Shown piece after piece: positions 1 through 35,186 of a DNA stretch of 35,186 nucleotides; position 1 is the stretch's first letter; every line of letters begins with the position of its first letter. Origin of the DNA: Acidimicrobiia bacterium (GTDB taxonomy: Bacteria; Actinomycetota; Acidimicrobiia; Spongiisociales; UBA5794); NCBI GenBank assembly GCA_030066755.1, contig JASJAX010000031.1, forward strand, positions 1-35,186. The letters run 5' to 3'. The notes under the pieces were generated by a model. That model was not told the origin of the DNA, did no database searches, and saw nothing but the letters and a program-made list of their open reading frames with translations. The translations under genes and the position numbers were made by a program.

Positions 1-93
1 CGGCTCAACCTGGACTACGTGAGCTGTTCACCGCCACGGGTCCCGGTCGCTCGCCTGGCCGCAGCCCAAGCCGCAATCAACGAACCGAAATAG
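1..93 (+). CDS. ppdK: Pyruvate, phosphate dikinase, C-terminal end (partial)
   Basis: The first 30 codons of the window end at a TAG at 91-93 and read as the tail of a larger protein. The residues [21 protein letters not shown] match the conserved C-terminus of pyruvate phosphate dikinase, the phosphohistidine enzyme that interconverts pyruvate, ATP and phosphate with PEP, AMP and pyrophosphate in the cytoplasm. In that family the Cys of YVSCSP lies in the PEP/pyruvate-binding TIM barrel and is the proton donor. The rest of the gene lies upstream of the window. A strong hairpin follows 35 bases after the stop, so this is probably the last gene of its transcript. Confidence 0.85.
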
Positions 94-99
94 CGGTTT

Positions 100-121
100 C
101 GCCGGCGGCCTGCCGCCGGCG
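100..121. repeat. Hairpin between ppdK stop and terminator
   Basis: A nine-base-pair stem with CGCCGGCGG and CCGCCGGCG arms and a four-base loop lies seven bases after the ppdK stop. It has no T-run. It may help end transcription together with the stronger hairpin just downstream, or may stabilise the mRNA 3' end. Confidence 0.5.
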
Positions 122-127
122 AGTTGG

Positions 128-160
128 CAGAGAACCCCGCCCGATAGGCGGGGTTCTCTG
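128..160 (+). terminator. Probable terminator of ppdK
   Basis: A perfect 14-base-pair stem (CAGAGAACCCCGCC with its exact reverse complement, loop CGATA) lies 35 bases beyond the ppdK stop. It is followed by TGTTTGG rather than a clean T-run. This is the usual form of intrinsic-like terminators in high-GC actinobacteria. No other gene uses this stretch. Confidence 0.7.
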
Positions 161-172
161 TGTTTGGAATCG

Positions 173-309
173 ATAGTCCCCCCGGAGGGGGGAAGGTACC
201 GCCGCCCGGGAGGGCGGGGGTAGGGGGGCGTGCCCTTCGGGCACGTGGGAGTTCGCTTTGCGAACTCCAGACGGACTTGCGTAGCAAGTACGCCAGCACT
301 CGTCGATCA
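173..309 (+). repeat. Composite multi-hairpin repeat, copy A
   Basis: About 137 bases made of five consecutive short hairpins with three- or four-base loops: CCCCCC/GGGGGG at 177-193, CCGCCC/GGGCGG at 202-217, CGTGCCC/GGGCACG at 229-245, GGAGTTCGC/GCGAACTCC at 248-268 and ACTTGC/GCAAGT at 275-289. It begins ATAGTCCCC and ends CCAGCACTCGTCGA. A second full copy in the same orientation lies at 1301-1446, beyond the methyltransferase gene. Loops and some stems differ by paired changes, so structure is conserved more than sequence. A second copy of the end motif (CCAGCACTCGTC) follows at 330-341. It is non-coding. Confidence 0.75.
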
Positions 310-355
310 GCTGGCAGCCGGCGAAGGGTCCAGCACTCGTCCACCCACGTCGCGC

Positions 356-361
356 TAGCCT
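356..361 (+). promoter_or_regulatory. -10 box of the homocysteine methyltransferase gene
   Basis: TAGCCT ends exactly six bases before the ATG at 368, which puts the expected transcription start on the A of ATG. No Shine-Dalgarno sequence is present. No good -35 hexamer is seen 17 bases upstream. This is an inferred leaderless promoter. Confidence 0.4.
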
Positions 362-367
362 CCGCCG

Positions 368-1258
368 ATGTCTGGACCGATCGAACTGACCCTCATCGAC
401 GGGGGTATGGGCCGTGAGCTCAAGGACCGCGGCGTCCGCATCCCCGAGACGATTTGGTCCGCCGCCGCACTGATCGAAGCGCCGGACGCAGTAGCGCAGC
501 TGCATCGAGACTTCCTCGACGCTGGTGCCGAACTCCTGATTGCCAACAACTACGCCGTCGTGCCGATGCTGCTCGATCTCGAAGGCCTCGAACCCGAGCT
601 GGAGCGGCTCGTCGGCGTCGCCCTTGACTGTGTCGAAGGCGCCCGGACCGCCGCTGGATCTGATGCTCGAATCGCCGGCTCGCTCTCGCCGCTCGAGCAC
701 ACGTACCGGCCGGATCTCGTCCAGACCTACGAACAGAACCTCGCCGGCTACCGCCGGATCGTGAATGCCTTGGGCGGTCGGCCCGATCTGCTCATCGCGG
801 AGACGATGTCGACCGTCGACGAGGCAAGGGCCGCCGTCACGGCCGGACTCGAGTCGGGCACCGAGGTCTGGGCGTCCTTCACCCTCGCCGACGATGACTC
901 CGGCAACCTCCGCGACGGGACTACCGCCGTTGACGCCGTTGCGGCAATGGTGGGTCTTGGCGTCGACACGGTGTTGTTCAACTGCTGTCGACCGGAAGCG
1001 ATCACTGCCGCCCTGCGCCGGATCGGCGCCGATCGCCCTCGCCACCTCGGTGCCTATCCGAACGCAGTAGAAGCGGTGCCAGAGGGTTGGGACCTCAACG
1101 CTCCATCGGAAGTCCAGCTCCGCGAACTCCGTGACGAGCTCCTGTTGGATCACATCGAGGAATGGCAGTCTCTCGGCGTCGACATCGTCGGCGGCTGCTG
1201 CGGCATCGGCCCATCCACGATCGCCGCCGTACGTCGCTACCTGGATGGAGACGAATAG
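368..1258 (+). CDS. Homocysteine S-methyltransferase family protein
   Basis: This 296-residue cytoplasmic protein is a complete single-domain homocysteine S-methyltransferase. The family moves a methyl group from S-methylmethionine or a related donor to homocysteine, forming methionine. The zinc-binding cysteines are visible: Cys206-Cys207 in LFNCCRP and Cys277-Cys278 in VGGCCGIGP. The N-terminus LIDGGMGREL matches the family's DGGMGTEL strand. The length fits the MmuM/YbgG type, not the large cobalamin-dependent MetH. The donor cannot be told from sequence. The gene stands alone between two copies of a hairpin repeat, and its TAG stop lies inside the GAATAG end of a short repeat derivative. 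The start has no Shine-Dalgarno; TAGCCT six bases upstream suggests a leaderless message. Confidence 0.88.
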   Translation: MSGPIELTLIDGGMGRELKDRGVRIPETIWSAAALIEAPDAVAQLHRDFLDAGAELLIANNYAVVPMLLDLEGLEPELERLVGVALDCVEGARTAAGSDARIAGSLSPLEHTYRPDLVQTYEQNLAGYRRIVNALGGRPDLLIAETMSTVDEARAAVTAGLESGTEVWASFTLADDDSGNLRDGTTAVDAVAAMVGLGVDTVLFNCCRPEAITAALRRIGADRPRHLGAYPNAVEAVPEGWDLNAPSEVQLRELRDELLLDHIEEWQSLGVDIVGGCCGIGPSTIAAVRRYLDGDE

Positions 1259-1288
1259 TCCCCCCGGAGGGGGGCTGGCACTCGTCGA
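1252..1288 (+). repeat. Internally deleted derivative of the hairpin repeat (copy C)
   Basis: This 37-base segment joins the first module (GAATAGTCCCCCC, GGA loop, GGGGGG) directly to the last (GGCACTCGTCGA), with the three or four middle hairpins missing. It lies 12 bases before a full copy. The TAG stop of the methyltransferase gene (1256-1258) lies within it. Confidence 0.65.
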
Positions 1289-1300
1289 CACGTGCAAGAA

Positions 1301-1446
1301 ACGAATAGTCCCCCCTTTGGGGGGAAAGTACCGCCGAGGGCGAAGCCCTCGGGGGTAGGGGGGCGTGCCCTTTGGGCCTGTCTGGAGTTCGCTTTGCGAA
1401 CTCGAGACAGACTTGCGAAGCAAGTACGCCAGCACTCGTCGACCAG
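1301..1446 (+). repeat. Composite multi-hairpin repeat, copy B
   Basis: This is a second full copy in the same orientation as copy A. It starts ACGAATAGTCCCCCC, then TTT loop and GGGGGG, then GAGGGC/GCCCTC (1336-1350), TGCCC/GGGC (1366-1377), GGAGTTCGC with TTT loop (1384-1401) and ACTTGC/GCAAGT (1411-1425), ending CGCCAGCACTCGTCGACCAG. It sits in the convergent gap between the methyltransferase and the aminotransferase and could end transcription from both sides. Confidence 0.75.
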
Positions 1447-1451
1447 CCTGC

Positions 1452-2597
1452 CTATCGCCGCGCCGTCATCCAGCCTTCGATGCGGCGCGCCGCTTCGGTG
1501 ATGTCCTCGGTGCTCTCGGAGTAGGACAGGCGGACGAACTGGCGGCCGCGCACCGGGTCGAAGTCGATGCCGGGTGTGCAGGCGATGCCGAGCTCATCGA
1601 GCCATGCGGCACACAACGCCGGGGAGTCATTGGTGATCGAGCCCACGTCGACGTAGAGGTAGAAGGCTCCGTCGGGAGGAGCGAACGGGAGGCCGACCTT
1701 GCGGAGGGTTGCGGCCAGGATGTCGCGGTTCGTCCGGTAGCGCGTCACGTTGGCTTCGAGCTCCTCGGTCCCATCGAACGCGGCGATGGCGGCGATCTGG
1801 GCGATTGTCGGCGGCGAGATGAACAGGTTCTGGGCGAGGCGCTCGACGGGTCGAACGAGATCCTCGGGCACGACCATCCATCCCAAGCGCCAACCGGTCA
1901 TCGAGAAGTACTTCGAGAAGCTCTGGAGCACGACCGCATCGTGGGTGTACTTCAGCGCAGTCGGTGCGGCGCGTTCGTACGTGATGCCGTGGTAGATCTC
2001 ATCAGCGACGAGGCGGACACCCCAGTTGCGGCAGAAGCGCACGGTGCGTTCCATCTCGTCCGTCGTGAGCATCGTCCCCGTCGGATTGGCCGGGCTGGCG
2101 ATGACCAGACCATCGAGGTCGCCGGCTGCATCGAGCTGGTACGGCATCGGGACGTAGCGGCTCGACGCATCAACAGGGATGCCGACCACCTCGACTCCAA
2201 AGGCCTCGAGCACGTTGCGGTAGCACGGGTAGCCGGGCTCGGTCACCGCTACGCGATCACCGACATCGAACGCTGCGAGGAAGGCGAGCGCAAAGCCCCC
2301 GGACGCTCCCATCGTGAGGACCACCTGATGCGGGTCCACCTCGACCTGGTAGCGCTGGCGATAGAAGTGTGCGATCCGTGCCCGGAGCTGCACGATGCCG
2401 GCGGCATCGGTGTACCCGAGCCGGTGGTCGTCGAGCGCTCGGTGGGCCGCGGCGATCACGGTCTGCGGCGCCGGGGTCGACGGCTGACCAACCTCGAGGT
2501 GGAGCACATTGCCCTGCACCCGCTCGCGATCGGCGGCCGCCTTCATGACCTCCATCACATAGAACGGCGAGATCTCCGCCCGATCCGCGATCTTCAT
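1452..2597 (-). CDS. Class I/II pyridoxal-phosphate aminotransferase
   Basis: This 381-residue cytoplasmic fold-type I aminotransferase is of the aspartate aminotransferase kind. Landmarks run in order: ASGGF near 98-102 (phosphate loop), NPTG at 171-174, VADEIYHG at 197-204 with the Asp that contacts the pyridine nitrogen and the Tyr that contacts O3', SFSKYFSMTGWRLGW at 226-240 with Schiff-base Lys229, and RQFVRLSYS near the C-terminus with the substrate-carboxylate Arg. The amino donor is not predictable. The ATG at 2597 has no Shine-Dalgarno. TAGTCT (2604-2609, minus strand) ends six bases before it, so a leaderless start is likely. It converges on the methyltransferase gene across repeat copy B. 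Confidence 0.88.
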   Translation of the reverse strand: MKIADRAEISPFYVMEVMKAAADRERVQGNVLHLEVGQPSTPAPQTVIAAAHRALDDHRLGYTDAAGIVQLRARIAHFYRQRYQVEVDPHQVVLTMGASGGFALAFLAAFDVGDRVAVTEPGYPCYRNVLEAFGVEVVGIPVDASSRYVPMPYQLDAAGDLDGLVIASPANPTGTMLTTDEMERTVRFCRNWGVRLVADEIYHGITYERAAPTALKYTHDAVVLQSFSKYFSMTGWRLGWMVVPEDLVRPVERLAQNLFISPPTIAQIAAIAAFDGTEELEANVTRYRTNRDILAATLRKVGLPFAPPDGAFYLYVDVGSITNDSPALCAAWLDELGIACTPGIDFDPVRGRQFVRLSYSESTEDITEAARRIEGWMTARR

Positions 2598-2649
2598 GAG
2601 GAGAGACTACGGGGCGAAGGCCGTTCCATCCCAATGGGGCAGCAACAGT

Positions 2650-2690
2650 TCCCGAAGGGGGGCTGTTCGGGGGGACTGTCCTGCGTTGCA
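2650..2690. repeat. G/C-rich imperfect inverted repeat with ACAGT/ACTGT ends
   Basis: The stretch has ACAGT and ACTGT ends around runs of G and C. On the minus strand it contains AGTCCCCCC, like the first module of the composite repeats at 173 and 1301. It may be a decayed relative of that element. No gene occupies it. Confidence 0.35.
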
Positions 2691-2720
2691 CTCGTCGCCC
2701 AGTCCGCTGCCGAAACCTGC

Positions 2721-2754
2721 GACTTGAGACTTGCGACTTGAGACTTGGGACTTA
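2721..2754 (+). repeat. Heptamer tandem repeat (GACTTGN)
   Basis: Nearly five head-to-tail seven-base units: GACTTGA, GACTTGC, GACTTGA, GACTTGG, GACTTA. It lies in the intergenic region between the aminotransferase and padR starts, about 60 bases before the padR promoter. A second heptamer array with a GAC-containing unit is at 4433-4467. Confidence 0.8.
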
Positions 2755-2813
2755 GTACCCGTTCGGCACCGCAGCCGAACGCGTCTCGAAGAACGCTCTC
2801 CCAAAGTATGCTC

Positions 2814-2842
2814 TTGACATATATGTCAACAACATATATGTT
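2814..2842 (+). promoter_or_regulatory. padR promoter overlapped by two palindromic operators
   Basis: TTGACA (2814-2819), a 17-base spacer and TATGTT (2837-2842) form a promoter that starts transcription near 2849, the A of the padR ATG. The perfect 16-base palindrome TTGACATATATGTCAA (2814-2829) covers the -35. The perfect 12-base palindrome AACATATATGTT (2831-2842) covers the -10. Both contain ACATATATGT, close to the ATGT/ACAT half-sites known for PadR proteins. This fits tight autorepression. Confidence 0.75.
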
Positions 2843-2848
2843 ACCCAC

Positions 2849-3268
2849 ATGCCTCCAGGACGACACCCCCATCACCACCGTGGTCGCGGGCCGCGTGCTC
2901 GCAACCGCTGGCACACCGAAGAGGACGGCTGGCAGGTGCAGGCCAGGATCGAGCGTTACGTCGAACCGGCCCTCCTGCTGCTCCTCTCCGAGGGCGCATC
3001 ACACGGGTACGAGCTCGCCGATCAGATGGCGAACCTGCTCGATGTCGAACGCGTCGACTACGGCAACCTCTATCGACTACTGCGCAGCCTCGAAGGCGAG
3101 GGCATCGTTGAGTCCGAGTGGAACGACGAGTTGCCCGGCCGGTCGAAGCGCACGTACGAGTTGACCGACCAGGGTCGGCAGCTCCTCGACGCCTGGGTGA
3201 CGTCGCTGCGGGCAGCCAACGAATCGGTTTCTGCCTTTTTGCAGAGATATGACGAAAGGAACACCTAG
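2849..3268 (+). CDS. PadR family transcriptional regulator
   Basis: This 139-residue protein has a PadR winged-helix domain from about residue 35 to 115. ALLLLLSEGASHGYELADQM, GNLYRLLRSLEGEGIVESEW and GRSKRTYELTDQGRQLLDAW are the family's characteristic helices and wing. PadR proteins are dimeric repressors that respond to small ligands. The N-terminal extension is rich in His and Arg (MPPGRHPHHHRGRGP), unlike most PadR proteins. The ATG has no ribosome-binding site and coincides with the predicted transcription start, so the mRNA is probably leaderless. Two palindromes cover the promoter and suggest autorepression. The next gene begins two bases after the stop, so the two form an operon. The ligand is unknown; the His cluster allows a metal. 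Confidence 0.85.
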   Translation: MPPGRHPHHHRGRGPRARNRWHTEEDGWQVQARIERYVEPALLLLLSEGASHGYELADQMANLLDVERVDYGNLYRLLRSLEGEGIVESEWNDELPGRSKRTYELTDQGRQLLDAWVTSLRAANESVSAFLQRYDERNT

Positions 3269-3270
3269 AC

Positions 3271-3525
3271 ATGCATGGACACATGCACGGACGCCGGTCG
3301 CGCGTCGCGCGCCGCATGATGATGAAACGCCGCATGGGCATGATGGCCGCAATGGGCCGTGGGCCCTGGGCCGACGCCGACCACGGCGACAGCTGGGGTC
3401 CGACAGCCGAGGAGAAGCTCCGCTGGCTCGAGGAGTATCAGCGGGATCTCGAACAGGAGACGGCCGACGTCGCCTCCCGGATCCGCGACCTCAGGGCCGA
3501 GGTGGAGACCACCACCGACGCCTGA
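3271..3525 (+). CDS. Small His/Met-rich protein in the padR operon
   Basis: This 84-residue protein has an N-terminus rich in Met, His and Arg (MHGHMHGRRSRVARRMMMKR, then MGMMAAMGRGPW). Its C-terminal half is charged and probably forms an alpha-helical coiled coil (EEKLRWLEEYQRDLEQETADVASRIRDL). It has no signal peptide or clear membrane segment. AAAGG at the end of padR, about 11 bases upstream, may be its ribosome-binding site. Small Met/Gly-rich coiled-coil proteins are often found beside PadR genes (compare DUF5320), but I cannot place this one in a named family. The His/Met clusters suggest soft-metal binding; that is inference. Confidence 0.7.
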   Translation: MHGHMHGRRSRVARRMMMKRRMGMMAAMGRGPWADADHGDSWGPTAEEKLRWLEEYQRDLEQETADVASRIRDLRAEVETTTDA

Positions 3526-3535
3526 CCCCCATCAG

Positions 3536-4387
3536 CTACTGAGCCCGATGGCCGCCCTGCTGGGCGGCCATCGTTGCGTCTTCAGCGGCGGGGTCGGCAC
3601 CGGCGCCGCGGAGGGTCGACTTCAAGTGTTTGAGGTCGGCGACCATCACGAAGCTCATGATGGCGAGGATGAACCACGATCCGATCTTGCCGGGGTGCAC
3701 GAGCTGCCAATCGCCGACCTGGTCCGGGTACTGATACGCGCCGAGGAAGCTGGCGAGATTCTCGGCCACCCAGATGAAGAAGCCGATCAGGAAGAACCCT
3801 ACGACGGCCGGCATGCGGCGAACTCGATCGAGGGGAGTGAACTCGATCCACGTGCGTCCGAAGACCAAGAACACCAACGCCATGAGCAGCCACCGCACAT
3901 CCTGGATGTAGTGGTGGGTGAAGAAGTTGGCGTAGATCGCGATGACGAGCGGCACCGTCCAAAGGGGTGCCGGGTAGCGGACGAGGTGCACGTCGAGCCG
4001 TCGCCAGGCCTGCATCATGTAGCTCGCGACGGCGGCGTACATGAACCCTGCGTACAGCGGGACGCCGCCGAGCTTGGTCCACGCGTCTTCGGGGTAGGCC
4101 CACGATCCGATCGACGGCATCGTCTTGAACAGCTCCAGTCCGAGCCCGACGACATGGAAGAGGGTGATGGTTCGCAGCTCGTCCCATGACTCGAGCCCCG
4201 ACTTCACCATCGCCCATTGAGCGAGGATTGCGCCGACCAGGATCACGTCGTAGCGGTGGAAGGGGCCCAGCGGGATCCGTGCCGTCAGGAAGATGAGGGC
4301 GAACATCGCAACGGCGAAGACGCACGACAGCGCTTCCTTCCAGGTGAACGCAGCGAGCTCCCTCGTGATCCTCCCGATGCGCTGCAT
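3536..4387 (-). CDS. DUF817-like integral membrane protein
   Basis: This 283-residue polytopic membrane protein has about seven or eight hydrophobic helices (for example ALSCVFAVAMFALIFLTARI, WTVPLVIAIYANFFTHHYI, VVGFFLIGFFIWVAENLASFL, IGSWFILAIMSFVMVADL). FHVVGLGLELFKT, IGSWAYPEDAW and FFTHHYIQDVRW resemble the uncharacterised DUF817 family. That assignment is from memory and tentative. The frame opens upstream to 4570, but that part would run through the heptamer array and into the glucosidase gene. The start at ATG 4387 (MQRIGRITREL) matches where hydrophobic conserved sequence begins. It lies 67 bases downstream of the GH13 gene on the same strand and may share its transcript. Confidence 0.65.
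   Translation of the reverse strand: MQRIGRITRELAAFTWKEALSCVFAVAMFALIFLTARIPLGPFHRYDVILVGAILAQWAMVKSGLESWDELRTITLFHVVGLGLELFKTMPSIGSWAYPEDAWTKLGGVPLYAGFMYAAVASYMMQAWRRLDVHLVRYPAPLWTVPLVIAIYANFFTHHYIQDVRWLLMALVFLVFGRTWIEFTPLDRVRRMPAVVGFFLIGFFIWVAENLASFLGAYQYPDQVGDWQLVHPGKIGSWFILAIMSFVMVADLKHLKSTLRGAGADPAAEDATMAAQQGGHRAQ
3546..3573. terminator. Bidirectional hairpin terminator inside the 3' end of the DUF817-like gene
   Basis: A perfect 12-base-pair stem (CGATGGCCGCCC, loop TGCT, then its complement) lies 20 bases beyond the padR-operon stop. It also falls within the last codons of the convergent membrane-protein gene, where it encodes MAAQQGGH. It could end transcription from both sides. Confidence 0.65.
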
Positions 4388-4432
4388 GGGGGGAGAACGA
4401 GGATGTGGCGGAAGGAGTTCCGGTGGCGGTGA

Positions 4433-4467
4433 GTCGCCGGTCGTCAGTCGCGAGTCATCTGTCGTCA
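4433..4467 (-). repeat. Heptamer tandem repeat (NNNNGAC)
   Basis: On the minus strand five seven-base units follow one another: TGACGAC, AGATGAC, TCGCGAC, TGACGAC, CGGCGAC. The array begins inside the last codons of the GH13 gene, where it supplies the final SDDR and the TGA stop, and extends into the gap before the DUF817-like gene. The period is the same as the array at 2721-2754, with a different unit. Confidence 0.7.
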
Positions 4468-6284
4468 GAACCGTTCTCGAGAAGCAAAGCCCCCGACAGC
4501 GGTTCCAGGTCGATGCTGTTGCCGATCCGCTTGGCTGGTCTCGTAGCGAAGACCAATTCACCGGGTGCATTCAAGGTCACGGACTCGTCGCCCAGATTGA
4601 GGAGTACGGTCGCACGGTCGTCGCCCAACCGAAGCCGGTACTCCAACACTGTCTCGGTTGAGGATCCCACCTCGAGCGTCCCGCGACGCAGTACCTCGTG
4701 GTGGGTCCGCGCCCCAATCAGGTTTCGGGTGAATTCGAGCAGTTCTCGGTCCCACCGGCTCTCGTCCCAGGGCATGGCCGGCCGGAGGACGTGGTCGCCA
4801 CCGAATCCGCCGGCCTCCTTGTCCGCCGTCTGGCTGAGGCCGATCTCCGTGCCGTAGTAGAGGACCGGTGTGTGCGGCAGCGTGAGCAGGCACAGCAACC
4901 CGAGGCGGAGCCGATCGCGGTCGCCGGCCGCTTCGAACAGGAATCGGTTCATGTCATGGTTGTCGATGAAGGTCACGCGGTCGGGACCGGATCCCATGTA
5001 GCCGTCGTGTGCTCGCAGGAACTCGCCGAGCTCCCGCGCCGATCCGTCGCCGTGGCCGATCCTCGTCCGGATGGCGTTGGCCAAGGGGAAGTCGAGGATG
5101 GCCTGCAGCTGGTTGTCGAACCGCAGGAGCGCGGGCGCCGTATCCGTCACCTCGCCAAAAAGCGCGACGTCGGGCTTCGCCGTCTCCAGGGCCGAGCTGA
5201 ACATCGCCCAGAAGTCGGACCCGAGTCCGATCGCATGGTCGAGCCGCAGACCGTCGAAGCCGATGTCCGAGACCCAGAACTTCGCCGCATCGATCAGGTG
5301 GTCGCGCGCTCCATCCGCCTGGCCGTTGAGTGAGACGAGGCTGCGGGCAACCCCGAGGAAGCACCGGTATCGGTCCGGCCACTCGTCGAACCAGAACCAC
5401 GATGTCGAGTCGGCCTCCTGGTCGCGCTGCGCAGCGATGAACTCCGGCATGTCGGCGCTCACGTGACTCGGGACGAAGTCCAAGATCACCCGGATACCGG
5501 CGCGATGTGCCTCGTCGACCAGCGCCCGGCAGGCATCGACGCCGCCGAGGTCGGCGTCGACATCGAGGAAGCTGGTCTGGTCGTAGCGGTGGTACGACGG
5601 CGACGGACCGATCGGCGACACCCATAGCGTGTTGATGCCGAGCTGTTCCAGGTGGGGGAGCGCGTCGATGATGCCGGCCAGCGTGCCCCCGTATCTGCTG
5701 CTGGGATCGCCGTTGCTCGACACCTCGCCCTCGTCGTTGCGGAAGCGGTCGACAAAGACGTGATACACCACAGCATCTGCCATCCAGTCGGGTAGCCGCG
5801 ACGGTGCCCCAACTCGGTAGGCGAACGTCGTGAGTCCCCGCTCGCCGTATTGGTACCAGAAGCCCGATCCGTCGATGGCGAGTCGCTGTTCGGCAACGGG
5901 CTCCTCCGTTGTGCCGACGATCTGGTATCGGACAACAGTGCCAATGGGTTGCCGGGGAATCGTCGCCTCCCACGTGTCGAGGTAGCCCGCTTCGAGCGTC
6001 CATTGAACGCCGGCATGTCCGGTCGGCGCCGTTGCGGAGTTCGAGTCGGGGCTCGATCCGTCGGTGGTGTAGCGAACGACAACGTTGCGGAGCGCCAGAC
6101 CGACGCCGCTCGTGGCGCGCACCCGCACCGGGTCGGAGTCGCTGGGCCAGCGCGGCGTCACGTCGTTGTCGTGTCGGAACTGCTCGGCCTTCACCGCTTC
6201 GCGCCGTGTGAGGGCCGGCATGGGGAGGTCGCCTGGCGCCGATGCGGTCCCCGATGCGTGTTGAAGTGTCTCGACGGCGGTCAC
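4455..6284 (-). CDS. GH13 alpha-amylase-family glucosidase (cytoplasmic)
   Basis: This 609-residue protein holds a complete GH13 (beta/alpha)8 catalytic domain. The four conserved regions are DFVPSHVS at 269-276, GLRLDH at 345-350 with nucleophile Asp349, LFGEVTD at 375-381 with acid/base Glu378, and FIDNHD at 439-444. An N-terminal beta-sandwich (about 45-155) resembles the extra domain of maltogenic amylase/neopullulanase/cyclomaltodextrinase enzymes. A C-terminal beta domain completes it. There is no signal peptide, so it probably acts on imported or stored alpha-glucans. It starts at GTG 6284, nine bases after AAAGGA, and overlaps the marR stop (GTGA), so the two are translationally coupled. 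Exact substrate is uncertain. Confidence 0.85.
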   Translation of the reverse strand: MTAVETLQHASGTASAPGDLPMPALTRREAVKAEQFRHDNDVTPRWPSDSDPVRVRATSGVGLALRNVVVRYTTDGSSPDSNSATAPTGHAGVQWTLEAGYLDTWEATIPRQPIGTVVRYQIVGTTEEPVAEQRLAIDGSGFWYQYGERGLTTFAYRVGAPSRLPDWMADAVVYHVFVDRFRNDEGEVSSNGDPSSRYGGTLAGIIDALPHLEQLGINTLWVSPIGPSPSYHRYDQTSFLDVDADLGGVDACRALVDEAHRAGIRVILDFVPSHVSADMPEFIAAQRDQEADSTSWFWFDEWPDRYRCFLGVARSLVSLNGQADGARDHLIDAAKFWVSDIGFDGLRLDHAIGLGSDFWAMFSSALETAKPDVALFGEVTDTAPALLRFDNQLQAILDFPLANAIRTRIGHGDGSARELGEFLRAHDGYMGSGPDRVTFIDNHDMNRFLFEAAGDRDRLRLGLLCLLTLPHTPVLYYGTEIGLSQTADKEAGGFGGDHVLRPAMPWDESRWDRELLEFTRNLIGARTHHEVLRRGTLEVGSSTETVLEYRLRLGDDRATVLLNLGDESVTLNAPGELVFATRPAKRIGNSIDLEPLSGALLLENGSDDR

Positions 6285-6718
6285 GCGGATGTCCTTTCGG
6301 GGTAGAGGGAATCGATCAGAGTTCGCAGCCCCGACTCGAGCGAGGTTTGGTCCTCCTTCGCGAGAACGGACAGCCGGTCGGCCAGCATGGCGCTGTGGGC
6401 TTGGGCCGCTTGGGTCCTCAGCTTCTCGCCGACTGCGGTGACGGTGAGTACGAACGCACGTCCATCGATCGGGTCTCGGGTCCGCTCGACGAGGCCCCGG
6501 TCGACGAGTGACGTCACGATGCGAGTTGTCGTGCTGTCGTCGATCAGCAGCCGATCGGCGAGCTCACCCATTCGGAGTCCGGCGTTCTGCGAGGTCACAT
6601 CGAGCGCCCCGAACTGCGCCAGGGTGAGATCGAATGGCGCAAACGCTGCTGCCGATTCCCGTTCGAGCAGCACAACGGCCGCTCGCACGTTTCGGTAGAT
6701 GGCGTCAGTTATTCTCAT
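6281..6718 (-). CDS. MarR family transcriptional regulator
   Basis: This 145-residue winged-helix regulator carries the MarR core: LTLAQFGALDVTSQ, MGELADRLLIDDSTTTRIVTSLVDRGLVERTRDPIDGRAFVLTVT is the recognition helix and wing. MarR dimers usually repress a neighbouring gene until a small ligand binds. I chose the ATG at 6718 over the GTG at 6736 because a TTGACA-17-CATTAT promoter places the transcription start exactly on this ATG. A 20-base perfect palindrome spans the -10 and start codon, which implies autorepression. Its stop overlaps the GH13 start, so it probably senses a carbohydrate-related signal; that is inference. Confidence 0.82.
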   Translation of the reverse strand: MRITDAIYRNVRAAVVLLERESAAAFAPFDLTLAQFGALDVTSQNAGLRMGELADRLLIDDSTTTRIVTSLVDRGLVERTRDPIDGRAFVLTVTAVGEKLRTQAAQAHSAMLADRLSVLAKEDQTSLESGLRTLIDSLYPERTSA

Positions 6719-6728
6719 ATGAGAATAA
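6709..6728. promoter_or_regulatory. MarR operator (20-base perfect palindrome)
   Basis: TTATTCTCATATGAGAATAA is its own reverse complement. It covers the -10 box, the predicted start of transcription and the ATG of marR. Size and position fit a MarR autorepression site that also controls the coupled GH13 gene. Confidence 0.75.
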
Positions 6729-6753
6729 TGACGCACCCGTCCTCCCGTGTCAA
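6725..6753 (-). promoter_or_regulatory. marR-GH13 promoter
   Basis: On the minus strand TTGACA (6753-6748), a 17-base spacer and CATTAT (6730-6725) lie upstream. Six bases then separate the -10 from ATG 6718, so the transcript should begin at the start codon. Confidence 0.65.
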
Positions 6754-6812
6754 GACCCGCATCTACACTTGCCCAGCGACACCAGGCACGAGGCGTGGAG
6801 CGGCGTGCCGAT

Positions 6813-6885
6813 GGGCCTCTAGCTCAATTGGCAGAGCAGCGGACTTTTAATCCGTTGGTTGTGGGTTCGAGTCCCACGGGGCCCA
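6813..6885 (+). tRNA. tRNA-Lys (anticodon TTT)
   Basis: The sequence folds into a full cloverleaf of 73 bases. Acceptor arms are GGGCCTC and GGGGCCC with discriminator A at 6885. The D-arm is GCTC/GAGC. The anticodon loop CTTTTAA (6844-6850) gives anticodon TTT. The T-arm is GTGGG-TTCGAGT-CCCAC. The 3' CCA is not encoded. Confidence 0.95.
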
Positions 6886-6900
6886 CTGATCAGTGGGTTT

Positions 6901-6921
6901 CGAGTTTGCTTCGCAAACTCG
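6901..6921. repeat. Hairpin after tRNA-Lys, similar to a module of the composite repeat
   Basis: CGAGTTTGC, loop TTC, GCAAACTCG is a perfect nine-base-pair hairpin with a three-base loop, like the GAGTTCGC/GCGAACTC module of the repeats at 173 and 1301. A weaker, related GAGC-rich hairpin follows at about 6931-6951. It may end the tRNA transcript or the convergent lipoprotein transcript. Confidence 0.5.
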
Positions 6922-6990
6922 GCCCAGGGTGCGAGCCTGCTCCGCGAGCTCGGCCCGGGTTGCCGGACGGGGAAACGCTCGCGTAGGCCC

Positions 6991-7752
6991 TCATTGCTGT
7001 GCGGACCCTCCGACCGTCTCCCAGGCGATGCGTTGGAGGAAGGCACCGTCCTCCTCGGATACCTGTGGCGACAGGAAGGTGAGGCCTTCGGGGCTCTCTC
7101 CGAACACGGTGGCGTAGAAGACACACATCGTGAGGTACTCCCCGTGGGCGCTGGCGTGGATCCCGTCGGTGCCATAAAGGGTGAGGCCGGGTCGCTCGGC
7201 CTGTGCCTGCTGCCACGCAAGACCGACCGGCGCAACGGTGGCGCCGAGGTCAACACTTGTTGCCTCGACGACTTCCTTGATCTGTTCCTGTGAAGGAACC
7301 GGCGAGGTTGACCAGGGCCAATGCATGAACAGCACCGTCTCGGCTCCGTTCGTTTTGATGAACTCGTCGAGGAGACCGGCGGACTCGCGAAACTGCTCTA
7401 CGTTCGCCCAGTGCTGGACGAGGTCCTCCTGGAGCACGACGACATCCCAGTTGCCGCCGCTGATGATCTCCAAGGTGCCGTCTTTGGACCAATGCTGGGA
7501 AAGCGGCGCTCCACTCTCCCAGATGACAGCGCTCGTCACGTCGAATGGCAGGCTCCCCGACGCGGCAAGATCCTCGAACCAACTGAGCGACTGCGAGAAG
7601 CTGTCACCTAGGAACAACACCCGATCAGGCACGCCATCACTCGCAACCGTCTCCTCGGTCTCGGATCCGCTGTCACCACAAGCCGAAACGAGCAATACGG
7701 AAATCAACACCACAACGACGAATCGACGCACACAACCTCCCGCAGTCGACAC
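6991..7752 (-). CDS. SGNH/GDSL-type hydrolase lipoprotein
   Basis: This 253-residue exported lipoprotein has a short basic n-region, a hydrophobic stretch FVVVVLISVLLVSAC and a lipobox LVSAC, so it should be anchored by its Cys outside the cytoplasmic membrane. The mature part has SGNH-like motifs: FLGDSFSQS with the candidate nucleophile Ser, an Asn/Gly block (SGGNWDVVVLQE) and DGIHAS with the Asp-X-X-His pair. Such enzymes cleave acyl or acetyl esters. The substrate is unknown. The frame opens at GTG 7752, but GTG 7731 is preceded by GGGAGG and gives a more typical signal peptide. It converges on tRNA-Lys. Confidence 0.7.
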   Translation of the reverse strand: MSTAGGCVRRFVVVVLISVLLVSACGDSGSETEETVASDGVPDRVLFLGDSFSQSLSWFEDLAASGSLPFDVTSAVIWESGAPLSQHWSKDGTLEIISGGNWDVVVLQEDLVQHWANVEQFRESAGLLDEFIKTNGAETVLFMHWPWSTSPVPSQEQIKEVVEATSVDLGATVAPVGLAWQQAQAERPGLTLYGTDGIHASAHGEYLTMCVFYATVFGESPEGLTFLSPQVSEEDGAFLQRIAWETVGGSAQQ

Positions 7753-7936
7753 ACCATTGTCACTTTCTGTCTCTGAGCGACATCAGGGGACAAGGACACA
7801 TGCGGACGTGGGACGCAGGTGTTCTGTCGCCGCAACGCGGCCCTGGGGCATCGGCCGTCAGATCGGTTCCGCTGCAAGTGGCGCCAAACTCGGCCGACGT
7901 CTGCAGGACACGGCCGGGCTCGATGAGTGCGGTCGC
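7753..7936. other. 184-base gap without a recognised feature
   Basis: This stretch lies between the SGNH lipoprotein start and the SnoaL-like gene stop, both on the minus strand. It probably holds the lipoprotein promoter. I see no clear -35/-10 pair, strong hairpin or credible small gene. Confidence 0.5.
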
Positions 7937-8416
7937 TCAGTACGAGCCGTTGGTGTTGCGGACTCGGCCGCCCGTGATCAGCACATAGATGCGGCCGAAG
8001 AGATCGATCGGCTGGACGGAGTCCCAGTGCTCGACGATCTTGCCATCGGCGACGCGCCATCGATCGGTGATATTGAACCCCTTGCGCTGGTTGCCTCGAT
8101 GCGCCTTTCGGAGTGTGGCGTGCGAGTGGAGCGTGACGATGTCACCGTCGGCCAGGATGTGCTTCACGTCGTAGGTGTAGTCCGGGAAACGCTTCACCAG
8201 CGTTCCGACCGTCTCCAGCACACCTTCGATCCCGTCGGGGATGCCGTGGTTGTGCTGCACGTAATTGCTCGAGCCGTACCGCGCGCGAACCGCCTCGAAG
8301 TCGTGCTCGTTCATCAGAAGCCGCACGAAGTCGGCCACCAATTCGACGTTGGCTTCCTCTTCCGGTGACCAGGTCGGGCGTCGCAGGTCGTTCAGGTCGA
8401 TGGTCAGGGGGCTCAT
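7937..8416 (-). CDS. SnoaL-like / NTF2-fold protein
   Basis: This 159-residue cytoplasmic protein resembles the SnoaL-like cyclase/aldol-condensing group of the NTF2 fold. Typical elements are FVRLLMNEHDFEAVRARYGSSNYVQHNHGIPDG, LVKRFPDYTYDVKHILADGDIVTLHSH and FNITDRWRVADGKIVEHWDSVQPI, which contain the His and Asp residues that line the pocket in this superfamily. Length is normal for the family. The ATG has AAGGAG six bases upstream. It is divergent from a tetR gene, with an operator between them, so it is probably induced by the TetR ligand. The reaction is not predictable. Confidence 0.78.
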   Translation of the reverse strand: MSPLTIDLNDLRRPTWSPEEEANVELVADFVRLLMNEHDFEAVRARYGSSNYVQHNHGIPDGIEGVLETVGTLVKRFPDYTYDVKHILADGDIVTLHSHATLRKAHRGNQRKGFNITDRWRVADGKIVEHWDSVQPIDLFGRIYVLITGGRVRNTNGSY

Positions 8417-8433
8417 GGTGATCTCCTTCGAAT

Positions 8434-8470
8434 TAGGTTGTGCTACCTAGAGCTTAGGTAGTGTAACCTA
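8434..8470. promoter_or_regulatory. Nested TetR-type operator
   Basis: TAGGTT, four bases, TACCTA, five bases, TAGGTA, four bases, AACCTA form two nested, perfectly matching inverted repeats centred on 8452. The site sits between the divergent SnoaL-like and tetR genes and can bind one large or two small TetR dimers to control both. Confidence 0.75.
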
Positions 8471-8513
8471 GACCCGCAAGGCGATATTCCCGAGAAATGA
8501 AGCTGGAGTCGAC

Positions 8514-9146
8514 GTGAGCACATCAACCGCCGAGCGCATCGCCGACGCCGCCCGTCGCCGCTTCAATCGCAAGGGGTACGCATCGACCACCCTCACGGAG
8601 ATTGCTGCAGACGTCGGCATCTCCCAGGGCAACCTCACCTATCACTTCCCGACGAAGCTCGAGTTGGCGCTGCACCTGAGTGAAACGGTCCGTGTCCGCA
8701 TGGAGGCGCACCGCGCAGCCTCGGTGCCGGCGAGCATCGCAGACGACTATGTCGAACACCTCCGCTTCGCCATGGACATGACCTGGAACTACCGGTTCCT
8801 GATGCGTGACCGCGGCATCTTCGATGACGCCGACGCAGTTGTGCCGCCGAGTCCGATCTTGGTAGCCGACTTCGAGGAGCTGCGAGAGCTGATTGGCCGG
8901 GTCGACGAGGAGGGGCTATTTCGTTCCGACGCCAAGGTTGATCTTGACATGCTCACCCGCTCACTCTGGATCCTCAGCCGCCACTGGATGGATCATTTGC
9001 GGGAGATGGAACAGCGCGACACGATCGAATGGGCTGACGTCGAGCGCGGAATCGAACATCACTACGCCGTGTTGCTGCCGACCATGACGGCCGCCGGTCG
9101 ACGGCAGTTCGTCGCCGCGCTCGACCGAGCTTCGTCGGCCCAGTGA
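8514..9146 (+). CDS. TetR family transcriptional regulator
   Basis: This 210-residue protein has the TetR N-terminal DNA-binding domain at about 5-52: IADAARRRFNRKGYASTTLTEIAADVGISQGNLTYHFPTKLEL. The larger C-terminal domain (FAMDMTWNYRFLMRDRGIF ... LDMLTRSLWILSRHWMDHL) resembles the TetR subgroup with a PF13972-type ligand domain. GTG 8514 follows GGAG by five bases. It is divergent from the SnoaL-like gene, with a nested operator between them, and likely represses both genes. The ligand is unknown; aromatic residues in the effector domain suggest a hydrophobic one. Confidence 0.85.
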   Translation: MSTSTAERIADAARRRFNRKGYASTTLTEIAADVGISQGNLTYHFPTKLELALHLSETVRVRMEAHRAASVPASIADDYVEHLRFAMDMTWNYRFLMRDRGIFDDADAVVPPSPILVADFEELRELIGRVDEEGLFRSDAKVDLDMLTRSLWILSRHWMDHLREMEQRDTIEWADVERGIEHHYAVLLPTMTAAGRRQFVAALDRASSAQ

Positions 9147-9197
9147 TGGTGCCGGTGACGCCGGATCATCGGCAGTGTCGGTACGATCGACGCTCGA

Positions 9198-10547
9198 ATG
9201 AATGTCGTGTTCGTCCTGCTGCTCATCTTCGTCATGGTGGGCTTCAACGCGCTGTACGTGGCTGCGGAGTTCGCCACCGTTGGCTCGCGGCGTTCGCGCG
9301 TGCAGGAGACTGCCGAGTCGGGGAGCGGACCAGCTTCGGGCCTCCTGGCGATCCTGCGTGACCCCAAGCGGCTCGACAACTACGTCGCTGCCTGCCAGAT
9401 CGGCATCACCCTTTCGAGCCTCGTGGCCGGTGCGTACGGTCAGGCCCAGCTCGTCCCGCTGTTCGAAGAGCAGTTTGGGAGCGCAAGCGGCACGATCGCG
9501 GTCATCGTGGTACTGCTGTTCATCACGGGGCTGCAGGTCGTACTCGGTGAGTTGCTGCCCAAGACCATCGCCCTTCGGTATCCCGAAACGCTGGCGATCG
9601 CCACGCTCACGCCGATGCGGATCAGTCAATGGCTCCTGCGGCCGCTCGTCGCCATCTTCAACGGATCCGCCTTTGCAATCATGCGGCGGCTCGGGCTTCA
9701 CATCGACCACTCCCACTCCCATGTGCACTCGCCGACCGAGCTCGCCGGCCTGTATCGCGACAGCGCCGCCGGTGGCCTGATCGACTCAGACGAGCGCAAG
9801 ATGCTGACCGGGGCCCTAGCGGTCACCAACCGGGTCGTCCGGGAGATCATGACGCCGCGTCGGCGATTCGTCACGATCGAGTCGTCGACGCCGGTTGCTG
9901 AAGCACTGGCGGAGTTCTCCGCCAGCCCCTACTCGCGCTTCCCCGTCACCGAAGACGGCGAGGAGATCGTCGGTCTGGTAACCCTGCGCGATCTCTTCCT
10001 CGCCAACGAAGCGGGGACAAGTGCAACCGTCGGCGAGGTCGCTGATGAGCCGATGGTCGTCGCCGAGGTGTTCGAGGTCCCGGCGCTGATGAGCACGTTC
10101 TCCCAACAGGGCATACACGTGGCGATGGTCGTGAACGAGTTCGGATCGATCTCCGGCATGGTCACGCGAGAGGACGCCATCGAAGAGGTCTTCGGGGAGT
10201 TCTACGACGAGTTCGACGACGAGCCCGACCCGATCACTCGCACCGGAGCGGAGGTGTCGGTGCGAGGCGACGTGCTGCTGACGGTCCTCAACGAGCGCTT
10301 CGATCTCGCGCTCCCCGTCGATCGTTCCGACACCGTCAGCGGCTACGTGTGGCACCACCTCGCGCGTCTTCCGGCCGTGGGCGACACGGTCCCGCTCATC
10401 ACCCGGGCGAAACTCGCTGAGATCAGCAGCGATCCCGAGTCCGTGGGGCATTTCCCGCCGATTCGGGTCGACGCTGTCGACGGCACCCTCGTCGAGCGAG
10501 TGAGCTTCACGCTCCCCGTCGACGAATCCGAAGAGGGCACGCCATGA
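9198..10547 (+). CDS. CNNM/CorC-type hemolysin-family membrane protein, first copy
   Basis: This 449-residue protein has three parts: an N-terminal DUF21/CNNM membrane domain (about 1-180, with FVMVGFNALYVAAEFATVGSRRSRV and TGLQVVLGELLPKTIAL), a CBS pair (about 205-330), and a C-terminal CorC_HlyC domain (about 345-435). Proteins of this build are linked to magnesium or cobalt efflux and resistance. A His-rich segment (HIDHSHSHVHSP) follows the membrane domain near residues 171-182. The stop overlaps the next gene's ATG (ATGA), so the two paralogues are coupled and may work as a heteromer. TACGAT ends ten bases before the ATG, giving a very short leader. Confidence 0.88.
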   Translation: MNVVFVLLLIFVMVGFNALYVAAEFATVGSRRSRVQETAESGSGPASGLLAILRDPKRLDNYVAACQIGITLSSLVAGAYGQAQLVPLFEEQFGSASGTIAVIVVLLFITGLQVVLGELLPKTIALRYPETLAIATLTPMRISQWLLRPLVAIFNGSAFAIMRRLGLHIDHSHSHVHSPTELAGLYRDSAAGGLIDSDERKMLTGALAVTNRVVREIMTPRRRFVTIESSTPVAEALAEFSASPYSRFPVTEDGEEIVGLVTLRDLFLANEAGTSATVGEVADEPMVVAEVFEVPALMSTFSQQGIHVAMVVNEFGSISGMVTREDAIEEVFGEFYDEFDDEPDPITRTGAEVSVRGDVLLTVLNERFDLALPVDRSDTVSGYVWHHLARLPAVGDTVPLITRAKLAEISSDPESVGHFPPIRVDAVDGTLVERVSFTLPVDESEEGTP

Positions 10548-11911
10548 GTGCGTCGTTGCTCGCCGTCAACGTCGTGACCGAAGTGGTGCTGCCCATCATT
10601 GCCGTTGTTGCGCTGGTGGCGATCAACGGCGTGTTCGTGGCCGCCGAGTTCTCGCTCGTTGCCAGCCGGCGGTCCCGCATCAACGCGATGGCCAACGACG
10701 GCAATCGTGCGGCGCGGTGGCTCCTCGGCGTCTTCGATCGCCCCACGGGCAAGGACGGCTACATCGCCGTGGCCCAGCTCGGCATCACTCTCGCTTCGAT
10801 CGGTCTCGGCATGTACGGGGAGCCCGCCATCGCCCACTGGCTGTACGACCCGTTCGAGTCGCTCGGGTTGTCCGAAACGGCGGCGCACACCGTCGGATTC
10901 GTCGTGGCGCTCAGCATCATCACGTACCTGCACGTCGTACTCGGGGAGATGATCCCCAAAGCCCTGGCGCTGTCCGAGCCCGAGGGAACGAGCCTGCGGG
11001 TCAACCCCGTGATGCGGACCTTCAGCCTCCTCTTCCGGCCGGCGGTTGCGTCCCTCAACTGGACGGCGTTCTCGCTCATGCGCCTTCTCCGCATCCCCGA
11101 ACCCGACAAGACGCTGTCGTTGTACAGCTCCGAAGAGCTGGCGATCGTCACCGATGAGTCGGCCGAGGGTGGCGAGCTTCCCGAGCTGCAACGGGAGATC
11201 ATCCACAACATCTTCGAGCTCGAGGAGCTCACCGCCGAGGAGCTGATGACGTCGCGCCGGCACATCCGGGCGCTCGAACACGATGCTGATCGAGCCGGCA
11301 TCGCTGCCCAGATCGAGGCGGCGCCCACCTCGCGCTACCCGGTCTTCGTCGACGACCTCGACCACGTCATCGGGATTCTCCACGTGAAGGACTTCGTGCG
11401 GGTCAGCCAGTCCGACGATGACATCGAACTCACGGCGTTGGTTCGGCACCTCCCAACCGTGGGTGGCAAGACCGCCGCCGATGACCTCCTCGCCCGGTTC
11501 CGGAACGAGCGGGTCCACGCAGCCCTCGTGGTCGACGAGCTCGGCAGCACGATCGGGCTCGTCACCCTCGACGACATCATCTCCGAGGTGATCGACGATC
11601 CGGCCGGAGACCACGACCTCCCTGCGGTCGTCCACGACGACGGATCGGCCACGCTCGACGGCGAGACCACGCTCACCGAGCTGCTCGAGGACTACGGCTT
11701 CACCTTCCGGCACGGCGCAGTGACGACGCTTGCCGGCCTCGTCCTCGCCGAGACCGGCACCCTGCCGACCGTTGGGACCCGGGTCGAGTCGCAGGGCCAC
11801 GAGCTCACGGTCGAAGCCATCGACGCCTACAAACTGACGCAGATCCGGGTCGCTCGGCTCGACCTGGCGGGTGACGGTCCCGACTCCGGCCCCGCTGTTC
11901 CGGACCACTAG
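10544..11911 (+). CDS. CNNM/CorC-type hemolysin-family membrane protein, second copy
   Basis: This 455-residue paralogue of the preceding gene has the same order: DUF21/CNNM membrane domain (VALVAINGVFVAAEFSLVASRRSRINAM; YLHVVLGEMIPKALAL), CBS pair (about 210-335) and CorC_HlyC domain (about 350-440). Both copies keep the conserved AAEF and GE(L/M)(L/I)PK motifs, so neither looks decayed. Its start overlaps the upstream stop. Tandem CNNM pairs are common in actinobacteria and are thought to work together at the membrane in divalent-cation handling. The kinase gene that follows is separated by only 17 bases and may be cotranscribed. Confidence 0.88.
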   Translation: MSASLLAVNVVTEVVLPIIAVVALVAINGVFVAAEFSLVASRRSRINAMANDGNRAARWLLGVFDRPTGKDGYIAVAQLGITLASIGLGMYGEPAIAHWLYDPFESLGLSETAAHTVGFVVALSIITYLHVVLGEMIPKALALSEPEGTSLRVNPVMRTFSLLFRPAVASLNWTAFSLMRLLRIPEPDKTLSLYSSEELAIVTDESAEGGELPELQREIIHNIFELEELTAEELMTSRRHIRALEHDADRAGIAAQIEAAPTSRYPVFVDDLDHVIGILHVKDFVRVSQSDDDIELTALVRHLPTVGGKTAADDLLARFRNERVHAALVVDELGSTIGLVTLDDIISEVIDDPAGDHDLPAVVHDDGSATLDGETTLTELLEDYGFTFRHGAVTTLAGLVLAETGTLPTVGTRVESQGHELTVEAIDAYKLTQIRVARLDLAGDGPDSGPAVPDH

Positions 11912-11928
11912 AGGGTCCGCGTGCATCC

Positions 11929-12858
11929 GTGATCGAGACTCAGCCAGACCTCGAGCTCTCAGTCGCCGAGGCCGAGCGCGTGCTCGAAGCCTGGCTGGAG
12001 GCTCCCGTGGTGTGCTCCGAGATTCGCCGGCTGGACGGCGGGCTCGTCAACTCGGTGTTCTCGCTGCAGTTCGATCGGCCGCCTCATCGCGCCGTCATCA
12101 AAGTGCATGGAACCGGAAGCGACGACCTCGCTGCTGAGGCACGTTCGCTCCGGTACCTCCGCACGGAGACGGCATGTCCCGTTCCGGCCGTGTACTCACA
12201 GGACAGCTCCGGGCAGTTGATCCAACATGCGTTCCTGCTGCTGGAGCACATCCCCGGCGTCTGCCTGAAGAACCTCGAACTCGATGCGGGCGAGCGAGCC
12301 GACCTCGATACCCAGCTGGCAGAGATCCTTCTGGAGTTGCACAGCCATAAGGGCACCACGTGGGGCGACGTCGGGTCCGCGCCTTCATCGGCTACGTGGG
12401 CAGATCTGTTTGTCGACCGACTTGCCGAAGCTCGCCGGTATCCCATGATCGCCGAACGGATGTCGCCGCAGAGCCTCGAGCTCGTGGACGCCGCAATCGC
12501 CGTAGCTCCGTCGGTCCTGAGCGAGTCCGGGGTGCCGACCCTCGTTCATGGAGACGTGTGGGACGGCAACCTCATCGTGCGGAGCGACGGCGGCAGGTGG
12601 CGCATCGCGGGGCTGCTGGATCCGGGAGCCCACTACGCGGACGTGGAGCTCGAACTCGCCTACCTCGAGGTCTTCGATTCACGGCGGGACGCCCTGTTCG
12701 CCAGGTACACCAGCCGTAGTCCTCTGCGTCCGGGCTATGAGCGGCGGCGGCGCTTCTACTGGCTCCGGACGGCGCTGATCCATGTAGCGCTGTTCGGTGA
12801 CGAGTTCTTTCGGGAGTACACGGTCCGCACCGCCAAGGCGATCGTCGGCGAGGCGTAG
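11929..12858 (+). CDS. APH-fold phosphotransferase (aminoglycoside phosphotransferase / fructosamine kinase type)
   Basis: This 309-residue cytoplasmic kinase has the APH fold. HGDVWDGNLIV (about residues 206-216) is the catalytic HxDxxxxN loop, and LLDPGAHYADVELELAYLEVF provides the metal-binding Asp that replaces DFG. The N-terminal half has the ATP-binding sheet (AVIKVHG with the Lys). Members phosphorylate sugars, ketosamines, choline-like small molecules or antibiotics, and the substrate here cannot be read from sequence. The GTG start lies 17 bases after the CNNM pair. AGAGGG is the likely ribosome-binding site. Confidence 0.8.
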   Translation: MIETQPDLELSVAEAERVLEAWLEAPVVCSEIRRLDGGLVNSVFSLQFDRPPHRAVIKVHGTGSDDLAAEARSLRYLRTETACPVPAVYSQDSSGQLIQHAFLLLEHIPGVCLKNLELDAGERADLDTQLAEILLELHSHKGTTWGDVGSAPSSATWADLFVDRLAEARRYPMIAERMSPQSLELVDAAIAVAPSVLSESGVPTLVHGDVWDGNLIVRSDGGRWRIAGLLDPGAHYADVELELAYLEVFDSRRDALFARYTSRSPLRPGYERRRRFYWLRTALIHVALFGDEFFREYTVRTAKAIVGEA

Positions 12859-12900
12859 GGGTACCGACAAGTTCGTCCGCTACCAATGCGGGTGGGTGGG

Positions 12901-13527
12901 TCAGCACGCTTCCGCGAGAACAACGAGGTGGTGTTCCAGGGTGTCGTCGAAGCGATGCTCGACGAGGCGAGCCGACTCGGTCCGGAAACCCGTAGCTTCG
13001 ATGAGTCGGATCCACTCCTCCGGCCCGTGGTGGCTCCACCGCATCGGTGTTCCCAGGAACGGCTCCTCGCCCTCCCATTCGGTGGAGCCCGAAGTGCATA
13101 GCAGCCATCCACCTCGATGCACGAAGGTCCGCAGGACACTCAGCAGGGCCGGGTGGTCATCCCGTGGCGTGTGGAACAGTGAGTAGAACGCAACGACGGC
13201 ATCAACTTCAAACTCGCCTGCCGTGAGCTTGCTCATGTCGCGGACCGTGAACTCGCCATTCGGCACGTTCTCGCGAGCGAGCCTGACCTGCTCCCGGGAG
13301 ATGTCGATACCGAGCACCTGGAACCCGGCATCCACCAGATACGATGCGATCGGTATTCCCGGCCCGCAGCCGACGTCGAGGATGCGCCCACCCGGCCGCA
13401 CGCGGCGCGTCAACGCCTCTAAGTGAGGGACATCATGGGTGTTTCCACGACGGACTTCGAGGTACGCGTCGCCGATCGCATCGTATGCCTGGCGAACGAA
13501 GTCGTTCATGTCCCGTGACCGGTTCAT
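12901..13527 (-). CDS. Class I SAM-dependent methyltransferase
   Basis: This protein of about 208 residues has the class I methyltransferase fold: GRILDVGCGPGIPIASYLVD (motif I, SAM binding), GIDISREQVRLARENV (motif II acidic residue), VDAVVAFYSLFHTPRDDH (motif IV) and RGGWLLCTSG (motif VI). The substrate is unknown. The frame is open upstream to 13620, but the conserved sequence begins near MNDFVRQAYDAIGDAY. I chose ATG 13527, with TACGCT eight bases upstream; ATG 13509 is also possible. It converges on the kinase gene and lies 58 bases downstream of the BTAD regulator on the same strand. Confidence 0.82.
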   Translation of the reverse strand: MNRSRDMNDFVRQAYDAIGDAYLEVRRGNTHDVPHLEALTRRVRPGGRILDVGCGPGIPIASYLVDAGFQVLGIDISREQVRLARENVPNGEFTVRDMSKLTAGEFEVDAVVAFYSLFHTPRDDHPALLSVLRTFVHRGGWLLCTSGSTEWEGEEPFLGTPMRWSHHGPEEWIRLIEATGFRTESARLVEHRFDDTLEHHLVVLAEAC

Positions 13528-13585
13528 CGACGAGCAGCGTAGGCCGCGCGCAACGTGAGGGGCCGGCGCCTCGGCTCCTGAGCCG

Positions 13586-14341
13586 CTAGCCGTCGGCGCG
13601 GCTGTCGTAGGCGAGTGCAAGGGTCTCGGGGGACGGCGTTACACCGAGCTCGTCCCTGAGGATGTCGACGCAGCGGCTGTACGCTCGCAGGGCAGCACCT
13701 TCGTCACCGCGGGCACGTTCGGCGGTGATGAGGAGACGGTGGGCTATCTCGCGCAGGGGGTCGAGGTCGATTGCCGTGCGGGCGGCGGTGGCAGCGAGCT
13801 GGTGGTCGCCGAGGTGATTCCACGCCGTGGCGAGCGTGATTGAGCATCGGTACAGCGCATCGGCGAGACGATCGCGGACACGGTCCGCCCATACGTTGTC
13901 GATCCCGGTGAGCAACGGGCGGCGCAGGATGCTCGAGGCAACGGTCGCATCGGGAGCTGCCGCGGCGTGGTTTCCGTGGCGTACCGCACCTTCGGCCCGG
14001 TCGAGCCGGCGGAGGGCATCCTCGAGGTCGATCCATATGTCGGCCGGCCAGCGCAATGCGTACGCTCCGCCCGAGGAGACGAGGATCGCCGAGCCGTCGA
14101 GACCGGTGGTGCTGATGAGCGAGCGCGTCTTCGAAATGACGGCGGCGAGAGCGCTCTTCCACTGTCCGGGTGGGTGATCATCCCAGACGATGTCGGCGAG
14201 CTGGTCATGCGACAGCGGCCGCCGCTCGACCGCAAGCGCGGCGAAGGCGATGCGACCCTGGTTACCGGGCAGCTCGTTGTCGGTGACGGTGGCCTGAGGG
14301 CCGTCGAGACGCAGTCCACCGGTCAGGTAGAGCCGAGCCAA
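13586..14341 (-). CDS. BTAD-domain (SARP-type) transcriptional regulator
   Basis: This protein of about 251 residues is a stand-alone SARP-type regulator. An OmpR-like winged helix spans about 1-95 (GRIAFAALAVERRPLSHDQLADIVW, WKSALAAVISKTRSLI), and a bacterial transcriptional activation domain of tetratricopeptide-like helices follows (LADALYRCSITLATAWNHLGDHQLAATAARTAIDLDPLREIAHRLL ... DELGVTPSPETLAL). It has no NTPase or kinase domain, as in small SARPs. The chosen start is TTG 14341, where GGAGGG precedes it and the conserved RLYLTGGLRL strand begins; ATG 14380 is an alternative. It is divergent from the DUF1059 gene. Its targets are unknown. Confidence 0.78.
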   Translation of the reverse strand: MARLYLTGGLRLDGPQATVTDNELPGNQGRIAFAALAVERRPLSHDQLADIVWDDHPPGQWKSALAAVISKTRSLISTTGLDGSAILVSSGGAYALRWPADIWIDLEDALRRLDRAEGAVRHGNHAAAAPDATVASSILRRPLLTGIDNVWADRVRDRLADALYRCSITLATAWNHLGDHQLAATAARTAIDLDPLREIAHRLLITAERARGDEGAALRAYSRCVDILRDELGVTPSPETLALAYDSRADG

Positions 14342-14427
14342 AGTCCCTCCAATGATCTGCCAATATGCGTGCGCCAGCATGCCACGTGGAAGGAACGCAA
14401 TCCAGCCTGCTACCTGGGAGGACAGCA

Positions 14428-14580
14428 ATGAGTGCACAGACCATCGAATGCCCGTGTGGGACCGTTCTGCGAGGGGCCGACGTGGCGGCCGTGATCAGGC
14501 AAGCGCAGCTTCACGCCAAATCCGTTCATGACATGGACCTCAGCGACGACGACGCCCGTTCGATGGCCCGTCCGGCCTGA
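14428..14580 (+). CDS. DUF1059-like miniprotein
   Basis: This 50-residue protein carries the signature of the small DUF1059 family: CPCGTVLRG near the N-terminus, QLHAKSVHDMDLSDDDARSM at the C-terminus. The two Cys and two His residues are conserved in that family and may bind a metal. It has no signal peptide. The start at ATG 14428 is supported by GGGAGG six bases upstream. It is divergent from the BTAD regulator, whose start lies 86 bases away, so the two may share a control region. The function of DUF1059 is not known. Confidence 0.75.
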   Translation: MSAQTIECPCGTVLRGADVAAVIRQAQLHAKSVHDMDLSDDDARSMARPA

Positions 14581-14834
14581 TCTCCTACGGGGCAGGCTGC
14601 CATGGCGCATGGCGTGGGCCGATGTACCCGACGAGGTCGTCGCGACCACCCTTGCCGCCATCACCGACGCCCGAATCCGTAGCCGGAGACCGCCCAGTAT
14701 TCCCTTGACCGATTGCGTGGACTGGGAGTTCTGACGATCCCAGGACCGACAAGACTTCTGCAAGGTCGGTCTCGGACACTGCGGCCCATGTCAGCTTTCA
14801 ACCGCTCGTCCTGAACGTCTCGAGGAGTGTCATC
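14581..14834. other. 254-base gap upstream of the large secreted protein
   Basis: A 41-codon frame (ATG 14610 to TGA 14735) is the only open stretch on the plus strand; it has no ribosome-binding site and I do not call it a gene. The region must hold the promoter of the 1510-residue protein. TTGACC at about 14704 could be a -35, but no good -10 partner is seen. No hairpin of note. Confidence 0.4.
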
Positions 14835-17800
14835 GTGACCGTTACGTCCTCTCAGCATTGGCGCGCCTCGCGCATCGCGGTCGGTGTCGCTCTGATTGCA
14901 ATGCTGCTGTTTGCCGGTGAAGCGGTGGCCGTCCCTGCGGTCATCGCCAACGATGACGGCGGTGCGGGTTTCAGCACAGAACCGGAGACACCGTTCGTCA
15001 CGACGAGTGTGCTCGCCAATGATGTAGCCGAGGTCGACGGTCCGACGACGCTGGTCGAGACGTACTACACCGACGGCAATCTGATCCGCCAGGAGATCGC
15101 CAGCCATCCGACGAATCTGGCGTCGGTGATCCCGCCGAATCTCGGGCCGGAAGCCGAGGGCACGGCAAATGTGATCGCAACCGACCGGGCAACGTCGGGC
15201 ACCGCCGATGTGTCGGTGAATGGCACCATCTCGTACCTCAATTCGAGAGTCGATGGTGGTTTCGAAGGCACGTTGACCTGGGACGACATCATCGTTTCCG
15301 GTCCGGGAACCGAGACGACGTTCTCGGCTCGGGCACTCGTTGACGCCGCCGTGTCGATCGTCGAGCAGGACTATGCAAACGGGGGTGGGTCCGTTTCGGC
15401 GTCGGTCTTTGTTCAGGCCACACCGCCCGGCGGTGGGCTGATGTCCCAGACCGCTCGATTGGGGTCGATCGGCAACGCCATCGTGGAGACGACCAGCTTC
15501 CGTAGGCTGCTCCAGACGAATCCGATCACCATCGATACCCGGTTCCCGGTCAAGGTCGAGGTGAACTTGATTGTTCGCGCCTACGCCGGAACGAGTGTGG
15601 GCCCGGGCCGCATCTCGGCTGCAACCACCATCGCGAACGCGTCTGCCGATCTGGGTATCGAACCCGACGAGGAGGTGTTCGTGGTCGGCGAGGGCTACAC
15701 CGTCACCTCAGCGAGCGCCGGAGTCATCAACAACCGATATACCGATGGCACCGAGCCAATACTCACCGTCGAGTCGTTCGACACCACCGGTACCCTCGGT
15801 GCCGTCACCACCAACGGAAACGGCACGTTCACCTACGACCCGAACGGCGCCTTCGACGCCCTCACCCCGGGCGAAACCGCAACCGACACCTTCACCTACG
15901 TCGCCCGCGATCGATTCGGCAACACCGACACGGCCACCGTCACGATCGAGATCACGAATCCGCCGCCACCGCCTCCGCCACCAGAACCAGGCGACGGCAG
16001 CACGGCGATCTTCGGTCGGGCTGTCTACGAGGACTCCGATGGCGCCGCCCAAGGCATCGAAGGGGCCACGGTCCAAGTCTGTGTTCGAGGGTTGCTTGGC
16101 ACCCGTGACTGTCAGCCATCCACAACGAGTTTCGATGGGTCCTTCAGTGCGGTGTTGCCCGACCCGCCCCCAGGTGAGTTGGTGCGGGTCGACGTCGAGG
16201 TCATCGCACAGTCGCCGCGAGTCCAAGTCGGGCCTCCCGGGCTCCTCCCGATCTGGTATTGCTTCCGCCGTGGCCCGTACGCCATCGCAGATGGGGAGGC
16301 GCGCGACATCGGTGAGATTTCGGCACTCAACGGGTCACGATCATGCGACGTCCTCGACGAGCAGCTGACCGATCCCCGCGAGAATGCCGGGTTCTACGTC
16401 TTCACCCAACTCGAGCGAGCGCAGCGGTTCATGGCCGGGCTCAATTCCCAGCTGGGTCTCGAGTCCCCGGACCTCGTCACAGCTCGGCTCGAAGCCGAGA
16501 ACGATGGACCATCCTTCTACGTCTCGCTATTCAAGACGATGACCTTGATGCCGTACGCCTGGGATGGTTCACCTCGCGCCCTTTCCACGATCCTGCATGA
16601 ATACGGTCACCACGTGCTGTACGAGAGCGCCGAGTCGCCGGCACCAACCTACGACAACGGCATCTGCGATGACAGCGACACGTTCCTCATCTTCGAGATA
16701 CCCGATCCCGGGCACTGTCAGTGGTTCCCAGAGCTCGGTGTCGTCGCTTGGACAGAGGGATTTCCAACGTTCCTTGCGGCAGTGATAGAGAAGGAGCTCT
16801 ACGGCACGACGAGCATCGGCGAAGGTCCGAGTTCCTTCTCGCAGGGTGGCGTCGACTACTTCCACCAGGGCATCGAGTTCCCCCCGATGGTCTTGGTCGA
16901 TACTCAGGAGGATGTGCTCTGGTACCTCCAGAACGGTCGTGGGCTACGCGAAGGCCACCCGTACGAGGGCGAACTCGAGATGATCGAGGGTTGGACCAGC
17001 GCTGTCCTGTGGGATGTGTACGACTCGGATACACCCAGATTCCTCGGCGACTTCGGCGACGTCGACGACCACGATCAGAACCTCGCTCGCGACACCACGC
17101 AGCTCTCGTTCCTGGACATCTGGCGTGTGATCACCGGGTACGACCCGGACCCGTTTGATGACTCACACAACCACCCGACCTCACTCGATGAGTTCTACGA
17201 CGGCGTTCGAGCGATGCTTCCCATCTCGCAGGCTCGCCTCGCCGGCGCATTCCTGGAGAACCATCGCATGGTGCCGGCAGCCGAGGCCGAATTCCGTGGA
17301 GGAATCCTCCGCTGGGACTCGGAAGAGATCTTCGGCCGCGGCGATGTCTTCTCCACCACCTACGAGGCCTGCCGGCCGTACGGCTCCGAGGTCCCATGGG
17401 GTGGGGAGATGAGCGTCGGTGTCTACCTCGAGCGCTCCGGAGAGCGGTTCCTCAACTTGCCACCGCTGGCACTGCCGGACCTCGCCGAAGGGGAATGCGA
17501 GTCCGGCGTGTACGAGTTCACCATCCCGGAGGACCTCCAGCTGATTGGTCCACAACTCCTCGGTGGAGTCGCCGAGTTCTACAACCCCGATCGTGCCGAC
17601 TCGACGTTCGCCCACCTGTGCCTCGACCCGTATGCGGTGCTCGCCGAGCACGACGAGGAGAACAACTGCAAGAACGCGTACGGACTGAAGCTGCAGAACC
17701 GACCCCCCGTCCTGGTCTCGAACGCCGGCCCGGATGGCTTCGTCGTCGACGAAGGCTCCGAGCTCGTGATCGACTTCTCGGGATCCACGGATCCTGATCC

Positions 17801-19367
17801 CATCCCCGGACTCGGTCTCCTCTACAAAGTGACCGGCTCGTTCGACGGTCTCGGCGACATCGGCGACGGCTTCTACCGGGCAGACGCCGTCCAGGTCTTC
17901 ACCCCTGCGGACACTCCGCTCCTCGCCGACGGCTCCGCTGAGGGCTTGATCGGTGACGTGCGGCTCCTCGTGCGCGACGGTGACACCTACGACTTCTCAT
18001 CGGAGGCGTTCGCCGACGTTCCTCTGGTGGTGAACAACCTCGCTCCTACCGTGGTCGTCACGAACGCACCGCCGGTGGGACCCTTCCTCGTCTTCGAGGG
18101 CTCACCGCTCACCATCGAGGGCGTGTTCCGCGACCCGGGCGCCGACGAGTGGACCGCCGAGTCGTATGTCTACAACGTCGACGCCGACTGGGTGCCCGGC
18201 ACGATCACGTCGTCCGAGTACACCACCACCGTGCTGCCACCCGCATACCAGGGTCATCTCGAGGTCGAGCGGACGTTCGCACAGGACACCTCAGATCTCC
18301 CGAAGGGCATCGCCGACTTCGTGGTGTGCGTCGAGGACGACGACGGTGGTCGGGGATGTACCCCAACGGGACAGCTGGCCGTCCGCGTCTTCAATGTCAT
18401 ACCAACGGTCCAGTTGAACGATGCCGTCGTGGATGAAGGCACCCCGTTCCAGCTGGCCGGATCGTTCACCGACCCCGGCGCCGACGTGTGGTCCGGAACG
18501 GTGGCCATCAACGGTGGTCCGTCAGAACCCGTGGCCATCGAGGACGACAAGACGTTCACGAGCCCCCTGAGTTTTGCGCAGGACGGCCTTCAGTCGGTCG
18601 AGGTGTGCATCGATGACGGCGACGATGTGGGGTGTGCTGCGACGGCAACGATCGTGGTCAAGAACGTCGCACCCAACGTGACACTCGACCGTGTGCCCGA
18701 CACGTTCGTGGCGCACGTCGAAGACACGATTGCTGTGAGTTTCGCCGACCCCGGCGCTCTCGATTCCCACACCGCCACCATCGACTGGGCCCATTCGCTC
18801 GACTCGCTTGGTGGAGTGGTGTCGCCATTCAGCGGTAGGCACGCCTATGCAGCCGAAGGCTCGGTAACCATCGAGGTGTGTGTCGCCGACGATGCCGGTG
18901 ACGAAGGGTGCGCGTCGACGGTGATCGAGGTGCTCACACCCGAGGGTGCGATCCGTGAGGTGATCGATCAACTCGCCGCCGACGGAGAGGACCGGAGCGT
19001 ACGGAGAGCGTTGCGAGCCCTCGAGGGGTCCTCCGGAGATCCGGGAGCACTCGACGAACTCTCCGATGGTGACGTCGTCGCCGCAGTGAGGAAGCTCGGT
19101 CGTGCGGTCGACCGCCTCGACCGTGCCAGCGGCGACTACTCCGGAGCACAACTGGTGCTCGCGCAGAGTGCCGAGTCGATTGTCCGGGACCTGCTCGCCC
19201 GGGCGGAGGCCCTCAACCCGACGAGCCGCCGCGACATTCGACTTCTCGAGCGGAGCCGGGAACGCGTTGCGGCAGGTCGAGCGGCATTCGAAATCGGGGA
19301 CTACTCCGACGCCGTCGACTCATACCAACGAGCCGCACGGAGCGCCGGGCGACTACTCGGTCTCTAG
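14835..19367 (+). CDS. Very large secreted multi-domain metalloprotease-like protein with PKD-type repeats
   Basis: This 1510-residue protein has a Sec signal peptide (cut after AVA near residue 33). Domains in order: cadherin-like/VCBS-type beta modules with a VLAND motif (about 36-375), a run of eight prolines (about 376-383), a carboxypeptidase-regulatory-like beta sandwich (392-450), a zinc-metalloprotease-like core with HEYGH at 588-592 and a probable third ligand Glu641 in WTEGFPTF, a CARDB-like module (about 855-950, ending NNCKN), three or four PKD-like domains (955-1370), and a helical C-terminus (1375-1510) that recalls the FIMAH domain. No sortase motif or C-terminal membrane helix is seen, so it is probably released or bound non-covalently. 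GTG 14835 follows GAGGAG by seven bases. The peptide target is unknown, and the protease role is inferred from HExxH and Glu alone. Confidence 0.82.
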   Translation: MTVTSSQHWRASRIAVGVALIAMLLFAGEAVAVPAVIANDDGGAGFSTEPETPFVTTSVLANDVAEVDGPTTLVETYYTDGNLIRQEIASHPTNLASVIPPNLGPEAEGTANVIATDRATSGTADVSVNGTISYLNSRVDGGFEGTLTWDDIIVSGPGTETTFSARALVDAAVSIVEQDYANGGGSVSASVFVQATPPGGGLMSQTARLGSIGNAIVETTSFRRLLQTNPITIDTRFPVKVEVNLIVRAYAGTSVGPGRISAATTIANASADLGIEPDEEVFVVGEGYTVTSASAGVINNRYTDGTEPILTVESFDTTGTLGAVTTNGNGTFTYDPNGAFDALTPGETATDTFTYVARDRFGNTDTATVTIEITNPPPPPPPPEPGDGSTAIFGRAVYEDSDGAAQGIEGATVQVCVRGLLGTRDCQPSTTSFDGSFSAVLPDPPPGELVRVDVEVIAQSPRVQVGPPGLLPIWYCFRRGPYAIADGEARDIGEISALNGSRSCDVLDEQLTDPRENAGFYVFTQLERAQRFMAGLNSQLGLESPDLVTARLEAENDGPSFYVSLFKTMTLMPYAWDGSPRALSTILHEYGHHVLYESAESPAPTYDNGICDDSDTFLIFEIPDPGHCQWFPELGVVAWTEGFPTFLAAVIEKELYGTTSIGEGPSSFSQGGVDYFHQGIEFPPMVLVDTQEDVLWYLQNGRGLREGHPYEGELEMIEGWTSAVLWDVYDSDTPRFLGDFGDVDDHDQNLARDTTQLSFLDIWRVITGYDPDPFDDSHNHPTSLDEFYDGVRAMLPISQARLAGAFLENHRMVPAAEAEFRGGILRWDSEEIFGRGDVFSTTYEACRPYGSEVPWGGEMSVGVYLERSGERFLNLPPLALPDLAEGECESGVYEFTIPEDLQLIGPQLLGGVAEFYNPDRADSTFAHLCLDPYAVLAEHDEENNCKNAYGLKLQNRPPVLVSNAGPDGFVVDEGSELVIDFSGSTDPDPIPGLGLLYKVTGSFDGLGDIGDGFYRADAVQVFTPADTPLLADGSAEGLIGDVRLLVRDGDTYDFSSEAFADVPLVVNNLAPTVVVTNAPPVGPFLVFEGSPLTIEGVFRDPGADEWTAESYVYNVDADWVPGTITSSEYTTTVLPPAYQGHLEVERTFAQDTSDLPKGIADFVVCVEDDDGGRGCTPTGQLAVRVFNVIPTVQLNDAVVDEGTPFQLAGSFTDPGADVWSGTVAINGGPSEPVAIEDDKTFTSPLSFAQDGLQSVEVCIDDGDDVGCAATATIVVKNVAPNVTLDRVPDTFVAHVEDTIAVSFADPGALDSHTATIDWAHSLDSLGGVVSPFSGRHAYAAEGSVTIEVCVADDAGDEGCASTVIEVLTPEGAIREVIDQLAADGEDRSVRRALRALEGSSGDPGALDELSDGDVVAAVRKLGRAVDRLDRASGDYSGAQLVLAQSAESIVRDLLARAEALNPTSRRDIRLLERSRERVAAGRAAFEIGDYSDAVDSYQRAARSAGRLLGL

Positions 19368-19383
19368 CCCGCGGACGCCCCGC

Positions 19384-20652
19384 CTAGATCTCGAGGGCGT
19401 TGTCTCGAGCGATGTCGCCGAGGTAGCGAGCCGACGGCTTCGGGGTTCTGACCTGCGTGCTGCGGTCGACGTCGATCAGGCCGAAGCGCATCCCGTAGCC
19501 GAGGGCCCATTCGAAGTTGTCGAACGCTGACCAATGCAGGTAGCCGCGCAGCGGAACCCCGTCGGCGAGCAACGCATGGAGGGCACTGAGCCCGTCGCGG
19601 ATGAACTCGATCCGCTCCTCGTCCGTCGTCGTGGCGATGCCGTGCTCCGTCACGAGGATGTCCTTGTCCGGGTAGAGCTCGTGAGCACGGCGCACGGTTG
19701 CCGCAATGGCTCCCGGCCGGTACTCGTAGCCCATATCGGTCGTCCGCGTATTGGGCATTCCCCGCTCGCCCATTCGGATGGCGAACCGAATGAGCCGCGG
19801 CAGGACCGTTTTCCGGACCGAGGCCGACCCGACCAGCGCTCGCGTCAACGGTGCGGCAATGCCGGGCGCGTTGACGGCGATCCTCGTATAGGTCTGGACA
19901 CCGATGAAATCGTCCTCGGCGGAGGCGTCGAGGAAGCGGTCCTCCAGTTGCGTCCGCAGGTATTCGACGAGCGGTCGCGCCGCATCGTTGTACTCCCACT
20001 CGATCATGGCGTGGGTGGCGCCGACCTTTGCCTCGGGCCGGGCTTCCTTCACTGCGGCTCGCGATGTGACCATCCCCGCACGGAGCCCATCGATGGCGGC
20101 GTCCCAGGCGGCGAGCGTCTTCGTCCCGGGTGGCCAGTCGAGGGCTCCGAGGTAGCCACCGAAGGCGACGTTGCCGGGTTCGTTGATGGTGCAGTACCAG
20201 TCGACGAGATCACCGAGTTCCTCGGCGACCTTTGTGGAGTACCTCGCCAGCAGTGCGGGTGCTTCCCGGGCCACCCAGCCGCCTCGGGCGGCCAGCCACA
20301 CCGGGAGGGTGAAGTGGTTGAGCGTCACCATCGGGGTCATCCCGGCGTTGCGCACCGCCTCGGCCATGTCGCGGTAGTGGGCGATGGCCTCCGGGTCGAA
20401 CACGCCCTCAGAGGGCTCGATGCGCGCCCACTCCGTCGAGAAGCGGTAGACCGGCAGGTCGAGACCCGCGAGTAGGGCGATGTCGTCGGCGTAGCGTTGG
20501 TAATGCTCGATGGCGGATCCGCTCGGCTCGGTCAGGGGCGAATCGGGATGCTGCTCCCAGGCCCACCAGTCCGAGTTGCGGTTGTCGCCCTCCACTTGAT
20601 GCGCCGCCGCGGCGGTGCCCCACAGGAAGTCGGGCGGGAACTCGAGTCTCAC
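19384..20652 (-). CDS. GH1 beta-glucosidase
   Basis: This 422-residue cytoplasmic enzyme has a complete GH1 (beta/alpha)8 barrel: FPPDFLWGTAAAAHQVEG at the N-terminus, YRFSTEWARIEP, TINEPGN at 156-162 with acid/base Glu158, and ILVTEHGIA with nucleophile Glu335. The usual Asn after that Glu is His here (TEHG rather than TENG). HWSAFDNFEWALGYGMRFGLIDVD closes the barrel. It probably cleaves beta-glucosides or related disaccharides. The frame is open to 20790, but GTG 20652 matches the family start and removes an unrelated low-complexity stretch. TAGCAT seven bases before GTG suggests a near-leaderless transcript. It converges on the secreted protein gene with a 16-base gap. Confidence 0.88.
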   Translation of the reverse strand: MRLEFPPDFLWGTAAAAHQVEGDNRNSDWWAWEQHPDSPLTEPSGSAIEHYQRYADDIALLAGLDLPVYRFSTEWARIEPSEGVFDPEAIAHYRDMAEAVRNAGMTPMVTLNHFTLPVWLAARGGWVAREAPALLARYSTKVAEELGDLVDWYCTINEPGNVAFGGYLGALDWPPGTKTLAAWDAAIDGLRAGMVTSRAAVKEARPEAKVGATHAMIEWEYNDAARPLVEYLRTQLEDRFLDASAEDDFIGVQTYTRIAVNAPGIAAPLTRALVGSASVRKTVLPRLIRFAIRMGERGMPNTRTTDMGYEYRPGAIAATVRRAHELYPDKDILVTEHGIATTTDEERIEFIRDGLSALHALLADGVPLRGYLHWSAFDNFEWALGYGMRFGLIDVDRSTQVRTPKPSARYLGDIARDNALEI

Positions 20653-20708
20653 GCGGCCGATGCTAGACCCACCCAACGGGGTCGGATTTCCGGTCTCGCT
20701 GCTAGATT

Positions 20709-20726
20709 GTTCATTCGTGGATGAAC
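20709..20726. promoter_or_regulatory. Probable ArsR operator
   Basis: GTTCAT, six bases, ATGAAC is a perfect inverted repeat that spans the GTG start of arsR and lies just after a TAGATT -10 box (20703-20708). Its position fits autorepression, with possible effect on the divergent GH1 gene 65 bases away. Confidence 0.6.
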
Positions 20727-21040
20727 TATCACGAGACCACCGATCGTTGCCTCCGCTCGCCAGGCTCGGGATCGCTCTGAGCGATCCCATTCGTCAGACG
20801 ATCCTGCTTCGTCTCTCGGAGGGTCCTGCCTTTCCGAGTGAGCTTGCCGAGCTGGCGCAGACGAGCCGGTCCAACCTGTCGAACCACCTGGCGTGCTTGC
20901 GGGGATGCGGTTTGGTCGTTGCCGAGCGACAAGGGCGGCGTGTGCAGTACGAGCTCGTCACGCGGCGCCTCGGCGGCGCGCTCGCAGACGTTGCGACTGC
21001 GTTGGAGGAATCGATCCTGGAAGGCGCGCATGGTCACTGA
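20717..21040 (+). CDS. ArsR/SmtB-family metal-sensing repressor
   Basis: This 107-residue winged-helix protein has the ArsR core: LARLGIALSDPIRQTILLRLSEGPAFPSELAELAQTSRSNLSNHLACLRGCGLVVAERQGRRVQYELV. One Cys pair is near the recognition helix (ACLRGC). ArsR/SmtB repressors leave DNA when a metal binds. I chose GTG 20717 because an inverted repeat and TAGATT lie just before it and the upstream frame runs into the GH1 gene's promoter. The next gene (CDF transporter) overlaps the stop by 11 bases, so zinc or cadmium efflux is the likely target. Which metal is sensed is not shown. Confidence 0.82.
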   Translation: MDELSRDHRSLPPLARLGIALSDPIRQTILLRLSEGPAFPSELAELAQTSRSNLSNHLACLRGCGLVVAERQGRRVQYELVTRRLGGALADVATALEESILEGAHGH

Positions 21041-21659
21041 GCTGTCCCGGCCGCACGCGGTGCGCCGCGCACGCATGCTCAACCTGCTGACCATCGGCTG
21101 GAACACGATCGAGGGCCTCGTTGCCATCGGGGCCGGGATTGCGGCGGGGTCGGTGAGCCTCATCGGTTTCGGGCTCGACTCGGGAATCGAGGTGTCGGCC
21201 GCTCTCGTCCTGACGTGGCGCCTCGCTCGCGAGGATCGGGACGACTGTCGAGACGAGGATGACCGCCTGGCGCAGCGGCTCGTTGCCATCTCCTTCGCCG
21301 CTCTTGCCGTCTACGTTGCGTTTGGCGCGTCGTCGAGTCTGATCGGAGGCCGCGCCCCCGATTCCTCAGTCGTCGGGGTCGCTCTAGCCGCCATCTCGCT
21401 TGCGGTCATGCCCATCATCGCTCGGGCGAAGCGGAGGGTTGCACCGGTTCTTGGGTCGCGCGCCGCAGCTGCTGAGGCGACGCAGACCGATCTCTGTACC
21501 GCACTGTCCGCTGCGTTGCTGGTCGGACTCGGGCTGAATCTCCTGCTCGGATGGTGGTGGGCGGACCCGATCGCAGCGCTCGTGATCGCTGGCATCGCCG
21601 GCTACGCAGCCGTGACGACGTGGCGGGCGCCTTCGCTCGCCCACACCTGCTGTAGCTGA
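21030..21659 (+). CDS. Cation-efflux (CDF-like) transporter
   Basis: This 209-residue integral membrane protein has about six hydrophobic helices. MLNLLTIGWNTIEGLVAIGAGIAAGSVSLIGFGLDSGIEVSAALVLTWRL carries the Asn, Glu and Asp that CDF proteins use on helices II and V, and GWWWADPIAALVIAGIAGY is the matching second half. It lacks the usual C-terminal cytoplasmic domain and ends in Cys-Cys (LAHTCCS). Such short cation-transporter proteins are common in actinobacteria. It overlaps arsR by 11 bases and is probably coexpressed. Together with the uptake genes next door it fits zinc export, but the ion is inferred. Confidence 0.75.
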   Translation: MVTELSRPHAVRRARMLNLLTIGWNTIEGLVAIGAGIAAGSVSLIGFGLDSGIEVSAALVLTWRLAREDRDDCRDEDDRLAQRLVAISFAALAVYVAFGASSSLIGGRAPDSSVVGVALAAISLAVMPIIARAKRRVAPVLGSRAAAAEATQTDLCTALSAALLVGLGLNLLLGWWWADPIAALVIAGIAGYAAVTTWRAPSLAHTCCS

Positions 21660-21666
21660 GGCGCCC

Positions 21667-22566
21667 TCACTCGGTAGGCGTGAAGCCGGCCGGCACGCCG
21701 TTGCTCTCCGTATCGCTGGTCGGTCGATCCAGCTGAGCGGCCCTTTGCCGAGCCCGATCGACCGCGGCCCGCACCCCGAGCACGACGAAAAAGAGCACAA
21801 TCGGCATGATTGCCATGGTCGCCGAGCCGGATATGTCGGCATGGAAGCTCACAACGAGTCCGGCGGCGACGGAGAACACGCCGATCAAGGTCGCGGTGGC
21901 CATGATGGTCGGGAGTCGTCTCGCCAGCAGCGCCGCAGTTGCCGGCGGCCCGACGAGCAAGCCGAACACGAGCAGCGTTCCCACCGTTTGGAACGAGGCG
22001 ACGATCGTCAAGGTCATGAGACTGAGCATCAGGGCGTGGGTCAGCTTGGGTCGGAAGCCGAGCAGTTGTGCCTTCTGTTCGTTGAAGGACAGCGCCAGGA
22101 AGGGGCGGTAGAAGACGATGGTCGCGACGAGCGCGATAGCTGCGACTGCGGCAAGGACTCGGATGTCCCCGGCCGTCACGCCCAGGGCGTCCCCGAACAG
22201 AATCCCCGTCAGGCTGCCTTGATAGGAGTCGGTGCGCGAGATCAGGATGACCCCGAGCGCAAGCATGCCCACAAAGAGCAGGCCGATCGAGGTGTCCTCC
22301 GAAAAGGTCGTCTGCCTCCGTACGAGGTTGATGCCGCCGATCATGACGGCAGCGGCAAGCGCGGCGCCGAGCATCGTGTTGAAGTCCAGGAGGACCGCGA
22401 GCGCAATGCCCGGGATGACGCCGTGCACCAGAGCGTCGCCGAGGAAGCTCATACCGCGCACCACGACCCACGTCCCGACGAGTGACAGTCCAACGGATGC
22501 CAGTGCGCCGCCGAACAGCGCTCGTTGCTGAAACGCCAGGTCGAAGGGCTCGATCAACCAGTCCAT
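21667..22566 (-). CDS. aztB: Metal ABC transporter permease (AztB/ZnuB-like)
   Basis: This 299-residue permease has eight or nine membrane helices in the ABC-3 family pattern: MSFLGDALVHGVIPGIALAVLL holds the GDALxHGVxPG motif, and SFQTVGTLLVFGLLVGPPATAALL the (S)xxxxGxxLVxxLLxxPAxxA motif. It should move zinc or manganese across the membrane with the ATPase at 24449 and the binding protein at 22728. The closest kind appears to be the actinobacterial AztB. The ATG at 22566 has TAGTCT nine bases upstream, so it likely has its own promoter rather than reading through from the binding-protein gene. The long C-terminal tail is polar. Confidence 0.82.
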   Translation of the reverse strand: MDWLIEPFDLAFQQRALFGGALASVGLSLVGTWVVVRGMSFLGDALVHGVIPGIALAVLLDFNTMLGAALAAAVMIGGINLVRRQTTFSEDTSIGLLFVGMLALGVILISRTDSYQGSLTGILFGDALGVTAGDIRVLAAVAAIALVATIVFYRPFLALSFNEQKAQLLGFRPKLTHALMLSLMTLTIVASFQTVGTLLVFGLLVGPPATAALLARRLPTIMATATLIGVFSVAAGLVVSFHADISGSATMAIMPIVLFFVVLGVRAAVDRARQRAAQLDRPTSDTESNGVPAGFTPTE

Positions 22567-22651
22567 GCTTGGGTCAGACTAGGTCGATCGGGTCGGCGCC
22601 ATCTCGGCCGCACCACGTGTGCGTCGAACGCAACCCGCGCCGGGCCAGACC

Positions 22652-22670
22652 GTGATCGGTGTGAGATCAC
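22652..22670. repeat. Short inverted repeat upstream of the permease gene
   Basis: GTGATC, seven bases, GATCAC, a perfect six-base-pair inverted repeat. It lies in the 161-base gap between the permease and binding-protein genes. It could be an operator or part of a terminator with the larger hairpin beside it. Function is not clear. Confidence 0.4.
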
Positions 22671-22675
22671 TGTTG

Positions 22676-22711
22676 GTTGCCGGCCGGACCTCCGCTGGTC
22701 CGACCGGCAAC
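22676..22711 (-). terminator. Probable terminator after the binding-protein gene
   Basis: A 15-base-pair stem with one mismatch (GTTGCCGGCCGGACC against GGTCCGACCGGCAAC, loop TCCGCT) lies 16 bases beyond the binding-protein stop. There is no T-run. It should separate transcription of the binding-protein gene from the permease gene. Confidence 0.6.
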
Positions 22712-22727
22712 TCGGGAATGTCTGCGG

Positions 22728-23918
22728 TCACGAAAGGGCGTCGGTGATTCGCGACGCGTTCGTGCGTACGTAATCGAGATACGTCTCACCGCCAGAGCCA
22801 GCTGCGCCGAGTGATCCGGTGAACAGCTCGACGACGGTGACGCCTTCAACCTCGTCGGCCAGTGCCTCAGCGAGCGCCGCCGGCTCGGTGGACTCCGTGA
22901 AGATCACGTTGATGTCCTCATCGACCAGCACATCAACGAGTTCGGCGAGTTCTGCTGAGCTCGGGTCGGCGAGGGTCGAGCCGCCCGGGATGACGGTGCC
23001 GACAACCTCGAAGCCGTACCGCTCGGCGAAGTAGCCAAATGCGTCGTGGTTGGTGACGAGCTTCCGTCGATCCTCGGGCACCGCGGCCAGCATCGACACA
23101 ACTTCGGCATCCACTGCCCTGAGCTCGTCGGCGTAGGCCGTTGCATTGGCCATCCAGTCGACCGACGAGTCGAGATTGGCGAGTTCCCTGGCGATCAGCT
23201 CAACCGCATCGGCGACACGCAAGGGATCCATCCACACGTGCGGATCCTCATCGCCGTGATCGTGGCCGTCGTGGCCTTCTTCGTCGCCATGGTCGTCGTC
23301 CTCGTCCTTGTGGCCCTCTTCGTCGCCGTGGTCGTGGCCTTCTTCGTCGCCGTGGTCGTGGCCTTCTTCGTCGCCGTGGTCGTGGCCTTCTTCGTCGCCG
23401 TGGTCGCCGTCCTCGTCGTGGTCGTCGTGGTCGTGACCACCCTCACCGAACTCGATGGGATCGAGCATGTCGGCGAGTTCGAGGATATTGGCCCCATCAG
23501 CCTCGAGGCCCTCGATGACGTCGAGCAGTCCCTCTTCCAAGGCCAGGCCATTCACAACCACCAGGTCGGCTTCCTGCATCATTGCCGCCTGAGCCGCAGA
23601 CAGCTGGTAGTCGTGGGGATCGGCTCCGATCGGAAGCAGAACCTCGACGGCAGCATTGCCCCCCGTCACGTTCGAGACGATGTCCCCCCAGATGGTCGTC
23701 GTTACGACAACGGACAGTTGCTCGCCATCAGATTGCGACGCCCCGTTATCAGATTGCGTCGCCCCGTTATCGGATTGCGACGCCGCGCCATCTGATTGCG
23801 CCGCTGCGCCACCGGAGGCTTGAGTGGAGTCTGCGCCGTCTGCGTCGGAGCTGTCGCCACACGCGGCAATGACCATGGTCATCACCGTGAGCAGTGCGAG
23901 GAGTTTCAGCCGGTTCAT
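22728..23918 (-). CDS. aztC: Zinc/manganese ABC transporter substrate-binding lipoprotein (AztC/ZnuA-like)
   Basis: This 396-residue cluster A-I metal-binding protein is exported as a lipoprotein (LLALLTVMTMVIAAC lipobox). Metal ligands expected for the family are visible: His in GADPHDYQLSA, His in EDPHVWMDP, His in TNHDAFGYFAERYG, and an acidic residue in the FTESTEP strand. A His/Asp/Glu-rich loop with four near-exact HDHGDEEG units (encoded near 23269-23410) precedes DPHVW and is typical of zinc-binding members. A low-complexity linker of four seven-residue units follows the lipobox. I chose ATG 23918 (GAGAG upstream); ATG 23930 is possible. It is divergent from zur, with Zur-like boxes between them. 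Confidence 0.87.
   Translation of the reverse strand: MNRLKLLALLTVMTMVIAACGDSSDADGADSTQASGGAAAQSDGAASQSDNGATQSDNGASQSDGEQLSVVVTTTIWGDIVSNVTGGNAAVEVLLPIGADPHDYQLSAAQAAMMQEADLVVVNGLALEEGLLDVIEGLEADGANILELADMLDPIEFGEGGHDHDDHDEDGDHGDEEGHDHGDEEGHDHGDEEGHDHGDEEGHKDEDDDHGDEEGHDGHDHGDEDPHVWMDPLRVADAVELIARELANLDSSVDWMANATAYADELRAVDAEVVSMLAAVPEDRRKLVTNHDAFGYFAERYGFEVVGTVIPGGSTLADPSSAELAELVDVLVDEDINVIFTESTEPAALAEALADEVEGVTVVELFTGSLGAAGSGGETYLDYVRTNASRITDALS
23269..23410 (+). repeat. 24-base tandem repeat encoding HDHGDEEG units
   Basis: About four 24-base units (core CTTCGTCGCCGTGGTCGTGG on the plus strand) plus diverged partial units lie inside the binding-protein gene. The minus-strand translation is HDHGDEEG repeated, a His/acid-rich loop known to bind zinc in this family. 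Near-identical units suggest recent expansion by slippage. Confidence 0.8.
23727..23810 (-). repeat. 21-base tandem repeat encoding a QSDNGA-type linker
   Basis: Four head-to-tail 21-base units (ATCAGATTGCGACGCCCCGT at the first) lie in the binding-protein gene just after the lipobox region. On the minus strand they encode (QSDNGAS/T)-like seven-residue units. They probably form a flexible linker between the membrane anchor and the binding domain. Confidence 0.75.
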
Positions 23919-23940
23919 GGATGCTCTCATTTCTTTGCCT

Positions 23941-24000
23941 ATAATGAGAATTGATCTCGGATTGCCCGCCGACGATACTCGAATGAGAATCATTAGCAAA
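23941..24000. promoter_or_regulatory. Divergent aztC-zur control region with two Zur-box-like sites
   Basis: Two AATGAGAAT sites lie between the divergent genes. Site 1 (about 23943-23959) reads AATGAGAATTGATCTCG with a perfect GAGA-N5-TCTC core. Site 2 (about 23982-23998) reads AATGAGAATCATTAGCA, matching the TGANAAT-N-ATT 7-1-7 pattern of actinobacterial Zur boxes at five of seven symmetric pairs. On the plus strand TTGATC (23951-23956), 17 bases, GATACT (23974-23979) form a promoter for zur, with site 1 at the -35 and site 2 over the start of transcription. Confidence 0.72.
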
Positions 24001-24011
24001 AGGAGCTCACC

Positions 24012-24452
24012 ATCACTGCGCCCACCCTCGATCGTCAGGTCGAACGCCGGCTCGCCGAAGCCGACATCCGATACACCAAGGGTCGTCGCGTGGTCATCGG
24101 TGCTCTCGCGGAAGCCGATGGCCCGCGTTCAGCCGCCGAGTTGAGTCGGGCGATTGGCGAGTCGGTGCCACTCTCGTCGTTGTACCGGTCCTTGGCCGTC
24201 CTGGAGGAGGTTGGTGTGCTCGCTCCGCACTACTCGTCACCCGGACTCACGCGCTATGAGCTCGCCGAATGGCTGAGCGGACACCACCATCACCTGGTGT
24301 GCATCGGGTGTGGCCGCGTTCAGGATCTCGAAGCGGACGATGCCATCGAGCGCCGCCTTCAGGAGATCGTGGCCGATGTCGCCCGGGCCGCATCGTTTGC
24401 CGAGTTGAACCACGCGCTCGAGATCGAGGGCCATTGCGCCCGGTGCGCATGA
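24012..24452 (+). CDS. zur: Fur-family zinc uptake regulator (Zur) with an apparent ATC start codon
   Basis: This 146-residue Fur-family repressor has the winged helix (ERRLAEADIRYTKGRRVVIGALAEADGPRSAAELSRAI) and dimer domain, with HHHHLVCIGCGRVQDLE (His91-94, Cys97, Cys100) and a C-terminal CARCA (Cys142, Cys145) as the structural-zinc cysteines. With zinc bound it should repress uptake genes. No ATG, GTG or TTG precedes GTG 24090 in frame (TAG at 23994 closes the frame). Starting at GTG would remove 26 residues of the first DNA-binding helix. AAAAGGAG ends six bases before ATC 24012, where family homology begins. It overlaps the ATPase gene (ATGA). Confidence 0.8.
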   Translation: MTAPTLDRQVERRLAEADIRYTKGRRVVIGALAEADGPRSAAELSRAIGESVPLSSLYRSLAVLEEVGVLAPHYSSPGLTRYELAEWLSGHHHHLVCIGCGRVQDLEADDAIERRLQEIVADVARAASFAELNHALEIEGHCARCA

Positions 24453-25213
24453 GCGATGCCGTTGTCATAGCGACCGATGTCGTGCTCGGCTACGGGGCAC
24501 ACATCGCCGTGGACCGGTCGAGCTTCACGATCCCGAGGCCGGGCATCACTGCGGTCATCGGCCCCAACGGCTCGGGCAAGTCGACGATCCTCAACGCGAT
24601 CGCCGGCCTCCTCGCCCCCTTGTCGGGCACGGTCGAAGTGTCGGGTGGCCGGACCGGCCGAGACGGCATCTCCTACGTTCTCCAAACCACGAAGGTCACC
24701 GACAACGTGCCGGTGACGGTGGAGGAGGTCGTGACGATGGGTCGCTACGCCACGGCGGGCTGGTTTTCCCGCCTGACCGGCAAGGATCGGGGCCGTATCC
24801 GCTCCGCGCTGGACCGCACGGGCGCTACTGAGTTCCGTCGTCGCCACCTGGACGAGTTGTCGGGTGGCCAGCGCCAGAGAGCTTTCCTCGCTCAAGGCCT
24901 TGCGCAGGATCACGGCATCCTCTTGCTCGATGAGCCGCTCTCGGGAATCGACCTCCCAACGGCTCGTGCGATCGACCAGGTGATCCACAACGAGGTCAAA
25001 GACGGTTGCGCCGTCGTCGTGACCACCCACGACTTGACCGAGGCGCAGGTTGCCGATCACGTGATTCTCGTCAATGGCGTCGTGATCGCATCTGGGACGC
25101 CAGACCAGGTGATCACCCCAGAGAACCTCTCCAGGGCCTACGGCGGAGCCGTGCTCCACCCGGACCAAGGTATTCCTGTCATCGACGATCCGGCCCACGC
25201 GGGTCAGGACTGA
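24449..25213 (+). CDS. aztA: Metal ABC transporter ATP-binding protein (AztA/ZnuC-like)
   Basis: This 254-residue ABC ATPase has Walker A GPNGSGKST (38-46), signature LSGGQ (137-141), Walker B ILLLDEP (157-163) and the switch His in TTHDL. It should power the zinc/manganese importer with the permease at 21667 and the binding protein at 22728. It starts with ATG overlapping the zur stop (ATGA), so Zur and the ATPase are made from one message. This separates the ATPase from its own permease by the binding-protein gene and a divergent promoter, an unusual order for this transporter type. Confidence 0.87.
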   Translation: MSDAVVIATDVVLGYGAHIAVDRSSFTIPRPGITAVIGPNGSGKSTILNAIAGLLAPLSGTVEVSGGRTGRDGISYVLQTTKVTDNVPVTVEEVVTMGRYATAGWFSRLTGKDRGRIRSALDRTGATEFRRRHLDELSGGQRQRAFLAQGLAQDHGILLLDEPLSGIDLPTARAIDQVIHNEVKDGCAVVVTTHDLTEAQVADHVILVNGVVIASGTPDQVITPENLSRAYGGAVLHPDQGIPVIDDPAHAGQD

Positions 25214-25244
25214 CCTCGGCGTCCGCGGTCGGTTCGAGGCGGCC

Positions 25245-26108
25245 TCAGATCGTGCCGTCGCTCATGCTGCCGCTCCCGCGGGTGAAGTGGCTGCCCCGGC
25301 TCGAGTAGGTGGCAGGCAGGTGCATGAACTTGGAGTACGTGCGGATCGTCCACGACACCGGCCCTCGGAAGAAGTAGCGCTCCGGTTCGGCGATCTCGTC
25401 GATCTGCTTCTTGTAGCGATCGGCCGTGCCCTTCGTGAGGTGGAACTTGAGCTCGGCGCTGTCCTCGAAGACCTCGTGGATGATGAGCGCGTCCTCGCCG
25501 ACTACCCGATACGTCTCGAAGCGGACCATGCCCTTTTCGAGATCGAAGGCATCGGTACCGACCTGCTGCCACCAATGGATCAGCTCATCGAGTTTGGACG
25601 TGTCGCCGGGCTTGGTCGTCCACTTGGCCGTGACGTTGACCGCCGAAGCCGGGTCGGGCATGCGGTAGTCGTCCTTCACGAAGCTGAAGAGGTGCTCGCC
25701 GAATGCGGCGTTGACGCCCTTGGCCGCAACCGCCTCCCGGGCCTGCGACGGCACCTCGAGACCTCGGACGAGATGCAGGTCCGGCCTCGCTACCGCCGTC
25801 AACGGACCCATGTGCTCGGTGGCCGTGGTGGAGAAGTAGTGGACGAGGGCGTCGGCGTTCTCGAACACGTGGTGCACCAGCATGGCGTCCTCACCGACGG
25901 CGTGGTTGATCTCCGTTGACAGCACGCCGGTGTCGGCTCGGGCGCCCTGGTGGATGTCCTCCCACTCCTGGAGCATCTCGCGGGACTCTTCGGTGGAGCG
26001 GAACCGCCCCCCGGGCTTGCTGGGGACCCACTTGCCCGTGATGGAGACCTCGTCGCCGATACGTGACGGCTGTGCAAGGTGATCGGCGAGGGGATGGTTG
26101 ACGGTCAT
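25245..26108 (-). CDS. Protein with two ABM-like (antibiotic biosynthesis monooxygenase fold) domains
   Basis: This 287-residue cytoplasmic protein appears to hold two copies of the ABM-type ferredoxin-like fold (about 20-125 and 150-265). Each has a KW strand, a long helix with a conserved acid, a GEDA(M/L)(L/I)(V/I)HEV or HHVFENADA strand-helix, and a C-terminal strand. ABM domains occur in cofactor-free monooxygenases, heme-degrading enzymes and quinol oxidases. No specific substrate can be named. It is followed 31 bases downstream by the convergent ATPase gene and shares a strand and control region with the shorter ABM gene upstream. Confidence 0.6.
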   Translation of the reverse strand: MTVNHPLADHLAQPSRIGDEVSITGKWVPSKPGGRFRSTEESREMLQEWEDIHQGARADTGVLSTEINHAVGEDAMLVHHVFENADALVHYFSTTATEHMGPLTAVARPDLHLVRGLEVPSQAREAVAAKGVNAAFGEHLFSFVKDDYRMPDPASAVNVTAKWTTKPGDTSKLDELIHWWQQVGTDAFDLEKGMVRFETYRVVGEDALIIHEVFEDSAELKFHLTKGTADRYKKQIDEIAEPERYFFRGPVSWTIRTYSKFMHLPATYSSRGSHFTRGSGSMSDGTI

Positions 26109-26153
26109 GTGGTGTGCTCCAGTCGTGTCCGAGGGGCGGTCGGTCGAGGCGCT

Positions 26154-26522
26154 TCAGCGATCGAAGCCGGCAGCGTGGGTGGCGAACTCGCCGCCGAGTT
26201 GCATCTGCTCGGTGGCCTGCTTCATCTCGTCGGGAACGTCGCCGAGGAAGAAGAACGGTCCGGGCGTGGCGATGGCGATCAGTTGGGGGAAGTGGGCTGC
26301 TGCGGTCGTGCTGAGATGGAACCCCATGGCGGCGGCGTCCTTGAACTCGTCCCGAACATACACGGCGTTGTCGGCTTCGGACACGTAGATGTGCACTGCT
26401 TCGGCGCCGGGCTCGTTGGCTTCCATTGCCTTGGTCACGTCGGTGTAGATCGCTGCGAGCTCCTCGAGCTTGCCGGGCTGTGCCGTCCACTTGTACATCA
26501 CGGTGACGTGGTTGCTGTCCAT
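26154..26522 (-). CDS. Single ABM-like domain protein
   Basis: This 122-residue protein has one ABM-type domain: HVTVMYKWTAQPGKLEELAAIYTDVTKAM, AVHIYVSEADNAVYVRDEFKDAAAMGFHLSTTAAAHFPQ, FFFLGDVPDEM. The start at ATG 26522 (MDSNHV) has AAGGAG nine bases upstream; ATG 26531 would sit on the ribosome-binding site. It is related in fold to the two-domain protein that follows at 25245, 45 bases downstream, and may form dimers with it. It is controlled from the region shared with tetR. Confidence 0.62.
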   Translation of the reverse strand: MDSNHVTVMYKWTAQPGKLEELAAIYTDVTKAMEANEPGAEAVHIYVSEADNAVYVRDEFKDAAAMGFHLSTTAAAHFPQLIAIATPGPFFFLGDVPDEMKQATEQMQLGGEFATHAAGFDR

Positions 26523-26573
26523 GGTCTCCATCTCCTTGTGGTTGGGGCCGCCTTCACGGCCGGTTCTCCTCGG

Positions 26574-26595
26574 TAAGTGATCGTGCGATTACTTA
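26574..26595. promoter_or_regulatory. TetR operator 1
   Basis: A 22-base imperfect palindrome with arms TAAGTGATCGT and GCGATTACTTA matches at nine of 11 pairs. It lies nearer the ABM gene start and should control that gene. Confidence 0.7.
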
Positions 26596-26607
26596 CGCTG
26601 GACAAAA

Positions 26608-26625
26608 AGTAACTGATCGATTACT
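26608..26625. promoter_or_regulatory. TetR operator 2
   Basis: An 18-base imperfect palindrome with arms AGTAACTGA and TCGATTACT shares its CGATTACT arm with operator 1. It lies 28 bases before the tetR ATG and fits autorepression. Both sites together should control the divergent ABM and tetR genes. Confidence 0.7.
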
Positions 26626-26653
26626 CTGTGTCAAGTCGAAACCGGAGAAACCC

Positions 26654-27259
26654 ATGGGCAGGCCCAAGCAGTACGACCGCACCGAGCTCCTCGATAGGGC
26701 TGTGGAACTGTTTCGCCGCCAGGGATTCAACGGCACGAGCACAGCGGAGCTCGTGGAGGAACTGGGTGTGAACCGCAAGAGCATGTACGCCGAGTTCGGG
26801 TCGAAGCAGGAGCTCTTCGAGGCCACGCTCGAGCACTACAACGACCATCACCTCACGCGAGTGCTCTCCCCGATCGAGGCGTCGGATGCCGGCATCGAAG
26901 CGATTCAGCAGGCGTTCACGGGGTATGCCTCGGCGAGCGAAGGCTGGTTCAACGGGCGCGGCTGCCTGATGTGCAACACCGCGGTCGAACGAGGCGCCCT
27001 CGATCCGGCGAGCGGCCGTTTTGCTGCGGCGTATCTCGACCGAATCAACGAGGCGTTCCGAAACGCCCTCGGCAACGCCCGTTATTCGGGAGATCTCGGT
27101 GAGGCGGCAGATGTCGACGAGCTGGCCGGCTTCCTCACCAGTGCGTTGATCGGCGTCGCTGCGTCGATTCGGGCCGAAGCCCCGCCGGAGCAGCTCTACG
27201 CGACGGCCCGGGTCGTGGGCTCGCTGCTCGATGCGCATCGACCGGTAGCGCAAGGCTGA
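26654..27259 (+). CDS. TetR family regulator with a conserved RGCLMCN motif
   Basis: This 201-residue protein has the TetR DNA-binding domain at about 8-50 (LLDRAVELFRRQGFNGTSTAELVEELGVNRKSMYAEFGSKQELFE) and a C-terminal ligand domain with RGCLMCNTAVERG. That motif, with its two cysteines, occurs in a TetR subgroup of which NemR is a known member that senses electrophiles or oxidants by Cys. Redox sensing here is inference. ATG 26654 follows GGAG by seven bases. It is divergent from the two ABM genes with an operator on each side of the gap, so they are the likely targets. Confidence 0.83.
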   Translation: MGRPKQYDRTELLDRAVELFRRQGFNGTSTAELVEELGVNRKSMYAEFGSKQELFEATLEHYNDHHLTRVLSPIEASDAGIEAIQQAFTGYASASEGWFNGRGCLMCNTAVERGALDPASGRFAAAYLDRINEAFRNALGNARYSGDLGEAADVDELAGFLTSALIGVAASIRAEAPPEQLYATARVVGSLLDAHRPVAQG

Positions 27260-27295
27260 TTCGGAAGGCTCGGTTTCGCCGTAGAGTCGCCGACC

Positions 27296-27796
27296 ATGGC
27301 CGCTGTCATCGTCGTCGTCACGCTCGGCATTGCCGTGTCCGTCGTCTGGACGCACTACTACGGGGCGCCCTGGTTGCCGGCGTCGATGCCGGCGGTGCGG
27401 CGGATGCTGGATCTCGCTGAGGTCTCACCGGGGGATGTCGTCTACGACCTCGGTTGTGGGGATGGCCGTGTGATTGTTACGGCCGCCCGCCGGTACGGTG
27501 CAACCGCAGTCGGGATCGAGGTCGATCCGCTCCGATACCTGTGGTGCCAGGTCCTGATCACCGTGCTGCGATGCCGGGGGCAAGTGAGTGTGCGCTTTGG
27601 AGACTTCTTCAGTCATGACCTGAGCAACGCCGACGTGGTCACGTGCTACCTCCTCCCCGAGACGAACCTCCGACTCGTCGACAAGCTCCGCAGCGAGTTG
27701 CAGCCGGGCGCACGAGTGGTGTCGAACGTGTTCGCCTTCGACGGCATCGAGCCGCTCCGAGAGGATGGTGACACTCGGCTCTACGCCTTCACGTGA
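27296..27796 (+). CDS. Membrane-anchored SAM-dependent methyltransferase (FAM173-like)
   Basis: This 166-residue protein has one N-terminal membrane helix (AAVIVVVTLGIAVSVVWTHYYG) followed by a compact class I methyltransferase domain: VVYDLGCGDGRVIVTAARRYGATAVGIEVDP (motifs I and II), ADVVTCYLLPETNLRLVDKL (motif IV region) and PGARVVSNVFAF. This build resembles FAM173/ATPSc-KMT lysine methyltransferases, which methylate membrane protein subunits. The likeness is to motif layout only. TAGAGT lies eight bases before the ATG, giving almost no leader. The exported-protein pair follows within 51 bases and might be cotranscribed. Confidence 0.7.
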   Translation: MAAVIVVVTLGIAVSVVWTHYYGAPWLPASMPAVRRMLDLAEVSPGDVVYDLGCGDGRVIVTAARRYGATAVGIEVDPLRYLWCQVLITVLRCRGQVSVRFGDFFSHDLSNADVVTCYLLPETNLRLVDKLRSELQPGARVVSNVFAFDGIEPLREDGDTRLYAFT

Positions 27797-27847
27797 GGGT
27801 TGGGTTGAGTGGCACACGAACGGGCAGGTAGGGGAAAGGGGGATACG

Positions 27848-28378
27848 TTGACCAAACGATGGAGATGGGTCATCGCGCTGGTCGCAGTCGCTGCCGTTGG
27901 CGCGACGGCAACAGCGGCGGTGGGCGCCACTCGGCAGTGGAGCGGCACGGTCACCGACATCGTCGTCAAGACGAGCAGTGACCCGTGGGAGGCGACAGGA
28001 GCCACCGAGATGACGCCGATCGACGGCGCTGAGCTGAGCGTCACCGTCGATCGACCGGCCATCTTGATCATCGACTTCGCAGCCTCGAGCAAGTGCGACG
28101 GGACCGTTCGAACGAAGTGCCCCATGCGGGCTCGTGTTGACGGTACGAGGGCTGAGCCAGGCCACATGGTGTTCGATTCGGATCTATTCCGCTGGGCGAC
28201 CGGAGGCGCGCAGGTAGACGGTGATCAGTTTGCGGCGCGTTCGTTCCGGTGGGCGAAGGCCGTGGAGCCAGGCGAACACACGGTCCACCTCGAATGGCAG
28301 CGGTCGTCTGCATACAGCGGAGGGACGTTCGCGCTGCAGAGTTGGACGTTGAGCGTGATGACGGTGGAGGAGTCGTGA
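27848..28378 (+). CDS. Exported protein of unknown function, paralogue 1
   Basis: This 176-residue protein has a basic n-region and one hydrophobic segment (WVIALVAVAAVGATATAAVGA) that could be a signal peptide or anchor. The rest is predicted beta-rich and holds two Cys (SSKCDGTVRTKCPMRARVDG) probably bonded to each other. TTG 27848 follows AAAGGGGG by about five bases and is preferred over GTG 27809. It ends (TGA) on the ATG of paralogue 2. Shared features: two Cys in the same place, R(A)RVDG or MVDGKKA, GHMVFDSD or GRVIFDSD, SFRWAKAV/SMRWAKWV and GEHTVHLEW/GDHTVTVEW. I do not recognise the family. Confidence 0.6.
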   Translation: MTKRWRWVIALVAVAAVGATATAAVGATRQWSGTVTDIVVKTSSDPWEATGATEMTPIDGAELSVTVDRPAILIIDFAASSKCDGTVRTKCPMRARVDGTRAEPGHMVFDSDLFRWATGGAQVDGDQFAARSFRWAKAVEPGEHTVHLEWQRSSAYSGGTFALQSWTLSVMTVEES

Positions 28379-28917
28379 TGGGTGATCAACAGCAGAGTCG
28401 GGCGAGAGGTCGCCGTTTTCTCACGTTGCTTGCTTCCGTTCTCGTTGTCGTGTTCGTTGCCACCACCGCGGTCGCGATCACTCGGGAGCGGTCTGGGGTG
28501 GTTGGGGAACTCACGATCAAGACCTCCAACGATGCTTCCGGCCTTGTGGGGACGAGCGATTGGGTGGCTATCGAAGACGCCGAGGTGACGGTCTCGACCG
28601 AGACCAACGCGACAGTGGTGGTCGACTTCATGGCGACCAGCCTTTGTGAGTCGATCGAGAACCCGCGAGCCCGCTGCATGGTGCGTGTGATGGTCGACGG
28701 CAAGAAGGCCCAACCAGGAAGGGTCATCTTCGACTCCGACTACTCGCCGGACCTCCCCAAGGGTCACATCGACGATCAGTACGCGGCCCATTCGATGCGG
28801 TGGGCCAAGTGGGTGCCGGCTGGCGACCACACGGTCACCGTGGAGTGGAAGCCCGCGGGCCTGCCGACGACCTTCAGCCTGCGAGCGTGGTCGCTGACGG
28901 TGATGACCGCCGAGTAG
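28378..28917 (+). CDS. Exported protein of unknown function, paralogue 2
   Basis: This 179-residue protein is a paralogue of the preceding gene with the same layout: basic N-terminus, one hydrophobic segment (FLTLLASVLVVVFVATTAVAI), then a beta-rich domain with two Cys (SLCESIENPRARCMVRVMVDG). The hydrophobic segment could be a signal peptide or an anchor. ATG 28378 shares one base with the upstream TGA, and GGAGGAG five bases before it supports this start. The ending SLRAWSLTVMTAE matches FALQSWTLSVMTVEES in paralogue 1. The two are a tandem duplication under one promoter. Function is unknown. Confidence 0.65.
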   Translation: MGDQQQSRARGRRFLTLLASVLVVVFVATTAVAITRERSGVVGELTIKTSNDASGLVGTSDWVAIEDAEVTVSTETNATVVVDFMATSLCESIENPRARCMVRVMVDGKKAQPGRVIFDSDYSPDLPKGHIDDQYAAHSMRWAKWVPAGDHTVTVEWKPAGLPTTFSLRAWSLTVMTAE

Positions 28918-28979
28918 GCGAGCATCGGCGCGCGGTGTGCCGCCAACGCAATACTGGGTGCGTCGGCTTGGAGCAGATG

Positions 28980-29765
28980 ATGAGCGAGCCCGTCGAGTTC
29001 ACCAGTGGCGACCACACGGTCCGCGGCAGATTCTTCGGTGCCGCCGTCGAACCGCCGATTGCGACGGTGCTGCTGCTCCCTGGGTTTCCGGGCAACGAGG
29101 ACGACGTCCTCGGTCTCGGCGCACACCTCGCAGACCATGGCGTGCAATCGTTGATGTTCAACTACCGGGGCACCTTCGAGAGCGGGGGCATGTACAGCCT
29201 CGCCCACACGATCGAGGACATCGATGCCGCCTTCCAGTTCCTCGCCCGGCCTGAGGTCAAGGAGCGGTTCGGGATCGGACCCGGGGCGGTGATTCCGGTG
29301 GGGTACAGCTACGGCGGTGGGATGGCGCTCGCCTACGTCGCCGCCCATCCTGAGATCCGACGCGTCTGCTCGATCGCCGGGACCGACCACGGCGAGTTCA
29401 TGCGCGAGTACCGACGGAACGCCGCCTTTGCCGAGATGATCGATACGAGCTTTCAGGAACTCGGTGCTCCCGCAGGTCCGGTTCGGTTCGCCGAGGAGCG
29501 GGGCGTGGCGGAGCTCGAGCGCAACGCCGACCCCTACGACCTTCGTCGAGTCGCAGGCTCCCTGACCGATCGAGATGTCCTCATTATCGGGGCATGGGAC
29601 GACCCCTACGTAACGATCGAAGCGCACGTCCTCCCCGTGTATCGCAAGCTCGTTGCGGCCGGCTCGTCCTCCGTTCGTCTTCGTGCATTTCAAGACGGCC
29701 ACGCGTTCGAGCAGAGCGCCGAACCGTTGGCGGCTGAGGTGTTCGCCTGGATCTCCGCCGAATAA
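28980..29765 (+). CDS. Alpha/beta hydrolase
   Basis: This 261-residue cytoplasmic enzyme has the alpha/beta hydrolase fold. LLLPGFPGNED supplies the oxyanion strand, GYSYGGG the nucleophile elbow with Ser110, IIGAWDDPY the acid strand and FQDGHAFEQ the catalytic His. The length and the MFNYRGTFESGG strand fit the dienelactone-hydrolase/prolyl-oligopeptidase-like group of esterases or acyl hydrolases. The substrate is unknown. The ATG at 28980 is preceded by GGAG at six bases; ATG 28977 is three bases upstream. Confidence 0.82.
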   Translation: MSEPVEFTSGDHTVRGRFFGAAVEPPIATVLLLPGFPGNEDDVLGLGAHLADHGVQSLMFNYRGTFESGGMYSLAHTIEDIDAAFQFLARPEVKERFGIGPGAVIPVGYSYGGGMALAYVAAHPEIRRVCSIAGTDHGEFMREYRRNAAFAEMIDTSFQELGAPAGPVRFAEERGVAELERNADPYDLRRVAGSLTDRDVLIIGAWDDPYVTIEAHVLPVYRKLVAAGSSSVRLRAFQDGHAFEQSAEPLAAEVFAWISAE

Positions 29766-29784
29766 CGCCGATCGCAGCAATCAC

Positions 29785-29812
29785 TTGACGGCTCCGACTC
29801 ATCCTCTAGAGT
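29785..29812 (+). promoter_or_regulatory. Promoter of the GH17 gene
   Basis: TTGACG (29785-29790), a 16-base spacer and TAGAGT (29807-29812) match a sigma-70-type promoter. Transcription from it would give a leader of about 157 bases before the GH17 start. The leader has no clear regulatory structure that I can see. Confidence 0.5.
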
Positions 29813-29975
29813 CGCCGCCGCCCCATGCCGGGGATGGAACGGCGTCGTAGTGAGGCTTTGTCGGCTGTGCATCGGGCATCCAACAGTTGTGCTGGATCTT
29901 CAGTCGCGCGCCGAAGAGCAGCACCGAGCAGACGGCCCCGACTGGGCCGCGCCGAAGACAGAGGGGAAGCCCGAG

Positions 29976-30938
29976 ATGCCCGAGACACCAACGACGAGTT
30001 CGAGCCGTCCATCGCTGCAGCTCCCGCACGGGAACGGCATCTGTTACTCGGGGTACCGGGAGAACCAGAACCCCCGGACCAACGAGTACCCGTCCCACGC
30101 TGAGGTCGAAGAAGACCTCCTGATCCTCGAGAAGCATTGGGACTACTTGCGGCTGTTCGATCCCAGCCAGCATGCCGAGATCGTGCTCGACGTCATCGAG
30201 CGTCGCGGTTTGGACTTCAAGGTCATGCTCGGCATCGACTACGCCGCCGAGATGAGCAACCCCGAGTGTCCGTGGGGCGCGTGGTTCGACGACGAAACGC
30301 TCGAAGCCAATCGGCGGAGCAACGACGAGCAGGTCGACCAGGCGATCGCTCTGGCGAACCGATACCGCGACATCGTCTTTGCGGTCGCCGTTGGCAATGA
30401 AGCAGGCGTCAGCTGGAGCGATCACCTCGTGCCCGTCGATCGGATGATCGAACACGCCCGAAAGATCAAGCGTGCGGTCGACCAGCCGATCACGTCGTGC
30501 GACAACTTCGTCCCCTGGTTCGACAAGCTGGAGCCGCTCGCCGCCGAGCTCGACTTCATCTCGGTGCACACCTACCCGGTGTGGGAGAACCGAAGCATCG
30601 CCGAGGCGATCAGGTTCACGGAGGAGACCTACCGCGCCGTGGCGGACCACTACCCCTCCAAGCCGGTGGTGCTCACCGAGGCCGGGTGGACGACCAACTC
30701 GAACGGACGCGGCATCGAGCCGTCTGCCGTTTCGGAGGAGATTCAAGCCCTCTACTACGACAGCCTGATGGCGTGGACCACGAGCGAGCAGATCCTCACC
30801 TTCGTGTTCGAGGCGTTCGACGAGCCGTGGAAGGGCTCGGAGGATCCGATGGAGCCGGAGAAGCATTGGGGCCTGTTCAAGCTCGACCGCACGCCGAAGT
30901 TCGTGATGCGCCACCGATACGCCGAGCTGCTCGCCTGA
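29976..30938 (+). CDS. GH17-type beta-1,3-glucanase/glucosidase (cytoplasmic)
   Basis: This 320-residue protein resembles GH17. VAVGNEAGV holds the acid/base Glu142, VVLTEAGWTT the nucleophile Glu235, and FVFEAFDEPWKGSE ... EKHWGLF closes the barrel as in bacterial and fungal beta-1,3-glucan enzymes. No signal peptide is present, whereas most GH17 enzymes are secreted. I chose ATG 29976 because AGAGGGG lies upstream and conserved sequence begins soon after; the open frame runs back to 29850 without support. Together with the GH1 and GH13 genes it shows wide glucan use. The substrate is not proven. Confidence 0.8.
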   Translation: MPETPTTSSSRPSLQLPHGNGICYSGYRENQNPRTNEYPSHAEVEEDLLILEKHWDYLRLFDPSQHAEIVLDVIERRGLDFKVMLGIDYAAEMSNPECPWGAWFDDETLEANRRSNDEQVDQAIALANRYRDIVFAVAVGNEAGVSWSDHLVPVDRMIEHARKIKRAVDQPITSCDNFVPWFDKLEPLAAELDFISVHTYPVWENRSIAEAIRFTEETYRAVADHYPSKPVVLTEAGWTTNSNGRGIEPSAVSEEIQALYYDSLMAWTTSEQILTFVFEAFDEPWKGSEDPMEPEKHWGLFKLDRTPKFVMRHRYAELLA

Positions 30939-30984
30939 TTGCACTGCCGGTGCATACGGCCGGTCGGTCGACCAGAATCACGCC

Positions 30985-31536
30985 ATGGCCGACGACGCAC
31001 CCTGGTCGCGATTCAAGAGCGAGATCTACTCCCTGATCGGCCGCAACCCGCGGTCGAACCGGCGGCTGCCGTCGATTGCCGATCTCGCCTCATCCCATGC
31101 GGTGCTCGACATCGGGTGCGGTCCCGGCGCCGCCGTCCGTGCGGCCGCCCCGTCCGTGGCGCGGGCCGTCGGGGTCGATCGCAGCGACGCCATGGTCGAG
31201 ATCGCACGGCGACGTTCGCAGAAGGTCCCGAACGCCGAGTTCCTGGCTGCCGGTGCCGAGGATCTGCCGTTCAACGACGGCGAGTTCGATCGGATCTGGA
31301 CCATCCACGCCTTCCACCATTGGGAGCATCCCGACCAAGGGATCGCAGAATGCCTGCGGGTGCTCCGACCCGGAGGCCGGTTCCTGATCATCGAGGACGA
31401 CACGAAGGGTGTGCACGGGCTCGACCGAGCCAGGGCCAGTGGCGTGGTCGATCAGCTGCTCGCGGCGGGATTCGCTGAGGCCTCCGTCGGCAAGCCGTAC
31501 AAGCAGCTCGTCGTCACCGGCGTGCGAGGCGAGTAG
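30985..31536 (+). CDS. Class I SAM-dependent methyltransferase
   Basis: This 183-residue cytoplasmic protein has a Methyltransf_11-type fold: AVLDIGCGPGAAVRAAAP (motif I), AVGVDRSDAMVEIARRR (motif II), FNDGEFDRIWTIHAFHHWEHP (motif IV) and LRPGGRFLIIEDD (motif VI). The C-terminus is short, so the acceptor is probably a small molecule, but it cannot be named. CAGAAT ends six bases before the ATG, with no ribosome-binding site, so it is probably leaderless. It is in the same direction as the ABC exporter genes that follow at 31614. Confidence 0.82.
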   Translation: MADDAPWSRFKSEIYSLIGRNPRSNRRLPSIADLASSHAVLDIGCGPGAAVRAAAPSVARAVGVDRSDAMVEIARRRSQKVPNAEFLAAGAEDLPFNDGEFDRIWTIHAFHHWEHPDQGIAECLRVLRPGGRFLIIEDDTKGVHGLDRARASGVVDQLLAAGFAEASVGKPYKQLVVTGVRGE

Positions 31537-31613
31537 CCGGCCAAACGCTCGCCCGCCGCTGAGTCCAATGGCCCCTGGCGATTGCCAGCTGCGTGGAGGA
31601 CGGTCGTGGTGGG

Positions 31614-32507
31614 ATGCTGCTGCTCGACGCTCTCGAGAAACGGTTCGGCGATGTCGTCGCCCTCGACGGCTGTTCGTTCGAGGTTGCGCCGGGTCAGATG
31701 CTCGGATTCCTCGGACCGAACGGGGCGGGCAAGACCACCGCGATGCGCAGCGTGTTTGGGCTGGTGAGGCCGGACGGCGGCACCGTGACCTGGCAGGGCC
31801 ATCCGCTGTCCCAGGCCGTTCGCCGCACCTTCGGGTACATGCCGGAGGAACGTGGGCTCTATCCCAAGATGCCGGTGCGACAGCAGGTCGTCTACTTCGG
31901 GCGGATCCACGGTCTGGAACGCGGGGAGGCTGAAGCGGCCGCCGATGTATGGCTCGAGGTCTTCGATCTCGCCGACCGCACCGACGCCAAGGTCGAGGAT
32001 CTCTCGCACGGCAACCAGCAACGCGTGCAGCTGATCGTGGCCCTCATCCACGACCCTCCGGTGCTGGTACTCGACGAGCCGTTCTCCGGGCTCGACCCCA
32101 TCGCAGCGCACACCATGGCGGGCGTGCTGCGGGATCGTGCGGCCAGCGGCTCGGCGGTGTTGTTCTCGAGCCACCAACTCGACGTGGTCGAGGGACTGTG
32201 CGAGGACGTCGTCATCATCAATGACGGCAAAGTCATCCTCTCGGGCAGAGTGAACCACATCCGCGCCGAGTCGCCGCGACGGTATCTCGATGTCGTCTTC
32301 GACGGACCGTTCGATCACCGATGGACCTCGAACCTGGATCACATCGACGTCGTGGACGATCGCACTGATGGAGCGCGCCTCCTCATCGACGATCGGGTCG
32401 ACGTGGCAGTTCTGGCCGCCACCACAGCTAGGGCGGGCACGGTCGCCCAGTTCGTCGTCGAGCCGCCGCCGCTCTCGGAGATCTTCCGGGAGGTGGTTGC
32501 ATCGTGA
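31614..32507 (+). CDS. ABC exporter ATP-binding protein (NatA-like)
   Basis: This 297-residue ABC ATPase has Walker A GPNGAGKTT, the Q-loop region, signature LSHGNQQ (SHGNQ in place of the usual SGGQ), Walker B VLVLDEP and the switch His in SSHQL. A C-terminal extension of about 75 residues follows. This fits the NatA/YhaQ group that pairs with ABC-2 permeases. I chose ATG 31614, where the conserved start MLLLDALEKRFG lies; GTG 31593 in the same frame is possible. The stop overlaps the permease start (GTGA). Confidence 0.87.
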   Translation: MLLLDALEKRFGDVVALDGCSFEVAPGQMLGFLGPNGAGKTTAMRSVFGLVRPDGGTVTWQGHPLSQAVRRTFGYMPEERGLYPKMPVRQQVVYFGRIHGLERGEAEAAADVWLEVFDLADRTDAKVEDLSHGNQQRVQLIVALIHDPPVLVLDEPFSGLDPIAAHTMAGVLRDRAASGSAVLFSSHQLDVVEGLCEDVVIINDGKVILSGRVNHIRAESPRRYLDVVFDGPFDHRWTSNLDHIDVVDDRTDGARLLIDDRVDVAVLAATTARAGTVAQFVVEPPPLSEIFREVVAS

Positions 32508-33703
32508 AGGACTGGACGTTGCTCCGGGTGATCATCGGTCGCGAGTACCGAGCGTGGAAGAAGCCGTTCCTGATCTCGTCGGCGATCATCTTCGTTGTCG
32601 TTGCGGCCGCGCTCACGATCGCCTCTGTCGCTGCCGATCAGTCGTCGGGCCCTGCAACGCAGCGAGTCGGCACCGCCGGCACCACCCCGCCGACGTTCGC
32701 TCGCGAGGTGATGGTGTTCGTCCCCGACGAGATCGTGGTCGAGTTCGTCCCCTTTGCAACGGCCGCAGCTGCGGAGGCGGCGTTGCGTGACGGCGATATC
32801 AACGTTGCGGCGATCGATGACGACACCATCGTCTGGGGTGACGGTGTGCAGGACCCGGTGGGCGACGGCATCTACCGGGCGTTTGCCAATGCGCAAGCCC
32901 GACAGCAGGCAAGCGAGTTGGGTATCTCTGCCTCCGATCTGGAACGTCTGTTGACGCCTCGGATCGATTTCCGAGAAGCCAACCCGATGGATCCCGAGGA
33001 CTCCTCCGAGGCGGACGAGGCCATCGCCGTGATCGCCACCATCGCGATGTTCGGTGCGATCCTCGCGTACGGCCAGTGGATCGGTTATGCGGTCGTCGAG
33101 GAGAAGGCGAACCGTGTGGTCGAGGTACTGCTCGGCGCGATCCGCCCCCACCAGCTGATGGGAGCGAAGGTCTTCAGCATCGGTTCGCTGGGTCTGGCGC
33201 AGATCACCGGGGTTGGCTTGCTGGCGCTGGGCTACGGCATCGTTTCGGATGGCATTGGTCTGCCGAGCGCGCGCGGTACAACGGTGTTCTGGGTCGTGCT
33301 GTGGTTCCTCCTCGGATATGCCTTCTACGGATCGCTGTACGCCGCCGCGGGCTCACTCGGGTCGAACACGCAGGAGGCCGGCAGCACGATGGGACCGCTC
33401 GCAATCTTCCTCGTGATCGGATACATGGTCGGGCTGGTCTCGTTCGGCGAGGGCTTCGACACGGTCTTCCTGCAGGTGATCTCGTTCATCCCGTTGTGGG
33501 CACCGCTGGTGCTCCCGGGACGCATCGTGCGGGGATGGGCGGCGCCTTGGGAGGTGGCGTTGGCGCTGGTCATCATGATTGCCGGCATCTACGGCATGTT
33601 GCGCCTCGCCGGCTGGATCTACACCGGAGGCGTTGCCCGGGCCACCCAGAAGCTCGGCTGGCGCGAAGCGTTGCGAGCGGGTCGAGAGCTCGGCGCCGAC
33701 TGA
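32504..33703 (+). CDS. ABC-2-type exporter permease (NatB-like)
   Basis: This 399-residue membrane protein has one N-terminal helix (PFLISSAIIFVVVAAALTIAS), a large extracytoplasmic domain of about 150 residues, then five or six C-terminal helices. YGQWIGYAVVEEKANRVVEVLLGAIRPHQLMGAKVFSIGSLG is the ABC-2 permease signature of NatB/YhaP proteins, several of which export sodium or peptides. The transported substrate is not known here. The GTG start overlaps the ATPase stop, so both are coupled. It converges on the cyclase gene after 32 bases. Confidence 0.85.
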   Translation: MKDWTLLRVIIGREYRAWKKPFLISSAIIFVVVAAALTIASVAADQSSGPATQRVGTAGTTPPTFAREVMVFVPDEIVVEFVPFATAAAAEAALRDGDINVAAIDDDTIVWGDGVQDPVGDGIYRAFANAQARQQASELGISASDLERLLTPRIDFREANPMDPEDSSEADEAIAVIATIAMFGAILAYGQWIGYAVVEEKANRVVEVLLGAIRPHQLMGAKVFSIGSLGLAQITGVGLLALGYGIVSDGIGLPSARGTTVFWVVLWFLLGYAFYGSLYAAAGSLGSNTQEAGSTMGPLAIFLVIGYMVGLVSFGEGFDTVFLQVISFIPLWAPLVLPGRIVRGWAAPWEVALALVIMIAGIYGMLRLAGWIYTGGVARATQKLGWREALRAGRELGAD

Positions 33704-33735
33704 GGGTCGGTCGGTTGGTTGAGCGCTTGTCGGCG

Positions 33736-34761
33736 CTAGTCCGCCGCGGTGACGGCCATCAGCTCGACGTTCGAACCGACTCCGCGGAGCTCGATCGGTC
33801 CGAGGCTCTCGACAGTGATGCCGGTCGGGACGTCGAGAGCGTTCACCACATCGGCCGATGCGAGGAATGCCCGCCCGAAGTCGCGGCATGCCTGCTCGAT
33901 CCGAGCCGCCGCATTGAGGGTGTCGCCGAGATAGGCGATCTCGTGTTTGACGCCGCCGATCTCACCGGTGACGACCGGGCCCATGTGCAATCCCGCCCAG
34001 AACGTCGGGACGACGCCGAACTCGGTCGCGTACTCGTCCCGGCCAGCATCGAGGGCCTTCTCCATTGCGAAGACCGTTCGCAGGCAGTCGGCGTTGCGCA
34101 CTGCCCGACGCTCATCCCACGTCAGGATCACTTCGTCGCCGACATATCGGTAGATCTCTGCACCGTGGCGCAGGGCCGCCCCGGTGACGTCCCCGATGAA
34201 GCGCTTCAGGAAGCTGTGGTAGCGAAGGTTGCCCAGCCGCTCGGCGATCTGGGTCGACTCCCGCAGATCGACGAGAAGGAACGCCCTCACCTCCTCGCGG
34301 GGCCGGTGGTACCGCCCGAGGATGAGCCGCACGAGAACGCCCCGCCCGAGCAGCCGGTTGATCTGCGCAAGGAAGTTGATCAGCAGCGCGACGAAGAAGC
34401 TCACGACAACGGACCAGACGACCGTCGACCCGGTCAGGTCGTCCACCGGGACATCGGCCACCAGAGTCAGCGGCACCACGATCCCGATCACGATGACCAG
34501 GAGCCACACGAGACTCCTCGAGACCAGAACCACGAGGAACGGTGACTCACGCCATCCCCGCGGGATCAGGCCGACTCCCCAACTTGCGTCGAACGTCACC
34601 ATCCCGATCGAGATGAGCAGGCCGATGAGGCCACCGGCGAGGATCGAACGCACGCCACCGTCGCCGATGGCAAGGCCGATCCCGAGGCCTGCGAACGCGC
34701 CCCAAGGCACCGTCAGGGCGACGATGCGCCACACGGTGCGCCACATCTCGCTTCTGGTCAC
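33736..34761 (-). CDS. Membrane-bound class III adenylate/guanylate cyclase
   Basis: This 341-residue protein has about four membrane helices at 7-130, then a class III cyclase catalytic domain. LVDLREST carries the first metal Asp, YRYVGDEVILTW the second, and LGDTLNAAARIEQ the Asn/Arg pair that stabilises the transition state. KHEIAYLGDT has Lys at one purine-binding position, while the Thr or Asp usual three residues before the Gly is Ala, so base choice is uncertain. Start at GTG 34761 rests on GGAGG five bases upstream; the frame opens further but is unlike protein there. No HAMP or CHASE domain is seen. Confidence 0.85.
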   Translation of the reverse strand: MTRSEMWRTVWRIVALTVPWGAFAGLGIGLAIGDGGVRSILAGGLIGLLISIGMVTFDASWGVGLIPRGWRESPFLVVLVSRSLVWLLVIVIGIVVPLTLVADVPVDDLTGSTVVWSVVVSFFVALLINFLAQINRLLGRGVLVRLILGRYHRPREEVRAFLLVDLRESTQIAERLGNLRYHSFLKRFIGDVTGAALRHGAEIYRYVGDEVILTWDERRAVRNADCLRTVFAMEKALDAGRDEYATEFGVVPTFWAGLHMGPVVTGEIGGVKHEIAYLGDTLNAAARIEQACRDFGRAFLASADVVNALDVPTGITVESLGPIELRGVGSNVELMAVTAAD

Positions 34762-34917
34762 GTCGACCTCCGTCCGAGCTGCGGCAAGGCTAGGCCCGAC
34801 GCTGTCGGGCAGCGTGTTGGGGCAGCGGCAGTTCACCTTGCGAGCAGACGAGGCAAGCGGCAGGCAGTGCGTCGGTAGGATCGGGGGCTGTCCGCCAAAC
34901 GACCCCAAGGAGCCTGA
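34762..34917. promoter_or_regulatory. Divergent promoter region of the cyclase and the GTPase
   Basis: This 156-base stretch separates divergent starts. It contains one perfect seven-base-pair hairpin (GCCCGAC, GCT, GTCGGGC at 34794-34810). I see no clear operator or -35/-10 pair. The GTPase ribosome-binding site AAGGAG is at 34907-34912. Confidence 0.4.
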
Positions 34918-35186
34918 GTGGGACGCCGCAGAGTGATCATCATCGGAGCCGCCGGACGCGACTTCCACAACTTCAACACTCGCTACCGGACCGATGAGTC
35001 GGTCGAAGTGGTGGCCTTCACCGCGGAGCAGATCCCGGGAATCGAAGGACGCACGTACCCGCCGGGTCTCGCCGGCCCGCTCTATCCCGAAGGTATCCCG
35101 ATCTACGCCGAGGAGGATCTTCCTCGCCTCATCGCCGAGCACGGCGTCGACGAGTGCGTCTTCTCCTACAGCGACATCTCGTACTC
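34918..35186 (+). CDS. Cyclic 2,3-diphosphoglycerate synthetase-like GTPase, N-terminal part (partial)
   Basis: This is the first 89 codons of a protein that runs off the window. RRVIIIGAAGRDFHNFNTRYRTDESVEVVAFTAEQIPGIEGRTYPPGLAGPLYPEGIPIYAEEDL is typical of the N-terminal Rossmann-like domain of the GTPase family that includes archaeal cyclic 2,3-diphosphoglycerate synthetase; bacterial members have unproven roles. GTG 34918 follows AAGGAG by five bases. The P-loop domain lies beyond the window. It is divergent from the cyclase gene. Confidence 0.75.
   Translation, partial: MGRRRVIIIGAAGRDFHNFNTRYRTDESVEVVAFTAEQIPGIEGRTYPPGLAGPLYPEGIPIYAEEDLPRLIAEHGVDECVFSYSDISY

Follow-up and report, generated by a model that had tools for sequence, protein, structure and literature searches.

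Which codon starts translation of zur, the gene of a zinc uptake repressor, in an Acidimicrobiia genome in which no ordinary start codon precedes the full DNA-binding domain? The locus lies in a window of 35,186 nucleotides, i.e. the whole stretch of DNA that was analysed, with the following genes and sites:

21667–22566, minus strand: znuB, membrane permease (PF00950 ABC-3, 4e-60)
22728–23930, minus strand: znuA, divergent gene of a zinc-binding protein with a His/Asp-rich loop (PF01297 ZnuA, 1.1e-70); ATG at 23930 or 23918
23945–23959, plus strand: predicted Zur-box-like site TGAGAATTGATCTCG, a match to TGAGAATNNNTNTCA
23984–23998, plus strand: second predicted Zur-box-like site TGAGAATCATTAGCA, touching the Shine-Dalgarno sequence of zur
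23994–23996, plus strand: in-frame TAG that closes the zur frame upstream
23998–24005, plus strand: Shine-Dalgarno (SD) sequence AAAAGGAG, separated from ATC by the 6-nt spacer CTCACC
24012–24014, plus strand: ATC, putative start codon of zur, aligned with ATG, TTG and GTG starts of orthologs
24012–24452, plus strand: zur, Fur-family zinc uptake repressor, 146 amino acids plus stop (24450–24452)
24090–24092, plus strand: GTG, first in-frame canonical codon of zur, which falls in the DNA-binding domain, within its helix 2
24449–25213, plus strand: znuC, ABC ATPase (ABC_tran, 1.6e-25)

The name zur is well supported by the Fur domain, the znu neighbours and the two predicted boxes. The domain search assigned residues 17–122 to PF01475 (FUR; 1.8e-17, 64 bits against a cut-off of 23.1), and the product matched FurB/Zur of M. 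tuberculosis (2o03, 2.9e-12). The residues of the zinc sites, i.e. the HHHH motif H91–H94 and the CxxC pairs C97/C100 and C142/C145, were invariant in 17 sequences. The gene is flanked by znuA and znuC, and znuA, znuB and znuC are all adjacent. The ATG of znuC overlaps the zur stop (ATGA), an overlap that is kept in relatives, and znuC itself lacks a clear SD. Nothing else in the whole window matched TGAGAATNNNTNTCA as well as the sites TGAGAATTGATCTCG and TGAGAATCATTAGCA, and both lie between zur and znuA. Zur-box-like sites also occurred upstream of most zur orthologs. A counterpart of the second box precedes zur in two relatives (L003 and L033), and a degenerate form in a third (L032). A simple scan found no sigma-70-like promoter.

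The first-pass annotation had noted that the TAG at 23994 closes the frame and that no ATG, GTG or TTG occurs before the GTG at 24090. This is borne out by the sequence, and CTG is likewise absent from the codons between the two. The ATC lies 26 codons before this GTG. Its SD would form an anti-SD duplex of -8.5 kcal/mol, which ranks 15 among 124 orthologs, and folding of the RNA revealed no unusual structure in the start region (z = -0.35). It had also been claimed that Fur-type sequence extends 26 residues upstream of the GTG, and in agreement with this, L14, R20, T22 and R25 in this stretch were identical throughout an alignment of 17 relatives. In the AlphaFold model, helix 1 spans residues 4–16 and helix 2 residues 23–34, so that the first 26 residues cover helix 1 and reach into helix 2 as far as its first turn; the pLDDT was about 75 at residues 1–10 and 96 at residues 11–30. 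Nucleotide differences between the window and its closest relative in codons 2–26 numbered 4, 1 and 10 at codon positions 1, 2 and 3, respectively. As most of these changes fall on the third position, the stretch appears to be under protein-level constraint. Judging from the alignment and the predicted structure, the start of zur must precede the GTG at 24090.

The closest relative of this zur gene, 83% identical, comes from a separate Acidimicrobiia metagenome-assembled genome (JASJAS010000004.1; L032/L186), referred to below as the sister. It has the same SD, CAAAAGGAG, and carries ATG at the position of the ATC codon. The next closest gene (L033) has GAAAGGAG followed by TTG in the same alignment column, and TTG also occurs there in L003. 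In many orthologs at a greater distance, this very column holds ATG or GTG. Since the sister with the same SD has ATG and the next closest relative TTG, this comparison indicates that the start position of zur is right, and that only the codon differs from its relatives. The earlier assignment of the start to ATC, with six-base SD spacing, is thus confirmed, with ATG, GTG or TTG at this codon in the orthologs. The window represents one metagenome-assembled genome, and ATC is absent in the sister; within its immediate lineage the codon is thus not conserved. Between SD and start, the spacer measures 6 nt in the window versus 4 nt in the sister, a 2-nt length change that adjoins the changed codon.

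We read the zur starts of 124 orthologs from the same order and class. Start codons were ATG in 78, GTG in 36, TTG in six and ATC in four genes. The other three ATC genes belong to two species of genus g43 (L232 and L236) and to genus g45 (L221); both genera are from the same order as the window organism, and from another family. In the two g43 genes the ATC follows an SD, and the next canonical codon comes 59–60 residues on, past most of the DNA-binding domain. Hence, no other start could give these proteins a DNA-binding domain. The ATC of L221 likewise follows a good SD, with no canonical codon that could take its place, and an alignment can pair its ATC GCA with the ATG GCA of L208 from the same genus. 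The maximum-likelihood tree of zur contained three changes to ATC, all three forced by well supported branches. By this comparison, at least two further lineages of the order gained ATC in zur independently. The median SD strength differed with the start codon, from -3.6 kcal/mol for ATG to -5.3 for GTG, -7.75 for TTG and -7.9 for ATC. The difference between ATC and ATG genes had p = 0.004, for only four ATC genes of which two share ancestry, and uncorrected for kinship. Within the zur family, weaker start codons seem to be offset by stronger SDs.

At the aligned position, the two zur genes of genus g32 (L021 and L204) read CAT GCG CCA ATC TCC, with no good canonical start nearby, and they were left out of the ATC count. 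Their only nearby in-frame ATG lies inside the Zur box, 12 codons upstream, with no clear SD. Their genus-mate L202 has a normal zur ATG.

The gene infC, whose start codon has long been known to be discriminated against by IF3, starts with ACAGGAGGTCCGCTC-ATC in this genome. Across the order, infC started with ATC or ATT at all 32 loci with a recognised N-terminus, ATT being used in three (L059, L070 and L076); the count covers L051–L085, which include one genome twice and three loci whose N-terminus was not recognised. Gene finders would misplace these infC starts. Because all relatives read have ATC or ATT in infC, the comparison indicates that initiation at AUC, given a strong SD, is a regular feature of this order. 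In contrast, the control genes had canonical starts throughout, at 49 of 49 loci for znuC and 50 of 50 for nrdR, the latter including all four genomes with an ATC zur. Hence, annotation noise does not produce the ATC cases.

We also compared parts of the genome of the window (about 810 kb) with parts of that of the sister (920 kb), which yielded 231 non-overlapping matches with upstream sequence. A canonical codon was in reach in 209 matches and in none of the other 22. Among these 22, zur was the only one with a full-length, right-frame alignment that reached the start of the other gene, while the remaining 21 were wrong-frame or partial as judged by eye. In the compared parts of the genomes, other non-canonical starts thus seem to be rare, by a test that is permissive. 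Moreover, zur looks enriched for ATC, with three origins among 124 genes versus none among about 300 control genes, although these numbers are small. In a search for further copies of the species, an exact pattern gave no match in viral contigs.

The most convincing explanation, which we consider quite likely, is that zur is genuinely translated from a weak AUC start at 24012, which would lower the amount of Zur and probably make it sensitive to IF3. The first-pass annotation had weighed low-level synthesis from ATC against a single-base error, and the comparison supports the former with regard to the start codon and makes the latter unlikely. If the base at 24014 were in truth a G, zur would start with an ordinary ATG; the source is indeed a metagenome-assembled genome in 211 contigs, and in the sister the same context holds an ATG. 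However, substitution errors occur at roughly 1e-5 to 1e-4 per base, and ATC zur genes were found in three further assemblies from two other genera. Even with the window excluded, ATC arose at least twice in about 120 zur genes, far above this error rate, and the codon is the same in every case, although ATG has seven non-canonical neighbours. Given three ATC changes on a supported tree, we regard an error in sequencing or assembly as quite improbable. Still less credible, with hardly any chance of being correct, is a start elsewhere. The GTG at 24090 is the first codon acceptable to gene finders, but a start there would cut away helix 1, part of helix 2 and the invariant residues L14, R20, T22 and R25, and the equivalent canonical codon in L232 and L236 would leave hardly any of the DNA-binding domain. 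A near-cognate codon further upstream, such as the AAG at 24000, would sit within the SD.

Slightly less improbable than an error, yet still unlikely, is a real and recent mutation that damaged the start, leaving zur as a hypomorph or in the course of being lost, and AUC under little selection if any. Conservation of ATC across relatives had been proposed as support for its real use; this did not hold for the nearest relatives, which have ATG and TTG, whereas ATC recurs independently elsewhere. That the codon change is limited to this lineage would suit a damaged start. Against it, neither the rest of zur nor its SD or predicted operators show any damage, and the frame is uninterrupted. Furthermore, the two g43 species are diverged and share ATC, which points to stable maintenance there, with a functional-looking protein.

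If zur is translated from AUC, the strong SD would let the initiator tRNA start there at a low rate, despite the third-base mismatch. Because IF3 discriminates against such codons, synthesis of Zur would probably be low and IF3-sensitive. By analogy with infC and sigR, it is plausible that the AUC start lowers or autoregulates Zur. Less Zur would make the importer genes, znuA-znuB and zur-znuC, easier to derepress, an effect that would add to Zur binding at the two putative boxes between zur and znuA. The weak start could also starve cells of ZnuC, which argues against a simple benefit: znuC may share the low translation of zur because it overlaps the zur stop without a clear SD.

Several known systems resemble zur in part. 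In infC, AUC likewise follows a strong SD, in this genome too. In that gene, however, IF3 controls its own synthesis, whereas zur encodes a metal regulator and has ATC in only 4 of 124 orthologs. The sigR gene of Streptomyces starts with GTC and is repressed by IF3 (PMC5472188). Like zur, it encodes an actinobacterial transcription regulator, and has a non-canonical codon ending in C, a strong SD and an ATGA overlap with the next gene. It differs in using GUC rather than AUC, and in that its codon is conserved through Streptomyces while that of zur is scattered; the effect of IF3 has been demonstrated for sigR and would apply to zur by analogy. In sigR-rsrA, where the genes also overlap by ATGA, the downstream gene is served by a promoter and a ribosome-binding site of its own. 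An AUU start has been shown experimentally for pncA of Borrelia burgdorferi (PMC13398362), where, as for zur, databases would place the start 24–26 residues late and lose an essential N-terminus; pncA encodes an enzyme rather than a regulator, and uses AUU instead of AUC, at a start that was established by experiment. In E. coli lacI, with its GTG start, a weaker start of the repressor gene leads to higher basal expression of the operon it represses (PMC11445065). Both genes have a weaker start codon in a repressor, with the effect shown for lacI and expected for zur, although GTG is broadly canonical and far stronger than AUC.

Within the literature that was searched, there was no report of a non-AUG start for zur, nor of zur using AUC. 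With its AUC start, zur would join a known but small class of genes with non-AUG starts, possibly as a new regulatory theme. To our knowledge, AUC or AUU starts occur in very few genes besides infC, none of which gene finders place correctly. That ATC recurs independently in zur suggests that the strength of the start codon serves cells as a means of setting how much of the regulator they make. As a repressor gene has gained the same rare codon three times, selection of start-codon strength as a dial for regulator dosage becomes testable. A cheap route to more cases would be to look for orthologs with a conserved N-terminus before every canonical start and after an SD. More tentatively, the repeated recruitment of AUC in Acidimicrobiia zur might be adaptive, as a form of control linked to IF3 by which zinc uptake is coupled to the condition of the translation machinery, a link that would be meaningful because ribosomal proteins can be zinc-dependent. 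It is just as speculative that zur would then be the second class of regulators, after sigR, to be regulated via starts outside ATG, GTG and TTG.

The neighbouring znuA gene contains two repeats. A tandem repeat at 23267–23434 (24-nt unit, four copies, 98% match) encodes a loop rich in His, Asp and Glu, which is what one would expect of a ZnuA that binds zinc. A 21-nt repeat of about four copies at 23723–23811, near the N-terminus, encodes a Gln-Ser-Asp-rich linker after a putative lipoprotein signal.
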